Of a stretch of DNA of 64,000 nucleotides, positions 1 to 64,000 are shown one piece after another; position 1 is the stretch's first letter; each line of letters starts with the position of its first letter. The notes under the pieces are model-generated. The model was not told the origin of the DNA. It did no database searches and saw only the letters and a list, made by a program, of their open reading frames with translations. This stretch comes from Gordonia pseudamarae (GTDB taxonomy: Bacteria; Actinomycetota; Actinomycetes; Mycobacteriales; Mycobacteriaceae): NCBI RefSeq assembly GCF_025273675.1, contig NZ_CP045809.1:1798001-1862000 (forward strand), in the 5' to 3' direction. The translations under genes were made by a program, and so were the position numbers.

Positions 1-1
1 G

Positions 2-547
2 ATCGTCGACGTCCTCGGCCGTGCTCCCGACGTGCACGCGCTGCCGGTGGGCAACGCCGGCAACATCACCGCCTACTGGACGGGCTACCGCGAGTACCAC
101 GCAGACGGCATCAGCGATTCGCTGCCCCGGATGCTGGGTGTGCAGGCCGCGGGTGCCGCGCCGCTGGTCAACGGTGCCCCGGTGAAGAACCCCGAAACCA
201 TCGCCACCGCTATCCGGATCGGCTCGCCCGCGAGCTGGAACCAGGCGGTCGCGGCCAAGGATGAGTCGAACGGCCAGTTCCGCGCGGCGACCGACGAGAA
301 GCTGCTGGAGGCATACCGGTTGGTCGCGGGCCAAGAAGGTGTCTTCGTCGAGCCGGCGTCGGCGGCCAGTGTGGCGGGTCTGCTCGCCGCGCACGCCGAC
401 GGCTGGATCGCATCGGGCAGCACCGTCGTGTGCACGGTCACCGGCAACGGTCTGAAGGACCCGGACACCGCGCTGTCGGGCATGCCGGAGGTCAACGCGA
501 TCCCGGTCGATCCGGTCGCGGTTGCGGACGCCCTCGGTGTCGGCTGA
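2..547 (+). CDS. thrC: Threonine synthase, C-terminal part (5' truncated by window edge)
   Basis: This is the 3' portion of a PLP-dependent threonine synthase, which converts O-phosphohomoserine to threonine and phosphate in the cytoplasm. The frame is open from base 2, and the visible protein carries the family motif [13 protein letters not shown] near its start. The PLP-binding lysine would lie upstream, outside the window. The stop is seven bases before the thrB ATG, so the two genes are probably co-transcribed, as in the thrA-thrC-thrB order of mycobacteria. Identity rests on the motif and on the thrB and rho neighbours. Confidence 0.93.
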
Positions 548-554
548 TCTGGAG

Positions 555-1553
555 ATGGCCGGCGACGTGATGCCGGAGGCGCCCTCGGTCGTCGGGGGCG
601 CCGACAATGTTCTGCTCGAAGGTATTTCGGTGCGGGTACGGGTTCCGGCCTCGAGTGCGAATTTGGGTCCGGGTTTCGACTGCCTCGGCATCGCGCTCGG
701 TGTCTACGACACGCTCACCGTGTCCACGGTGGCGTCGGGAATCCACATCGAGGCCACGGGTGAAGGTGCCGACAGCATTCCGCGCGACGAACGGCATCTG
801 GTCGTGCGCGCGGTGCGGCGCGGACTCGAATACGGCGGGGCGAGCGCGGCCGGCCTGGCCCTGCGGTGCGTCAACGCGATCCCGCATTCGCGCGGTCTGG
901 GTTCCTCGGCGGCCGCCGCCGTGTCCGGTTTTGCCGCGGCATCGGGGCTGCTCGCGGCCGCGGGTGTTCGTGAACCCTTCTCCGACGCCGAGCTCGTGCA
1001 GCTGGCCGGCGAGTTCGAGGGACACCCCGACAATGCTGCGGCCAGCGTCCTCGGCGGCGCGGTGGTGACCTGGGCCGACAGTCCGCTCGACGCGAACCCC
1101 GACGGCGTGGTGGCCGTGAGGGAGGCCTACCTGGCACGCGGGCTCGTGGTGCATCCCGGAATCCGGGCCACGGTGTTCGTGCCGGAAACAGAATCCTCGA
1201 CCTCGCATACGCGCGGCCTGCTGCCCGACACGGTGCCGCGTGCCGACGCCGTGTTCAATCTTTCGCGCTCGGCACTGGCCGTGGTGGCGTTGACCACCGC
1301 GCCGGAATGCCTGATCGATGCGACCGTCGACCGGTTGCACCAGCCGTACCGGGCGCCGTCGATGCCACAGAGCGCCGAGCTGGTGGTGGCGCTGCGCGAG
1401 CGTGGATATGCCGCGATGGTGTCGGGAGCGGGCCCGTCGGTACTGGTCCTGAGTACGGATGCGGTCACCGACGAGGTCGACGCGCTGGCGCACGGAATCG
1501 GGTTCGCGACCTGGCCGGTCGAGATCGCCGAGGGCGTCGAGATCTCCTGGTGA
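555..1553 (+). CDS. thrB: Homoserine kinase
   Basis: This GHMP-family kinase phosphorylates homoserine to O-phosphohomoserine, the substrate of the preceding threonine synthase. All three GHMP signatures are visible: the N-terminal substrate strand VPASSANLGPGFDCLG, the ATP loop HSRGLGSSAAAA (about residues 110-122), and the C-terminal GAGPSVLVL (about 290-299). From the ATG at 555 the product is 332 residues, normal for the family. The frame stays open upstream into thrC, and an ATG at 570 is also possible because neither start has a strong ribosome site. Short spacing to thrC suggests translational coupling. Confidence 0.93.
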   Translation: MAGDVMPEAPSVVGGADNVLLEGISVRVRVPASSANLGPGFDCLGIALGVYDTLTVSTVASGIHIEATGEGADSIPRDERHLVVRAVRRGLEYGGASAAGLALRCVNAIPHSRGLGSSAAAAVSGFAAASGLLAAAGVREPFSDAELVQLAGEFEGHPDNAAASVLGGAVVTWADSPLDANPDGVVAVREAYLARGLVVHPGIRATVFVPETESSTSHTRGLLPDTVPRADAVFNLSRSALAVVALTTAPECLIDATVDRLHQPYRAPSMPQSAELVVALRERGYAAMVSGAGPSVLVLSTDAVTDEVDALAHGIGFATWPVEIAEGVEISW

Positions 1554-1586
1554 GTGGCATCGGCCGAATGGTCGGCTGACCGTCAA

Positions 1587-1616
1587 TTGTGTTTTCGGGC
1601 GTGTTACCCGTAGTAT
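1587..1616 (+). promoter_or_regulatory. Candidate housekeeping promoter for rho
   Basis: A TTGTGT -35 and a TAGTAT -10 are separated by 18 bases in the thrB-rho gap. If used, transcription would begin near 1623 and give rho a leader of about 350 nucleotides. The match is by eye only. Confidence 0.4.
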
Positions 1617-1972
1617 GCGAAAACGGCTAGCGTATTATGGGTCTCGGCCCCGCAGAGTTTTCTGCCACGTTTCTCCTCCACACTCCGGCACACCGATCCG
1701 TGGTGCCGGCCGGTACTTCGGCATCATGGAGCTGTACTGGTCGGCGCGATGACACTGCTGAGCACAGCGGTGCGGCCATGGTGAATCGCAGCCCGGCCAC
1801 GAGCCAGGTCATCAGATGTGGAGCATGAAGAAGCGGGGATTCTCGTGGCGCACACCCCGAATACATTCCCCGACAACGTCCACCCGGGACGTACATCCTT
1901 CCGCTGAGCGCAGCGGGGGGCAGCCTAGACCCCGGTCTCATTGCTCGAGATCAGGGGAACGAAAGGACATCC
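1617..1972 (+). other. Long untranslated leader of rho
   Basis: This stretch between thrB and rho has no convincing gene. It contains a possible short frame starting at ATG 1816/1825 that runs out of frame into the first rho codons, but no good ribosome site supports it. Rho genes are often autoregulated through long leaders, so this region may hold an attenuator. No clear terminator hairpin was found by eye. Confidence 0.35.
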
Positions 1973-3901
1973 GTGACCGATACGGACGTGATCACCGCAC
2001 CGAAGAGCAGGGCGCGTGCCGGACTTTCCGGCATGGTCCTGACCGAATTGCGTGCTCTGGCCGGTGAGCTGGGCATCAAGGGTACTTCGGGTATGCGCAA
2101 GGGCGACTTGATCGCCGCGATCAAGGAACGTCAGGGCGGAGCAGATCAGCTCACCTTGACCGCTGACGTGCCCAAGAGCGCGGACGAGGCGAAGACGGTG
2201 AAGGCGAAGGCGCCGCGCACGACGCGTGCGACCCGCACGGCGAAGGCGCCCGCGGATGCCGACTCCGTCGCCCCGGTCCGGGGCGACGCCGACAGAACTT
2301 CGGCCGCCACCGACAACGGCACAGGTCAGGAGCCCGCGGTGGAAGCCCGCGGTAGTGATTCCGACCGGCAGGAGCCGGGCCAGAAGGAATCGGGCCAGAA
2401 GGAATCGGGCCGGAACGACGGCGGAAAGGGCGAGACGGCCCGTGCCGACGACCAGCCGTCGGACGGTACGCAGGGCGAGGGTCGAAACAATCGCAATCGC
2501 AACCGTAATCAGCAGGTCCAGAACAACAACCAGCGCAACGAAAACCAGCGCGGGGACAACAACCAGCGCAACGAAAACCAGCGCGGGGAGAACCAGCAGG
2601 GCCGGAATCAGTCAGGTGGTGGCCAGAACGGCCCGCGCGACGACGACGAGGACGGCGGCCGGGGCGGCAGGCGCGGCAGGCGATTCCGCGAGCGCCGTCG
2701 TGGGCGCGACCGCGACTCGTCCCCCTCGGGTGAGCCGCAGATCTCCGATGACGACGTATTGCAGCCGGTCGCGGGCATCCTCGATGTCCTGGACAACTAC
2801 GCGTTCGTGCGTACCTCGGGCTACCTGGCAGGCCAGAACGACGTCTATGTGTCGATGAACTTGGTGCGCCGCTACGGCCTGCGTCGTGGTGACGCAGTCA
2901 CCGGCGCGGTGAAGGTGCCCAAGGACGGCGAGCAGGCCAACCAGCGGCAGAAGTTCAACCCGCTGGCCCGGCTGGATACCGTCAACGGCGGTGACCCCGA
3001 TGCTGCGCGCAAGCGTCCGGAGTTCAACAAGCTCACCCCGCTGTATCCCAATCAGCGGTTGCGTCTGGAAACCACGCCAGATCGGCTCGACACGCGGGTG
3101 ATCGATCTGATCATGCCGATCGGCAAGGGTCAGCGCGCACTGATCGTGTCGCCGCCGAAGGCCGGTAAGACGACGATCCTGCAGGACATCGCCAACGCGA
3201 TCACCACCAACAACCCCGAATGTCACCTGATGGTGGTGCTGGTGGACGAGCGACCCGAAGAGGTCACCGATATGCAGCGCTCGGTGAAGGGTGAGGTCAT
3301 CGCCTCCACCTTCGACCGCCCGCCGTCAGATCACACCTCGGTCGCCGAACTGGCCATCGAACGGGCCAAGCGCCTGGTGGAGCAGGGCAAGGACGTGGTG
3401 GTGCTGCTCGACTCGATCACCCGCCTGGGTCGTGCCTACAACAACGCCTCGCCGGCGTCGGGGCGCATCCTGTCCGGTGGTGTTGATTCGACCGCCCTGT
3501 ACCCGCCCAAGCGGTTCCTGGGCGCGGCCCGCAACATCGAGAACGGTGGTTCGCTCACCATCATCGCCTCCGCGCTGGTGGAAACCGGATCGACCGGCGA
3601 CACCGTCATCTTCGAGGAGTTCAAGGGCACCGGCAACGCCGAGCTCAAACTCGATCGCAAGATCGCCGAACGCCGTGTGTTCCCCGCGGTCGACGTGAAC
3701 CTGTCGAGCACCCGTAAGGACGAGCTGCTGCTCTCGCCCGAGGAGTTCGCGATCGTGCACAAACTGCGTCGCGTGCTCAGCGGATTGGACTCGCAGCAGG
3801 CGATCGACCTGTTGATCTCACAGCTGAAGAAGTCGAAGACCAACATCGAATTCCTGATGCAGGTCCAGTCGAACGCCCCCGGAGCCATGAAAGACGACTG
3901 A
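1973..3901 (+). CDS. rho: Transcription termination factor Rho
   Basis: This is a hexameric RNA-dependent ATPase that terminates transcription. The GTG start at 1973 is preceded by GAAAGGA. Domain order: Rho_N/SAP-like helices (about residues 18-50), then a long charged low-complexity insertion rich in Asn, Gln, Arg, Gly and Glu (about 60-255), the cold-shock-like RNA-binding domain (about 265-315), and the RecA-like motor. The motor has Walker A PPKAGKTTIL (about 394-403) and Walker B VVVLLDSITRLGRA (about 475-488). At 642 residues it is far longer than the roughly 420-residue E. coli protein because of the insertion, as is usual in Actinobacteria. The insertion contains a perfect 33-bp tandem duplication. 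A bidirectional hairpin follows the stop. Confidence 0.97.
   Translation: MTDTDVITAPKSRARAGLSGMVLTELRALAGELGIKGTSGMRKGDLIAAIKERQGGADQLTLTADVPKSADEAKTVKAKAPRTTRATRTAKAPADADSVAPVRGDADRTSAATDNGTGQEPAVEARGSDSDRQEPGQKESGQKESGRNDGGKGETARADDQPSDGTQGEGRNNRNRNRNQQVQNNNQRNENQRGDNNQRNENQRGENQQGRNQSGGGQNGPRDDDEDGGRGGRRGRRFRERRRGRDRDSSPSGEPQISDDDVLQPVAGILDVLDNYAFVRTSGYLAGQNDVYVSMNLVRRYGLRRGDAVTGAVKVPKDGEQANQRQKFNPLARLDTVNGGDPDAARKRPEFNKLTPLYPNQRLRLETTPDRLDTRVIDLIMPIGKGQRALIVSPPKAGKTTILQDIANAITTNNPECHLMVVLVDERPEEVTDMQRSVKGEVIASTFDRPPSDHTSVAELAIERAKRLVEQGKDVVVLLDSITRLGRAYNNASPASGRILSGGVDSTALYPPKRFLGAARNIENGGSLTIIASALVETGSTGDTVIFEEFKGTGNAELKLDRKIAERRVFPAVDVNLSSTRKDELLLSPEEFAIVHKLRRVLSGLDSQQAIDLLISQLKKSKTNIEFLMQVQSNAPGAMKDD
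2524..2589 (+). repeat. Perfect 33-bp tandem duplication inside rho
   Basis: Copies at 2524-2556 and 2557-2589 are identical. The repeat preserves the frame, adding 11 residues of the NNQRNENQRG type to the disordered RNA-binding insertion of Rho. An upstream 15-bp repeat encoding ESGQK/ESGRN (about 2386-2416) shows the same slippage-prone character. Confidence 0.9.
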
Positions 3902-3948
3902 TCAGCAAGACGACTGATCAGCAGGACGACCGATCGGCAGTAGATCCG

Positions 3949-4000
3949 ACCACGAACGCCCCCGAAAGCCGGTACTCCGGCGATCGGGGGCGTTCGTGGT
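3949..4000. terminator. Bidirectional hairpin between convergent rho and hmuS-like genes
   Basis: A perfect 17-bp stem (3949-3965 with 3984-4000) encloses an 18-base loop that can itself fold (GCCGG/CCGGC). There is no T-tract on either side, which is common for actinobacterial terminators. It lies 48 bases after the rho stop and 16 bases beyond the stop of the convergent gene, so it can serve both. Confidence 0.75.
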
Positions 4001-4015
4001 GGTGTAGGCGGTGAT

Positions 4016-5050
4016 TCAGGCGGCGAGGTCGCTGATGAGCTGATCCCATGCCTCCGAGGTGATGGGCGCCACCGGCCCGGTCTGGGTGGCCACGAAACTG
4101 CACCGGCCGTGCCGGTCGTACAGCTCGATGGCACCGGTGGGCCCGCACGCACCCTGGGACCAGCTGATCCAGCATTCCTCGACGAGGTTGAAGTTGATCA
4201 TCACGCGGGCGGTGCCCGAAGCGATCACCATCGTCCCGTTGTGCTCTCGGCAGCCGTCGAGAACGGCATGGCGAACCTGTAGGCATCCGGTGGCGACAGC
4301 GCACAGCGTCACCCGCATACCCAACAGCGAGGCGTGTTCGAGGGCGGCGATTACCTGATCCGAGTCGACCCGGACCGCACGGGGTGCTGCCGTGGTGTCG
4401 GGTCTGGTCAGGCGGGCCAGGCGCTGGGTACCGCAGTCGTCGAGCATGGCGTCGAACAGCGCGATCTGATCGTCGTCGGGCACCGACGCCGACGACGGTT
4501 CCGGCATCTGTTCGTCCCGGGATCCGGCGTCGTCTTCACGCGCGGGCACGGCCAGCGAGAGCGCCTCGAAGGCCAGCCGGTCCGACTGTTCGGTCAGATA
4601 TGTCGCGTGGGCGGTGTTGCCGTCGGTGTCGAACAGCCGCAGCGTGGGCGGTACGTGCGCGGCGGGCTCGGTGACCAGGATCTTCCCGAGACGTCGCGGG
4701 TTGATGCGCAACGAGATGTGCGTGTCGTCGAACTTCAGCGGGCCGCCCATCTCGACGGGCGCGCAGTGCGTGCCCACATCGTTCATGATGACCGGGCCCG
4801 CGACGGTCACCCCGACGACGCGGTCGAGCAGCGGGAGCGTGCCGGCCAACTCGGTGACGGGTGTGTCCAGCACCGTCCCGGCAAAACCGGGGGTGGCCAG
4901 CAGCGTGTCCAGATCGCTCGTGGTCTGCCGCGCCCGGCCCGGACAGTAACAGCCCGATGCGTTGGCGCATCCGTGCCCGGTGACGCCGGTGACCTCGTGG
5001 TCGCCGGCGGTACCGGAATCGTCGGGTGTCCTGTCCGGGGAATCGGGCAT
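4016..5050 (-). CDS. HemS/HmuS-family heme-handling (hemin-degrading factor-like) protein
   Basis: The 344-residue length matches the HemS/ChuS/HmuS family, whose cytoplasmic members bind and break down heme. Both family half-repeats can be seen. The first has RLFDTDGNTAHATYLTEQSD, matching the family strand written FFDxxGxAVHKxYLTxxSD. The second has a CLQVRH strand, FNLVEECWISW and AIELYDRHG, matching GCIQIH...FNLHL...LELFD. The N-terminus adds a Cys cluster (Cys28, Cys34, Cys36) not typical of the family. The start is ATG 5050 with AGGAAAG upstream. It is the last gene of an operon with a CysJ-like reductase (39-nt gap) and a GltB-like protein, behind iron boxes. The domain match is from recalled motifs, and the key His/Arg heme ligands were not assigned. 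Confidence 0.65.
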   Translation of the reverse strand: MPDSPDRTPDDSGTAGDHEVTGVTGHGCANASGCYCPGRARQTTSDLDTLLATPGFAGTVLDTPVTELAGTLPLLDRVVGVTVAGPVIMNDVGTHCAPVEMGGPLKFDDTHISLRINPRRLGKILVTEPAAHVPPTLRLFDTDGNTAHATYLTEQSDRLAFEALSLAVPAREDDAGSRDEQMPEPSSASVPDDDQIALFDAMLDDCGTQRLARLTRPDTTAAPRAVRVDSDQVIAALEHASLLGMRVTLCAVATGCLQVRHAVLDGCREHNGTMVIASGTARVMINFNLVEECWISWSQGACGPTGAIELYDRHGRCSFVATQTGPVAPITSEAWDQLISDLAA

Positions 5051-5089
5051 CGTCGCCGCTTTCCTTTCTGGCTCGCGCCTGGAGCCGCG

Positions 5090-7051
5090 TTAGTACACGT
5101 CGCGCAGATAGCGCTTGTCGGATTTAAGCTTGCTGATGTAGGTCTCGGCGTCATTCGCCGAGAGCTTGCCGTGCTGCGCGATGATCTCGTGCAGTGCCTC
5201 ATCGACGTCGTGCGCCATCCGGGTGGCGTCGCCGCACACGTAGACGTGGGCGCCCGATTCCAGCCACGAGAAGAATTCGGCGCCCTTCTCGAGCATCCTG
5301 TTCTGGACGTAGACCTTGTGCTCCTGGTCCCGCGAGAACGCCAGGTCGAGGTGGGTGAGCACGCCGTCGGTGACGAACTGCCCGAACTCGTCGGCGTAAA
5401 TGAAGTCGCTCGAGCGGTGCTGGTCGCCGAAGAACAGCCAGTTGTCGCCGGTCGCGCCACGGGAGACCCGCTCGTGCAGGAACGCGCGGAACGGTGCGAC
5501 ACCGGTGCCGGGGCCGATCATGATGACCTTCGCGTCGTCGGCGGGCAGCCGGAACGACTTGTTGGGGGTGATGTACACACCCACCTGCTCGCCCACGGCC
5601 CGACGATCGGCGAGGTAGGTCGAACACACACCGCCGCGGTCGCGGTCACCGGTGCGGTACCGGACGGCCGCCATGGTGATGTGGACCGATCCGGAGTGCA
5701 CGCGCGGGCTCGAGGAGATCGAGTAGACGCGGGCCGCGAGTGGTTTGAGCTCGGCGATCAGTTCCTCGGGGGTGATCGTCAGATCGGGGTCGACATTGAG
5801 GACGTCGAGGACGTCGCGCCCGTACAGCCACGCGTCGAGTGCCTCGTGGTCGCCGGTGTCGACGAGGTGGCCGATCTCGGGATCGTTGGTGCGTTTGGCG
5901 ATGTAGTCGACGAGGTACTTGGTGGGCACCCCGATCTCGTAGTGGTGGGTGAGTGCCTCGCGCAGGGTGTGTTCGGTCTTGCGATCCTTGATCACCTCGT
6001 CGCCGGTGGCACCGATCCGCTTGAGGATCAGGTCGACGACCGCGGGGTCGTTGACGGCCGCGATGCTGATACCGTCGCCCGGCTCGTAGGCGATCCCGCT
6101 GTCACCGAGCGAGATCTCGATGTGGCGTACCTCTTTGGCCGAGGTGGCGCCGGACAGGACCGAGTTGGTGACGATGGTCGCCGGATAGGGGTTTTTCCGG
6201 CCCCAGTCGGACTTGCCGGTGGCCTTCGCGGGTGCCTTGGGGGCGGAGGCCTCGGTGGCCGGGCTGTCGGACGGTTCCGGGGCGCCGGGTTCGGGAATGA
6301 CGATCTCGGGAGCGGCCGTCTCGGTGACGGCGGTCTCGGGGGCGGGAACCTCGGCGGCCTCGGGTTCGGCGACGGCCGACGCCGGTTCGGCACCGGCGGC
6401 GGCGAGCGCGGGCAGCGCCTCGGCGACCCAGTCGTCGGCCGGTCCCTGATAGTCCACGTCGCAGTCGACGCGGTCGATCACCCGGATAGCGCCCAGTTCG
6501 GCGAGCCGGGCATCGAAGTTCTTGCCGGCCTGGCAGAAACCGTCGTAGATGGAGTCGCCGAGCGCGACGACGCCGAAATAGGTGCCGTCCAGCCGCGGCG
6601 CTCCCGGTCCGGCGACCTCCTGCCAGAAGTCCTCGGCATCGTCGGGCATCTCGCCCTCGCCGTAGGTGGAACACACGATGACCAGGTGGCTCGCGGCGGC
6701 GAGCGTGTCCAGGTCCATATCGCCCATGTCTTTGGTCTCGGCGGCGAAGCCGTGCTCGGCGGCCGCGGTCTCGACCTGCTCGGCGACGTATTCGGCGTTG
6801 CCGGTCTGGGTGCCGTACACCACCAGCAGCGACCGGGGACCGGACGCGGCCGGTTCGGGCTCGGCGGCCTGCGGCTGCGGGGCGGCTGCTCCGGTGGCGA
6901 CGGCAGGGGTGGCCTGCGAGGCCTGGCCGGATGCCGGAACCACCTCCGAAGGCAGTCCGATGCGGGTGTTCAGTCCGGCGAGAAACCCTGCCAGCCAGGC
7001 CTTCTGTTCGCCTGTGAAGGGTACGTCCGCGGGAATGTGGGGCAGTTGCAT
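5090..7051 (-). CDS. CysJ-type NADPH diflavin oxidoreductase
   Basis: This 653-residue protein would move electrons from NADPH through FAD and FMN to a partner. It begins with the CysJ-like helix PFTGEQKAWLAGFLAGL. A flavodoxin domain follows (about 74-220; YGTQTGNAE phosphate loop, STYGEGEMPDDA), then a long Ala/Pro/Glu linker. The FAD domain contains RVYSISSSP, and the NADPH domain contains MIGPGTGVAPFRAFLHER and YVCGDA. It ends in KRYLRDVY, the CysJ-type C-terminus. Usual CysJ partners are siroheme sulfite reductases (CysI), and none is present here. The start ATG at 7051 is one base after the gltB-like stop (7053), so translation must be coupled. The partner could be the GltB-like protein or the HmuS-like protein. 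Confidence 0.85.
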   Translation of the reverse strand: MQLPHIPADVPFTGEQKAWLAGFLAGLNTRIGLPSEVVPASGQASQATPAVATGAAAPQPQAAEPEPAASGPRSLLVVYGTQTGNAEYVAEQVETAAAEHGFAAETKDMGDMDLDTLAAASHLVIVCSTYGEGEMPDDAEDFWQEVAGPGAPRLDGTYFGVVALGDSIYDGFCQAGKNFDARLAELGAIRVIDRVDCDVDYQGPADDWVAEALPALAAAGAEPASAVAEPEAAEVPAPETAVTETAAPEIVIPEPGAPEPSDSPATEASAPKAPAKATGKSDWGRKNPYPATIVTNSVLSGATSAKEVRHIEISLGDSGIAYEPGDGISIAAVNDPAVVDLILKRIGATGDEVIKDRKTEHTLREALTHHYEIGVPTKYLVDYIAKRTNDPEIGHLVDTGDHEALDAWLYGRDVLDVLNVDPDLTITPEELIAELKPLAARVYSISSSPRVHSGSVHITMAAVRYRTGDRDRGGVCSTYLADRRAVGEQVGVYITPNKSFRLPADDAKVIMIGPGTGVAPFRAFLHERVSRGATGDNWLFFGDQHRSSDFIYADEFGQFVTDGVLTHLDLAFSRDQEHKVYVQNRMLEKGAEFFSWLESGAHVYVCGDATRMAHDVDEALHEIIAQHGKLSANDAETYISKLKSDKRYLRDVY

Positions 7052-7052
7052 G

Positions 7053-10000
7053 TCATCCGACCTTCGATTTGGATATGCGATTTGCGTCACTGTGATATAT
7101 ACCGGCCGCAATGGTAGCCGCGACATCCGGCACGGCTCTTGAGGCGAAGAGCTCATCGAAACCGGGCAGTCCGCCGAGCTTGGCACGGTTCACGGCGTCC
7201 TGGTGCAGTACCCAGCCGTACGTTGCCGGAGCATCGATCGACCGGACGTTTCGCAGTCGCAACGCGTTCTTGTAGTCGGTGACGCGTTTGTTGCCGATCA
7301 GGGCCGCGAGTTGCTCGTCGGCATAGCCGCAGAGGATGTCGCGGGCATACTTCTTGACCTTGCCGTTGAGTTCGAAATCCTCGGTCAGCACGAGGTTGCG
7401 CGCGGCCTTGGCCACGGCGGTGTCGTCCGCGGCGGGCGATGTGCGCCGCAGGCGGCGGGTGGCCACCTCGCGGGCGAGTTCGAACACGATGAACGCACCC
7501 AGGACCCGGAACGTCTGTTCGTCGTCGGTATGACCGAACTCCGGGGTCAGACCTTCGGCGACGGGTGCCCGGTGGCGGATCGAGATCTTCAGCTTGTGAA
7601 CCTGGTCTCCGGCGATCGCGGTGGACAGCTCGTCCAGCAGCTCACGCCGGGTCAGCGTCGCCATGATGGTGTCGCTGTCCTGATGCTGCAGGAGGGCCTT
7701 GGGCATCGCGTAGCTGACGTAGTGACGTTCGGTCTCCCAGTTCTGGATGAGCCGGGTGGCCAGCGCCGAGCCGGTGGCCGCCGCGTGCATGTGCAGCAGG
7801 GTGCGGGCGGCGTGGTGATGGAACGGGGCGTACGGGTCGTCGACACCTGTGATGGCGCCCACGATCACCGAATCGGAGCTGATCCGCGAGTCCAGATCGC
7901 AGGCGGGATCGTATTGATAGAGGAAGCCGCCACTCATCCCGTTGGCCAGGCCCTTGCCGAAGCCGCCGAGATTGAACACCGCCCCGTTGGTCATGTACTC
8001 GCAGCCGTACTCGCCGAGACCTTCGACAACGGCCGTGGCACCGGAGTTGCGGACGGCGAACCGGTCCCCGGCCTCGCCCTCGACGAACAGTCGGCCACCG
8101 GTGGCGCCGAACAACGCGAAGTTGCCGACCAGCACGTTGCCGCCGACCGCGGGAGACCCGCCACCTGGGGACCGTACGATCACCGAGCCGCCCGACATCG
8201 ACTTTCCGACACCGTCGTTGCAGGTGCCGGTGTGGACCATCGTCATGCCGTCGGTGCAGAAGGCCGCGTACGAAAGCCCCGCCGATCCGGTGGTGGGCAC
8301 GGTGACGGTGTCGGCGTCCAGGTAGCGGCGGCCGCGGTCGTCGGTGTGTACCGGTCCGAGAGCTGCCGCGTCGGCATCGCCGATCTCGTAGTTGAGGATG
8401 CGTTCGATGTCGATGGCCAGCTGTGCGCCGACGCTCTTGTTGCGGTTGCCCAGATGCACCGGCTGGGTGGTCACCGCCGCCGACCCGCTGTCGAACAGCG
8501 TGTCGCGCACCTGCTCCAGGAGCCGGTCGTCGACCGCGTAGTCGCGTTCGAGGTACACCGGGTCGTCGATGTGCGGGTTGTCGACGACGGCCAGCAGCGC
8601 CCGGCTGCGCAGCGTGCCGACGAGTGCCGGATGGTCGATCACCGACAGCAGGTCGGCGCGTCCGCGCGCGGCCCGCAGGTCGGGCAGCCCGAGGCCGGCG
8701 AGGATCTCACGAACTTCGTGCGCGACGTTGAGCAGATACTGTGCCATCGCGCGCGGGTCGCCCTCGAACACCTCCGGGTTGGTGGTGAGTCCGGCCGGGC
8801 ATTGGACATTGCAGTTCTTGGCGATGACGCAGCCGATCATCATCAGGGCTGCGGTGCCGAACTCGAAGCTGTCGGCGCCGAGCAACGCGGAGGTCACCAC
8901 GTCGTGACCGGTCTGATGCGCCCCTGACGTGCGCAGGACGACCTTGTCGCGCAGACCGTTGGCGCACAGCGCCTGATGCACCTCGGCCAACCCGATCTCT
9001 GCGACTCTGCCCGCGTACCGCAGGCTGGTCACCGACGCGGCGCCGGTGCCCCCGGTGTTGCCGGCCACGTTGATGACGTCGGCGCCGGCTTTGGCCACGC
9101 CCACCGCGATGGTGCCGATGCCCTCGGACGACACCAGTTTCACGATCACCCGTACGCGTGCGGCCTTGCAGTCGTGGATCAGCTGCGCGAGATCCTCGAT
9201 TGAGTAGGTGTCGTGGTGCGGGGGAGGTGAGACCAGCTCGACGCCGGGTGTGCCGCCGCGCGCCGCGGCGATCTCCACGGTGACCTTCGGCGCGGGGAGC
9301 TGTCCGCCCTCACCGGGTTTGGCGCCCTGTCCGATCTTGATCTCGAGTTCTTCGAGCATCGGGTCGGCCAGATAGCCCGACCAGATACCGAACCTGCCCG
9401 AGGCGAACTGTTTGATCCGCGAGGCGCGGATAGTGCCGTATCGCGACAGATGTTCGCCGCCCTCACCGCTGTTGGACAGTCCGCCCACCATGTTGGTGCC
9501 GTGCGCGACCGCCTCGTGGGCGGGGGCGACGAGCGCGCCGTGGCTCATCGCGCCCGATGCGAATGTGGCGGTGATCTCGTGGGCGGCGGATACCTGCTCC
9601 AGCTCGATCGGCGGACCGGCCGGGTGGGCCGCCAGGATGTCACGCAGGGCGCTGGGCCGTTCGGCGCGGGCCTGAGCGATGTCCTCGGTGAACGAGCGGT
9701 AGGCCGGGGTGATCCGGAAGGTGTCGATGGCCTCGTCGGACAGGCGGTCGAAGCCGCTGCCGCCGTATACCGATGCGTCGAGGCCGAATGCGGAGTCCAG
9801 ACCGGCGAGGGTGAGCAGCGGCAGTGAGCCGGACGCGTCGGCGGCCTCGGCCTTCGCAGACACCTTGTCGGCCGACCGGTAGCTCAGCGGCTCGGCTGTG
9901 AGCCCCTCGTAGCGTTTGACCGCCTTGGTGCCGAACGAGTGGCCGGCGCCGCCGGCCCGCTCCTTGAACAGCCCGAGCAGCGGCAGATCTTTGTCGGAGG

Positions 10001-12434
10001 TGAGTACGGAGGCCTCGTCGGTGGCGTGGCGGTGCGCGTCCGCGAGGACCTCGGCGATGGCGTCGAGTCCGACGCCGCCGACCGGTGATAGGGAGCCCGG
10101 GAACCAGCGTCGCAGGTCGTCGTCGGCGGTGTCGAGGAAGTTGGGTTCGAAGAACTCTCCGCCGATGTAGCTCTCGACGGTGCACAGCCCGACCCGGCCC
10201 ATCGTCTTCATCAGTGACTTCTCCGCGGCCTTGGCCCAGTTCCGGAAGGCCTGATCGGGGTCGGGTCGGGCGGCGGCCCGGCGTGCCACCGAATGCGGGT
10301 GCACGGCCGAGGCCCCGAATCCGAGCAGCGTGGCCAGGTGATGCGACGACTCGACCTGTCCGCTGTCCACGACCAGGGAGATCCGCAGGCGCAGCCCCTC
10401 GTCGATGAGCCGCTGGTTGATGGCCGAGACGACGAAGGTCATCGGCAGCGCCGCGTGGTGGGCGTCGACCCCGCGGTCGGTGATGACGGCGATACCGCCG
10501 CGGCGTTTGGCAAACGCCACGATCTCCTCGCAGAGGTGGTCGATGGCGGTGACCAGCTGTGCGCGCCCGCTGTCGGCGGGACCGACCGGGTACAGCGCGG
10601 AGAATGTGCTGACCGGTGTTTCGGCCTGCGCCCCGAGCACCCACAGGTGCTGGGCGGTCAGGATGGGCGAGCGCAGCACGATCTGGCGTGTGCGGATCAG
10701 GGTGTCGTGTCTGCGGTCGCGTCCGGACACCTCGGGCCGGATGCCGAGCGAGACGCGCAGCGTCATGCCGTCGGCCTCCCGGATGCTGTCCAGCGGCGGG
10801 TTGGTGACCTGGGCGAAGCGTTGCGAGAAGTAGCGGGTGATGCTGGGTTCGATGTTGCTCAGCGCGTTGATGGCGTTGCCGAAGCCCATCGCCGACACCA
10901 GTTCGGCGCCCTTGTCGAGCATCGGATCCATGAAGTAGCGGAAGCTCTCCTGATCCAGATAGTACGACCGGAACAGCTGATGGTCGGTCAAGTCGGGTTC
11001 GGTCGGACCGGCTTCGTCTGGATGACTGACTGAGCGGGGAGTTTGCGACCCCGAAGGGGGGAGGAAGACGGAGCCTTGGGGGCCGACCGGGGCCCGACCA
11101 TCAACAGGGCCCGGTTCGAATTCGGGCAGATCGTCGAGGTCCACCTTGGCTGCGGCCAGCAGTGCCGGGTAGTCGGCGGCGGCGGCGAGCTTCTCGTACG
11201 CGTCGTCGGTGGTGTAGGTGCGATGTTCGCGGTGGTCGTAGAAGATCATCCCGCCCGCCGATACCCGGCCCCGCGCGATCACCGAATCCGGGTGCACGTC
11301 GATCTGCCCGGCCTCGGAGAACGCGCACAGGTACTTGTTGGTCTCCAGGGTGCGCAGCGGTCGCAGCCCCAGCCGGTCGAGGCGGGCACCGATGATCGAT
11401 CCGTTGCCGAAGACGACCGCCGCAGGTCCGTCGTTCTTTTCCTCGTACAGCGAGAAGTATTCGAACATCGCCCGCACGCGGGGCGAGAGCGAGCTGTCGT
11501 TCTCCCAGGCCGGAGGCATCATCGAGACGATTGCCGTGACCAGGTCGAGACCGTCCTCGGTGACCCGGGTGGCGACGGTCTGGTCGAGCCGTGAACTGTC
11601 GGACTGACCGGGCGGCCGGACGATCCGGCGCCGCTGCGCGGCCGCGGCGGTGACCTGCGCGATGCGGTTCTTCTTGTCGGTGTTGAGTTCACCGTTGTGG
11701 GCCAGGAACCGGAAGGGCTGGGCCATCGTCGGATGCGGGTCCGTGTTGGTGGAGAACCGCGTGTGGAAGAACAGGGTGTGCACCGCGTGGTCCGGGTCGG
11801 TCAGGTCGGCGAAGTAGCCGATCACCTCGGGGGAGGAGAGCCGGCCCTTGAGGACCTGGGTCCGCGCGGACAGCGACAGCGGATACAGCCCGGCCAGTGC
11901 GGGATCGGTGTAGCCGACGGCCTCGATGTGCAGCAGCGCCTGCTGAACCAGCAGGTCGAGTTCGGCGGGTCCGGGCGTCGGTTCGGGTGCGGCGAACACC
12001 CATTGCCGGATCGGCAGCTGGTGCCGGACCGCGGCGGCGCGCAAAGCCGAATTGTTCACCGGCACATCACGAACTGCAAGAACCGAGAAGCCGCGCTCGG
12101 TCATCGTGGACTCGATGAGGTGCTCGGCGCGGTCCTGCGCACCTGCCGGGAGGAAGAAGTTTCCGACGCAGAACCTGCCGAGCGACAGGTCCGGCATGCC
12201 GGTGATCTTGCGGAAGAAGGCCTGTGAGAGGTCCATCGAGACACCGCCGCCGTCACCGACTCCCTCGGCCGACATGCCGCCGCGGTGGGGGACCGAGCAC
12301 AGTGCCTCGGATGCCTTGACGATGACGTCGTGGCTCTGCACGCCGTCCTTGCGGGTGATGAACCCGACGCCGCAACTGCTCTTCTCGTCGCTGGGGTGCC
12401 ACAGCAGGTCCTGCGTGCGCTGTTCGCGCTTCAT
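7053..12434 (-). CDS. gltB: Glutamate synthase large-subunit-like protein with C-terminal extension
   Basis: The domain order is that of the GOGAT large subunit: class II glutamine amidotransferase with catalytic Cys21 after a 20-residue propeptide (SSCGVGF), a central domain, an FMN/Fe-S synthase barrel (ASGAMSHGAL near 940; GAKPGEGGQLP near 1035), and a GXGXG helix domain. The Fe-S cysteines are spaced C-x5-C-x3-C (CVIAKNCNVQC, about 1200), one residue shorter in the last gap than the C-x5-C-x4-C usual for GltB. The 1793 residues exceed the usual 1500 or so, and about 220 extra residues follow the GXGXG domain. No gltD lies nearby; a CysJ-type reductase follows directly. AGGAG precedes the ATG, and tandem iron boxes overlap the promoter. 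It may be a true GOGAT with an unusual electron donor or a specialised paralogue. Confidence 0.85.
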   Translation of the reverse strand: MKREQRTQDLLWHPSDEKSSCGVGFITRKDGVQSHDVIVKASEALCSVPHRGGMSAEGVGDGGGVSMDLSQAFFRKITGMPDLSLGRFCVGNFFLPAGAQDRAEHLIESTMTERGFSVLAVRDVPVNNSALRAAAVRHQLPIRQWVFAAPEPTPGPAELDLLVQQALLHIEAVGYTDPALAGLYPLSLSARTQVLKGRLSSPEVIGYFADLTDPDHAVHTLFFHTRFSTNTDPHPTMAQPFRFLAHNGELNTDKKNRIAQVTAAAAQRRRIVRPPGQSDSSRLDQTVATRVTEDGLDLVTAIVSMMPPAWENDSSLSPRVRAMFEYFSLYEEKNDGPAAVVFGNGSIIGARLDRLGLRPLRTLETNKYLCAFSEAGQIDVHPDSVIARGRVSAGGMIFYDHREHRTYTTDDAYEKLAAAADYPALLAAAKVDLDDLPEFEPGPVDGRAPVGPQGSVFLPPSGSQTPRSVSHPDEAGPTEPDLTDHQLFRSYYLDQESFRYFMDPMLDKGAELVSAMGFGNAINALSNIEPSITRYFSQRFAQVTNPPLDSIREADGMTLRVSLGIRPEVSGRDRRHDTLIRTRQIVLRSPILTAQHLWVLGAQAETPVSTFSALYPVGPADSGRAQLVTAIDHLCEEIVAFAKRRGGIAVITDRGVDAHHAALPMTFVVSAINQRLIDEGLRLRISLVVDSGQVESSHHLATLLGFGASAVHPHSVARRAAARPDPDQAFRNWAKAAEKSLMKTMGRVGLCTVESYIGGEFFEPNFLDTADDDLRRWFPGSLSPVGGVGLDAIAEVLADAHRHATDEASVLTSDKDLPLLGLFKERAGGAGHSFGTKAVKRYEGLTAEPLSYRSADKVSAKAEAADASGSLPLLTLAGLDSAFGLDASVYGGSGFDRLSDEAIDTFRITPAYRSFTEDIAQARAERPSALRDILAAHPAGPPIELEQVSAAHEITATFASGAMSHGALVAPAHEAVAHGTNMVGGLSNSGEGGEHLSRYGTIRASRIKQFASGRFGIWSGYLADPMLEELEIKIGQGAKPGEGGQLPAPKVTVEIAAARGGTPGVELVSPPPHHDTYSIEDLAQLIHDCKAARVRVIVKLVSSEGIGTIAVGVAKAGADVINVAGNTGGTGAASVTSLRYAGRVAEIGLAEVHQALCANGLRDKVVLRTSGAHQTGHDVVTSALLGADSFEFGTAALMMIGCVIAKNCNVQCPAGLTTNPEVFEGDPRAMAQYLLNVAHEVREILAGLGLPDLRAARGRADLLSVIDHPALVGTLRSRALLAVVDNPHIDDPVYLERDYAVDDRLLEQVRDTLFDSGSAAVTTQPVHLGNRNKSVGAQLAIDIERILNYEIGDADAAALGPVHTDDRGRRYLDADTVTVPTTGSAGLSYAAFCTDGMTMVHTGTCNDGVGKSMSGGSVIVRSPGGGSPAVGGNVLVGNFALFGATGGRLFVEGEAGDRFAVRNSGATAVVEGLGEYGCEYMTNGAVFNLGGFGKGLANGMSGGFLYQYDPACDLDSRISSDSVIVGAITGVDDPYAPFHHHAARTLLHMHAAATGSALATRLIQNWETERHYVSYAMPKALLQHQDSDTIMATLTRRELLDELSTAIAGDQVHKLKISIRHRAPVAEGLTPEFGHTDDEQTFRVLGAFIVFELAREVATRRLRRTSPAADDTAVAKAARNLVLTEDFELNGKVKKYARDILCGYADEQLAALIGNKRVTDYKNALRLRNVRSIDAPATYGWVLHQDAVNRAKLGGLPGFDELFASRAVPDVAATIAAGIYHSDANRISKSKVG

Positions 12435-12501
12435 ACGTCTCCTGTATCGAGCCGACCGAATGCTTGATACGCCCCTGCGACGTTGAAGTGGCGTCCGATC
12501 A

Positions 12502-12507
12502 CTATAG
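12502..12507 (-). promoter_or_regulatory. Candidate -10 element of the gltB-like operon
   Basis: Read on the minus strand this is TATAGT, a good -10 hexamer. It would place the transcript start near 12495, about 60 bases before the ATG at 12434. The adjoining iron boxes cover the -10 to -35 region. Confidence 0.45.
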
Positions 12508-12522
12508 CTAAGCCAATCCTAA
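12504..12522. promoter_or_regulatory. IdeR/DtxR-type iron box 1
   Basis: The plus-strand sequence ATAGCTAAGCCAATCCTAA matches 15 of 19 positions of the IdeR/DtxR consensus TWAGGTWAGSCTWACCTWA, including the central core. It overlaps the -10 element of the minus-strand operon. IdeR/DtxR with ferrous iron normally represses such promoters. Scoring was by hand. Confidence 0.65.
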
Positions 12523-12523
12523 A

Positions 12524-12542
12524 TTAACTAAGCTATACCTTT
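12524..12542. promoter_or_regulatory. IdeR/DtxR-type iron box 2
   Basis: The plus-strand sequence TTAACTAAGCTATACCTTT matches 14 of 19 consensus positions. Its centre is 20 bp from the centre of box 1, so two dimers could bind on the same helix face region. It is placed over or upstream of the -35 region of the gltB-like operon. Confidence 0.6.
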
Positions 12543-12646
12543 GTTGCTGGTCAGGATGGTGGAGTCGGGGCGGTGGAATAGCCGGACCGGGCGCGCTGTT
12601 GCGCTACTTGTGCCCACATGTCGGCACCGATCTCCGGCTGATCGAT

Positions 12647-12676
12647 TTCATTCCGGATGGTCGGCCGTGGCATAGT
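12647..12676 (+). promoter_or_regulatory. Weak candidate promoter of rpmE
   Basis: TTCATT and CATAGT hexamers are 18 bases apart, 84 bases before the rpmE start. Each is an imperfect match, so the assignment is tentative. Confidence 0.25.
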
Positions 12677-12759
12677 GGCAAGGTTGAGTCCGGTACCGGT
12701 TCACACCGTCGAATCACCGACGGTGACCCGGCGACCACCATCGAAGGGACACCAGAGGA

Positions 12760-12987
12760 ATGAAAAAGGGTATCCACCCCGAATACGTCGCCACCACCGT
12801 CGTGTGTGGTTGCGGCAACACGTTCGAGACCCGGAGCACCGCCTCGAGCGGCCGGATCACCGTCGAGGTCTGCTCGCAGTGCCACCCGTTCTACACGGGC
12901 AAGCAGAAGATCCTCGACACCGGCGGCCGTGTCGCGCGCTTCGAGAAGCGCTACGGCAAGCGGAACAAGAGCGCAGCCTCCAGCTAG
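12760..12987 (+). CDS. rpmE: 50S ribosomal protein L31, zinc-binding type
   Basis: This 75-residue protein is a component of the large ribosomal subunit at the central protuberance. It begins MKKGIHPEY and carries the four zinc ligands Cys16, Cys18, Cys38 and Cys41 (CGC and CSQC), so it is the C+ form. The start ATG is preceded by AGAGGA. A strong intrinsic terminator follows directly. In M. tuberculosis rpmE directly follows rho; here 8.5 kb of minus-strand genes separate them. Confidence 0.97.
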
Positions 12988-12994
12988 CTTGCAC

Positions 12995-13043
12995 AACGGC
13001 GCCCGCCCGGGAACTCCTCCCGGGCCGGGCGCCGTTCTTTTTT
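12995..13043 (+). terminator. Intrinsic terminator of rpmE
   Basis: The GC-rich arms AACGGCGCCCG and CGGGCGCCGTT, with an inner CCCGGG/CCCGGG pair, are followed by C and six T residues. This is one of the few canonical T-tailed terminators in the window. Confidence 0.9.
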
Positions 13044-13108
13044 GTCCGAACCGATCCCCGGCACGTGCCATCGATACCCGATGGTGCCATCTATCCCAGT
13101 GAGGCACT

Positions 13109-14185
13109 GTGAGCAGCACCAGCCCGTCCGCGATCGACGATGTCGTCGCCGAACACGAAGGTCTCGAGCGGCAGCTGGCGGACCCGGCGCTGCACAACGA
13201 TCCGGCCGCCGCGCGCAGGGTGGGCAAACGCTTCGCCGAACTGGCGCCCGTGATGGCCACCTACCGCAGGCTGTGCGCGGCCCGGGACGATCTGGAGGCG
13301 GCCCGCGAACTGGCCGCCGATGACCCGGCGTTCGCCGAAGAGATCCCGGCACTGGAGGAGACGGTCGCCGAACTCGACGCGACTCTGACCGACCTGCTCG
13401 CCCCCCGTGACCCGCATGACGGCGACGATGTCGTCATGGAAATCAAATCCGGTGCGGGAGGGGAGGAGTCGGCACTGTTTGCCTCCGACCTGGCCCGGAT
13501 GTACCTCAAGTACTGCGAACGGCGCGGCTGGAAGGCGCAGTTCCTCGGCGTCACCGAATCGGACCTCGGCGGCTACAAGGAGGCCACGATCTCGATCAAG
13601 GCGCGTGAATCGGTGCGCGACGGAGTGTGGTCGCGGCTGAAATTCGAGGGTGGTGTGCATCGGGTGCAGCGTGTGCCCGTGACCGAGTCCCAGGGCCGTA
13701 TCCACACCTCGGCCGCCGGTGTGCTCATCTACCCCGAGCCCGACGAGGTCGAGGAGGTCGCGATCGACGAATCGGACCTGCGGATCGACGTCTACCGGTC
13801 CTCGGGCAAGGGCGGGCAGGGTGTCAACACCACCGACTCGGCGGTCCGGATCACGCACCTGCCGACCGGAATCGTGGTGACCTGCCAGAACGAGCGTTCC
13901 CAGCTGCAGAACAAGGCCCGCGCGATGCAGGTGCTCGCGGCGCGTCTGCAGGCGGCGGCCGAGGAGGAAGCTGAGGCGGCGGCGGCGCAGGGGCGTGCCG
14001 CACAGATCCGCACGGTGGACCGATCCGAGCGCATCCGTACCTACAACTTTCCCGAGAACCGCATCACCGACCACCGCGTCGGCTACAAGGCCAACAATCT
14101 GGACGCGGTGCTGGCCGGCGACATGGACGCGCTGCTCGACGCCCTGGTCGCGGCGGACCGGCAGGCGCGCCTCGCCGCCGAATGA
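13109..14185 (+). CDS. prfA: Peptide chain release factor 1
   Basis: RF1 reads UAA and UAG stop codons and triggers peptide release. The 358-residue protein has the codon-recognition tripeptide PVT at 190-192, the RF1-type motif where RF2 has SPF, and the catalytic GGQ at 235-237 in [16 protein letters not shown]. The GTG start at 13109 follows GTGAGG. The stop overlaps the start of prmC in ATGA. Its Gln237 is the expected substrate of PrmC, which explains the gene pairing. Confidence 0.97.
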
Positions 14186-15087
14186 CGGCCCCGCGAGTGC
14201 GCGTCAGCGACGAGATCGCATGGGCGACAAGTCAACTTGCCGAAGTCGGGGTGGCCTCGCCCCGTGCCGACGCCGAATGGTTGATGTGTTATGTGCTGCG
14301 CATCGATCGCGGGCGGCTCCTGATCGCCGACGATCTGTCCGACGACCAGGCGTGGTCCTACCGCGACCTCGTCGCCCGGCGCCGGACCCGGGTCCCGCTG
14401 CAGCACCTGATCGGCACCGCGGCGTTCGGCCCGGTTGATCTGGCGGTCGGTCCGGGCGTTTTCGTTCCGCGACCGGAGACCGAATGGCTGCTCGAGTGGG
14501 CTGTTGCCGCGCTGACCGAGGTGGCGCATCCGGTCGTGGTCGATCTGTGCAGCGGCAGCGGGGCGCTCGGCATCGCTGTCGCGACACTGGTGCCCACGGC
14601 CCGGGTGTTGGCCGTCGAGAAGTCCGCTGACTCCTGGCAGTGGCTCAACCGCAACATCACCGCCTGCGATGTGGCCTCGCGTTGCCGGGCCGTGTGTGCC
14701 GACGTGACCGATGCGGGCGCCACGGTCGCGGCCCTGGCGGCCGTGGCCGGTAGCGGCCCCGGATCGCGTGGCGCGGCACCGGTCGCCGATCTCGTGGTGA
14801 GCAATCCACCGTATGTCCCCGAGGGCACCGGCGTCGCACCGGAGGTCGGTGCGGACCCGCACGCCGCGGTGTTCGCCGGCGACGACGGTATGTCGGTGAT
14901 CACCCCGATGCTCGCGCTGGTGGGCCGGCTCCTGCGGCCGGGTGGCCGCGCGGGAATCGAGCACGACGAGAGCACGTCCGCCCGGGTGCTCGCGGCCGCG
15001 GCCGCCACCGGGCTGTTTACCGAGGTCGCCGGCCACGACGATCTGACCGGACGGCCACGATTCGTGACGATGCGCCGGTCGCGGTGA
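14182..15087 (+). CDS. prmC: Release factor glutamine methyltransferase
   Basis: This class I SAM methyltransferase methylates the glutamine of the GGQ motif in release factors. The 301-residue protein shows the N-terminal helical domain, the SAM motif [10 protein letters not shown] (about 120-129) and the catalytic NPPY at 208-211 in [10 protein letters not shown]. It overlaps prfA by four bases (ATGA), so translation is coupled. Confidence 0.96.
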
Positions 15088-15180
15088 GCGGCCCGTGACG
15101 AGCATCGGCGCGGGGCTCGGCATGTGGCGTGCGAGGATGGCAGAGTGAGTCTTTCGGCGGTGATTGTGAGCCGGCGACGA

Positions 15181-15231
15181 GTGAGGACCAGCGATGAGTG
15201 AGGACCGGCAGTGAGCGAGGACCGGCAGTGA
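15181..15231 (+). repeat. Three 17-bp tandem repeats, each with a ribosome site and start codon
   Basis: Copies at 15181-15197, 15198-15214 and 15215-15231 are near-identical. Each has GAGGACC followed by GC plus ATGA or GTGA. Because 17 is not a multiple of three, only the last GTG (15228) is in frame with the threonylcarbamoyl-AMP synthase. The earlier ones open six-codon frames (MSEDRQ-stop), whose TGA at 15212-15214 and 15229-15231 overlaps the next start. Confidence 0.85.
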
Positions 15232-15887
15232 GCACCGTGTACGACTGCAACGAATCGGACTCGCGGGAGGCCGGTATCCGCGCGGCGGTGGGGGCCGCCA
15301 AGGTGGGCAGACTGGTGGTCCTGCCCACCGACACGCTTTACGGTATCGGCTGCGATGCCTTCGACTCCGAGGCAGTGGCCTCGCTGCTGAGCGCCAAGGG
15401 CCGGGGCCGCGACATGCCGGTGCCCGTCCTCGTCGGGTCCTGGCACACCATCGACGGCCTGGTGCTGTCGGTGTCGGCGGATATGCGGGCGCTGGTCGAA
15501 TCCTTCTGGCCGGGCGGGCTGAGCATCGTCGTGGAGCAGGCACCGTCACTTGCCTGGGATCTCGGTGACGCCGACGGAACGGTGATGGTGCGGATGCCGC
15601 TGCATCCGGTGGCGATCGAACTCTTGCGGGCAGTCGGCCCGATGGCGGTCTCGAGTGCCAACGTATCCGGGCAGCCGCCGGCGTCGACGGCCGCCGACGC
15701 GCGCGCGCAGCTCGGGGGCGAGGTGTCGGTCTATCTCGACGGTGGTCCGGCCGCGCTGGCGCAGCCCTCGACGATCGTCGACCTGACCGGAATGACCCCG
15801 CGGATCCTGCGCGAGGGTGCGGTGTCGGTCGCGGACATCGCCGAGGTTCTCGACATCGACCCGGCAGTGCTGACCGGAGACCGGTGA
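15228..15887 (+). CDS. L-threonylcarbamoyladenylate synthase (Sua5/YrdC family)
   Basis: The enzyme makes threonylcarbamoyl-AMP from threonine, bicarbonate and ATP for the tRNA t6A37 modification. The 219-residue product has the YrdC fold signatures LPTDTLYGIGCDAF near the N-terminus and SSANVSGQ near 145. It lacks the extra C-terminal Sua5 domain, so it is the short TsaC-like form. The start is GTG 15228, in the last of three tandem ribosome-site repeats; an in-frame GTG at 15198 adds ten unlikely residues. Its place after prmC and before wecA matches mycobacteria. Confidence 0.92.
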   Translation: MSTVYDCNESDSREAGIRAAVGAAKVGRLVVLPTDTLYGIGCDAFDSEAVASLLSAKGRGRDMPVPVLVGSWHTIDGLVLSVSADMRALVESFWPGGLSIVVEQAPSLAWDLGDADGTVMVRMPLHPVAIELLRAVGPMAVSSANVSGQPPASTAADARAQLGGEVSVYLDGGPAALAQPSTIVDLTGMTPRILREGAVSVADIAEVLDIDPAVLTGDR

Positions 15888-15914
15888 GCGGCGGTCGTCG
15901 CGGAACCTGTTGCG

Positions 15915-17129
15915 ATGCATCCTGACGCGATCAGTCCCGAACCCGCACACCTGTCACTCGCGGCCTCCTCCGGCGGCGGGGCGGGCGTGCCGTTCCGGGA
16001 GCTGTTGCTGATCGGTCTGACCGCCGCGGCGGTCACCTACCTCGTCACCTCGCTGGTCCGGATGGGTGCGATCAAGGCCGGTGCCGTGGCTGTCCCGCGG
16101 ACCCGCGACGTACATGTCATCCCGACCCCCAGACTCGGCGGCATCGGAATGTTCGCCGGTGTTCTCGCGGCGATCATGCTCGCGGCGAATCTCCCCGCGC
16201 TGACGCGTGGTTTCGCCTACACCAACGACATGAGCGCGGTGCTGGCCTCGGGCACGGTGATAGTCCTGGTCGGCGTCATCGACGACCGGTGGGGCCTCGA
16301 TGCCCTGACCAAGTTCCTGGGCCAGGTGACAGCGGCCGGTGTCCTTGTCGTGATGGGCGTGAGCTGGTACCTGGTGCCGGTGCCGTTCGGTGACATCGAC
16401 ACCGTCGTCCTCGATCCCTTCCAGGCCGGCCTGCTCACCGTGCTCATCACGGTCTCCACCATCAACGCGGTCAACTTCGTCGACGGTCTGGACGGGCTGG
16501 CCGCGGGGCTGGGCGCCATCTCGGCGCTGGCGATCTGTCTGTTCTCGGTGGGCCTGCTCCGGGATCAGGGAGGTGACGTCAGCTATTACCCGCCGGCGTT
16601 GATCGCGGCCGCGCTGGCGGGTGCGTGTCTGGGCTTTCTGCCGCACAATTTCTCGCCCGCGCGGATCTTCATGGGCGACTCCGGGGCGATGCTGATCGGA
16701 CTGCTGCTGGCTGCGGCGGCGACCAGTGCGTCGGGGCGCATCGCGATCTACTCGTACGGTCCGGCCGACGTGTTCACGCTCCTGAGCCCGTTGATCCTGG
16801 TCGCCGCCGTGGTGTTCATCCCGATGCTCGACATGCTGATGGCGGTCATCCGCCGTACCCGGGCGGGGGTGGGCTTTTACACGCCCGACAAGATGCACCT
16901 GCATCACCGGCTGCTCGAGCTCGGCCATTCGCAGCGCCGGGTGGCGCTGATCATCTACCTGTGGGTGGGTGTGCTGGCCTTCTCCGTCGCGGCCAGCACC
17001 ATCTACCCGGTCAGGTATGTGGCCCCGGCTCTGGGCGCCGGGCTGGTACTGGCGCTGGGCGTGACGATGGCGCCGCGCCTGCAGCGCCGGTACGCGGAGT
17101 GGCGCACGAGTTCGCGGAGTGCGCGCTGA
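15915..17129 (+). CDS. wecA: Decaprenyl-phosphate GlcNAc-1-phosphate transferase (WecA/Rfe family)
   Basis: This integral membrane enzyme transfers GlcNAc-1-phosphate from UDP-GlcNAc to decaprenyl phosphate, the first step of the linker joining arabinogalactan to peptidoglycan in this order. The 404-residue protein has about eleven hydrophobic segments. It carries the family motifs VGVIDDRWGLD, NAVNFVDGLDGLA, FMGDSGAM and the cytosolic His loop KMHLHHRLL. It lies 27 bases after the sua5 stop, directly upstream of the atp operon, as in M. tuberculosis. Confidence 0.93.
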   Translation: MHPDAISPEPAHLSLAASSGGGAGVPFRELLLIGLTAAAVTYLVTSLVRMGAIKAGAVAVPRTRDVHVIPTPRLGGIGMFAGVLAAIMLAANLPALTRGFAYTNDMSAVLASGTVIVLVGVIDDRWGLDALTKFLGQVTAAGVLVVMGVSWYLVPVPFGDIDTVVLDPFQAGLLTVLITVSTINAVNFVDGLDGLAAGLGAISALAICLFSVGLLRDQGGDVSYYPPALIAAALAGACLGFLPHNFSPARIFMGDSGAMLIGLLLAAAATSASGRIAIYSYGPADVFTLLSPLILVAAVVFIPMLDMLMAVIRRTRAGVGFYTPDKMHLHHRLLELGHSQRRVALIIYLWVGVLAFSVAASTIYPVRYVAPALGAGLVLALGVTMAPRLQRRYAEWRTSSRSAR

Positions 17130-17436
17130 GCCGGCGTCCGCGGCCCCGAACATGGTGGGGGAGAGCGGTCCTGGGCCGCCGTGCGGGGCCAGGGTAAGGT
17201 AACAGTAAAACTACGTGTACTATCGACGGTAGTAGAGCAGATCTGCTCACGCCGACCAACCGGGAAACTCAAGAGATACCCCCCGGTGACGTCTTTATCC
17301 CTGTGTTGATATGGTCACAGAGCACCCGCGGGCCATCCGGTGTCACACTGGCTGTCCGGAACCCGTGCGGTACCCTGTGCCCGCTTGGCGGGCTGAGTCC
17401 GCGCAAAGCCGGCTTGAAGGAGCTGAGGAGAGGCGA
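17130..17436 (+). other. wecA-atpI intergenic region with probable atp promoter
   Basis: This 307-base gap must contain the promoter of the atp operon. A TACTAT hexamer at 17218-17223 is the best -10 candidate, without a clear -35. A 14-bp perfect palindrome, GAGCAGATCTGCTC, sits at 17235-17248 just downstream and could be an operator. A long leader follows, ending in GAGGAGAGG before the atpI start. No protein gene is evident. Confidence 0.45.
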
Positions 17437-17850
17437 ATGACGACATCCGCACCCGAATCAGCCCCCGTCTATCCGCAGGCGCCCACGGGGCTTCGGCGGC
17501 CGGGGATCATCGCGGTCGTGGTCACGGCAGTCGTGGCAGGCGTATCGATCTGGCTCGGACACCCCTTGGTCGGGGTGTTCTTTCTTGTGGGCGTGGTCGG
17601 GGCATTCGTGAACGCGGTCGCCGTGCGCAACGTCGTCGGTGTCATCGCGGCAGAACCCAACCCGCACAAGAAATCTCTGGCCCTCAATTCCGCCGCCCGG
17701 CTGGGCGCCATCACGGTGCTGGCACTGGCGGCGGCCCTCCTGGTCCGGCCCGATGGGCTGGGCGTCATGTTCGGACTCGCGGTTGGACAGGTGATCCTGG
17801 TACTCAACACGGTGATCCCGGTGATGAAAGGACTGCGTAAGCAGCTATGA
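17437..17850 (+). CDS. atpI: ATP synthase protein I-like membrane protein
   Basis: This small membrane protein heads the atp operon and is thought to assist c-ring assembly. From ATG 17437, preceded by GAGGAGAGG, it has 137 residues with an N-terminal Pro-rich tail and four hydrophobic segments. Its stop overlaps the atpB start (ATGA). Family identity comes from position and topology, since AtpI sequences are poorly conserved. Confidence 0.85.
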
Positions 17851-18608
17851 GCGAAACCTCCATCTTGGCGGCTTCCATCGAAGTTGGTCACCACAAAGAG
17901 GCCGAGTTCCTCGGGATGACCTTCAATATCGACACCATCATCGCCTCGGCGCTGGCCGCGGTGATCGTGATCGGCCTGGCGCTCTTCGTCAAGGCGAAGA
18001 TGACGTCCGGCAAACCCAACACGGTGCAGATCTACTTCGAGACGATCACGGTGCAGATGCGCCAGCAGATCGAGCAGGGCATCGGCATGAAGATCGCCGG
18101 CTTCGTCCTGCCGCTCGCGGTCACCCTGTTCACCTACATCCTGATCGCCAACTGGATCGGCATCATCCCGTGGCAGTACGGCACCACCGACGACCACGGT
18201 GAGAGCGTGGCCCACGAGGTCCTGATGACCCCGTCCGGCGACGTCAACTTCGTCTACGCGATGGCCATCTTCGTGTTCGTCTGGTACCACGCGGCCGGCG
18301 TCAAGCGTCGCGGTATCATCGGCCATCCGATCAAGCTGATCAAGGGTCACGCCGTCGGCCTCGCCCCGATCAACATCATCGAAGAGATCGCCAAGCCCGT
18401 CTCGCTCTCCCTCCGTCTTTTCGGCAACATGTTCGCCGGCGGAACGATGCTCGCGGTCATCGCCATGTTCCCCGCCTACATCCTGTGGGCACCCAACGCA
18501 CTGTGGAAGTCGTTCGACCTGTTCGTCGGCCTCATCCAGGCGTTCATCTTCTCGCTGCTGACTGTCCTCTACTTCAGTCAGGCGATGGAGACCGAAGACC
18601 ATCACTGA
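17847..18608 (+). CDS. atpB: F0F1 ATP synthase subunit a
   Basis: Subunit a forms the proton half-channels against the c ring. The 253-residue protein has the essential arginine in [14 protein letters not shown] and the family stretch [13 protein letters not shown]. Hydrophobic segments cover most of the length. It overlaps atpI by four bases. Confidence 0.97.
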
Positions 18609-18620
18609 CGAAACCCCTGA

Positions 18621-18944
<324 letters not shown>

Positions 18945-18974
18945 CGTCAGGTTCAATAGAAAGAATCAATCACC

Positions 18975-19475
18975 ATGTATCTCGCCTCAGGATCCGAGGG
19001 TGAGGAAACCAACAACTTCCTGATCCCGAACGGCACCTTTTTCGTGTGCCTGTTGATCTTCGTAGTCGTGTTTTTGGTCATCAAGTTCTACGTGGTACCG
19101 CCGATCGTCCAGGTCCTCGACGAACGTGATGCCCGGGTTGCGAAGACCGCCGAGGACAACAAGGCGGCTGCGGCGAGCTACGAGGCTGCCACCACCGAGT
19201 ACGAGGCCGCGCTCAAAGACGCTCGTGGCGTGGCAACCGGTATCCGGGACGAGGCGCGGGCACAGGGTAACGACGAACTGGCAGAGGCGAAGCGGCGCGC
19301 GACCGAGCAGGCCGACGCCGCTCTCGCCACCACCACGGCCGGATTGCGCACCGAGGCCGACGCGGCCGCGGCCACCGCGCAGCAGGACGTGGGACGTCTG
19401 TCGGAGACCCTCGCCGGCCGCGTGCTCGGTGTGGACGTCCGGACAGGTAAGGCATTTCAGGAGACGGTGAGCTAA
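18975..19475 (+). CDS. atpF: F0F1 ATP synthase subunit b
   Basis: This peripheral-stalk subunit has 166 residues: a short N-terminus, one membrane helix (about 20-42) and a long Ala/Glu-rich helix. It pairs with the membrane-anchored b domain of the fused b/delta protein encoded next, so the stalk is a b/b-delta heterodimer. Confidence 0.95.
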   Translation: MYLASGSEGEETNNFLIPNGTFFVCLLIFVVVFLVIKFYVVPPIVQVLDERDARVAKTAEDNKAAAASYEAATTEYEAALKDARGVATGIRDEARAQGNDELAEAKRRATEQADAALATTTAGLRTEADAAAATAQQDVGRLSETLAGRVLGVDVRTGKAFQETVS

Positions 19476-19478
19476 ACA

Positions 19479-20822
19479 GTGGAAATCTTCATCGGACAGC
19501 TCGTCGGCTTCGCCGTCGTCGCCTTCCTCATCTGGAAGTTCGTCGTACCGCTCCTGAAGAAGGCGGTCAAGAACACGCAGGACACCATCGGTCAGCAGAT
19601 CGCTGACAGCGAGAGCGCCGAGGCCAAGGCCAAGGACGCGGCCGTCGCACACGAGCGTGCGGTCGAGAACGCCAAGGTCGAAGGCGAAAAGCTGCGTGAG
19701 AACGCCGTCGTCGACGCCGAGAACATCGTCGCCGACCTTCGGGTGCAGGCCGATCGCGAGGTTCGCCGGATCTCGGAGGGAAGCAGCAACCAGGGCGATC
19801 TCGTCCGGTCCACCCTGGTGCGCAAGCTGCGCACCGATCTGGGCCTGAGCGCGGTCGACCAGGCCGGCGACCTGGTGCGCGGACACCTCGCCGACCCGGC
19901 CGCCAAGGAACAGAGCGTCGATCGCGTCATCAGCGAACTCGAGGCGATGTCGGCCGCCACACCGGCCACGCACTCGCGTGCCGAGCTGATCGGCATTCAT
20001 TCGCTGCGGGCCACCAGCCGCGACGCTGCCCAGGCAGTGGCCGAGGCCTTCGAGGCCGACGCAGCGGGCAAGGACGCCGCATCTCTCGTTACCGCATCCG
20101 ATGACCTCACACAGATCATCGGACTGCTCGACAAGAACCCGGTGCTGCGCAAGAAGCTCACCGAGGACGACGAGTTCCCGCAGGGCAAGACCGCCCTGGT
20201 CAACTCGCTGTTCGCCGGTAAGGCATCCCCGGTGGCCGTGGACATCGTCGCCGCCGCCGCCCGGCAGCGCTGGTCGACGACCGCCGATTTCGGTACGGCG
20301 CTCCGGCGCCAGAACTCACTCGTCGTGCTCGCCGCCGCGGAGCGCGACGGCACCATTGAGAGCGTCGAGGACGAACTTTTCCGGGTCTCGCGACTCCTCG
20401 ACGCCAATCCGCAGCTCGCTTCGCTGCTGTCGGACTACAACCACGACGCCGATAACCGGATCGGGCTGCTGGGCACGCTGATCGGCGGCAAGGTCGGCGC
20501 GCATACGCAGACCCTGCTCGCACACACCGTGCGGTTGCTGCACGGTCAGCCGATGGAGCTGGCCGTCGGCCATCTCGCCGAACTGGCCGCGGCGCGCCGC
20601 GGTGAGTCGGTCGCACACGTCATATCGGCATCGCAGCTCACCGACGCACAGATCCAGCGTCTCGGCGGTGTCCTGGCCAACATCTACGGTCGCCCCGTCT
20701 CGGTGCAGACCGAAGTTGACGAGGCCATCCTCGGTGGCCTGCGGATCGCAGTGGGCGACGAGGTCATCGAGGCCGACATCGCCACGCGGTTGGCCACAGC
20801 GGCCCAGACGCTGCCGCGCTGA
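19479..20822 (+). CDS. atpH: F0F1 ATP synthase fused subunit b/delta
   Basis: The 447-residue protein joins an N-terminal b-type membrane helix and coiled coil (about 1-165) to a C-terminal delta (OSCP) domain (about 175-445), the arrangement known from mycobacteria and relatives. It starts with GTG three bases after atpF. The fusion fixes the stalk to the F1 head in one chain. Confidence 0.96.
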
Positions 20823-20896
20823 CCTCACGCCGACGCGCAACCTCACCACATCACCAGCACAGACCCGAACCGATTCAAGGAAAGACGAGAACACCC

Positions 20897-22525
20897 ATGG
20901 CGGAGTTGACGATCTCACCAGAGGAGATCAAGGGAGCGATCGAGCAGTACGTCTCGTCGTTCGAGGCAGAGGCGTCCCGCGACGAAGTGGGCATCATCAC
21001 CCACACCGCTGACGGTATCGCCCAGGTCAGTGGCCTGCCCGGGGCAATGGCCAACGAACTGCTCAAGTTCGAGGGCGGAATCCTCGGCGTGGCCCTCAAC
21101 CTCGATGAGGACGAGATCGGCGCCGTCATCCTCGGTGACTTCCAGTCACTCGAAGAGGGCCAGCAGGTCAGCCGCACCGGTGAGGTTCTCTCGGTTCCGG
21201 TCGGTGACAAGTTCCTCGGTCGCGTCGTCGACCCGCTGGGCAGCCCGATCGACGGACTCGGCGACATCGAGGCCGAGGGCGAGCGCGTGCTTGAACTGCA
21301 GGCCGCCACGGTGCTGCAGCGTCAGCCCGTCGAGGAGTCGCTGGCCACCGGCATCAAGGCCATCGACGCGATGACCGCCATCGGCCGTGGACAGCGTCAG
21401 CTGATCATCGGTGACCGCAAGACCGGCAAGACCGCGGTCTGCGTCGACGCGATCCTCAACCAGAAGGCGAACTGGGAGACCGGCGACCCGAACAAGCAGG
21501 TCCGCTGCATTTACGTCGCGATCGGTCAGAAGGGTTCGACCATCGCCGGCGTCAAGACCGCTCTCGAAGAGGCCGGCGCGATGGAGTACACCACCATCGT
21601 CGCCGCCCCCGCATCGGACTCGGCCGGCTTCAAATGGCTCGCCCCCTACACCGGTTCGGCCATCGGCCAGCACTGGATGTACGAGGGCAAGCACGTCCTG
21701 ATCGTGTTTGACGACCTGACCAAGCAGGCCGAGGCCTACCGCGCCATCTCGCTGCTGCTGCGCCGCCCGCCGGGCCGCGAGGCATACCCGGGTGACGTCT
21801 TCTACCTGCACTCGCGTCTGCTGGAGCGTGCCGCGAAGCTATCCGACGAGATGGGCGGCGGCTCGATGACCGCTCTGCCGATCATCGAGACCAAGGCCAA
21901 CGACGTCTCGGCATTCATCCCGACCAACGTCATCTCGATCACCGACGGTCAGGTCTTCCTCGAATCGGATCTGTTCAACAAGGGTGTCCGCCCCGCCATC
22001 AACGTCGGTACCTCGGTGTCGCGTGTCGGTGGTGCCGCCCAGACCAAGGGCCTGAAGAAGGTCTCCGGTTCGCTGCGTCTGGAACTGGCACAGTTCCGTG
22101 AGCTCGAAGCGTTCTCCGCGTTCGCCTCCGACCTCGACGATGCCTCCAAGGCGCAGCTCGAGCGCGGCGCCCGCTGGGTGGAAATGCTCAAGCAGGACCA
22201 GTACAGCCCGTTCTCGGTCGAGGACCAGATCGTCTCGATCTACCTCTGCGGTGAGGGCCACTACGACTCCGTGCCGGTCAACGACATCCGCAACTTCGAG
22301 ACGCAGCTGCTCTCGCACTTGCATCACAACGCCGCAGGCGTCTACGCCTCCATCGAGGGCGGTCAGGTTCTGGGCGCCGACCAGGCCGAGGTACTGGTCT
22401 CCGAGGTCGAGAACTTCAAGAAGGGCTACCTGACCCACGACGGCAAGCGTGTGGTCAACGACGCCAAGGTCGAGGCCATGGAAGCCGAAGACGTGGAGCG
22501 CGAAGCCATCAAGGTGAAGAAGTAG
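20897..22525 (+). CDS. atpA: F0F1 ATP synthase subunit alpha
   Basis: This non-catalytic nucleotide-binding F1 subunit has 542 residues. It contains Walker A GDRKTGKT (about 172-179), [16 protein letters not shown] and the alpha-type [10 protein letters not shown]. The C-terminus is longer than in E. coli, ending [13 protein letters not shown], resembling the mycobacterial alpha extension that suppresses ATP hydrolysis. A GGAAAGACG ribosome site lies upstream. Confidence 0.98.
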
Positions 22526-22568
22526 TCCGTGGACAACCGATTCTTTCGTCAGAAAGGGGTGAGGGTCC

Positions 22569-24997
<2,429 letters not shown>

Positions 24998-25006
24998 CAC
25001 ATCGCC

Positions 25007-25387
25007 ATGGCAGACAAGTCCTTCCACGTGGAGGTCGTCTCCCCGGACCGGGAGCTGTACTCGGGATCGGCGACATTCGTGATCGCCCAGACGACCGTGG
25101 GCGAGCTCGGTGTTCTGGCGGGGCACGAGCCTCTTCTCGGTGAGCTTGTGCCCAGCGGTTTCGTCGCGATCGTCGAGGAGAACGGCACCCGCAAGGCTGC
25201 CGCCGTCGAGGGCGGATTCCTCTCGGTGACCGGCGAGCGGGTGACCATCCTGGCCGATTCGGCCCAGTGGGCCGACGACATCGATGTGGCTGCCCAGCGT
25301 GCCGCACTCGAAGCGGCCGAGCCGGGCAGCGCGGAGTACAACCACGCGCACGCCCTGGTGAAGGCTGCGGAGAGCCTGAACAAGTAG
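25007..25387 (+). CDS. atpC: F0F1 ATP synthase subunit epsilon
   Basis: This 126-residue protein has the N-terminal beta-barrel (FHVEVVSPDRELYSG, GELGVLAGHEPLLG) and a short C-terminal helical part. It links the rotor to the c ring and is the last atp gene, followed by a terminator. Confidence 0.96.
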   Translation: MADKSFHVEVVSPDRELYSGSATFVIAQTTVGELGVLAGHEPLLGELVPSGFVAIVEENGTRKAAAVEGGFLSVTGERVTILADSAQWADDIDVAAQRAALEAAEPGSAEYNHAHALVKAAESLNK

Positions 25388-25407
25388 CACCGCACGATTC
25401 TGGTGTG

Positions 25408-25443
25408 ATCGGCCATTCGGAACGCGAGTTCCGGATGGCCGAT
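25408..25443 (+). terminator. Terminator of the atp operon
   Basis: A 15-bp stem with one G-T pair (25408-25422 with 25429-25443) and a six-base loop is followed by TTGTTGT. It begins 20 bases after the atpC stop. Confidence 0.8.
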
Positions 25444-25608
25444 TTGTTGTGGAGGCTGTCTTCTGTGGGCTGCGTCGCAGGCGTGGCCCTCGTGTTGTTC
25501 CAGCCGTCCGGTGGTGGCATCCTGTACACCAAGTATGGCCGGTCAGCGCCGATGGCAGCCCAGTTCTGTCGGCGCGGAGCCGACCGCTCACCTGGAGGTG
25601 CCTCCCCG

Positions 25609-26049
25609 GTGGATATTGCCATCATCGTGCTGAGTGTGTTGCTGGTGCTCGCGGCTGGTGTGGCGATAGTCCTGGCGTACCGCATCACCAGGCTTCGCAG
25701 CGTGGGTACGCCCTGCCTTCTGCGTCGTATCCCGGCGGCCGCCGACCAGGGTTGGCGGCACGGGGTGGTGCGCTACGACGAGATCGGCATCGCCTTCTAT
25801 CGTCTCAGCACACTGAGGCTCGGTGCCACCGTGACGCTGTTGCGGCAGAGCACCGAGATCGTGGCCCGGCGGCGTCCGGAGGGTACCGAGGCGGACATCC
25901 TCGACGGCCTTGTGGTCCTCGAGGTCGCGCCCGGCGCGGACGGGCGTGGCGGTGCGTTCGAGATGGCCATGACCCAGGGGGCGGCCACCGCGTTCCAGTC
26001 GTGGATCGAGGCCCGCCAGTCGGCGCGTTCGCAACGCCGTCGGGCCTAG
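25609..26049 (+). CDS. DUF2550 membrane-anchored protein
   Basis: From GTG 25609 (GGAGG eleven bases upstream) this is a 146-residue protein with one N-terminal membrane helix (IAIIVLSVLLVLAAGVAIVL) and a soluble domain. The soluble domain includes WRHGVVRYDEIGIAFYRLSTLRLG. It is the conserved gene next to atpC in mycobacteria (Rv1312 position) and its function is unknown. The longer frame starting upstream would run through the atp terminator and is rejected. Confidence 0.85.
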   Translation: MDIAIIVLSVLLVLAAGVAIVLAYRITRLRSVGTPCLLRRIPAAADQGWRHGVVRYDEIGIAFYRLSTLRLGATVTLLRQSTEIVARRRPEGTEADILDGLVVLEVAPGADGRGGAFEMAMTQGAATAFQSWIEARQSARSQRRRA

Positions 26050-26071
26050 GCCCGGCGGCGGAGCCGTTCTG

Positions 26072-26680
26072 TCAGGCTTCGCGTCCCGGATGTTCCCGGT
26101 CCCCGCCCGGAACCCATTTCACATCGCCCTGACCGTACGGCGGATGCGTGGCCACGCGGGCGAGGATGAACAGCAGGTCAGAGAGCCGGTTGAGGTATTT
26201 GGCCGGCAGCACGCCGGTTGATTCGGGGTCCGCGTCGATGGCGGCCCACGCCGAACGTTCGGCCCGCCGCACGACGGTGCGTGACTGATGCAGCAGCGCG
26301 GCGAACACCGAACCACCGGGCAGGATGAACGAATCCAGATTCGGCAGCGGTTCGCCGTAGTGGTCGCACCAGTGCTCCAGGGCGTCGATGTAGGCCTGCT
26401 CGATACGCAGTGGCGGGTACTTCGGGGATTCGACGACGGGGGTGGACAGGTCGGCGCCGGCGTCGAAGAGGTCGTTCTGCACTGTCCGCAGGACGGTCAC
26501 GATGTCGTCGGGAATGCTCCCGCCGAGGGCGAGCGCCACGCCGATCGAAGCGTTGGCCTCGTCGCAGTCGGCGTAGGCGACGACTCTGGCGTCGGTCTTG
26601 GCGACTCGCGAGAAGTCGCTGAGCCCTGTTGTCCCGTCGTCGCCGGTCCGGGTGTAGATCCGCGTCAGATGTATGGCCAT
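26072..26680 (-). CDS. PduO-type cob(I)yrinic acid a,c-diamide adenosyltransferase
   Basis: The enzyme attaches the adenosyl group to cob(I)alamin to make coenzyme B12. From ATG 26680 it has 202 residues, beginning MAIHLTRIYTRTGDDGTTGL, the ATP-binding N-terminus of PduO. Also present are the helical-bundle motifs ARVVAYADCDEANA, FILPGGS, RTVVRRAER and LNRLSDLLFILAR. Position next to murA matches M. tuberculosis Rv1314c. AdoCbl would serve methylmalonyl-CoA mutase, whose partner epimerase is encoded near 57 kb. Confidence 0.93.
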   Translation of the reverse strand: MAIHLTRIYTRTGDDGTTGLSDFSRVAKTDARVVAYADCDEANASIGVALALGGSIPDDIVTVLRTVQNDLFDAGADLSTPVVESPKYPPLRIEQAYIDALEHWCDHYGEPLPNLDSFILPGGSVFAALLHQSRTVVRRAERSAWAAIDADPESTGVLPAKYLNRLSDLLFILARVATHPPYGQGDVKWVPGGDREHPGREA

Positions 26681-26763
26681 GGGTGCAAATCTATCGTGGT
26701 GACCGGTCCGTGTTGGCAGGTGAGGGCCAGGTGACGACGGTGGCGGGTGGTGCCGGTTAAGGT

Positions 26764-28026
26764 GTGAGCGTGGCAGATCGGTTCTTGGTGAGTGGTGGGG
26801 CACGGCTCGAGGGCGAGGTGGTCGTCGGCGGTGCGAAGAACAGCGTGCTCAAGCTGATGGCGGCCGCGTTGCTGGCCGAGGGCACCACCACGCTGACCAA
26901 CAGTCCGGATATCGCGGACGTCCCGTTGATGGCGGATGTACTGCGTGGTCTGGGTGCCGCGGTCACGATCGACGGCGACACGGTGGCCATCGAGTCGCCG
27001 GCCGAACCCAAGTATCACGCCGATTTCGACGCGGTGAAGCAGTTCCGTGCCTCTGTGTGCGTCCTGGGTCCGCTGATGGCGCGTTGTCGTCGCGCGGTGG
27101 TCGCGCTGCCCGGCGGCGATGCCATCGGGTCCAGGCCACTGGACATGCATCAGGCGGGTCTGCGGGCGCTGGGTGCGCACAGTTCGATCGAGCACGGTTG
27201 TGTGGTGGCCTCGGCCGACACGCTGACCGGTGCCGGCGTGGCGCTGGAGTTTCCGTCGGTCGGCGCCACGGAGAATATTCTGATGGCCGCGGTCCTCGCC
27301 GACGGGGTGACCACCATCGACAACGCGGCGCGCGAGCCGGAGATCGTCGACCTGTGCGAGATGCTCGTGCAGATGGGCGCCCGGATCGACGGCGCCGGAT
27401 CGTCGACGCTGACCGTGGAGGGCGTCCGGCAACTGCATCCGACGACGCACCGGGTGGTCGGCGACAGGATCGTCGGCGCCACCTGGGGGATCGCGGCCGC
27501 GATGACGCGCGGCGATGTGACCGTGCACGGTGTCGCCCCGGCACATCTGCAGTTGGTGCTCAACAAGTTGCGCGACACGGGTGCGGTGGTGGAGACCTTC
27601 GATGACGGGTTCCGGGTGCGCGCAGACGCCAGGCCGCGGGCCGTGAACGTCTCGACATTGCCGTTTCCCGGTTTCCCCACCGACCTGCAGCCGATGGCAA
27701 TCGGTTTGGCGGCGGTTGCCGACGGAATGTCGCTGATCACCGAGAACGTGTTCGAGGCCCGGTTCCGGTTCGTCGAGGAGATGGTCCGTCTCGGCGCGGA
27801 TGCGCGCACCGACGGTCATCATGCGGTGATCCGCGGGGTTGATCAGCTCTCCAGTGCGCCGGTGTGGTGTTCGGACATCCGGGCGGGAGCGGGCCTGGTG
27901 CTCGCGGGCCTGGTGGCCGACGGGGTGACCGATGTGCACGATGTGGAACACATCGATCGTGGCTATCCCCGGTTCGAGGAGATCCTGCGCAGCCTGGGTG
28001 GCCGGATCGAACGGGTTACCGGCTGA
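26764..28026 (+). CDS. murA: UDP-N-acetylglucosamine 1-carboxyvinyltransferase with Asp at the catalytic Cys position
   Basis: MurA catalyses the first committed step of peptidoglycan synthesis, adding enolpyruvate to UDP-GlcNAc. The 420-residue protein has [20 protein letters not shown] and the substrate loop [13 protein letters not shown]. In most bacteria that loop reads PGGCxIG, where the Cys is alkylated by fosfomycin. Here residue 119 is Asp, as in M. tuberculosis, which predicts intrinsic fosfomycin resistance at target level. The start is GTG 26764 or GTG 26770. Confidence 0.97.
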
Positions 28027-28261
28027 GTCACCCGATCCCGGCCGCCGTGTCGACGGTACGGCGGCTCCGGAGCCCGTGCGGGCCGGCCCCGGTACGGACG
28101 GGACCGGTGCCGGTGACGGACAGGTGTCGGCCCCGTTGGGAGGGTTCGGTACCTGACCGGATGGATAGTCTGTGCATGCGGACATATGAATCTGTGGACA
28201 GGTATTCGGCGGCGGGTCTAGCGTTCAGCCTATGACGTCCACCACATCCACCACGCTGGCG
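28027..28261 (+). other. murA-cbiM intergenic region
   Basis: This 235-base gap precedes the metal-transport operon. No cobalamin riboswitch consensus and no clear promoter could be recognised. The AT-rich part near 28170-28200 (CATATGAAT) is the most promoter-like stretch. Confidence 0.3.
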
Positions 28262-28969
28262 ATGCATATGAGCGACGGCATCGTGAACGCGCCGGTGTCG
28301 GTCATGTTCGCGGTGTTCGCGGCCGGGTGCCTGGCCTTGTGCGGCTGGCGGGCCCGTGCCGATCTCGATGAACGAGCGGTACCGATGGCCGGCCTCGTCG
28401 CCGCCTTCATCTTCGCGGTGCAGATGATCAACTTCCCGATCCTTCCCGGGGTGAGCGGGCATCTGCTCGGTGGCGCGTTGGCCGCGCTCCTGGTCGGCCC
28501 GTACGTCGGGGCGCTGTGCATCTCGATCGTGTTGGTGGTGCAGGCACTCCTGTTCGCCGACGGCGGGGTGTCGGCGTTGGGTACCAACATCACCAACATG
28601 GCGATCATCTCCACCTTCGCCGGCTTCGGTGTGGCGATGGCCGGTCGCAGATTCCTCACCGGGCAGTCGGGAGGGCGGGGCCTGACGGTCCTCGCGTTTG
28701 TCGCCGCTCTCGTCGGAACTGTCTGTGCCGCAACCGGATTTGTATTTCAGTATGCGCTGGGCGGGGCGGGCGACTCATCGCTGGCGACGGTGGCCGGGTA
28801 CATGTGGGGCACGCATCTGCTGATCGGTGTCGGCGAAGGTCTGATCACCGCGGTGACGGTGACCGCGGTGGCCAAGGCGCGGCCCGATCTGGTGTATCTG
28901 TTGCGCCGAACACGCCCGGCCGATGTGCCGGGACGCCGGTCGGTGACGAGTGAGGGAGTTCGGGCATGA
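28262..28969 (+). CDS. cbiM: CbiM/NikM substrate-binding membrane component of Co/Ni ECF transporter
   Basis: CbiM is the membrane S-component that binds cobalt or nickel through its N-terminal Met-His segment. The ATG at 28262 gives MHMSDGIVNAP, placing His2 where the family needs it, although an in-frame ATG at 28232 exists; neither has a good ribosome site. The 235-residue product has about seven hydrophobic segments and the TNITNMAII stretch. Its stop overlaps cbiN (ATGA). Whether the metal is cobalt or nickel cannot be told from sequence. Confidence 0.88.
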   Translation: MHMSDGIVNAPVSVMFAVFAAGCLALCGWRARADLDERAVPMAGLVAAFIFAVQMINFPILPGVSGHLLGGALAALLVGPYVGALCISIVLVVQALLFADGGVSALGTNITNMAIISTFAGFGVAMAGRRFLTGQSGGRGLTVLAFVAALVGTVCAATGFVFQYALGGAGDSSLATVAGYMWGTHLLIGVGEGLITAVTVTAVAKARPDLVYLLRRTRPADVPGRRSVTSEGVRA

Positions 28970-29412
28970 GTATCGTCGACGATCCCGGCGCGCAGGGAAC
29001 GGGCACCGCACGGCCCGGGACCGAACAGGACGGGACCGAACAGGACGGGAGCGGCCGTCGGCCGTGGTTACGCAGGCACGGGTTCCTCGTGGCATTCGGC
29101 CTGGTGGCGCTGGTCATCGCCGGCGTCCTGTCGTACGCGGCCAGTTCGTCGCCGGACGGACTGGACTCGGCCACCCAGCGGGGGTGCCAGACGGTCATGG
29201 TGAACGGCGCTGAACAACTGCACGGCAACTGCATCGCCCAGCACGCCACGGACCACGCGATGTCGTCGTCGCCGCTGGCCGACTACAGCGTCTCGGGTCT
29301 GGGCAATTCCGGCGGGATCGCCGGGGTGCTGGGGGTTGTCGTCACGGTGCTGGTGGCCGGCGGACTGTTCTGGCTGCTGGCCCGCGGTCGCCGTGACGGC
29401 GCCGGACGCTGA
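28966..29412 (+). CDS. cbiN: CbiN/PDGLE-domain accessory subunit
   Basis: This 148-residue membrane protein has two membrane helices (about 41-60 and 118-140) joined by an extracytoplasmic loop with PDGLD, the CbiN signature. It starts by a four-base overlap with cbiM. A charged Gly/Glu-rich N-terminal tail contains a short GTEQD repeat. CbiN helps metal loading into CbiM. Confidence 0.85.
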   Translation: MSIVDDPGAQGTGTARPGTEQDGTEQDGSGRRPWLRRHGFLVAFGLVALVIAGVLSYAASSSPDGLDSATQRGCQTVMVNGAEQLHGNCIAQHATDHAMSSSPLADYSVSGLGNSGGIAGVLGVVVTVLVAGGLFWLLARGRRDGAGR

Positions 29413-29429
29413 CGCGGCGGGGCGATCCG

Positions 29430-30206
29430 ATGGGAGCAGGACATTCGCATCCGCTGTACCGGCAGGGTGATTCACCGGTGCATCGCGCGCCCGCCGAGGC
29501 CAAGCTGGTGTGCCTGGTCGTCTTCGTCTTCGCGGTGGTGGCGGCACCCCGCGAGGTGTTCTGGCCCTATCTGGTTGTCGCGGGAATCCTCATCACGGTG
29601 TGGGCGATCGCGAGGATTCCGCTGCGGTGGATCGCGCCGCGGATGCTGATCGAGGCGCCGTTCGTCGTCCTGGCGATCCTTCTGCCGTTCTCCGAGGGCG
29701 GTGAACGCACCGAGGTCCTGGGCATGTCGCTGTCGGTCTCCGGCCTCTATGCGGCGTGGGGGATTCTGGTCAAGGGCACCCTCGGTGTCGCTGCCTCGCT
29801 GACGTTCGCGGCCACCACCCGTGCCGACGAACTTCCGATCGCCCTGTCGCGGTTGGGGGTTCCGGCGATGATCACCCAGATTCTGGTGATGATGCTGCGG
29901 TACGTCGATCTCCTGGCGGTACAGGCCGGGCAGCAGCGCATCGCCCGGACGGCGCGTGGTGACGATCCCCGTTTCGCCCATCAGGCGGCGGCGATAGCCA
30001 AAGGTGTCGGGTCACTGTTCCTGCGGTCCTACGAGCGCGGTGAGCGGGTTCACCTGGCAATGACCTCGCGCGGGTTCAGCGGGCGTGTGCCCGAACTGCC
30101 GGGCCCGTCCTCGCGGGTGAAGGCCGGTGCGGCGCAATGGCTGACGGTGACGATGCCGGCGGTGGCCGCGGTGGCTGTATCGGTGACGGCCTGGAAACTG
30201 CTGTGA
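29430..30206 (+). CDS. cbiQ: CbiQ/EcfT transmembrane component
   Basis: This 258-residue protein couples the substrate subunit to the ATPase. It contains several membrane helices and the cytosolic coupling motif RTARGDDPR/MTSRGFSG, the Ala-Arg-Gly and Ser-Arg-Gly signatures of EcfT proteins. It lies 17 bases after cbiN. Confidence 0.9.
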   Translation: MGAGHSHPLYRQGDSPVHRAPAEAKLVCLVVFVFAVVAAPREVFWPYLVVAGILITVWAIARIPLRWIAPRMLIEAPFVVLAILLPFSEGGERTEVLGMSLSVSGLYAAWGILVKGTLGVAASLTFAATTRADELPIALSRLGVPAMITQILVMMLRYVDLLAVQAGQQRIARTARGDDPRFAHQAAAIAKGVGSLFLRSYERGERVHLAMTSRGFSGRVPELPGPSSRVKAGAAQWLTVTMPAVAAVAVSVTAWKLL

Positions 30207-30254
30207 CGAGATGCAATGCCGTGAGCAGATGCAACGCTGTGAGGAGAGGTAACG

Positions 30255-31106
30255 GTGTGGTCTAGACGAACGCGGGCGGGTAGCTCGGATGAACCCGGCA
30301 CCGCCGTGGCCGTTGAACCCGGTACCGCAGTGACCGTCCCGGGTGCTCCCGCGATCGCGGTGACCGGGCTGGGTTTCACCTACCCCGACGGGCATGTCGC
30401 GCTCGATGGCATCGACCTGACGGTGCGGCGGGGGGAGCGGGTCGCGCTCCTCGGGCCCAACGGTGCGGGCAAGACCACGCTGATGCTGCATCTGAACGGC
30501 GTGCTCCGGGCCACCGCGGGGGAGGTGGCGATCTCGGGGATAAAGCTGGGGGACAAGTCGGTTCGCGATATCCGGCGGCGGGTGGGCCTGGTGTTCCAGG
30601 ACCCCGACGACCAGCTTTTCATGTCGACCCTCGCCGAGGATGTGGCGTTCGGCCCGGCCAACTTCGGCGTCGCCGGTGCGGAACTTGCCGCCCGCACCGA
30701 TGAGGCGCTGGGTGCGGTGTCGATGACCGCGCACGCCCATCGCGGCGCCACCCATCTGTCCGGGGGGCAGCGTCGGCGCGGTGCTTTGGCAACCGTACTC
30801 GCCTGCTGCCCAGACATTCTCGTTCTCGACGAACCGTCGGCCAATCTCGATCCGCTGGCCCGCAGGGAACTGGCGCACACATTGCTCGGATTGAAGCGGA
30901 CCATGCTGGTGGTGACCCACGATCTGCCGTACGCCGCGCAACTGTGTGAGCGTGCCGTCGTCATCGACGCCGGCCGCATCGTCGCGGATGGTCCGATCGT
31001 GGACATTCTCGCGGATGCGGCGCTGCTGGCCCGGCACCGGCTGGAGCTTCCGTGGGGTTTCGACGCCGAGAGTCTGCGGCGGGCCTGGGCCGCCGGCGTC
31101 GGTTAG
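30255..31106 (+). CDS. cbiO: CbiO/EcfA ATP-binding protein
   Basis: This ABC ATPase powers the transporter. The 283-residue protein carries Walker A GPNGAGKTT, Q-loop VFQDPDDQLF (typical of EcfA), signature LSGGQRRR, Walker B ILVLDEPSANLDP and the switch His in VVTHD. The GTG start at 30255 is preceded by GAGGAGAGG. A short GTTAGC/GCTAAC stem overlaps its stop (31102-31118). Confidence 0.94.
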   Translation: MWSRRTRAGSSDEPGTAVAVEPGTAVTVPGAPAIAVTGLGFTYPDGHVALDGIDLTVRRGERVALLGPNGAGKTTLMLHLNGVLRATAGEVAISGIKLGDKSVRDIRRRVGLVFQDPDDQLFMSTLAEDVAFGPANFGVAGAELAARTDEALGAVSMTAHAHRGATHLSGGQRRRGALATVLACCPDILVLDEPSANLDPLARRELAHTLLGLKRTMLVVTHDLPYAAQLCERAVVIDAGRIVADGPIVDILADAALLARHRLELPWGFDAESLRRAWAAGVG

Positions 31107-31275
31107 CGCACAGCTAACTGGCCACTCGGGCAGGGGTGTACCTGACCGGTGGTGGGTCGTGCGGATGTGAACGGACGGTTTGTCTCCGAGGCCCTGGGGG
31201 CGCGGGTGTGATCCGCGTAACGTCGCGCCTGTCACCCCGTAGTTTTCCAGTGCGCATCAGCGCGAGGAGGTAGTC

Positions 31276-32568
31276 ATGCAGGTAGATGAACTGCTGAAGC
31301 CGTTCCCCATCAAGGAGTTCCACCCCTTCCCCCGGGCCATGATGGGTCCGGGCGCACACGAGATGATCGGTCCCGAGGCGCTGAAGCTGGGATTCAAGAG
31401 GACCCTCATCATGACCACCGGCCTGCGCGGCACGGACATCGTTCACAAGATCGCGGAGTCGTGCAAGTACCACGGCCTTGAGGTTGTGGTGTTCGATCAG
31501 GTCGAGTCCAATCCCAAGGACTACAACGTCATGGACGCGGTCGCGCTGTACAACTCGGAGAAGTGCGACTCGTTCATCTCCATCGGCGGCGGCTCCGCGC
31601 ACGATGCCTGCAAGGGTGCCCGTATCTCGGTCGCCCACGACGGCCGCAGCATCAACGAGTTCGAGGGCTTCAACAAGAGCGAGAACCCTAAGAACCCGCC
31701 GCACATCGCCGTGTCCACCACCGCCGGAACCGGTTCGGAGACCTCGTGGGCGTACGTCATCACCGACACCACCACCGACCCAGACAAGCCGCACAAGTAC
31801 GTCGCGTTCGACGACGCCTCGGTGACCTCCCTGGCGATCGACGACCCGGTGCTGTACTACGAATGCCCGGTGGCCTTCACCGCGCAGTGCGGTTTCGACG
31901 TTCTCGCGCACGCCTCCGAGCCGTACGTCTCGCGCCTGAACTTCCAGCCGTCGCTGGGCAATGCACTGCACGCCATCCGGCTCACCAACAGGCACCTGCG
32001 TGAGGCCACCTGGAACCCCACCGAACTGGCCGGCCGCGAAGGCATGATGTACGCGCAGTACATCGCGGCGCAGGCGTTCAACTCCGGTGGCCTGGGCATC
32101 ATCCACTCGATCAGCCACGCGGTGTCGGCGTTCTACGACACCCACCACGGCCTGAACAACGCCATCGCACTCCCGCGCGTGTGGGCGTTCAACATGCCGG
32201 TCATGTACGAGCGCTTCGCCGACATCGCCGAGGTGATGGGCATCGACACGCACGGCATGACCAAGGTGCAGGCCGCCGACCAGGCGCTCAACGCCGCGAT
32301 CCGGTTGCTGCGCGATGTGGGCATCACCGAAAAGTTCACCGACATCACCCAGGACACGCACGTCAAGAACCGCCTGGGCACGGGTCCGACCGCGTTCTAC
32401 GCCAACCGCAAGGAGATCGACGGCGGCCCGGCCACCATCGACGCCATCACCAACCACGTGCTCGGCGACGCCTGTACGCCGGGCAACCCGAAGGAGTGCA
32501 CCTTCGAGACGGTTCGTCCGGTCGTCGATCACTGCTTCAACGGTGACCTGGACGAACTGCTCACCTAG
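31276..32568 (+). CDS. mno: NDMA-dependent methanol dehydrogenase (iron-containing ADH family)
   Basis: This 430-residue type III alcohol dehydrogenase is of the actinobacterial Mno/Mdo/ThcE type. Such enzymes hold NAD(H) tightly, oxidise methanol and other primary alcohols, and need mycofactocin in vivo (in vitro, the dye NDMA). It has GGGSAHD (104-110), the TTAGTGSETS loop and the metal site HSISHAVSAFYDTHHG. A perfect AGGAGG lies nine bases before the ATG, indicating high expression. A stable hairpin follows, then a MoxR/VWA pair. Function follows from strong resemblance to the family plus the context of MnoSR-like regulators and an MftM-like gene. Confidence 0.88.
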   Translation: MQVDELLKPFPIKEFHPFPRAMMGPGAHEMIGPEALKLGFKRTLIMTTGLRGTDIVHKIAESCKYHGLEVVVFDQVESNPKDYNVMDAVALYNSEKCDSFISIGGGSAHDACKGARISVAHDGRSINEFEGFNKSENPKNPPHIAVSTTAGTGSETSWAYVITDTTTDPDKPHKYVAFDDASVTSLAIDDPVLYYECPVAFTAQCGFDVLAHASEPYVSRLNFQPSLGNALHAIRLTNRHLREATWNPTELAGREGMMYAQYIAAQAFNSGGLGIIHSISHAVSAFYDTHHGLNNAIALPRVWAFNMPVMYERFADIAEVMGIDTHGMTKVQAADQALNAAIRLLRDVGITEKFTDITQDTHVKNRLGTGPTAFYANRKEIDGGPATIDAITNHVLGDACTPGNPKECTFETVRPVVDHCFNGDLDELLT

Positions 32569-32628
32569 AGCAGCTCGCCCTCCCAGGTCCCACGGGATCC
32601 TCTCGTCGCTTCGTCCGCGATGAGGTGA

Positions 32629-32665
32629 GCGGGTGGCGGACAATGCAGCATCGTCCGCCACCCGC
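32629..32665 (+). terminator. Hairpin after methanol dehydrogenase gene
   Basis: A perfect 13-bp stem (32629-32641 with 32653-32665) has an 11-base loop and no T-tract. It lies 60 bases after the mno stop and 50 bases before the moxR start. It may terminate most transcripts, so that the dehydrogenase is made in excess over the maturation genes. Confidence 0.65.
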
Positions 32666-32715
32666 ATTCCCCATACCCAGCACCGACAACCACCGTTCTA
32701 GAACCGGAGCATCAC

Positions 32716-33960
32716 ATGTCCGAGACCACCGCCGCGCCCGCGAGCACCACCGACGAGACCACCAGCCCCGCAGCCGAACAGTTCGCCGACGTCGCCGACG
32801 TCGTCGAGCAGTTCGCACAGGCCGGTTACCTTGCCGATCAGCGCCTCGCCACCACCGTGTTCCTGCAGGGCAGGCTGGGCAAGCCGTTGCTGCTGGAGGG
32901 GCCGGCCGGCGTCGGCAAGACCGAGCTGGCCAAGACGCTGGCGGCGGTCACCGGACGCGAACTGCTGCGCCTGCAGTGCTACGAGGGCCAGGACGAGACG
33001 ACCGCGCTGTACGAGTGGGACTACGGCAAGCAACTGCTGTATACCCAGGTGTTGCGCGAGAAGATCTCGCAGGTGGTGGCCGATGTCGACACGCTGTCAG
33101 AGGCCGTGGACCGGATCGGCGCAGAGGAGAGCGTCTTCTTCTCCGAACGCTTCCTGGCGCCGCGCCCGCTGCTGGAGGCGGTGCGCTCGGAGAAGCCGGT
33201 GGTGCTGCTCATCGACGAGGTCGACCGCGCCGACGAGGCGCTGGAGGCGGTTCTGCTGGAGTTACTCGCCGAGTTCCAGGTGTCGGTTCCCGAGATCGGC
33301 ACCTTCGTGGCCAAACATATGCCGCTGGTGATCCTCACCTCCAACAACACCCGTGATCTGTCGGCCGCGCTCAAGCGCCGGTGCCTGCACCTGTCGCTGG
33401 ACTATCCGACGGCCGACCGCGAGCTGGCAATCATCAAGTCCAAGAATACCGGCCTCTCGGATGTGTTGTCCGCCAAGCTTGTTCAGATTGTGCGCGGGCT
33501 GCGTGACCTGGACCTGCGCAAGGCCCCGAGCATTTCCGAGGCGATCGACTGGGCGCGGACCCTGGCGGTGTTGGGCGCAGACGAACTCAACGCCGACATC
33601 CTTTCGCAGACAGCGAATGTGGTGGTCAAGTACGACCGCGACCTGGCCCGTGCGGTGGACGCACTGCCCACACTGGTCGACCCCAACGCCGAGGTGCCCA
33701 GCCACCTGCATACCCACGGACACGATCACGGGCATTCCCATGACCACGGGCATTCCCACGATCACGGCCATGCGCACGATCACAACGAACCCGGCCGCGA
33801 GCGGCGCGCGGCGATGGACGAACCCGGCCGGCACGGCGACGACTACTACGGCGCGCCCGGCGACAGCAGGGACATCGGCAAGCGCACGGTGAGCGCGGGG
33901 CAGGGCAGCAGATCCTTCGCCTCCCGCGGCGGCGGCGGCGCGCGCAAGCGGCCGTTCTAG
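32716..33960 (+). CDS. MoxR-family AAA+ ATPase with histidine-rich C-terminal tail
   Basis: This 414-residue MoxR/NorQ/CoxD-like AAA+ ATPase has Walker A GPAGVGKTEL (about 62-71), Walker B VVLLIDEVDRADE and SNNTRDLS sensor 1. After the AAA core, residues about 330-357 form a tract with His at roughly every second position (HGHDHGHSHDHG type), followed by an Arg/Gly-rich tail. MoxR proteins act with VWA partners to insert metals or cofactors into enzymes, and the next gene is such a partner. The tail could store or deliver the active-site metal of the dehydrogenases on either side. That last step is inference. Confidence 0.88.
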   Translation: MSETTAAPASTTDETTSPAAEQFADVADVVEQFAQAGYLADQRLATTVFLQGRLGKPLLLEGPAGVGKTELAKTLAAVTGRELLRLQCYEGQDETTALYEWDYGKQLLYTQVLREKISQVVADVDTLSEAVDRIGAEESVFFSERFLAPRPLLEAVRSEKPVVLLIDEVDRADEALEAVLLELLAEFQVSVPEIGTFVAKHMPLVILTSNNTRDLSAALKRRCLHLSLDYPTADRELAIIKSKNTGLSDVLSAKLVQIVRGLRDLDLRKAPSISEAIDWARTLAVLGADELNADILSQTANVVVKYDRDLARAVDALPTLVDPNAEVPSHLHTHGHDHGHSHDHGHSHDHGHAHDHNEPGRERRAAMDEPGRHGDDYYGAPGDSRDIGKRTVSAGQGSRSFASRGGGGARKRPF

Positions 33961-33969
33961 GCGGCCGGG

Positions 33970-35493
33970 ATGGAAGGCGCGATTCACCGGTTCGTCCGGT
34001 TGCTGCGGCTGCACGGTATCCGCATCGGCGTATCTGAGGCGATGGATGCGATGGCGGCGACCGCCGCACCGGAGATCCTCGGCGAACGGGAACTGCTGCG
34101 GTCGGCCCTGGAGGTGTGCCTGGTCAAGGACCGCCGCGACGAGGAGACATTTCATGATGTCTTCGACCGCTTCTTCCGGTTGCGGCCGGTCCTGGACAGC
34201 GATGACGGGCACGGGCATACGCATACCCACGACGACCTTTCCGACAGCGGCGAACTGAACGAGTACAGCCTCTCGGATGAGATCTCCCAGACCCCGCAGC
34301 AGGGCCACAGCCACGGCCCGCCGTCCAACCTCAAGGACTACTTCGACCCGGAGGACCTGGCCGAGCAGTACAACCTGCATCAGGAGGCCAACCGTCTGGA
34401 CATGGCGTCGCTGACCGACGAGATCGTGCTGTCGGCCGACGAGGTGCCCAACTCCGAGGCCGCCGCGCGTGTCCAGCTCACCGTGTCGCGCCTGTCCAAT
34501 CCGGGCAGGCCGGGTGAGTTGGTGGCAGACGACCGCACCAGGCTCGACGTCGAGTTGTCGGTGGCGCAGGAGATGGCGCTGCTGAACTGGCTCGACAGCG
34601 ACTCCGATGACCTCACCCAGCCCGACGCGGAGGAGATCGCGGCCTTGCGCCGCATCCTGGCGGGTCTGCTCGACGGTCTGCCGGAGAAGCTGCGCGACCA
34701 CCTCGAGCAGCTGATGGCCAGCGACCACGAGATCGAGGAACGCGAGGTCAAGGCGGAGATCCGCGATGTCATCCACGAGCACGAACGCGCCAGTCTGGAG
34801 GATTCGATCCGGCGGCTGATCCGCAGCCTGCACGGGGCACCCCGGTCGCGCCGCAAGGTGGCCGCACGCGGTTCGGTCGACGCCGCCCGCACGATGCGTG
34901 CCAACCTGCGCTACGACGGTGTGCCGTTCCGGCCGATCACCGTGGCCAAGGTGGAGGACCGCCCGAGTCTGCTGATCCTGGCGGACGTGTCCTTGTCGGT
35001 GCGCGCCGCGGCCAGGTTCACGCTGCAGCTCGTGCACGGACTGCAGTCGATGGTCTCGCACGTGCGCTCGTTCGCGTTCGTGTCGGATCTGGTGGAGATC
35101 ACCGATCTGTTCGCCGAACATCCGATCGAGGAGGCGCTGTCCCTGGTGGTCAGCGGTCTGTCCAACGGCGGTGTGCTCGACACGTCCGCGGATTCGGACT
35201 ACGGCACCGCGTTGGGCATGTTCCTGGAGGAGTACGGCGGCGCCGTCAATCGCCGGACCACGGTCATCGTCCTGGGCGACGGCCGGGGCAACGGTGCTGA
35301 TCCGAACTTCCCCGCACTGGAGGAGATCTCGCGCCGGGCGCGGGAGGTCATCTGGATCACGCCCGAACCCTCGTACTCGTGGGGCCTTGGTTCGTGCGAT
35401 CTGCCGGGCTATGCCGCGTACTGCGATCGGGTGCACATCATCCATGATCTGACGGCACTCGAGCAGGTGTCGGTCGATGCGATCAAGGTGTGA
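33970..35493 (+). CDS. VWA-domain (CoxE-like) partner of MoxR ATPase
   Basis: The 507-residue protein starts nine bases after the moxR stop. It has an N-terminal alpha-helical region, a short His cluster (His81, 83, 85, 87) and another GHSHG segment near 115. A C-terminal von Willebrand A domain carries the MIDAS sequence DVSLS (about 338-342) and a GDGRGNGAD strand. This is the CoxE/NorD-type layout. With the preceding ATPase it is likely to form a metallocentre-maturation machine for the flanking alcohol dehydrogenases. Confidence 0.85.
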   Translation: MEGAIHRFVRLLRLHGIRIGVSEAMDAMAATAAPEILGERELLRSALEVCLVKDRRDEETFHDVFDRFFRLRPVLDSDDGHGHTHTHDDLSDSGELNEYSLSDEISQTPQQGHSHGPPSNLKDYFDPEDLAEQYNLHQEANRLDMASLTDEIVLSADEVPNSEAAARVQLTVSRLSNPGRPGELVADDRTRLDVELSVAQEMALLNWLDSDSDDLTQPDAEEIAALRRILAGLLDGLPEKLRDHLEQLMASDHEIEEREVKAEIRDVIHEHERASLEDSIRRLIRSLHGAPRSRRKVAARGSVDAARTMRANLRYDGVPFRPITVAKVEDRPSLLILADVSLSVRAAARFTLQLVHGLQSMVSHVRSFAFVSDLVEITDLFAEHPIEEALSLVVSGLSNGGVLDTSADSDYGTALGMFLEEYGGAVNRRTTVIVLGDGRGNGADPNFPALEEISRRAREVIWITPEPSYSWGLGSCDLPGYAAYCDRVHIIHDLTALEQVSVDAIKV

Positions 35494-35577
35494 TGGCCGG
35501 ACGCGCCTGGTCGATGCCCCGGAGTCTTTTCCATTTGCAACGTGGCTGCATGACCCGCCGAAGTAGTGTGGCTCACA

Positions 35578-36801
35578 GTGTCAGTGGATGAGATTGTCGA
35601 GCGGGTGCCGTCGTCGCGGTCCGGGTTCAGCGATGAACAGCCGGCCCGCGATGCGGTGCGCGTGGCCAAGTTTCACACTCCCGAGGTGATCATCGGGCGC
35701 GGTGCTCTCGCCGAGATCCCGCGCGCCGCCGAAGGGCTCGGCGTGAGTCGGCTGCTTGTCGTGTCCGACCGCGGGATCCTGGGCAGCCCCTGGTTCTCCG
35801 AATTGGCCGACAGGCTGGACAAGGCCGGTATCCGCACCTCCTCGTTCACCGGAATCAGCCCCAATCCGCGTGCCGGTGAGGTGGTGGCCGGCCTCGAACG
35901 CTATGGGATGGCGCGGTGCGACGGCATTGTCGCGCTCGGCGGCGGATCGGTGATCGACGCCGCGAAAGGGGTCGCGATCCTGGCCGCCAACGGCGGTCAC
36001 ATCCTGGAGTACGAGGGCATCGACAGGGCCCGCAACCCGCTCCCGCCGCTGCTGGCGGCGCCGACCACCGCCGGCAGCGGTTCGGATGTCTCGCAGTTCT
36101 GCATCATCAACGATTCCGACCGCAAGACCAAGGTGACGATCATCGGCCGTGGCCTGGTCCCGAACGTCTCGGTGATCGATCCACGGCTGTTCGCGACGAT
36201 GCCGCCCGAGGTGGTCGCCCAGTCCGGTATGGACGCGGTCTCGCACTGCGTCGAGGCATACGCCTCGCGTGCGCACACCCGGCTCACCGACGCGGCGGCG
36301 CTGTCGGCTATCGGCACGGCCTGGCGCAGCCTGGAGCGGCTGGTGAACGCCCCGGCCGACCCCGACGCCGGGATGGACATGGCGTATTCGGCGTTGCAGG
36401 CGGGAATGGCGTTCACCAACGCGATTCTCGGTGCCACGCACGCGCTCAGTCACCCGGTGGGCGGCATGTGCGACGCGCCGCACGGCGCCATCAACGCGAT
36501 CATCCTGCCGCATGTGATCCGGTTCAACGCGCAGGCCGATCCATCGCCCTACGTCGATCTGGCCAGGGCGATCGGACTGCCCGAGGCGGCATCACCGCAC
36601 GCCACCGCCGATCGCTTCGCCGACGAGATGTCCGGGCTGACGACGCGGGTCGGACTGCCCACGTCGTTGTCGGCGCTCGGGGTACGCGCCGAGGATATCC
36701 CGTCACTGGTGGTCAACGCGCTGGCCGATGCCTGCATGCGGACCAATCCGCGCCGGCCGACCGCCGCCGACGTGGCCGCCATGTACCGCGAGGCACTGTG
36801 A
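35578..36801 (+). CDS. Second iron-containing alcohol dehydrogenase
   Basis: This type III alcohol dehydrogenase, 407 residues from GTG 35578 (GTG 35566 is also possible), resembles FucO/DhaT-type enzymes. It has GGGSVIDAAKG, APTTAGSGSD and the metal ligands in DAVSHCVEAY and THALSHPVGGMCDAPHG. It is distant from the mno product and may act on a diol, an aldehyde or a different alcohol. In mycobacterial mno loci a gene annotated as 1,3-propanediol dehydrogenase sits at this place. Its stop overlaps the start of the sensor kinase. Confidence 0.85.
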   Translation: MSVDEIVERVPSSRSGFSDEQPARDAVRVAKFHTPEVIIGRGALAEIPRAAEGLGVSRLLVVSDRGILGSPWFSELADRLDKAGIRTSSFTGISPNPRAGEVVAGLERYGMARCDGIVALGGGSVIDAAKGVAILAANGGHILEYEGIDRARNPLPPLLAAPTTAGSGSDVSQFCIINDSDRKTKVTIIGRGLVPNVSVIDPRLFATMPPEVVAQSGMDAVSHCVEAYASRAHTRLTDAAALSAIGTAWRSLERLVNAPADPDAGMDMAYSALQAGMAFTNAILGATHALSHPVGGMCDAPHGAINAIILPHVIRFNAQADPSPYVDLARAIGLPEAASPHATADRFADEMSGLTTRVGLPTSLSALGVRAEDIPSLVVNALADACMRTNPRRPTAADVAAMYREAL

Positions 36802-38315
36802 CCATGTCGCCGCCACGCACACAACAGAGCCCGCGCGGCCGGTCCGCCGAGCAACGCCAGCCGGACCCGCTCGAACACCGGGATAACCTCGAACACCGGG
36901 ATAACGCAGTGCAGGGCCCGTGTCCCACCTCGTCGCCCGATTCCTCCGACGCCGAATGGCTCAACTCACTGATCGGCCTGCACTCGGTCAAAGGTGGCCA
37001 CTACGCCCAGTACCGGGGCGTCGAGCAGCGCCTGAGCCGGGTCGTCGGCGCGCTCGACCGGATCTCGCGCGCCCTGGTCGACACCGCGGAGGGACCGGAG
37101 AATCTGGTCCTGTCGGTGGCCAGGGCCGTCAGCGAACACCTCGACGCGCGGTGGGTGGTCTTCGCGCTCTGCGACGGAGAACTCGAACGCACAGGCCCGC
37201 GGCACCTGATGATGGCCGCCGACGGCACCGTCTACGCGTTCGAAGGGGTGGCCAGCGGCCGGGTGCCCAGCAACCTGCCGGACGAAGTTCTCAACCGGCT
37301 CAACGACATCCTGCGCCGACAGACCGATCGACTGGAGGTGGCGGTGGTCGACGATCACCATCTGCACCTGCCGCTGGAACTCGACGGCCGCGTCGTCGGT
37401 GGGCTGTCCGCATGGACCCGTCGGGGAAATCTCGTGGACTCCGCAGATCTGGTGGTGATGCGGATCCTGGCACGCCAGGCTGTTGTCGCCCTGCTCAACG
37501 CCGCACTCCTGGAGGAGAGCAGGCATCAGCTGACCCGCGCCGAGGACGCCTACCGGCGGGTCAGTGAACAGGCCGCGGTACTCGCCGCGCGCAACGAGGA
37601 CCTCGAACGTACGCAGCGGGAACTGTCTGCCGCGATACGGCAGCGGCTGGTCACCGAGGAGCGCGAACGAATCGCGCGGGAGCTGCATGACTCGGTGACC
37701 CAGTCTGTGCTGTCGGCGGGTATGCAGATCGAGGTGTGCCGGGTCGAATCCGATCCGGCGACCGCGGCGCGACTGGAAGTGGCCGGTCGGCTCACCCGCA
37801 ACGCCGTCGAACAGCTGCGTTCGGTGATCTACGCGCTCAATCAGGCGCCGTCGGTGGGCGGGTTGACTCTCGGTGAGATTCTCGACGAACTGTGTTCGAT
37901 GCACATGCCGGCCGACCTGCGGACCGAGGTTCGCGTGGTCGGCAAGGTGCGCGATCTATCCGACGACGCACAGCACGCCATTCTGCGGATCGCCGGCGAG
38001 GCGTTGTTCAACACGGCGGTACATGCCGAGGCCACTCGGGCGAAGGTGGTGCTGACGTACGGTGAACACGACGTGGGGCTGTCGGTGGACGACGACGGTG
38101 CCGGTGATCCGGGACATCTACGTCGCGTTCTGCAGGCGGCCACGCTGGGTGACCTCGCCGGCCGGCACCGCGGGCTGGCGAACATGACGACCCGCGCCGC
38201 GGACCTGGGTGGCACGCTGCGTATCAGGCGATCGCGCATGGGTGGTATACGGATCGCCGTCGAATTGCCCGACGCCACTGTCCGGCCGGTCAGACCGCGG
38301 GAGGTGAACCAATGA
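36798..38315 (+). CDS. GAF-domain sensor histidine kinase (MnoS-like)
   Basis: This cytoplasmic NarL-group kinase has 505 residues from GTG 36798, which overlaps the preceding stop (GTGA). An ATG at 36804 is the alternative. It has a variable N-terminus with a duplicated LEHRDN segment, a GAF domain (about 75-240), a coiled coil (about 250-290), a HisKA_3 domain with the phosphorylated His297 in RELHDSVTQS, and a HATPase domain. There are no membrane helices, so it senses an internal signal. It is coupled by ATGA to a LuxR-type regulator. A similar pair (MnoSR) is reported to control methanol dehydrogenase in M. smegmatis. Confidence 0.87.
   Translation: MTMSPPRTQQSPRGRSAEQRQPDPLEHRDNLEHRDNAVQGPCPTSSPDSSDAEWLNSLIGLHSVKGGHYAQYRGVEQRLSRVVGALDRISRALVDTAEGPENLVLSVARAVSEHLDARWVVFALCDGELERTGPRHLMMAADGTVYAFEGVASGRVPSNLPDEVLNRLNDILRRQTDRLEVAVVDDHHLHLPLELDGRVVGGLSAWTRRGNLVDSADLVVMRILARQAVVALLNAALLEESRHQLTRAEDAYRRVSEQAAVLAARNEDLERTQRELSAAIRQRLVTEERERIARELHDSVTQSVLSAGMQIEVCRVESDPATAARLEVAGRLTRNAVEQLRSVIYALNQAPSVGGLTLGEILDELCSMHMPADLRTEVRVVGKVRDLSDDAQHAILRIAGEALFNTAVHAEATRAKVVLTYGEHDVGLSVDDDGAGDPGHLRRVLQAATLGDLAGRHRGLANMTTRAADLGGTLRIRRSRMGGIRIAVELPDATVRPVRPREVNQ
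36870..36905 (+). repeat. In-frame 18-bp tandem duplication in the kinase N-terminus
   Basis: Two identical 18-bp copies (36870-36887, 36888-36905) encode LEHRDN twice in the unstructured N-terminal region of the sensor kinase. The duplication is perfect and therefore recent. Confidence 0.9.
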
Positions 38316-39013
38316 CAACATTTGGGGCGCAAGGTGTTCCACAAAGATCCACGGCTCCGCCGGGGCGGACTCCGCAATCGGCCGTCCGCACGATGCTGGT
38401 CGATGACCACGCGCTGCTGCGGGAGGGGATCAGGTCGCTGCTCGACCGCGAGCAGGCGATTTCGGTGGTCGGTGAGGCCGACTCCTACGATGCGGCACTC
38501 GCCGAGATCGCGCGGTGCCGGCCGGAGGTGGTCGTCGTCGACCTCAAACTCAGCGCAGGGACCGAGTACGAGGGCTTGCGCCTGGTCACCGAGCTGTCGT
38601 CGCGGTATCCGACGGTGGCCACACTCGTGCTCACCACCTTCCTCGACGATGACCTGGTGGTGCGCGCGGTCAAGGCGGGGGCACGCGGGTACGTGGTCAA
38701 GGACATCGACACCACCGAACTCGTGCGGGCGATCCAGGCCGTGTGGGGTGGGGGCAGCGCCTTCGACGCGCGCAGTACAGCGATCGTCCTGCGTACGGTC
38801 TCGGGGGAGTCCGGCACCTCCGACGCGCTGACCGACCGTGAGCGCGAAGTTCTGCGACTGCTGGCGGACGGCATGTCCAACAAGGGAATCGGTCAGAAGC
38901 TCTTCATTTCCGAATCCACGGTCAAGTTTCATATCCGCAACATCATCCGCAAGCTCGGGGTGTCCAAGCGCACTGACGCGGTGTACATCGCCAGCAAACG
39001 CGGCCTGATCTGA
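38312..39013 (+). CDS. LuxR/NarL-family response regulator (MnoR-like)
   Basis: This 233-residue regulator has a receiver domain with phospho-acceptor Asp77 in VVVVDLKLSAG, acidic Asp31-Asp32, and a C-terminal LuxR helix-turn-helix (LTDREREVLRLLADGMSNK). It starts within the kinase stop (ATGA), so the two are made together. By context it should control the alcohol dehydrogenase genes upstream. Confidence 0.9.
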   Translation: MTTFGAQGVPQRSTAPPGRTPQSAVRTMLVDDHALLREGIRSLLDREQAISVVGEADSYDAALAEIARCRPEVVVVDLKLSAGTEYEGLRLVTELSSRYPTVATLVLTTFLDDDLVVRAVKAGARGYVVKDIDTTELVRAIQAVWGGGSAFDARSTAIVLRTVSGESGTSDALTDREREVLRLLADGMSNKGIGQKLFISESTVKFHIRNIIRKLGVSKRTDAVYIASKRGLI

Positions 39014-39063
39014 CCGCCCGCGCCCCCGAACCGGCCGGGCCCGGGTCCGGCGATAGTAGGCGG

Positions 39064-39083
39064 CGCACCGGACTACCGGTGCG
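39064..39083. terminator. Hairpin between convergent regulator and methyltransferase genes
   Basis: An 8-bp perfect stem, CGCACCGG/CCGGTGCG, with a four-base loop overlaps the methyltransferase stop codon. It may end transcripts from both sides. Confidence 0.5.
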
Positions 39084-39918
39084 GGGTGAGTATCAGCCAG
39101 CCGCCGTGGTCGGTGAAGATCTCGGCGCCGGCGTGATCGACACGATCGGCCCAGAGTCGCAGGTCGTCCTCGGTGAGCCGGAGCAGATGCCCGAAGTGCT
39201 CGGTCGGCTCCTCCTCGAACGGCACGGCGATCACCACGCGATGCCTGGCCACCCGCAACGCCTCGGTGACCGCGACGGTCGTGTCCTGGACATCGAGGTG
39301 TTCGAGCAGGTGGATGAGGGTGACAGTGTCCACGTGATCGTCCGGGTAGGGCAGTGCGAGAGCATTGCCGACGCACGCGTCGACATCGATCCGCAGGCTC
39401 GCCGAGGCGGTGGTGAGCAGGTCGATCGCGCCGGGGGAGATGTCGCAGGCCCGCACCGAATGACCGTCCCGGGCGCACGCCAGGGCGAAGAAGCCGAAGC
39501 AGCATCCCACCTCCAGAACCTCGTGGCCGGCGATCAAGGACCGTGCCCGACGATGGACGGGGCTGAAAGGTGAAGTGCCGTTGTCCAACTCGTTGATCGA
39601 GTTGAGGTAGTAGGCCCGCCAGGCGGACTCCTCGGAGGCGGCCGACGAGCAGATCATCTGCACGGCGGCATCCTCGAACTGTTCCTGTCCGCTGAGGACT
39701 CCGAGTTCGACGAGCTCGGACAAGGAGGCCACCATCACCGAATCGGAGATGGTCCGTTCGGTCCAGGGGTGCAGGATCTCCACCGCACCGGCGGAGCGCC
39801 GCCATAGCAGGGAAGAGCTCCTGGAGTATGCACGCTCGGCGTCCGGGTAGTCCGGTAGCGGCCTGACCAGCACGTTCAGTTCGGTAGGGGTCGCAGCGTC
39901 CGCATTCACCGTGGTCAT
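39073..39918 (-). CDS. SAM-dependent methyltransferase, probable mycofactocin methyltransferase MftM
   Basis: This 281-residue class I methyltransferase has its SAM loop at 134-145 (VLEVGCCFGFFA) behind a family-specific N-terminal region of about 130 residues. The acidic motif ACDISPGAID and the HLLEHLDV stretch follow. MftM methylates the glucose chain of the redox cofactor mycofactocin, and in mycobacteria its gene lies beside mno and mnoSR. Here too it is convergent with the mnoR-like gene and close to the mno-like gene. The assignment rests mainly on context and general domain form. The mft core genes are not in this window. Confidence 0.6.
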   Translation of the reverse strand: MTTVNADAATPTELNVLVRPLPDYPDAERAYSRSSSLLWRRSAGAVEILHPWTERTISDSVMVASLSELVELGVLSGQEQFEDAAVQMICSSAASEESAWRAYYLNSINELDNGTSPFSPVHRRARSLIAGHEVLEVGCCFGFFALACARDGHSVRACDISPGAIDLLTTASASLRIDVDACVGNALALPYPDDHVDTVTLIHLLEHLDVQDTTVAVTEALRVARHRVVIAVPFEEEPTEHFGHLLRLTEDDLRLWADRVDHAGAEIFTDHGGWLILTPHR

Positions 39919-40017
39919 GGGTCCAGAGTAGGTCTCCAGATCGTGGTGGTGAACTGGCCGTAAAGGCAGGGTTTCGGGGATTCGGCAGTTTCGGGGTACG
40001 GGAACACGACCGAGTAA

Positions 40018-40033
40018 TGTGATGCAGATCACA
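40018..40033. promoter_or_regulatory. Perfect CRP/GlxR-type operator
   Basis: TGTGATGCAGATCACA fits the palindromic CRP/GlxR consensus TGTGA-N6-TCACA exactly. It lies 100 bp upstream of the methyltransferase start (minus strand) and about 330 bp upstream of the rRNA promoter -35, so it could serve either. Confidence 0.6.
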
Positions 40034-40362
40034 ACAAGGTGATTTCGCCCGATTTGGGTGCAATTGACCGAACATGCTCCACCGACAACGCGCCTACCTG
40101 GGCGAACCTAGTCGGCCGAGCGTGTCCACCTGGCGATTTGATCCTCTGTAAACGTTCGCGTAACTTTCTTCGAGTCAGAGCGAGACGGGCTGGCGCCGGG
40201 GAGTCGGGCGAGGATGAAAGTCCTGGTCAGGGGCTTGTGGGTGTTGGTTTCGGGTTTGTGATGATCACCTTGGTTTGTTTTCTGGTGTGCTGTGTTGTGC
40301 GCCGGGGTTCGGGGTGGGCCGGGTAGGTTCGGTCGGCTGCAAGGGTTCGGGGTTGCCGGGTT
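40034..40362 (+). other. Upstream region of the rRNA operon
   Basis: No gene was recognised in this stretch. Its right half is unusually rich in G and T on the plus strand (40240-40360), and it may carry further rRNA promoters or activator sites. The short frames that exist here show no ribosome site or family features. Confidence 0.4.
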
Positions 40363-40391
40363 TTGCGGTCGGGGTTCGGGTCTGTTAGGCT
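40363..40391 (+). promoter_or_regulatory. Candidate rRNA operon promoter
   Basis: TTGCGG and TAGGCT hexamers are 17 bases apart, and the -10 has an upstream TG (TGTTAGGCT, extended -10). The transcript would start about 250 bases before mature 16S. TAGGCT-like -10 elements are usual at actinobacterial rRNA promoters. Confidence 0.55.
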
Positions 40392-40486
40392 GGAGTGGTT
40401 GCCCCGGAGTGGGTGGCGGTTTCCAAGTGTTTGTGAGCAGTGCTTGCTGATGGTTGCCTCTTTGTGGGGTGGTGTTGGTGGGTGTG

Positions 40487-40651
40487 TGTTCTTTGAGAAC
40501 TCGATAGTGTGTGACAAACTTTGTTTGATGCCAAATTTTTTTGGTAGTCAAAATATTTTTGAATGCCAGTTTGTTTTTTTGAGGATTTTTTGGTCAGGTT
40601 TTTCTCTCTGGTCTGAAGAATTGTGTTGAAACTGTTTGGTTTCAGTGTTTT
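40487..40651 (+). other. rRNA leader with antitermination/processing elements
   Basis: The leader contains a TGTTCTTTGAGAACTC element (40487-40502) of the box A type common to actinobacterial rRNA leaders. A TGTTTGATG at 40522-40530 is complementary to CATCAAACA after 16S (42244-42252), a likely part of the 16S processing stem. Runs of T at 40537-40620 make the region AT-rich. Confidence 0.5.
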
Positions 40652-45812
<5,161 letters not shown>

Positions 45813-45918
45813 ACACCCACACACAGTGTGGGCCATAATGACCATGTAACGCATCCACTATGCACCTCTGAAACAACACACAACACACACAAGTGTGTGT
45901 GTGACAATTTCACAAATT

Positions 45919-46036
45919 TTGCGGCGGCTATAGCGGTGGGGAAACGCCCGGACCCATTCCGAACCCGGAAGCTAAGCCCACCAGCGCCGATGGTACTGCA
46001 CCCTAACCAGTGTGGGAGAGTAGGACACCGCCGCAA
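45919..46036 (+). rRNA. rrf: 5S ribosomal RNA
   Basis: The 118-base sequence has complementary ends (TTGCGGCGG and CCGCCGCAA), the loop A/B stretch CCCGGACCCATTCCGAACCCGG, and GATGGTACTGC. It is the last gene of the rRNA operon. Confidence 0.96.
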
Positions 46037-46045
46037 TCACACCCC

Positions 46046-46081
46046 ATTGAGGCCCCAACACACTCGTGTTGGGGCCTCAAT
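46046..46081 (+). terminator. Terminator of the rRNA operon
   Basis: A perfect 16-bp stem (46046-46061 with 46066-46081) with a four-base ACTC loop starts ten bases after 5S. No T-tract follows. Confidence 0.8.
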
Positions 46082-46226
46082 GCATGTGGAGGGCATCTCC
46101 GTTGAAAAGGCGCCTTTCGACGTCGGCGGGTCTGCGGAAGATCGACGAACCCGAGGACATCGGCCTCACCCGCGGCCGACGAGAAGCGCCGCAGCACCAT
46201 GCCGCGGCGGCTCCGTCGGGCGGGCT

Positions 46227-47135
46227 CTAGTGGTCGGGGTTCAGATCTGCGGGTGTGTCCGCATCGGTTCCGGGCACGACGATCATGGGGATCGACAGCG
46301 CTCGCAGAATCTTCGATGCGGTCGACCCGAGGAAGATTGTGTTGGGTGCGGCCAGCCGGCTGGAGCCCACCATGATGACATCGCCGTCGTGCCATTCGAG
46401 CGAGGACACCGCCTCCTCGATGGTGTGGCCCTGGGCGATCGTCGAGGAGATGGGGAAGTCCGTCGGCAGTCGCCGGAGCGCCTCGTCGAGCGTCGACTGA
46501 GCGTGCTTGCGGGCATCGGATACGGCGAGCTCGTCGGGTGTGTCCGCCCACGGCTGTACCTCATCCAGGGCCACCAGCGAGACCATCCGGATCGGGCGGT
46601 GGGCTCGCAGTCCGGCGCGGATCGCCGTCTGGAACAGCAGGTCGGTGCCCGGACGGTGGCCGATCATCACCGTCAGCTCCCGGACCTTTTCGGCGCCCAC
46701 GTGGCTGAAACCGAGCGGCGCCAGGGCCACCGGTATCGGCGACGAATGGAGCATCCCGTTGACGACGGAGCCGAGCGTGTGCCGGCCGAGGATCCCGCCG
46801 CCGGATCCGCCCATGACGATGACGTCGGCCCCGGATTTCTGGGCCTGACGGATCAGCCCGAGCGCCGGATTGGCGTCGGTCGCGATCGTCGCGGTCGTCT
46901 CGATGTCGTCGGGGATCATGGCCGCGGCGTCGTCGAGCCAGGCCTGTGCGGCATGGTCGAGGGCATCGGAGAGCTTGTCGATGTCGCTCTGTTCGTCGGC
47001 GCCGGTCGCGTGCGGGTCGGGCGGGATGACGACGCATAGCTCCAGTTCGGCGTCGAGGGTTCGTGCCAGCGACGAGCCCAGGGCGACGGCATCGGCCCCG
47101 CCGCTGGTGGCGATATAGGCGACGAGCAGTTTCAT
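46227..47135 (-). CDS. Tandem-domain universal stress protein
   Basis: This 302-residue cytoplasmic protein has two UspA domains (about 1-145 and 150-302). The second holds the clear ATP-binding motif G-S-S ... GSTASKILRALSIPMIVVPG, and the first has GGSGGGILGRHTLGSVVNGML. The start is ATG 47135 (MKLLVAYIATSGG), since the longer frame upstream lacks family similarity. Such proteins are linked to hypoxia and stress responses in mycobacteria. Confidence 0.88.
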   Translation of the reverse strand: MKLLVAYIATSGGADAVALGSSLARTLDAELELCVVIPPDPHATGADEQSDIDKLSDALDHAAQAWLDDAAAMIPDDIETTATIATDANPALGLIRQAQKSGADVIVMGGSGGGILGRHTLGSVVNGMLHSSPIPVALAPLGFSHVGAEKVRELTVMIGHRPGTDLLFQTAIRAGLRAHRPIRMVSLVALDEVQPWADTPDELAVSDARKHAQSTLDEALRRLPTDFPISSTIAQGHTIEEAVSSLEWHDGDVIMVGSSRLAAPNTIFLGSTASKILRALSIPMIVVPGTDADTPADLNPDH

Positions 47136-47237
47136 GTGTTTGTCTCCGATCGGCAGCTCACCTAAGCCTAGTGCCCCGAACGCGGCGGCTGTCCGATTCC
47201 GAATGGTTCGGTGTCGGTGGCCGCCGAACGGCGTCGA

Positions 47238-47261
47238 GCCCCCGGACCACTGTCCGGGGGC
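47238..47261. terminator. Terminator hairpin after the monooxygenase gene
   Basis: A 9-bp perfect stem, GCCCCCGGA/TCCGGGGGC, with a six-base loop lies 41 bases downstream of the stop of the minus-strand monooxygenase gene and upstream of the stress protein gene. Confidence 0.6.
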
Positions 47262-47302
47262 TTGGCACCGGCCACCGCCGGGGTGTCTCCCGTGTGTGCC
47301 GC

Positions 47303-49180
47303 TCAGCTCAGGTGGTGGACCTCCTGCAGGCCGTACACGGGGGTCGGAATCTTCTCGTAGCGGGCCTTGAGTTGCAGCGCCAGATACAGGGAGTAGTGGC
47401 GCGACTGGTGCAGGTTGCCGCCGTGGAACCACAGGTGTGGTTGCTGGGTGGGTTTCCACATGTTGCGCTGCTCGCCCTCCCACGGGCCCGGATCCTTGGT
47501 GGTGTCCGATCCCAGACCCCATACCTTGCCGACCCGGTCGGCCACCTCCTGGCCCATCAGGTCCGCGGCCCAGCCGTTCATCGAGCCGTAGCCGGTGGCG
47601 TAGACGACGACGTCGGCCGGCAATTCGGTGCCGTCGGCGAGCACGACCGCGGTCTCGGTCAGGTGATCGACGTTGCCGTGCGCGAGTTTGATGCTGCCGT
47701 CGGCGATCAGCTCGGCCGCACCGACGTCGATGTAGTAGCCGGACCCGCGGCGCAGATACTTCATGAACAGGCCCGAGTCGTCGTCACCGAAGTCCAGATC
47801 GAAACCGGCGGCCGCGAGTCCGTCGTAGAACTCCTTGTCCTGTTCGCGGATCGCGTTGTACACCGGGATCTGGAACTCGTGCATGATCCGGTACGGCAGC
47901 GAGGCGAAGGTGAAGTCGGCCTTCTTGGTGGTCATCCCGCTGTCCACCGCCCGCTGGCTGTACAGGTCACCGAGCGCGATCTCCATGAGCGAATCGGACT
48001 TGACGATGTGGGTGGAGGACCGCTGGATCATTGTCACGTCGATGCCGTTGTCGACGAGCGCCTTGGAGATATCCATCGCCGAGTTGTTGGACCCGACCAC
48101 CACGACCTTCTTGCCGTGGTAGCCGTCCGGGCCGGGATGCCTGCTCGAATGATGCTGTTCACCGGCGAACACGTCCTGGCCCGGGAATGTGGGCACATTC
48201 GCCTTGCCCGACATGCCGGTCGCCAGTACCAGCTCGGTCGGGTGCAGCGTGAGCTGCTCGCCGTCGCGGTCGATTTCGACGGTCCAGGTGCCGGCCGCGT
48301 CGTCGTAGACGGCCGAGGTGCAGGTGGTCTTGGACCAGTACGGGACCTCCATGACCCGGGTGTAGAACTCGAGCCAGTCGCCGATCTTGTCCTTGGGGGC
48401 GAAGGTCGGCCAGTTCTCCGGGAACGGCAGGTAGGGGAGGTGGTCGTACCAGACCGGGTCGTGCAGGCACAGCGACTTGTACCGCTTGCGCCACTGATCT
48501 CCGGGCCGGTCGTGCCGGTCGACGACGATCGAGGGCACGCCGAGCTGGCGCAGCCGGGCGCCGAGCGCGATACCACCCTGGCCGCCGCCGATGACCAGGA
48601 CGAACGGCTGCTTGGTGCGACCGAGTTCGGTGGCCTCGGCTTCCTTCTTCTCGGCCCAGGAACGGGGGTCGGGGTCGCTGCCGTGGACGGCGCCGCGCGG
48701 GCGGTTGTGACCGGCGGACTCCTCGTGGCCCTTGAGTTCCTGCAGAGTGGTCAGCAGCGTCCAGCCCTTGTCCACGCCGTCGTCGTCGGGCCGGATGCGC
48801 AGGTGGCCCTCGCCGCGGCCGACGGCGGTCTGGAAGGTGATGAACGCCGAGACGATGCCGTCGCCGTCGTCGGATGCCGGGTCGGTGGTGGCGAAGCCCG
48901 TCGGGTCGACGTCGTCGAGGCGTGCGCCGAGCATACCGGCGATCTCGTCGTGGCCCTCGACGGTCTTGATGTTCCAGGTGAAGGCCACGAGGTCGCGCCA
49001 GAAGCTGTCGGTCCCGAACAGTGCGGTGACCCGTGCGACGTCTCGGGATGCCAGTGCGTCGTTGAATGCGGCGAGCCACGCGTCGATCCGCTGCTGGGCC
49101 GTGGCCCCGCTGTCCGCCGTGCTGTCGCTGGTCGTATCGGCCGTCGTGCTCGGGGCGGACGGTTCGAGAGTCTGAGTCAT
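47303..49180 (-). CDS. FAD-dependent monooxygenase with N-terminal NTF2/SnoaL-like domain
   Basis: This 625-residue protein fuses an SnoaL/NTF2-like domain (about 28-155) to a class B flavin monooxygenase. The FAD site is VIGGGQGGIALG (about 197-208), the NADPH Rossmann motif is VVVVGSNNSAMD (about 362-374), and the C-terminal ATGYGS motif is present. The layout resembles YUCCA/FMO-like enzymes of Actinobacteria of unknown substrate. The ATG at 49180 is preceded by AGGAGGTG. The gene is divergent from a GAF-domain regulator, with a matched operator pair between them, so the regulator probably controls it. Confidence 0.87.
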   Translation of the reverse strand: MTQTLEPSAPSTTADTTSDSTADSGATAQQRIDAWLAAFNDALASRDVARVTALFGTDSFWRDLVAFTWNIKTVEGHDEIAGMLGARLDDVDPTGFATTDPASDDGDGIVSAFITFQTAVGRGEGHLRIRPDDDGVDKGWTLLTTLQELKGHEESAGHNRPRGAVHGSDPDPRSWAEKKEAEATELGRTKQPFVLVIGGGQGGIALGARLRQLGVPSIVVDRHDRPGDQWRKRYKSLCLHDPVWYDHLPYLPFPENWPTFAPKDKIGDWLEFYTRVMEVPYWSKTTCTSAVYDDAAGTWTVEIDRDGEQLTLHPTELVLATGMSGKANVPTFPGQDVFAGEQHHSSRHPGPDGYHGKKVVVVGSNNSAMDISKALVDNGIDVTMIQRSSTHIVKSDSLMEIALGDLYSQRAVDSGMTTKKADFTFASLPYRIMHEFQIPVYNAIREQDKEFYDGLAAAGFDLDFGDDDSGLFMKYLRRGSGYYIDVGAAELIADGSIKLAHGNVDHLTETAVVLADGTELPADVVVYATGYGSMNGWAADLMGQEVADRVGKVWGLGSDTTKDPGPWEGEQRNMWKPTQQPHLWFHGGNLHQSRHYSLYLALQLKARYEKIPTPVYGLQEVHHLS

Positions 49181-49218
49181 GGAGTGCACCTCCTGGTGAG
49201 TTCGCGTGCCGGTCGCAC

Positions 49219-49242
49219 GATGTGTGATGTACAGCACACATC
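49219..49242. promoter_or_regulatory. Dyad operator 1 (monooxygenase side)
   Basis: GATGTGTG and CACACATC arms enclose ATGTACAG. The core TGTGATGTACAGCACA also fits the CRP/GlxR form TGTGA-N6-TCACA with one mismatch. It lies 39 bases upstream of the monooxygenase ATG. Confidence 0.6.
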
Positions 49243-49400
49243 GGATCGGTGTGTCGGGACAAGGGTTGCAACGGGTTGCGGTGTTCTCCGGCACCGTTCC
49301 GGCTTCGGGTCGGGTGCTTGGCGGGAGTGGCTGATTGGCGGCAGGTTGCCGGACACGGCGGCGGCCGGCCCGGCCGTGGGAGGCGCGGGTTTTGCGGAGC

Positions 49401-49420
49401 ATTGTGATGTGGAGCACAAT
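49401..49420. promoter_or_regulatory. Dyad operator 2 (regulator side)
   Basis: ATTGTG and CACAAT arms enclose ATGTGGAG. The core TGTGATGTGGAGCACA differs from operator 1 at only two positions. It abuts the start of the GAF-domain regulator gene, a placement suited to autorepression. Confidence 0.6.
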
Positions 49421-49428
49421 CGGTGGTG

Positions 49429-50637
49429 ATGAAGCGCACCGGAACTCTCGAACCTGCCGTCAACGTGGGCGACGACCCGCGACAGTACGCGCAGGTCCTG
49501 ACCGCGGTGTACGACGCCGCGATGTCGGGAGGGCGGCTGCCGGCCAGGCCCCGGACGGTGATCAGCGACTCGTGGCACCGCGTGCAAGGCGCCGGCGTCG
49601 ACCCCGATGTCGGTGGCCGTGACCCGGCACTCGACGTCGACGCGCTGGTGGCCCGCCGTCAGTCGTCGGGTCTGTCGGCGATCCTGCCCGACCTCACCCG
49701 GGGTCTGGACGCGGTGATCGACGGCGGCGACAACATCCTGGTGGTGGCCGACGCGCACGGACGGGTGCTGTGGCGCAACGGGTCGTCGCGGGTGCTGATG
49801 CGGGCCGACCGGCTGGGTTTTGTGGAGGGCGCCGACTGGGCCGAGAACAATGCCGGAACCAACGCCATCGGCACCGCCCTCGCCTCGGGCCGGCCGGTGC
49901 AGGTGTTCTCCGCCGAGCATTTCGTGCGCAGCCACCACACCTGGACGTGCACGGGGTCGCCGATCCGGGACCCGCGTACCGGCGAGACTCTCGGGGTGGT
50001 CGACGTCAGTGGTCCGGCCGCCACCATCCACCCGACCACGCTCGCACTCGTCGACGCGGTGGCCCGGCTCGCCGAATCGCAGCTGCGCGAACAGCATCAT
50101 CGCTCGTTGGACACGCTGCGCGCGGTGGCCGCGCCCATCCTGGCCCGCTCGCCGGGGCCGGCGCTGGCCGTCGACCCGCACGGCTGGGTGGCCGCCCTCG
50201 ACACGGTGTCGCCGCGGGCACAGCTGGTGCTGCCCCAGGTCGACACCCCCGGCCGGTACTGGGTCAACACGCTCGGTGAATGCGACATCGAGGCTCTGCC
50301 CGGCGGCTGGCTGGTCCGGGTGACCGAATCGGCCGACGTCACGAGAACGACCGTCGCCATGACATCGTTGCCCAATGGGGCGTCGACGGTCACCGTCGAC
50401 GGCGGCACCGGTACGTGGACGCATCGGCCGTCGCCGCGCCACGCACAGATCCTCGGCTATCTGGCCGCACATCCCGAGGGTGCCAGCGCCGCGCAACTGT
50501 CGACGCACCTGTTCGGGGTGCCCGACCGCACCGTCACGGTCCGTGCCGAGATGTCACGGCTGCGCAAGCACCTCGGCGGACTGATCGTCGCCGGCCCCTA
50601 CCGCTTCGCCGATACGGTCGACGTGCGCCGGCGGTGA
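49429..50637 (+). CDS. GAF-domain transcriptional regulator (AcoR-like sensor without sigma-54 ATPase domain)
   Basis: From ATG 49429 (GTG codons at 49423 and 49426 precede it) this is a 402-residue protein. The N-terminal 230 residues resemble the sensor half of AcoR-type regulators, with SWHRVQGAGVDP and the GAF stretch WAENNAGTNAIGTAL...SPIRDPRTGETLGVVDVSG. The AAA+ ATPase domain of AcoR is missing. Instead the C-terminus has a winged-helix-like segment with HAQILGYLAAHPEGASAAQLSTHLFG (about 335-360) and RAEMSRLRKHLGGLI. It is divergent from the monooxygenase gene. The ligand is unknown. Confidence 0.82.
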   Translation: MKRTGTLEPAVNVGDDPRQYAQVLTAVYDAAMSGGRLPARPRTVISDSWHRVQGAGVDPDVGGRDPALDVDALVARRQSSGLSAILPDLTRGLDAVIDGGDNILVVADAHGRVLWRNGSSRVLMRADRLGFVEGADWAENNAGTNAIGTALASGRPVQVFSAEHFVRSHHTWTCTGSPIRDPRTGETLGVVDVSGPAATIHPTTLALVDAVARLAESQLREQHHRSLDTLRAVAAPILARSPGPALAVDPHGWVAALDTVSPRAQLVLPQVDTPGRYWVNTLGECDIEALPGGWLVRVTESADVTRTTVAMTSLPNGASTVTVDGGTGTWTHRPSPRHAQILGYLAAHPEGASAAQLSTHLFGVPDRTVTVRAEMSRLRKHLGGLIVAGPYRFADTVDVRRR

Positions 50638-50649
50638 GCCGATTCGCTA

Positions 50650-52283
50650 GTGGTCATCTCCGTTAGTTCGTCGGGGGTCACGCCGCTTGGCGGAGGGTGC
50701 CGTCGTTGTTGAGTCGGTTGAGGTGGCGGTTGAGGTGGTCGCGGGTGTATTTCCAGCCGAAGGGTTCAGCGTTCTGGTTGTAGCGGTCCTCGAAGGCGAG
50801 GATTCGTTGCGCGAGGTCATCGAGGTCGGTGAAGTCGCCGGTGGTGATGGCTTTGCGTTGCAGGATCGAGAAGTAGATCTCGACTTGGTTGAGCCACGAA
50901 GCGTGTACGGGCAGGTGCACCAGGACCGCGCTGGGGAACGCCTCACGCATCCGGTCGATCGATGCCTGCCCGGCGTGGGAGGAACCGTTGTCGACGATCC
51001 AGAACACCCGCTTCGCTGAGGCATACGGTTCCTGGGTCATCACTTGTTTCACGAGGTGGGTGAACGGCACGATCCCGGTCTTCGGTGCTGTCATTCCATG
51101 CACCTGGGCGTGGTGGACGTCGTAGGCAGCGAAGTAGGCCAGCGTGCCACCGCGGCGGTACTCGAACTCGACTCTGCGTGGTTGCCCTGGTGCCGCGGGT
51201 GTTTCGGGGTGACGCCGCCTGAGGGCTTGCAGCTGGGACTTCTCATCGGCGCTGATCACGTATTCATCAGCGCCGAGCTCGACACCGTTGTACTGCCGTT
51301 GGTACAGGTCCAGCACCGGACTTGCTTTGACCGCGAAGTCGGGGTCGCGGGGAAAGATCCAGGACCGATGCTGCCACGGCTTGATCGCATCGGCGGCCAA
51401 CCACCGGCCGATCGTGGACGGCGAGACTGGCCGCACCAGCCCGGCCGCAACCGCGTGTGTGCTGAGTTCGGCGGTCGACCACCTCGTTAACGGCAGATCG
51501 TGGTCGGCCGGTCGCGTGCACGCGAGTGCTTTGACCTCGGCAACCTCGACCGGGGTGAACACCGGTGGCCGCCCTGATCGGGGCCGGTCCTTAAGCCCGT
51601 CAAGACGCTGCACGCAGAAGCGATGTCGCCAGCGGCGGGCGGTGTCCTCGCAGACCCCCACGTCGCGGGCAATCTGGGCGTTCGCGACACCGTCAGCAGC
51701 AGCGAGCACGATCCGGGCACGCAGCAGATCGCGATGGGGGCATTTCGCGGCGTTCGCGCGGCGTGTCAGGACATGTCGTTCTTCATCGGTGAGGACCACG
51801 ACGTCAGCACTGGTGAGAGTCACATCCATTTCTGACGCTCCGAGCCGCCGGAGGCCAAGACGCCACGCCGACACCGAACAGATCAAGGCAGCACATGACG
51901 ATGCCACGATGATGAGAATCATGGCGAAGATCCCCGACTCGACCCAGACCTCGCTACGGCAAAAGCTCCTGGCCCGCGCCGCCGAACGCTGGCCCCAGAT
52001 CCAGACCCTGCACACCCGCTACCGTGCGGGGTTCGCCTACATCGACGCCACCCTCACCGACGGCGAGGAGGTGAAGCTATGCCGGCTGCGCTACGCCGGA
52101 TCGGCCAACCAATGGGGCTTCGCGATCTACCGCGCCAGCCACAACGACTACGAACAAGCCGTCCTCCCCACCGGCTGGCCCTCAGGCACCCCCGAGCAAG
52201 CCCTCGACACCGCCTGCGGCCTCTACCTCAACGACCCCACCACCTGGCTCCCAGACCCCCGACGAACTAACGGCGATACCCAC
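50650..52283. mobile_element. IS630-family insertion sequence
   Basis: The element is bounded by terminal inverted repeats of about 30 bp starting GTGGTCATCTCCGTTAG on the left and GTGGGTATCGCCGTTAG (read inward) on the right, with the remaining GTTCGTCGGGGGTC part identical. TA dinucleotides lie directly outside each end (50648-50649 and 52284-52285), the expected IS630 target duplication. It holds a DDE transposase and a divergent passenger ORF. Intact ends and an intact transposase suggest recent activity. Confidence 0.88.
50678..51829 (-). CDS. IS630-family transposase
   Basis: This 383-residue DDE transposase begins at ATG 51829 (MDVTLTSADVVVLTDEER). It has an N-terminal helix-turn-helix (AQIARDVGVCEDTARRWRHRF), an RSGRPPVF linker, and the DDE catalytic core. 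The core shows ISADEKSQLQAL (first Asp), FWIVDNGSSHAG (second Asp) and HASWLNQVEIYFS (final acidic residue). Translation ends just inside the left inverted repeat. No frameshift is seen. Confidence 0.93.
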   Translation of the reverse strand: MDVTLTSADVVVLTDEERHVLTRRANAAKCPHRDLLRARIVLAAADGVANAQIARDVGVCEDTARRWRHRFCVQRLDGLKDRPRSGRPPVFTPVEVAEVKALACTRPADHDLPLTRWSTAELSTHAVAAGLVRPVSPSTIGRWLAADAIKPWQHRSWIFPRDPDFAVKASPVLDLYQRQYNGVELGADEYVISADEKSQLQALRRRHPETPAAPGQPRRVEFEYRRGGTLAYFAAYDVHHAQVHGMTAPKTGIVPFTHLVKQVMTQEPYASAKRVFWIVDNGSSHAGQASIDRMREAFPSAVLVHLPVHASWLNQVEIYFSILQRKAITTGDFTDLDDLAQRILAFEDRYNQNAEPFGWKYTRDHLNRHLNRLNNDGTLRQAA

Positions 52284-52286
52284 TAG
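51921..52286 (+). CDS. IS630 passenger ORF of unknown function
   Basis: The 121-residue protein is divergent from the transposase and lies inside the element. It starts MAKIPDSTQTSLRQ; in-frame ATGs at 51909 and 51912 are alternatives. It contains a compact region rich in Arg, Tyr and Trp (LCRLRYAGSANQWGFAIYRA) and TPEQALDTACGLYLNDP. The last residues (DPRRTNGDTH) are encoded by the terminal repeat, and the stop codon uses the TA target base pair. I do not recognise the family. It has normal coding character and no internal stop. Confidence 0.6.
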   Translation: MAKIPDSTQTSLRQKLLARAAERWPQIQTLHTRYRAGFAYIDATLTDGEEVKLCRLRYAGSANQWGFAIYRASHNDYEQAVLPTGWPSGTPEQALDTACGLYLNDPTTWLPDPRRTNGDTH

Positions 52287-52288
52287 CG

Positions 52289-52523
52289 TTGGCTCAGTGT
52301 CAGGGTTAAGGCAGCCGCCATCGGTGGCTGGTTGGATCCTGAGCATTCGGTGCCTGGCTCATAGCGTTGGTGTCGCCTTCGGGCTGACGAGCATGCGTTT
52401 TGCCGGCATCGGGTGTGAAGGACCGGCCGGCGTGACTTGATAGGAGCGTGGCGTCGCCCCGACTGAGATGTGTCCGCCGACCGGCCCAATCGTCCTCGCA
52501 TCTGAGTGAAGGAGGCAACCACC
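52289..52523 (+). ncRNA. IS110 left non-coding end, candidate bridge RNA region
   Basis: IS110-group elements encode a structured bridge RNA in the non-coding end upstream of the recombinase. This 235-base stretch between the IS630 end and the recombinase start is the only candidate here. It has stem-loop potential, for example CAGCCGCC/GGTGGCTG near 52311-52329. Exact RNA ends and guide loops cannot be fixed by eye. Confidence 0.35.
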
Positions 52524-53573
52524 ATGGTTGTTGTTGGAGCCGACGTACACAAGCGGACGCACACGTTTGTCGCTGTCGATGAGGCTGGCCGCGAGCTCGG
52601 CCACAAGACGTTCGACGCGGACTCCGCTGGCCATCGCAAGGCCGTCGCGTGGGCGCGTGAACGGTTCGGGACCGAGCTGCTGTGGGCGATCGAAGACTGC
52701 CGCCACCTCTCAGCACGACTTGAGCGTGATCTGTTGACCGTGGGCCAGCAGGTGGTGCGGGTGCCGCCGAAGATGATGGCCGAGCAGCGACGTACCGCCC
52801 GCACGCGGGGCAAGTCGGACCCGATCGACGCGCTCGCGGTCGCCCGGGCCGCGTTACGCGAGCCGGACCTTCCGATCGCCTCCCATGATGAGCAGTCGCG
52901 GGAGCTGAAGCTGCTGGTCGACAGGCGTGATGACCTGGTCAAACACCGCACGGCGACGATCAACCGACTACTGTGGCGCGTCCACGAACTCGACCCTGCA
53001 TGGGCGCCGAAGGCGACGTCTCTAGACCTGGCCAAGCACCAGCAGATCCTTGCTGACCGGCTCGCTGGCGCGCCCGGGATCGTGGCCGAACTGGCCCGTG
53101 ACGAGCTCGCTGACATCGTCGATCTGACGGTGCGGATCAACCAGCTCCAGCGGCGGATCGCGGGGCTGGTCGAGCAGGCCGCGCCGACGCTGCTGGCCAT
53201 GCCCGGTGTTGGCGCCCTGACCGCGGCCAAGCTAGTCGGTGAAGCCGCCGGCATCAGCCGGTTCAAATCCGAGGCAGCGTTCGCCCGGCATGCCGGGATC
53301 GCGCCGATCCCGGTCTGGTCGGGCAACACCAAGGGCCGGGTCCGGCTCACCAGGTCAGGCAACAGACAACTGAACGCAGCCATCCACCGCATAGCCGTCA
53401 CCCAGATCCGACTCGATGGCCTCGGCCGGGCCTACTACGAGAAGAAGAAGGCCGAAGGCATGTCCACACCCGAGGCCCTGCGATGCCTCAAACGGCGCCT
53501 CGCGCGCGTCGTATTCAACCGCATGACCGCCGATCACGCCGCCGCGACGACCGCCCTCGCCCAAGCGGCTTGA
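52524..53573 (+). CDS. IS110-family transposase (DEDD recombinase)
   Basis: From ATG 52524 (GGAGG at 52511-52515) the 349-residue protein has the N-terminal RuvC-like DEDD domain (VVGADVHKRTHTFVAV with the first Asp; AIEDC; KSDPIDALAVARA) and the C-terminal Transposase_20 domain. The latter carries MPGVGALTAAKLVGE and RLTRSGNRQLNAAIHRIAVTQ with its serine. It is uninterrupted. Confidence 0.94.
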   Translation: MVVVGADVHKRTHTFVAVDEAGRELGHKTFDADSAGHRKAVAWARERFGTELLWAIEDCRHLSARLERDLLTVGQQVVRVPPKMMAEQRRTARTRGKSDPIDALAVARAALREPDLPIASHDEQSRELKLLVDRRDDLVKHRTATINRLLWRVHELDPAWAPKATSLDLAKHQQILADRLAGAPGIVAELARDELADIVDLTVRINQLQRRIAGLVEQAAPTLLAMPGVGALTAAKLVGEAAGISRFKSEAAFARHAGIAPIPVWSGNTKGRVRLTRSGNRQLNAAIHRIAVTQIRLDGLGRAYYEKKKAEGMSTPEALRCLKRRLARVVFNRMTADHAAATTALAQAA

Positions 53574-53587
53574 CATAGGAGAAACGC

Positions 53588-55018
53588 ATGACCACTTCGA
53601 CCGAGGACCACACATCGTTGGTATCCGGTTACCTGCAGCACATCGCCGACCAGTGCGCGGCCGACGACTCGGGGAGGGTGGCCGACTACATCCCCGAACT
53701 CGCCGCCGTCGATCCCGGACGCTACGGGCTGTCCCTGTGTGCGCACGACGGATACATCTACTCGGTCGGCGACACCGCGACGGAGTTCACCATCCAATCG
53801 ATCTCCAAACCGCTGACCTACGCGATGGCGTTGGGCGGGCACGGCGCCGACGCGGTCGACGCGAAGATCGGGGTGGAACCGTCGGGGGAGGCGTTCAACG
53901 AGATCAGTGTGGATGCCCGCCGCAGGCCGCGTAACCCGATGATCAACGCGGGCGCGATCACCGCCGCATCCATGCTGCTCCCATCCGAACGTCAGGTCGC
54001 TCCCGAGACGGTCGAGGCCGCATTCGCCGGGCTGGTCGACTTCTACTCCGCCTGCGCGGGCCGGCGCCTGGTCGTCGACGAGCAGGTATACCGGTCCGAA
54101 CGTGCCACCGGATCGCGCAATCGTGCGATCGCGTACATGCTCGACAGTTTCGGGGCACTCACCACCGACCCCGACGCCGCGCTCGATCTGTACTTCCGGC
54201 AGTGTTCGCTGCGGGTCACCACCGAGGACCTCGCCGTCATCGGCGTGACGATCGCCTGCGGCGGCACCAATCCGCGCACCGGCCGCCGGGTGTTCAGCCG
54301 GAGTACCGCACAGCGACTGCTGAGCGTGATGACCACCTGCGGCATGTACGACGGCGCGGGGGACTGGGTCACCTCGGTCGGGATACCGGCCAAGAGCGGT
54401 GTCGGCGGCGGGATCCTGGGCTCGTTGCCGGGGCAGCTGGGAATCGGGGTCTTCTCGCCGCGCCTGGACGCCCACGGCAACAGCGTGCGCGGGGTGGACA
54501 CCTGCCGGCACCTGTCGGCGGATCTGGGGCTGCACATGTTCAACATCACCCGCGAGAGCCGGGTGACGATCCGCTCGGTGTACGACATCGGCGAGTTCGG
54601 GGTCGGAGCCGAATGGTCCGACGGCCAGCGGGCGTATCTGCGCGGCTGCCGCGACCGGGTGCGGGTGTACGAGCTACAGGGCGACCTCACCTTCAGCGGG
54701 GCGGAAAGTGTGCTGCGGCGTATCGGCCACGACATCGACATCGACGCCTGCGACATCGTGATCGTGGAGATCTCCCGCATCGACGTCGTCGATCCGGTCG
54801 CCCGTCGCATGGTGCTCGGCAGCGGACTGGGCCTGTCGGCGCGGGGCAAGCAGGTGCTGCTCGTCGACCCGGACGGGCTGGTCCGCGAGGGGGTTCGGCG
54901 GGCCGGAAAGCGGGGAGAGACGCTGATCTCGGTCGGTAGTGAACTGCCGCAGGTGCATTCGACGATGGAATCGGCTGTCAGCCACGCCGAGTCGATGCAG
55001 CTGGAGGGTGCCCACTAG
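53588..55018 (+). CDS. glsA: Glutaminase with C-terminal STAS domain
   Basis: This beta-lactamase-fold glutaminase hydrolyses glutamine to glutamate and ammonia. The 476-residue protein has the catalytic Ser71-x-x-Lys74 in [18 protein letters not shown], and AKSGVGGGI. After the 310-residue catalytic domain comes a STAS domain (about 358-470; [18 protein letters not shown]). Its ribosome site TAGGAGA seems to lie at the right end of the IS110 element, 14 bases after the transposase stop, so the promoter may now come from the IS. Confidence 0.93.
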
Positions 55019-55028
55019 ACTCTGCGGG

Positions 55029-55712
55029 ATGCGTGTGGTGATTGCGGAATGCCAGGTCGACTACGTCGGTCGGCTCACAGCCCACCTGCCGATGGCCAAG
55101 CGGCTGCTGCTGATCAAGTCCGACGGATCGGTGAGCGTGCACGCGGACGATCGTGCGTACAAGCCGCTCAACTGGATGAGCCCGCCGTGCCGGCTGGCCG
55201 AGGTGCAGGTGCCCGACGGCACCGACGCCCAGGCGTACTGGGTGGTCACCAACAAGGGCGGTGAAGAACTGCGGATCACCATCGCCGCCATCGAACACGA
55301 CTCCCAGCACGAACTGGGCATCGACCCGGGGCTGGTCAAGGACGGGGTCGAGGCGCACCTGCAGGAGTTACTCGCCGAACACATCGAGACGCTGGGCGCC
55401 GGGCACACACTGATCCGGCGCGAGTACATGACAGCGATCGGGCCCGTCGACATCCTGTGCCGGGATGCCGACGGCCAGACCGTGGCGGTGGAGATCAAGC
55501 GGCGCGGTGAGATCGACGGGGTGGAGCAGCTCACGCGGTACCTGGAACTGCTCAACCGCGACGCCACCATCGCCCCGGTATCGGGGGTGTTCGCCGCCCA
55601 ACAGATCAAACCGCAGGCCCGGACCCTCGCCGAGGATCGTGGCATTCGCTGCGTGGTTCTGGACTACGACGAACTGCGTGGCACCGAGAGCGCCGAGTTC
55701 AGGCTGTTCTGA
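55029..55712 (+). CDS. nucS: Mismatch-specific endonuclease NucS/EndoMS
   Basis: NucS cuts both strands at mismatches and replaces MutS-MutL in many Actinobacteria. The 227-residue protein has the N-terminal DNA-binding domain and a RecB-like nuclease with Asp141, Glu155 and Lys157 (PVDIL and VEIKRRG). It ends in EFRLF, which fits a C-terminal sliding-clamp-binding tail. The gene starts ten bases after the glutaminase stop. Confidence 0.94.
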
Positions 55713-55735
55713 CCGGGCGCGCGAACGGCGCCCGG
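55713..55735. terminator. Hairpin between convergent nucS and coiled-coil gene
   Basis: An 8-bp stem, CCGGGCGC/GCGCCCGG, with a seven-base loop begins at the nucS stop, in the gap to the convergent gene. Confidence 0.55.
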
Positions 55736-55742
55736 CCGGGCG

Positions 55743-56792
55743 TCAGCGGTGTGCCCTGTCTGATGTGATCTTTGCCTCACCTGACAGTGTCCGGTTGATC
55801 AGGTCCACGTCGTCGACCTCCGAGGCCAGCAGGAGCGGGTCGTCCTTGCCCTCGTGGGTGAGCTTCTCGGGCAGTTCGTTGAGCAGGCCGCGGATCTCGA
55901 TGACCTGGCTGATGATGTTGCGCCGCACCGTGTCGGCGGAGCTGAGCAGTTCGCGCGAGCGGGCCAGTCGCGCCTGCGCGATCTCCCGTGAACGTTCCCT
56001 GGTGGCCAATGCGTCGGTGTCGGCCTTCTCGCGGATCTCGCGGGCACGCTCGGTGGCCTCACCGATGCGCTTGTCGCCGAGCGCCTTGGCCTCGTTGGTG
56101 GTCTTCTCGGCCAGGGTCTTGGCTGCCTTGGTGGTGGACTGCGCGAATGCCTGTGCCTCGCCGCGGGTCTTGTCGGCGAAGGTCTGCGCCTCGGTCCGCG
56201 TGCTCGTGGCGAAGGCCTGCGCCTCCTTCACGGTCTTGTCGGCCGCGGCCTGGGCGTCCTTGACCGTCTTGTCGGCCAGCGAATGGGCCTCCCGGCGGGT
56301 CTTCTCCGCGGCGGCCTCGGCATCGCGCCTGACCTTCTCCGCGTTGGTCTGCGCGTCGCGCTTGAGCTTGCCGGCGAAGGACTGTGCCTCCGAGCGGGTC
56401 TTGTCCGCCTCCTCCTTGGAGGACTTGCGCAGGTTGTCGGCCTCCTGCCGGGCGATCGAGAGGGTCTCGGCGGCCTCGGACGAGGCCTCCGCACGCATTT
56501 CGGAGGCCTCGTCCGAGGCGAGCTGCAGCATCCGGGACAAGCGTTCGCTCATGCCCTGGGCGGTGGTCGGCGGAACCGACAGCCGGTCCACCTCGCCGCG
56601 CAGTTCTGCGATCTCGTCACGGGCGCCCTGGAGGTGGGCGGCCAACTCGCGGGCATTGGCCGCCGCGGCGTCGCGGTCCGCGGCCAGCAGCCGCATCTCG
56701 GCGTCGACGCGACGCAGGTGCTCGATCACTTGTTCGCGGTCGAAACCGCGCATCACTACGGTGAATGTATCCGTCCCCGGTCCAACTGCCAT
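55743..56792 (-). CDS. DivIVA-like long coiled-coil protein with 11-residue repeats
   Basis: This 349-residue protein opens with a DivIVA-type motif (FTVVMRGFDREQVIEHLRRVD, about residues 10-30). It then forms an almost unbroken helix of Ala, Lys, Glu and Thr. From about 120 to 240 it repeats an 11-residue unit of the form EAQxFAxKTxx (EAHSLADKTVK, DAQAAADKTVK, EAQAFATSTRT, EAQTFADKTRG), resembling LEA/apolipoprotein-type amphipathic helices. It may be a cytoskeletal or membrane-surface scaffold. No enzyme domain is seen. Confidence 0.75.
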   Translation of the reverse strand: MAVGPGTDTFTVVMRGFDREQVIEHLRRVDAEMRLLAADRDAAAANARELAAHLQGARDEIAELRGEVDRLSVPPTTAQGMSERLSRMLQLASDEASEMRAEASSEAAETLSIARQEADNLRKSSKEEADKTRSEAQSFAGKLKRDAQTNAEKVRRDAEAAAEKTRREAHSLADKTVKDAQAAADKTVKEAQAFATSTRTEAQTFADKTRGEAQAFAQSTTKAAKTLAEKTTNEAKALGDKRIGEATERAREIREKADTDALATRERSREIAQARLARSRELLSSADTVRRNIISQVIEIRGLLNELPEKLTHEGKDDPLLLASEVDDVDLINRTLSGEAKITSDRAHR

Positions 56793-56817
56793 GTCGCAGA
56801 GTTTAGCCGAGTCGGCG

Positions 56818-57312
56818 TCAGTGTCCTACGTTGTGAGCGGCCGGTTCGACAAGCTCAAGAAGAACGCCACCAGCGTCTTTGGGATGTACGAAATTGATCC
56901 GCGAATCCGCTGTGCCACGTTTGGGCGCGGGGTACAGGACACGGATTCCGGCGCCGGTGAGCCGTTCGGTGACGGCGTCGACGTCGGTGACCCGGACGGC
57001 GAGCTGCTGCAGTCCGGGGCCGCTGCGCGCGATGAACTTGGCGATCGTCGATTCCTCGTTCAGCGGGGCCAGGAGCTGGATGACGGCGGCGCCGGAGGCG
57101 TCGGCACCGGCGGGTCCGATCATCGCCTCCTCGACACCCTGTTCGGCGTTGGTCTCCTGGTGCAGCGTCACGAAGCCGAGGTGGTCCTCGTACCACTTCT
57201 TGGCGGCGTCGAGATCGGGGACGGCGATACCGACGTGGTCGACGGCGGTGACGAGATCTGCGATGAGGGCTGTGGCCGGGGTGGCAGCGGGGTCTGCCGA
57301 TGGTGTGGTCAT
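56818..57312 (-). CDS. mce: Methylmalonyl-CoA epimerase
   Basis: This VOC-superfamily enzyme interconverts methylmalonyl-CoA epimers in propionate and odd-chain lipid catabolism. The 164-residue protein has [21 protein letters not shown] with metal ligand His26, then QQLAVRV and the terminal VLLELVEP with the conserved Glu. Its divergent neighbour is a thiolase, the same pairing as Rv1322A-fadA4 in M. tuberculosis. It links functionally to the PduO adenosyltransferase through B12-dependent mutase. Confidence 0.92.
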
Positions 57313-57413
57313 GGTCTCACGGTAGCCTTAGACGCCGAACGCCCGAACGCCCGCTCGGTCGATTGTCGTCGGTGTGGCGTGGTTCGGTCCCTGAACTACC
57401 GTGGAGGATTCCC

Positions 57414-58598
57414 ATGTCGACGGTCATTGTCGCCGGTGCACGTACGCCTTTCGGTCGCCTGAGCGGCGGACTCAAAGATTTCAGCGGTGTCGACCTGGGC
57501 GCGGTCGCCATCAAGGGTGCGCTGGAAAAGTCGGGTGTGCCCGCCTCCGAGGTGCAGTACGTGATCATGGGGCAGGTTCTCACCGCCGGTGCCGGTCAGA
57601 TGCCCGCCCGGCAGACCGCCATCAAGGCCGGAATCGGCTGGGACGTGCCCGCGCTCAGCATCAACAAGATGTGCCTGTCGGGTATCGATGCGATCGCCCT
57701 GGCCGATCAGCTCATCCGCGCCGGTGAGTTCGACGTGGTCGTGGCCGGCGGTCAGGAGTCGATGACCCGTGCGCCGTACATCCTCCCCGGCGCGCGCGGC
57801 GGCTACCGCTACGGCAACGCCGAGATCCTCGACCACACCGCCTTCGACGGTTTGCACGACGTGTTCACCGATCAGGCGATGGGCCTGCTGACCGAGCAGG
57901 GCAACGACACGGACGGGTTCACCCGGCAGCAGCAGGACGAGTTCGCCGCCCGCAGCCATCGGCTCGCCGCCACCGCGCAGAAGAACGGTGTGTTCGCCGA
58001 CGAGATCGTCCCGGTGAGCATTCCCCAGCGTAAGGGCGATCCGGTCGAATTCACCGAGGACGAGGGCGTGCGCGCCGACACCTCCGCCGATTCGCTGGGC
58101 CGGTTGCGTCCGGCGTTCCGGAAGGACGGCACTCTCACCGCGGGCAACTCGTCGCAGATCTCCGACGGAGCCGCTGCTGTGGTCGTGATGAGCAAGGCCA
58201 AGGCCGAGGAACTCGGGGTCACCTGGCTGGCCGAGATCGGTGCGCACGGCGTTGTCGCCGGCCCTGACTCCAGCCTGCAGGCCCAGCCCGCGAACGCCAT
58301 CGAGAAGGCTTGTGCGCGTGAGGGGATCGCGGTCGGCGACCTGGACCTGATCGAGATCAACGAGGCGTTCGCTGCCGTCGGTCTGGCCTCGGCCAAACAA
58401 CTCGGCGTGGACGAGAGCATCGTCAACGTCAACGGCGGCGCCATCGCCATCGGGCACCCGATCGGCACTTCCGGTGCGCGCATCACCCTGCACCTGGCGC
58501 TGGAGTTGCAGCGTCGTGGCGGCGGGATCGGCGCTGCCGCGCTGTGCGGTGCGGGCGGTCAGGGTGATGCGCTGATCGTGCGGGTCCCGAAGGCGTGA
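57414..58598 (+). CDS. Acetyl-CoA C-acetyltransferase (thiolase)
   Basis: This 394-residue thiolase condenses or cleaves acyl-CoA. It has the nucleophile Cys87 in [10 protein letters not shown], the [11 protein letters not shown] histidine and the second cysteine in [10 protein letters not shown]. The ATG at 57414 follows GGAGGATTCCC. By synteny it corresponds to FadA4 of M. tuberculosis. Confidence 0.94.
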
Positions 58599-58604
58599 GA
58601 GGAG

Positions 58605-58631
58605 ATCTCTACTACACCCGGTAGTAGAGAT
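58605..58631 (+). terminator. Hairpin after thiolase gene
   Basis: A perfect 11-bp stem, ATCTCTACTAC/GTAGTAGAGAT, with a five-base loop is followed by TGGGGG. It starts seven bases after the thiolase stop. Confidence 0.6.
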
Positions 58632-58657
58632 TGGGGGCATTCGGCACAATGGGGAGC

Positions 58658-59014
58658 ATGGTGAAAAGCATCTTCGACTTCAGCACACCCGCCAAGCGTT
58701 TCCGTTTTGTCGCAATCCTCGAGGCGATCACGTGGCTGGCCCTCATCATCGCGATGATCGTCAAGCGGGTGGCCGACAACGACGGGGCGGTGGCGGTGCC
58801 GGGCATGGTGCACGGCATCGTGTTCGTCGCCTTCGTGGTGGTCGCGATCATCACCGCGGTGGCACTGAAGTGGAGTCCCGGGGTGACCGCACTGGCGCTG
58901 GTGTCGAGCATCCCGCCGTTCGGCACGCTGGTGTTCGAGTGGTGGGCCGCACGCAAGGGGCACCTCGCCGAGCTGTCCACCGGTCCCGTCGAGGCGGCCG
59001 CGGCAGCCGCGTAG
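58658..59014 (+). CDS. DUF3817 membrane protein
   Basis: This 118-residue protein with three hydrophobic segments begins MVKSIFDFSTPAKRFRFVA, the DUF3817 signature, and includes GMVHGIVFVAFVV. ATG 58649 is an alternative start, and a GGGGAG lies between the two. The function of the family is unknown. Confidence 0.8.
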   Translation: MVKSIFDFSTPAKRFRFVAILEAITWLALIIAMIVKRVADNDGAVAVPGMVHGIVFVAFVVVAIITAVALKWSPGVTALALVSSIPPFGTLVFEWWAARKGHLAELSTGPVEAAAAAA

Positions 59015-59024
59015 TCCGGCGGTG

Positions 59025-60260
59025 ATGAGCGCGGCCCCGCCCGAGCTTCCGTCCACGGCGGCCCGCGCCCGGCTCTGTGTCACCGCGATCTTCGCGCTGA
59101 ACGGTTTTCTCGCCGCGCTGTGGGTGGCGCACATCCCGGTGATCGGTGACCGGGCACAGGTGTCGCACGCCCAGCTCGGCGGACTGCTGCTGCTCATCGG
59201 GGCGTGCGCGTTCGTGGCGATGCAACTGTGCGGACCGGTGATCGACAGGTGGGGCTCACGCCCCACCACCGTCACCGGCGCGCTACTGCTCTGCGTCGCC
59301 GTCATCGGACCGGCGCTCGCCCGCGACCCCGAAACGCTCGCGGTGTCGCTGGCGTTGTTCGGATTTGCCAACGGCGCCCTCGACGTGTCGATGAACTCCC
59401 AGGCCGTCGCGGTCGAGCGGGCCTACCGGCGCCCCATCATGTCGGCCTTCCACGGATACTTCTCCGTCGGCAGTCTCATCGGCTCGGTCCTGGTGGCCCT
59501 CACCCTGTGGCTCGACGCGGGGGTGGTGCCCACGGTGATCGGCGGCGCCGTCTTCGGTGCGGCCGTCGTCGCGGCGGTCAGGCCGGGCCTGGTACCGCGC
59601 GGCTATGGCGATCCCCGGATCGAGATGTCCACCGCCGGCACCGTCGCCGCGGTCGGGGACCGGAGGCCACCGAGCCCGAGGTGGTGGCGGGAGGTCGACC
59701 GGCGGCAGCTGGTGGTGCTCGCGGCGGTCGCATTCGCGGTCATGCTGGCCGAAGGCACCGCCTACGACTGGAGTTCGCTGCACATCGTGGAGACCTTCGG
59801 CACCGCCGACGCCGTCGGCGCGATCGCCTTCGGGGCGTTCAGCGCCGCCATGACCGTCGCCCGTCTCGGCGTCGACCGGATCGCCGCGACGTTCGGTCCG
59901 GTGCGTCTGGTGCGCTACGGGGCGCTCATCGCGGCCGTGGGGATGCTCATCGCGGTCCTGGCTCCGTCCGCACCGCCGGCCATCGGCGGCTGGACAGTGT
60001 TCGGGATCGGTCTGGCCGGACTGATCCCGCAGATCTTCACCGCGGCCGGAAACCTCACTGTGCACGCCGGCGGCCGGGTGATCTCGGTGGTCGTCGGTTG
60101 CGGCTACCTGGGCATGCTCGCCGGCCCCGCCCTCATCGGCTTCCTCAGCGGTGCCATCGGATTGTCGGGTGCACTGGTCGTCGCGATCGTGGCGCTCGTG
60201 CTCGCCGCGTCGGCAGCCGGGGTGGTCGCTCCCGGCGCTCGCATCGCTCCCACCTCGTGA
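59025..60260 (+). CDS. MFS transporter
   Basis: This 411-residue protein with about twelve hydrophobic segments belongs to the major facilitator superfamily. It has an inter-helix loop, DRWGSRPTTVTG, of the DRxG type between helices 2 and 3, and NGALDVSMNSQAV in helix 4. A charged central loop (about 200-230) divides the halves. The substrate is not predictable. The gene starts with ATG 59025 right after a GTG at 59022. Confidence 0.85.
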   Translation: MSAAPPELPSTAARARLCVTAIFALNGFLAALWVAHIPVIGDRAQVSHAQLGGLLLLIGACAFVAMQLCGPVIDRWGSRPTTVTGALLLCVAVIGPALARDPETLAVSLALFGFANGALDVSMNSQAVAVERAYRRPIMSAFHGYFSVGSLIGSVLVALTLWLDAGVVPTVIGGAVFGAAVVAAVRPGLVPRGYGDPRIEMSTAGTVAAVGDRRPPSPRWWREVDRRQLVVLAAVAFAVMLAEGTAYDWSSLHIVETFGTADAVGAIAFGAFSAAMTVARLGVDRIAATFGPVRLVRYGALIAAVGMLIAVLAPSAPPAIGGWTVFGIGLAGLIPQIFTAAGNLTVHAGGRVISVVVGCGYLGMLAGPALIGFLSGAIGLSGALVVAIVALVLAASAAGVVAPGARIAPTS

Positions 60261-60272
60261 CACACTGGACAG

Positions 60273-61250
60273 GTGACTCGACCCACTCGTCGGCAGCAGG
60301 CCGCCGCTGCCGTAGCAATGTCCGGGGCGGTGGACCTCACCGCCCTCAAGGAGCGCGCCGACGCACAGCGCGCCGCGGCCCAGAACAGCAATCGACGTGC
60401 CCCGCAGGCCGAACCCGTCGCCGGGCCCGGCGACGAGAATCCCGCCGCGCCGGTCACGGGTGGTCCGGCGGTCATCGACGTCACCGACGCCACCTTCGAG
60501 GTGGACGTGCTGGAGCGCTCCACCCGCCAACTGGTGGTCGTCGATCTGTGGGCCACCTGGTGCGGACCCTGTAAGCAGCTCTCGCCCATTCTGGAATCGC
60601 TGGCTGCGCAGGCCGGCGGGGCATGGGTGCTGGCGAAGGTCGACGTCGACGCCAACCCCGGAATCGCCCAGGCGTTCCGGGCACAGTCGATCCCGATGGT
60701 CATCGCGATCGCCCAGGGGCAGCCGGTCACCGCATTCCAGGGTGTGCAACCGGCCGGTCAGGTCTCGGCGTGGATCGACGACATCCTGGCCAAGGTCGGC
60801 CACACCTTCACCGGTGCGGCGGAGGCTCCGGCCGACGAGCCCGTCATCGACGAGCGGATGGCAGCCGCCGACCAGCTGATGAACGACGGCGATTTCGACG
60901 GCGCGCTGGCCGCGTACAAGACGATCGCCGCCGACGAGCCGGCAAACACCGAGGCCGCCTCGCTGGTGCGCAATCTGGAATTCATGTTGCGCGCGAACGC
61001 CCACGATCCGTCGATCGTCGACACCGCGGCCCCCGGTGATGTCGACGCCCAACTCGCCGCGGCGGATGTCCAGCTGGCCAACCAGCAACCCGAGGCCGCC
61101 TTCGACCGCATCATCGCGTTGGTGAAGGTGACCTCCGGTGACGATCGCACCACCGCCCGTACCCGGCTGCTGGAGCTCTTCGAACTCTTCGATCCGGCCG
61201 AGCCGTTCGTCATCGCCGCCCGGCGCAAACTCGCCAGCGCCCTGTTCTGA
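60273..61250 (+). CDS. Thioredoxin-domain co-chaperone (CnoX/YbbN-like)
   Basis: The 325-residue protein has a disordered N-terminus, a thioredoxin domain (about 66-180) with a complete WCGPC motif (Cys97, Cys100), and C-terminal TPR-like helices (about 195-325). This is the YbbN/CnoX layout. Unlike E. coli CnoX, which has SQHC, both redox cysteines are kept, so it may be an active reductase as well as a chaperone. GTG start. M. tuberculosis has a comparable gene (Rv1324) beside fadA4. Confidence 0.88.
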   Translation: MTRPTRRQQAAAAVAMSGAVDLTALKERADAQRAAAQNSNRRAPQAEPVAGPGDENPAAPVTGGPAVIDVTDATFEVDVLERSTRQLVVVDLWATWCGPCKQLSPILESLAAQAGGAWVLAKVDVDANPGIAQAFRAQSIPMVIAIAQGQPVTAFQGVQPAGQVSAWIDDILAKVGHTFTGAAEAPADEPVIDERMAAADQLMNDGDFDGALAAYKTIAADEPANTEAASLVRNLEFMLRANAHDPSIVDTAAPGDVDAQLAAADVQLANQQPEAAFDRIIALVKVTSGDDRTTARTRLLELFELFDPAEPFVIAARRKLASALF

Positions 61251-61254
61251 ACCA

Positions 61255-61299
61255 CACATGTGCTGTTGGCTCCGGAATCCGGAGCCAACAGCACATGTG
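61255..61299. terminator. 45-bp perfect palindrome, probable terminator
   Basis: Two 21-base arms (61255-61275, 61279-61299) are perfectly complementary around a three-base AAT loop, starting four bases after the cnoX-like stop. There is no T-tract. Such a long flawless stem is more than termination requires and might instead be a mobile or regulatory palindrome. Confidence 0.65.
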
Positions 61300-61325
61300 G
61301 CGGATCGTCATCTGAGTCGGCGGCC

Positions 61326-61622
61326 GTGGCTTCTCGAAAAATAGTTGAGTTCCACACGTCGTGGAGCGTGGCCATTGCCGAGAAATGGCTGCACCTCCAC
61401 TCACGCGCTCCGGATCTGCCGATGGGGGCGTTAGCGAGCATGCCTGGCGCCGACAACGTGATCATCGGACGGTGTGCGCGGGCCTCTGACGCATACAGCT
61501 CAATCTGGATGGCCACGGTGGACGAAGGAGCCAATCGAGCCGAGGCGCTCGCAGGTCTCGGTCGCTTCTCCAAGCCGGGTGCAAGTGGACGCCAAGTGGG
61601 ATGGGTGAGCCTGGCGCCATGA
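61326..61622 (+). CDS. Hypothetical small protein coupled to MMPL gene
   Basis: A frame of 98 codons from GTG 61326 ends in a TGA that overlaps the MMPL start (ATGA at 61619), the arrangement of a translationally coupled pair. I recognise no family. The protein includes WSVAIAEKWLHLHSRAP and ADNVIIGRCARASDAYSSIW. Base composition here is less GC-rich than in the neighbours, and no good ribosome site is seen, so it may be a gene remnant. Confidence 0.4.
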   Translation: MASRKIVEFHTSWSVAIAEKWLHLHSRAPDLPMGALASMPGADNVIIGRCARASDAYSSIWMATVDEGANRAEALAGLGRFSKPGASGRQVGWVSLAP

Positions 61623-63763
61623 AAACCACACTCTTGTACCGGCTGGGACTCATCAGTGCCCGGCATCCGGTCCGGGCGCTGCTCGGATGTATCGGCGCGC
61701 TCGTCGTGCTGCTGGGCCTGTCGGCGGTGTTCGGCGGCGACACTCAGGAGGACTGGGACGTCACCGGTGTGCCGTCGCAGCGCGGCGTCGAACTGCTCCG
61801 TGAGCATCAGCCCGGGGTGGGGGATGCCTTCGCCCGCGTCGTCGTGCACTCGGACGACGGTGCGCTGACCGGCGCAGAGACGGCGGAACTGCGCACCAGG
61901 CTCGAAGCGATGCCACATGTGGCGACGGTGTCGCAACCCCGGCTCAGTGATGACCGGGATACCGCGGTGATCACCGTCGGCTACGACGTTCCGGTCACCC
62001 ACCAGGATCTGATGGGTAACGATGAGCCACTCGACGAGGCCGTCGCCGACGCTCGGGCGGCGGGCCTGACGGTGGAGATGAACGGCATGGTCCCCGAGAC
62101 CGCGGCCGCGCCGGTGGATGGCTATGCCGAGATCATCGGCATCGTGCTGGCGCTGTTGATCATGGTGCTCGCGTTCGGTTCGGTGGTGGCCGCCGGCCTG
62201 CCGATCGTCTCCGCGATCGTCGGTCTCGTCGCCACCTCCGCCGGGGTCACGCTGTTGGCCACGGCGATGAAGGTCAGCCCGTCGGCGCCGATGGTGGCGA
62301 GCATGGTCGGGCTCGGTGTGGGCATCGACTACGCGCTGCTGGTGGTGAACCGGCATGTGGAGTACCTGCGCGACGGGCACGGCGTGGTCGAGGCGGCCGC
62401 CGGATCGGTTGCCGTCGCCGGTCGTTCGGCGGTGATCGCGGCGACGACGGTGCTGGTGTCGTTGATGGGCCTGCGGCTGGCGGGACTGCCCACCTATTCG
62501 TCGTTCGGGTTCGCCACCGCGATCGCGGTGGTCGCGATGCTGGCCGCGACCCTCGTGGTGGTGCCCGCGCTGTGCTCGCTCGCCGGTGCACGGCTGACCC
62601 CGCGCAAGGAACGCAAGGCCGAGGCGGCCCCGGTTGCCGCGACCGAGACATTCATCGGACGCTGGGCCGCGGCGGTCGGCCGTCGTCCGCTCGCCGCCGC
62701 GTTGCTCGCGGTGATCGTGATGATCACCCTCGCCGCCCCGGCCGTCGCGATGCGGACCTGGCCGTCCGATGCCAGTGCGCAGTCCGGCGAGTTGACCACC
62801 CGACGCGCCTACGATCTACTGGCCGCGGAATTCGGTCCGGGCGCCAACGCGGAGGTGCTGATCGTCGCCGAAACCTCCGGACCCGGAAAGGCCGATCCGG
62901 CGGCGATGGTGTCGGCACTCGAACGGATCTCCCACCAACCCGGAGTGGTGGCGGTCAGCCCCCTGATGCCGTCCCCGGACAAGGCGATCGGCATCGCCGC
63001 GGTGACCATCGCCTATGGTCCGTCGGCCGAACAGACCGGTGACGTGCTCGCGGCGATCCGGGACCAGCTGCCCGACGGTGCTGTGCTGACCGGTGAAACC
63101 GCGTACTACAACGACATCTCCGACATGCTCGCCGTCCGGTTGTGGCTGGTGATCGGATTCGTCGTCGCCGCCTCGTTGATCCTGCTGACGATTGTGTTCC
63201 GGTCGGTGATCATCCCGATCAAGGCCGCCGTCATGAATCTGCTGTCGGTGGCGGCCGCCTACGGCGTCATCACCGCGGTCTTCCAGTGGGGCTGGGGGTC
63301 GTCCCTGTTGGGCGTGGATCAGCCCGTCGCGGTGTCGAGTTGGGTGCCGATCCTGATCTTCGCGATCCTGTTCGGACTGTCGATGGACTACGAGGTGTTC
63401 CTCCTCTCCCGGATCCGCGAGGAATGGCTCGACACAGGTGACCCGCACGGCAGCGTGATCAGCGGATTGGCCAAGACGGGCCGGGTCATCACGGTGGCGG
63501 CTGCGGTGATGGTGGCGGTGTTCCTGAGCTTCTCCACCGAGACCGACATCATGCTGAAGATGGCGGGCCTCGGAATGGCGGTCGCGGTCTTCCTCGACGC
63601 GACCGTGATCAGGATGGTGCTGGTGCCGGCGACGATGTCGCTGTTGGGCCGCTACAACTGGTGGCTGCCGGGCTGGCTGGATCGCCTTCTCCCACGGATC
63701 GACCTCGACGTGGCCGATGACGATCGGGAGAAGTCACCGACGCCGGCTTGTCCGGTGGGCTGA
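61619..63763 (+). CDS. MMPL-family (RND-type) transporter
   Basis: This 714-residue membrane exporter has two repeats, each with an external domain followed by five to six membrane helices. It shows the MMPL motifs GLGVGIDYALLVVNRHVEYLR (first half) and FGLSMDYEVFLLSRIREEW (second half), with the proton-relay Asp-Tyr pairs. ATG 61619 is chosen, with ATG 61601 in frame upstream. Family members in this order move lipids or siderophores. The substrate here is unknown. Confidence 0.9.
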   Translation: MKTTLLYRLGLISARHPVRALLGCIGALVVLLGLSAVFGGDTQEDWDVTGVPSQRGVELLREHQPGVGDAFARVVVHSDDGALTGAETAELRTRLEAMPHVATVSQPRLSDDRDTAVITVGYDVPVTHQDLMGNDEPLDEAVADARAAGLTVEMNGMVPETAAAPVDGYAEIIGIVLALLIMVLAFGSVVAAGLPIVSAIVGLVATSAGVTLLATAMKVSPSAPMVASMVGLGVGIDYALLVVNRHVEYLRDGHGVVEAAAGSVAVAGRSAVIAATTVLVSLMGLRLAGLPTYSSFGFATAIAVVAMLAATLVVVPALCSLAGARLTPRKERKAEAAPVAATETFIGRWAAAVGRRPLAAALLAVIVMITLAAPAVAMRTWPSDASAQSGELTTRRAYDLLAAEFGPGANAEVLIVAETSGPGKADPAAMVSALERISHQPGVVAVSPLMPSPDKAIGIAAVTIAYGPSAEQTGDVLAAIRDQLPDGAVLTGETAYYNDISDMLAVRLWLVIGFVVAASLILLTIVFRSVIIPIKAAVMNLLSVAAAYGVITAVFQWGWGSSLLGVDQPVAVSSWVPILIFAILFGLSMDYEVFLLSRIREEWLDTGDPHGSVISGLAKTGRVITVAAAVMVAVFLSFSTETDIMLKMAGLGMAVAVFLDATVIRMVLVPATMSLLGRYNWWLPGWLDRLLPRIDLDVADDDREKSPTPACPVG

Positions 63764-63810
63764 GCCGACAGACTTAGAGTCCGATCGAGAACACTGCTAT
63801 CTCAACGGGC

Positions 63811-63870
63811 TTCGAGGCTCGTCGCGTGTGCTCCTCGTACCTCGACCGGCGGAGGGCCTCAACCGGCGGG
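63811..63870. repeat. Probable interspersed repeat
   Basis: TTCGAGGCTCGTCGCG followed by CTCCTCGTACCTCGACCGGCGG resembles the TTCGAGGCTCG...CTCCTCGCACCTCAACCACCGG repeats scattered between genes in Gordonia and related genomes. A partial second copy of CCTCRACCGGCGGG follows at 63857-63870. Only one locus is in the window, so repetition cannot be shown here. Confidence 0.4.
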
Positions 63871-63916
63871 TTGGGTGCCGTGGCCGGGGGCGCCGCGATC
63901 GGCGGAGCCGGACTGG

Positions 63917-64000
63917 TCAGAATCCGAAGCGATCCCGCTCGCCGGCGAACCACCGCCGGACGGGCGGGATCCGCCATGTGTCCATCAGTCGTTCGGCGTC
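63917..64000 (-). CDS. C-terminal fragment of unidentified protein (window edge)
   Basis: Reading leftward from the window end, a frame gives 27 residues ending RRWFAGERDRFGF then TGA at 63919-63917. The aromatic, charged ending looks like a real C-terminus. Too little is present to name it. Confidence 0.35.
   Translation of the reverse strand, partial: DAERLMDTWRIPPVRRWFAGERDRFGF

Follow-up and report, generated by a model that had tools for sequence, protein, structure and literature searches.

The window, a 64,000-nucleotide stretch of the Gordonia pseudamarae genome, contains three minus-strand genes that form an operon spanning positions 4016-12434 in the order gltB-like, cysJ-type and hemS-like (Table 1). 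Their coordinates agree with the preliminary description: the stop codon of the gltB-like gene ends at 7053 and the cysJ-type ATG starts at 7051, leaving 1 base between the two, and a gap of 39 bases precedes the hemS-like gene. As also described there, the block separates rho from rpmE. It sits between a gene at 1973-3901 and an RpmE-like start at 12760, both on the plus strand, which we take to be rho and rpmE from their sequences.

Table 1. Features of the operon and its flanks, with positions counted from the first base of the window
Feature	Position	Strand	Remarks
Perfect inverted repeat, probable shared terminator	3950..3999	.	Between convergent rho and HemS-like gene; read directly from the sequence
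HemS-like gene	4016..5050	-	344 aa; HemS/ChuX repeats (PF05171 above cut-off, two stretches); weak PDB match to HemS
N-terminal Cys motif of HemS-like protein (Cys28, Cys34, Cys36)	4943..4969	-	Occupied by Cys in 39/54, 47/54 and 47/54 rows, respectively
CysJ-type NADPH diflavin reductase gene	5090..7051	-	653 aa; flavodoxin, FAD and NADPH domains
gltB-like gene	7053..12434	-	1793 aa; first in operon; GltS (glutamate synthase) large-subunit subfamily with C-terminal extension, from Pfam domains, PDB relatives and separate clade
Subfamily-specific C-terminal extension of GltB-like protein	7101..7682	-	194 aa; alignment A1, 16 members, 63% mean column identity
Cluster loop C-x5-C-x3-C-P of GltB-like protein	8799..8831	-	Three Cys invariant in 39 rows of alignment A4
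Codon of Cys21, predicted N-terminal glutaminase nucleophile (S[SA]CGVGF)	12372..12374	-	Alignment with relatives that have the 5' end and with PDB GltS
IdeR/DtxR-like iron box 1	12504..12522	-	14/19 strict; best match in the window
Second, weaker box-like site	12524..12542	-	11/19 strict; weak on its own

The GltB-like protein contains the Pfam domains GATase_2, Glu_syn_central, Glu_synthase and GXGXG, and its relatives in the PDB are 7mfm, 6s6s and 1ea0. The class II glutaminase domain (PF00310, 277 bits) is present with its N-terminal Cys, which lies in the motif listed in Table 1 in relatives having the 5' end; the catalytic role of Cys21 is assumed from that known for the family. The FMN/2-oxoglutarate synthase domain is also present (PF01645, 345.5 bits) and its core aligns to 1ea0, 7mfm and 1llw. 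When we checked the ligands of the [3Fe-4S] cluster, all three Cys were retained, with a spacing of C-x5-C-x3-C rather than C-x5-C-x4-C, so that the loop is one residue shorter than the C-x5-C-x4-C-P of ordinary GltB and PDB GltS (rows ord_L003 and ord_L006 of the alignment used for loop and extension had misread frames and were ignored). The genome also has two ordinary gltB-gltD pairs, each gltD beside its own ordinary gltB. At 1539 and 1561 aa these GltBs are shorter, and they stop matching before the C-terminal extension. Over the C-terminal half the window protein is 63-79% identical to 38 relatives from two phyla and only 45-47% identical to the two ordinary GltBs of its own genome. The subfamily forms one clade apart from the ordinary GltBs with a support of 100/100, in a tree whose 21 ordinary rows all come from the window's own family and from which L174 and the second GltB of L151 are absent because the motif did not select them. 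Furthermore, the protein scores under the cut-off of the NCBIfam equivalog PRK11750 (977.1 vs 1047 bits). The long subfamily-only extension, the shortened loop, the separate clade, the low equivalog score and the presence of two ordinary gltBD pairs would suit a protein that is no longer a housekeeping GltS and that reduces or amidates some other substrate using the same electron source. We regard this as quite unlikely, however, as the glutaminase Cys and the FMN/2-oxoglutarate core are conserved in comparison with the solved GltS structures.

With GltBD of the Azospirillum/E. coli type the GltB-like protein thus shares the domain order, the Ntn Cys, the FMN core and the three cluster Cys, whereas the operon differs by the lack of an adjacent GltD, by its CysJ-type partner, the C-terminal extension, the shorter cluster loop and the iron box. 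A likeness to the ferredoxin-dependent GltS of cyanobacteria and plastids would be that electrons arrive from a carrier domain and not from GltD, but the window protein scores closer to the NADPH-type GltS, and the match to the ferredoxin-dependent enzyme breaks at chain residues 914-934, a stretch that is missing from the window protein.

In the second protein the Pfam order is Flavodoxin_1, FAD_binding_1, NAD_binding_1 and the best PDB match is 6efv, the sulfite reductase flavoprotein of E. coli. It has both the domain order and this match in common with CysJ of the assimilatory sulfite reductase, but it falls below the NCBIfam cysJ equivalog cut-off (589.8 vs 668.15 bits) and no CysI hemoprotein was found among the Pfam domains of the operon genes. 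Four NIR_SIR matches occur elsewhere in the genome. That a CysJ-type protein could drive the GltB-like protein has a parallel in NasN of mycobacteria, an NADPH-driven diflavin nitrate reductase according to PMC7816997 and PMC11162112, in which a CysJ-type module drives the nitrate reduction. Both systems would combine a nitrogen-assimilation Fe-S enzyme, a diflavin module and NADPH; NasN differs in being a molybdoenzyme and a single fused chain, whereas the window system consists of two separate genes. The same genome encodes a molybdopterin-flavodoxin-FAD-NADPH fusion that resembles NasN.

A search for the three-gene order showed that the block is a conserved cassette with one constant and one optional part. 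No gltD lies beside this GltB; the CysJ-type gene is found there, directly after it, in 80/80 loci (the best 80 of 236 relatives in the genome collection), ranging over Actinobacteria, Alphaproteobacteria and one member of the Comamonadaceae. The HemS-like gene is present in 44 and missing in 36 of these same 80, a count that may err either way because the proteobacterial calls rest on a profile built on our own aligned rows (52 to 174 bits) and the call in L106 had no Pfam family match at 0.001. The GltB-CysJ adjacency also holds in all 10 subfamily-bearing genomes of a 61-genome family sample; the sample and the collection overlap (G038/L078, G141/L080, G083/L095, G097/L096, G353/L112, G418/L125) and their counts are therefore not additive. 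The remark in the preliminary description that the usual partners are all missing is accurate for the operon but not genome-wide, as shown by the two gltD genes and by a heme oxygenase family gene elsewhere in the genome.

The HemS-like protein matches PF05171 with 42.9 bits (cut-off 24). It is similar to the heme-degrading proteins HemS, HmuS and ChuS in these repeats and in an Arg column that corresponds to R102 by alignment offset and is invariant in our 54 rows, at least one pair of which, L066 and L080, is a duplicate. It differs from them in lacking the axial His and in carrying an N-terminal Cys motif. In the column of the axial heme ligand (H196 of Yersinia HemS) the window has Leu198, although the family is divergent and the register may be off; phmmer, in the weak PDB match to HemS, puts Cys and not Leu at this position. 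Across the alignment the column holds His in 26/54 rows and another residue in 28/54; a Hyphomicrobium homologue is among those with His. The N-terminal Cys motif was counted in 42/54 of these rows, a lower bound as rows L058, L059, L073 and L074 had over-extended starts. We rejected a tie between this motif and GltB, since it is absent in L067 and L068 but also in the full-block Gordonia loci L081 and L085. No heme transporter was recognised by eye among the genes neighbouring the window operon. We would place this protein as an optional partner of the pair, one that may handle heme or another tetrapyrrole and could be supplied with electrons by the reductase's FAD/NADPH half.

Could the reductase then mainly feed the HemS-like protein so that it can open heme when iron is scarce, with GltB a passenger or served by GltD from another locus? 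In two genomes of the genus GltB is gone, while the HemS-like gene persists, still next to rho, together with just the reductase's FAD/NADPH half. The two genomes are sister rows in the reductase tree (a quick tree from which 17 of the 80 loci, including L076, were excluded beforehand as near copies) and hence probably represent one event. In another genome an extra reductase half directly follows HemS, siderophore genes adjoin some of the blocks, and the confident HemS-like matches in 397 order-level genomes, six in number, all fall in GltB-carrying genomes. These observations would favour such a role. However, the HemS-like gene is absent from many loci and the CysJ-type gene from none, the axial His is replaced in the window and in over half of the rows, the boxes of the two GltB-less loci are weak (11/19 and 12/19) and the genome has its heme oxygenase family gene. 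On this evidence we consider a mainly heme-directed reductase unlikely. GltB is the better supported acceptor because its pairing with CysJ is constant while HemS is optional, and heme breakdown is the weaker one because the HemS-like protein in the window lacks the axial His and a heme oxygenase family gene exists. The two GltB-less relatives nevertheless indicate that the reductase has a client besides GltB, and one reductase may feed both GltB and HemS.

We scored the upstream region against a strict IdeR/DtxR consensus, TTAGGTTAGSCTAACCTAA. Two adjacent boxes had been described at 15/19 and 14/19; under the strict consensus they reach 14 and 11, and the higher values are obtained if A/T-degenerate positions are allowed (hand count). 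Box 1 was also the top site for a matrix derived from six sites that the consensus had picked out in this genome, and a score of 14/19 was reached by 6/2000 shuffles of the 300 bp upstream. The regions of both ordinary gltB genes showed no iron site above 12/19. Three DtxR-family matches were found in the genome. Across the collection a box of at least 13/19 lies upstream in 33/40 scanned actinobacterial loci (6 of 46 were dropped as they had no readable gltB start), compared to 67/3000 random windows (about 2%); in the remaining 7/40 the best site has only 12/19. In the family sample, which shares some loci with the collection scan, all 12 HemS-bearing full blocks have a box of at least 13/19, whereas in 3/4 HemS-less loci the site is weak or missing, with scores of 10, 11 and 12 out of 19. 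The family loci thus suggested that the box is restricted to HemS-bearing loci, but the collection contradicted this (25/28 with HemS, 8/12 without). Judged by its sequence, the site is a conserved IdeR/DtxR-like operator in Actinobacteria and the gene set is probably iron-controlled; we infer that IdeR binds there and that the operon responds to iron.

For Proteobacteria we scanned 33 of 34 loci (L117 had no readable start) with patterns for RirA, the IRO core, Irr, Fur and DtxR, none of which recurred generally. The shuffle fraction was at most 0.05 in 0, 2, 0, 7 and 1 loci, respectively. The seven Fur-like loci reflect one stretch that closely related promoters of Agrobacterium/Rhizobium have in common. 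A single IRO-like site occurs in each of L123 and L151. As these 33 loci lack a general iron site, the evidence for iron control is limited to Actinobacteria. The same result would fit an ordinary GltS paralogue that responds to nitrogen or redox state and whose iron boxes are incidental, as would the L058 block, which adjoins an MFS carrier, a HemD/response-regulator protein and CbiX and resembles the narK-nnaR-sirB set named in PMC11162112. The conservation of the actinobacterial box, far over background, argues against this and makes it very unlikely.

Gene order and actinobacterial iron box are both conserved, and the operon is therefore best read as a unit for iron starvation whose electrons come from the diflavin reductase. 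The proposal that the reductase feeds heme breakdown, GltB or both in iron starvation is upheld for the unit and for GltB as acceptor, and weakened for heme breakdown. The first two genes probably specify a glutamate synthase that runs on NADPH and is economical with iron, the CysJ-type protein taking the place of GltD, in an operon that IdeR would repress. The GltB-like protein would hydrolyse glutamine at its N-terminal Cys domain and channel the ammonia to its FMN site, where 2-iminoglutarate would be reduced to glutamate. Electrons would pass from NADPH to the FAD and then the FMN of the CysJ-type protein and on to the GltB-like protein, with the flavodoxin domain docking on GltB where GltD would otherwise bind; the subfamily's own C-terminal extension and its altered cluster loop are likely to be docking and tuning changes. 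The HemS-like protein would be an optional partner, perhaps fed by the FAD/NADPH half. With plentiful iron IdeR would repress the operon, and in iron shortage the cell would gain a synthase that does not need the two [4Fe-4S] clusters held by GltD-like subunits (PMC8097209). The saving would be only partial because the GltB-like protein retains its three cluster Cys. Against this reading, the two gltD genes of the genome could serve the GltB-like protein in trans.

Our literature search of open-licence papers found no published report of the operon. A bolder version, which we put forward tentatively and think rather doubtful, is that beside the GltD-type and the ferredoxin-type there is a third class of GltS electron donor, a CysJ-type protein with a flavodoxin domain, made under iron starvation in Actinobacteria, whose FMN domain serves GltB and whose FAD/NADPH half serves the HemS-like protein. 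If true, nitrogen assimilation and heme-iron recovery would have one NADPH input in common. Glutamate synthase is one of the main routes by which ammonia enters amino acids, and in bacteria its usual form is iron-heavy. A conserved, iron-controlled GltS with an iron-free donor would show how bacteria guard nitrogen assimilation in iron shortage, comparable to flavodoxin, which can stand in for ferredoxin under iron depletion (PMC8097209). It would also assign a function to many genes that probably carry gltB and cysJ annotations, to judge by the families they match.

The three genes are closely packed on the minus strand, spanning 12434 to 4016, and are listed with the associated sites in the table below. 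As the preliminary description had stated, a single base separates the gltB stop from the reductase start, and 39 bases lie between the reductase and the HemS-like gene. The closest row in the reductase tree was Gordonia amarae NBRC 15530, with 96% identity across 378 columns.

Features of the operon and its flanks (window positions; box scores are matches to the 19-bp IdeR/DtxR consensus)
Feature	Position	Strand or location	Remarks
GltB-like gene	upstream end 12434	minus	1793 aa; first in operon; complete Pfam domain set
CysJ-type reductase gene		minus	653 aa; second in operon; complete Pfam domain set
HemS-like gene	downstream end 4016	minus	344 aa; HemS/ChuX repeats by Pfam
Perfect inverted repeat	3950-3999	between HemS-like gene and convergent rho gene	
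IdeR/DtxR-like box 1	12504-12522	upstream of operon	14/19; top consensus match of window
Second box-like site	12524-12542	upstream of operon	11/19, weak

A tree of GltBs, 39 from blocks and 21 ordinary, parts the two groups with full support. Across the C-terminal half, identity to the window GltB is 63-79% for 38 relatives, against 45-47% for both ordinary GltBs of this genome. The latter are full-length (1539 and 1561 aa), each has gltD directly downstream, and their regions showed no box-like site above 12/19 within the stretch scanned. According to the alignment, block GltB keeps the glutaminase Cys, the FMN and 2-oxoglutarate region and the three cluster Cys. It differs from ordinary GltB in a cluster loop shorter by one residue (39 members aligned) and in an extension of about 195 aa, itself conserved, after the GXGXG domain. 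In most aligned relatives, about 90 additional residues precede the FMN domain; the window GltB and loci L056 and L057 lack them.

The window reductase most resembles the sulfite reductase flavoprotein, although it scores under the cysJ equivalog cut-off. L057, L081 and L085 have additional reductase halves close to the block. The genome also encodes a 1571-aa protein in which a molybdopterin oxidoreductase is fused to flavodoxin, FAD and NADPH domains (L175:2342-7057; C1 near 4068341); its gene adjoins a NIR_SIR gene. The fusion is similar to mycobacterial NasN, a diflavin nitrate reductase that depends on NADPH (PMC7816997, PMC11162112). By this analogy, a CysJ-type module probably drives a second nitrogen-assimilation Fe-S enzyme in this genome. 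When iron is depleted, flavodoxin can stand in for ferredoxin, and two [4Fe-4S] clusters are present in GltD-like subunits (PMC8097209).

Scanning the named collection with the C-terminal extension of the window GltB yielded 236 relatives. The best 80 came from Gordonia, Rhodococcus, Mycobacterium and kin, Nocardia, Rhodobacterales, Rhizobiales, Hyphomicrobium, Labrenzia and Corticibacter. CysJ directly follows GltB in all 80; a HemS-like gene comes next in 44. In four loci added later, two of which probably duplicate the genomes of L112 and L125, the reductase adjoins GltB in every case and HemS is present in two. In a sample of 397 genomes of the order, block-type GltB was found in 10 and HemS model matches in 11, of which six are confident and five weak (E 5e-6 or worse). 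All six confident HemS genomes fall among the 10 with block-type GltB. The cassette is thus patchy in distribution, yet its genes hold together. In some Rhodococcus and one MAG, GltB-CysJ is followed by a small, separate gene that encodes a flavodoxin-like protein (L136:12389-12838, the source of the Pfam assignment, and L120, L140, L145 and L146). In Corticibacter populi (L151:14648-19636) a second GltB gene, ordinary-looking by eye, lies ~2 kb downstream of the block.

Within the family, a set that partly overlaps the named one so that counts are not additive, 16 of 151 genomes carry the HemS-like protein. We inspected all 16 regions and found GltB-CysJ-HemS in the same order in 12. One of these, from Rhodococcus, is complete except that GltB is broken into two frames (L069:5643-10167), through either sequencing error or decay. 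In L067 and L068 GltB is missing and, of the reductase, just the FAD/NADPH half accompanies the HemS-like gene; rho still adjoins, and in L068 an rpmE-like gene lies on the side opposite rho. L071 has the HemS-like gene and a reductase tail. L075 is a relic with a central GltB fragment and a HemS tail (L075:8522-9616), beside genes which we take to be sulfate-assimilation cysD/cysN, and this suggests that the block was lost there. GltB-CysJ occurs without HemS in another four genomes of the family (L060, L061, L062 and, across two contigs, L064/L065).

The HemS-like protein is fast evolving. One Arg is invariant in 54/54 rows and, by alignment offset, corresponds to R102 of Yersinia HemS; for the roles of R102 and axial H196 we follow PMC11773379. 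In the column best matching H196 the window protein has Leu, and just 26/54 rows, chiefly mycobacterial and proteobacterial, have His. The register here is uncertain because phmmer alone pairs H196 with a nearby Cys of the window protein; the residue is not His under either alignment. An N-terminal Cys motif is common (47/54 at two positions). The reductase half of L067/L068 branches beside that of the window (support 91, quick tree). As these loci retain it with the HemS-like gene, probably through one evolutionary event, their content suggests that the FAD/NADPH half can serve the HemS-like protein, the flavodoxin domain serving GltB.

The score of box 1 was reached in 6 of 2000 shuffles of the 300 bp upstream of the operon. 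A matrix was built from six sites of this genome, which had been picked by consensus and score 24.2 to 29.3 bits; with it, the site at 12504 ranked first in the window (22.0 bits; runner-up 12.5 bits). The genome has three DtxR-family matches. All 12 full family blocks have an upstream box of 13 to 16 of 19; the GltB-less L067 and L068 have 11 and 12, and the four HemS-less family genomes 10, 11, 12 and 13. At least 13/19 was reached in 33 of 40 named actinobacterial loci, namely those with a readable gltB start among 46 (25/28 with HemS, 8/12 without), and in 67 of 3000 random windows, some of which may hold true sites. In the three later loci open to scanning, the box scored 15 or 16. Across 33 proteobacterial loci scanned, the region upstream of the block showed no generally recurring operator of a known iron type. 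An inverted repeat, TATGTnAn..TGACATA, recurs upstream of gltB in proteobacterial block promoters (L144, L150, L152, L155) and is possibly the operator of another regulator.

We also searched the flanks of the best 80 loci with eight chosen neighbour genes. Iron genes (TonB receptor, FecCD, binding protein, siderophore-interacting protein, ferritin) occurred in 11 flanks: 2/30 HemS-bearing and 0/16 HemS-less actinobacterial, 6/14 HemS-bearing and 3/20 HemS-less proteobacterial. These counts, which have no matched background, lend weak support to an iron link. At L058:585-3897 the block lies beside an MFS carrier, a HemD/response-regulator fusion and CbiX, neighbours that look like the mycobacterial narK3-nnaR-sirB nitrate set.

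The preliminary description is borne out in that the operon is real and conserved. We infer its enzyme activity, electron path and iron response from these comparisons. The best mechanism would be a glutamate synthase that saves iron by using a CysJ-type donor rather than GltD and that is controlled by IdeR in Actinobacteria. The HemS-like protein would be an optional companion, perhaps a handler of heme or tetrapyrroles. By simple arithmetic, an Fe-free flavoprotein in place of GltD, with its two [4Fe-4S] clusters, would save eight irons per unit.
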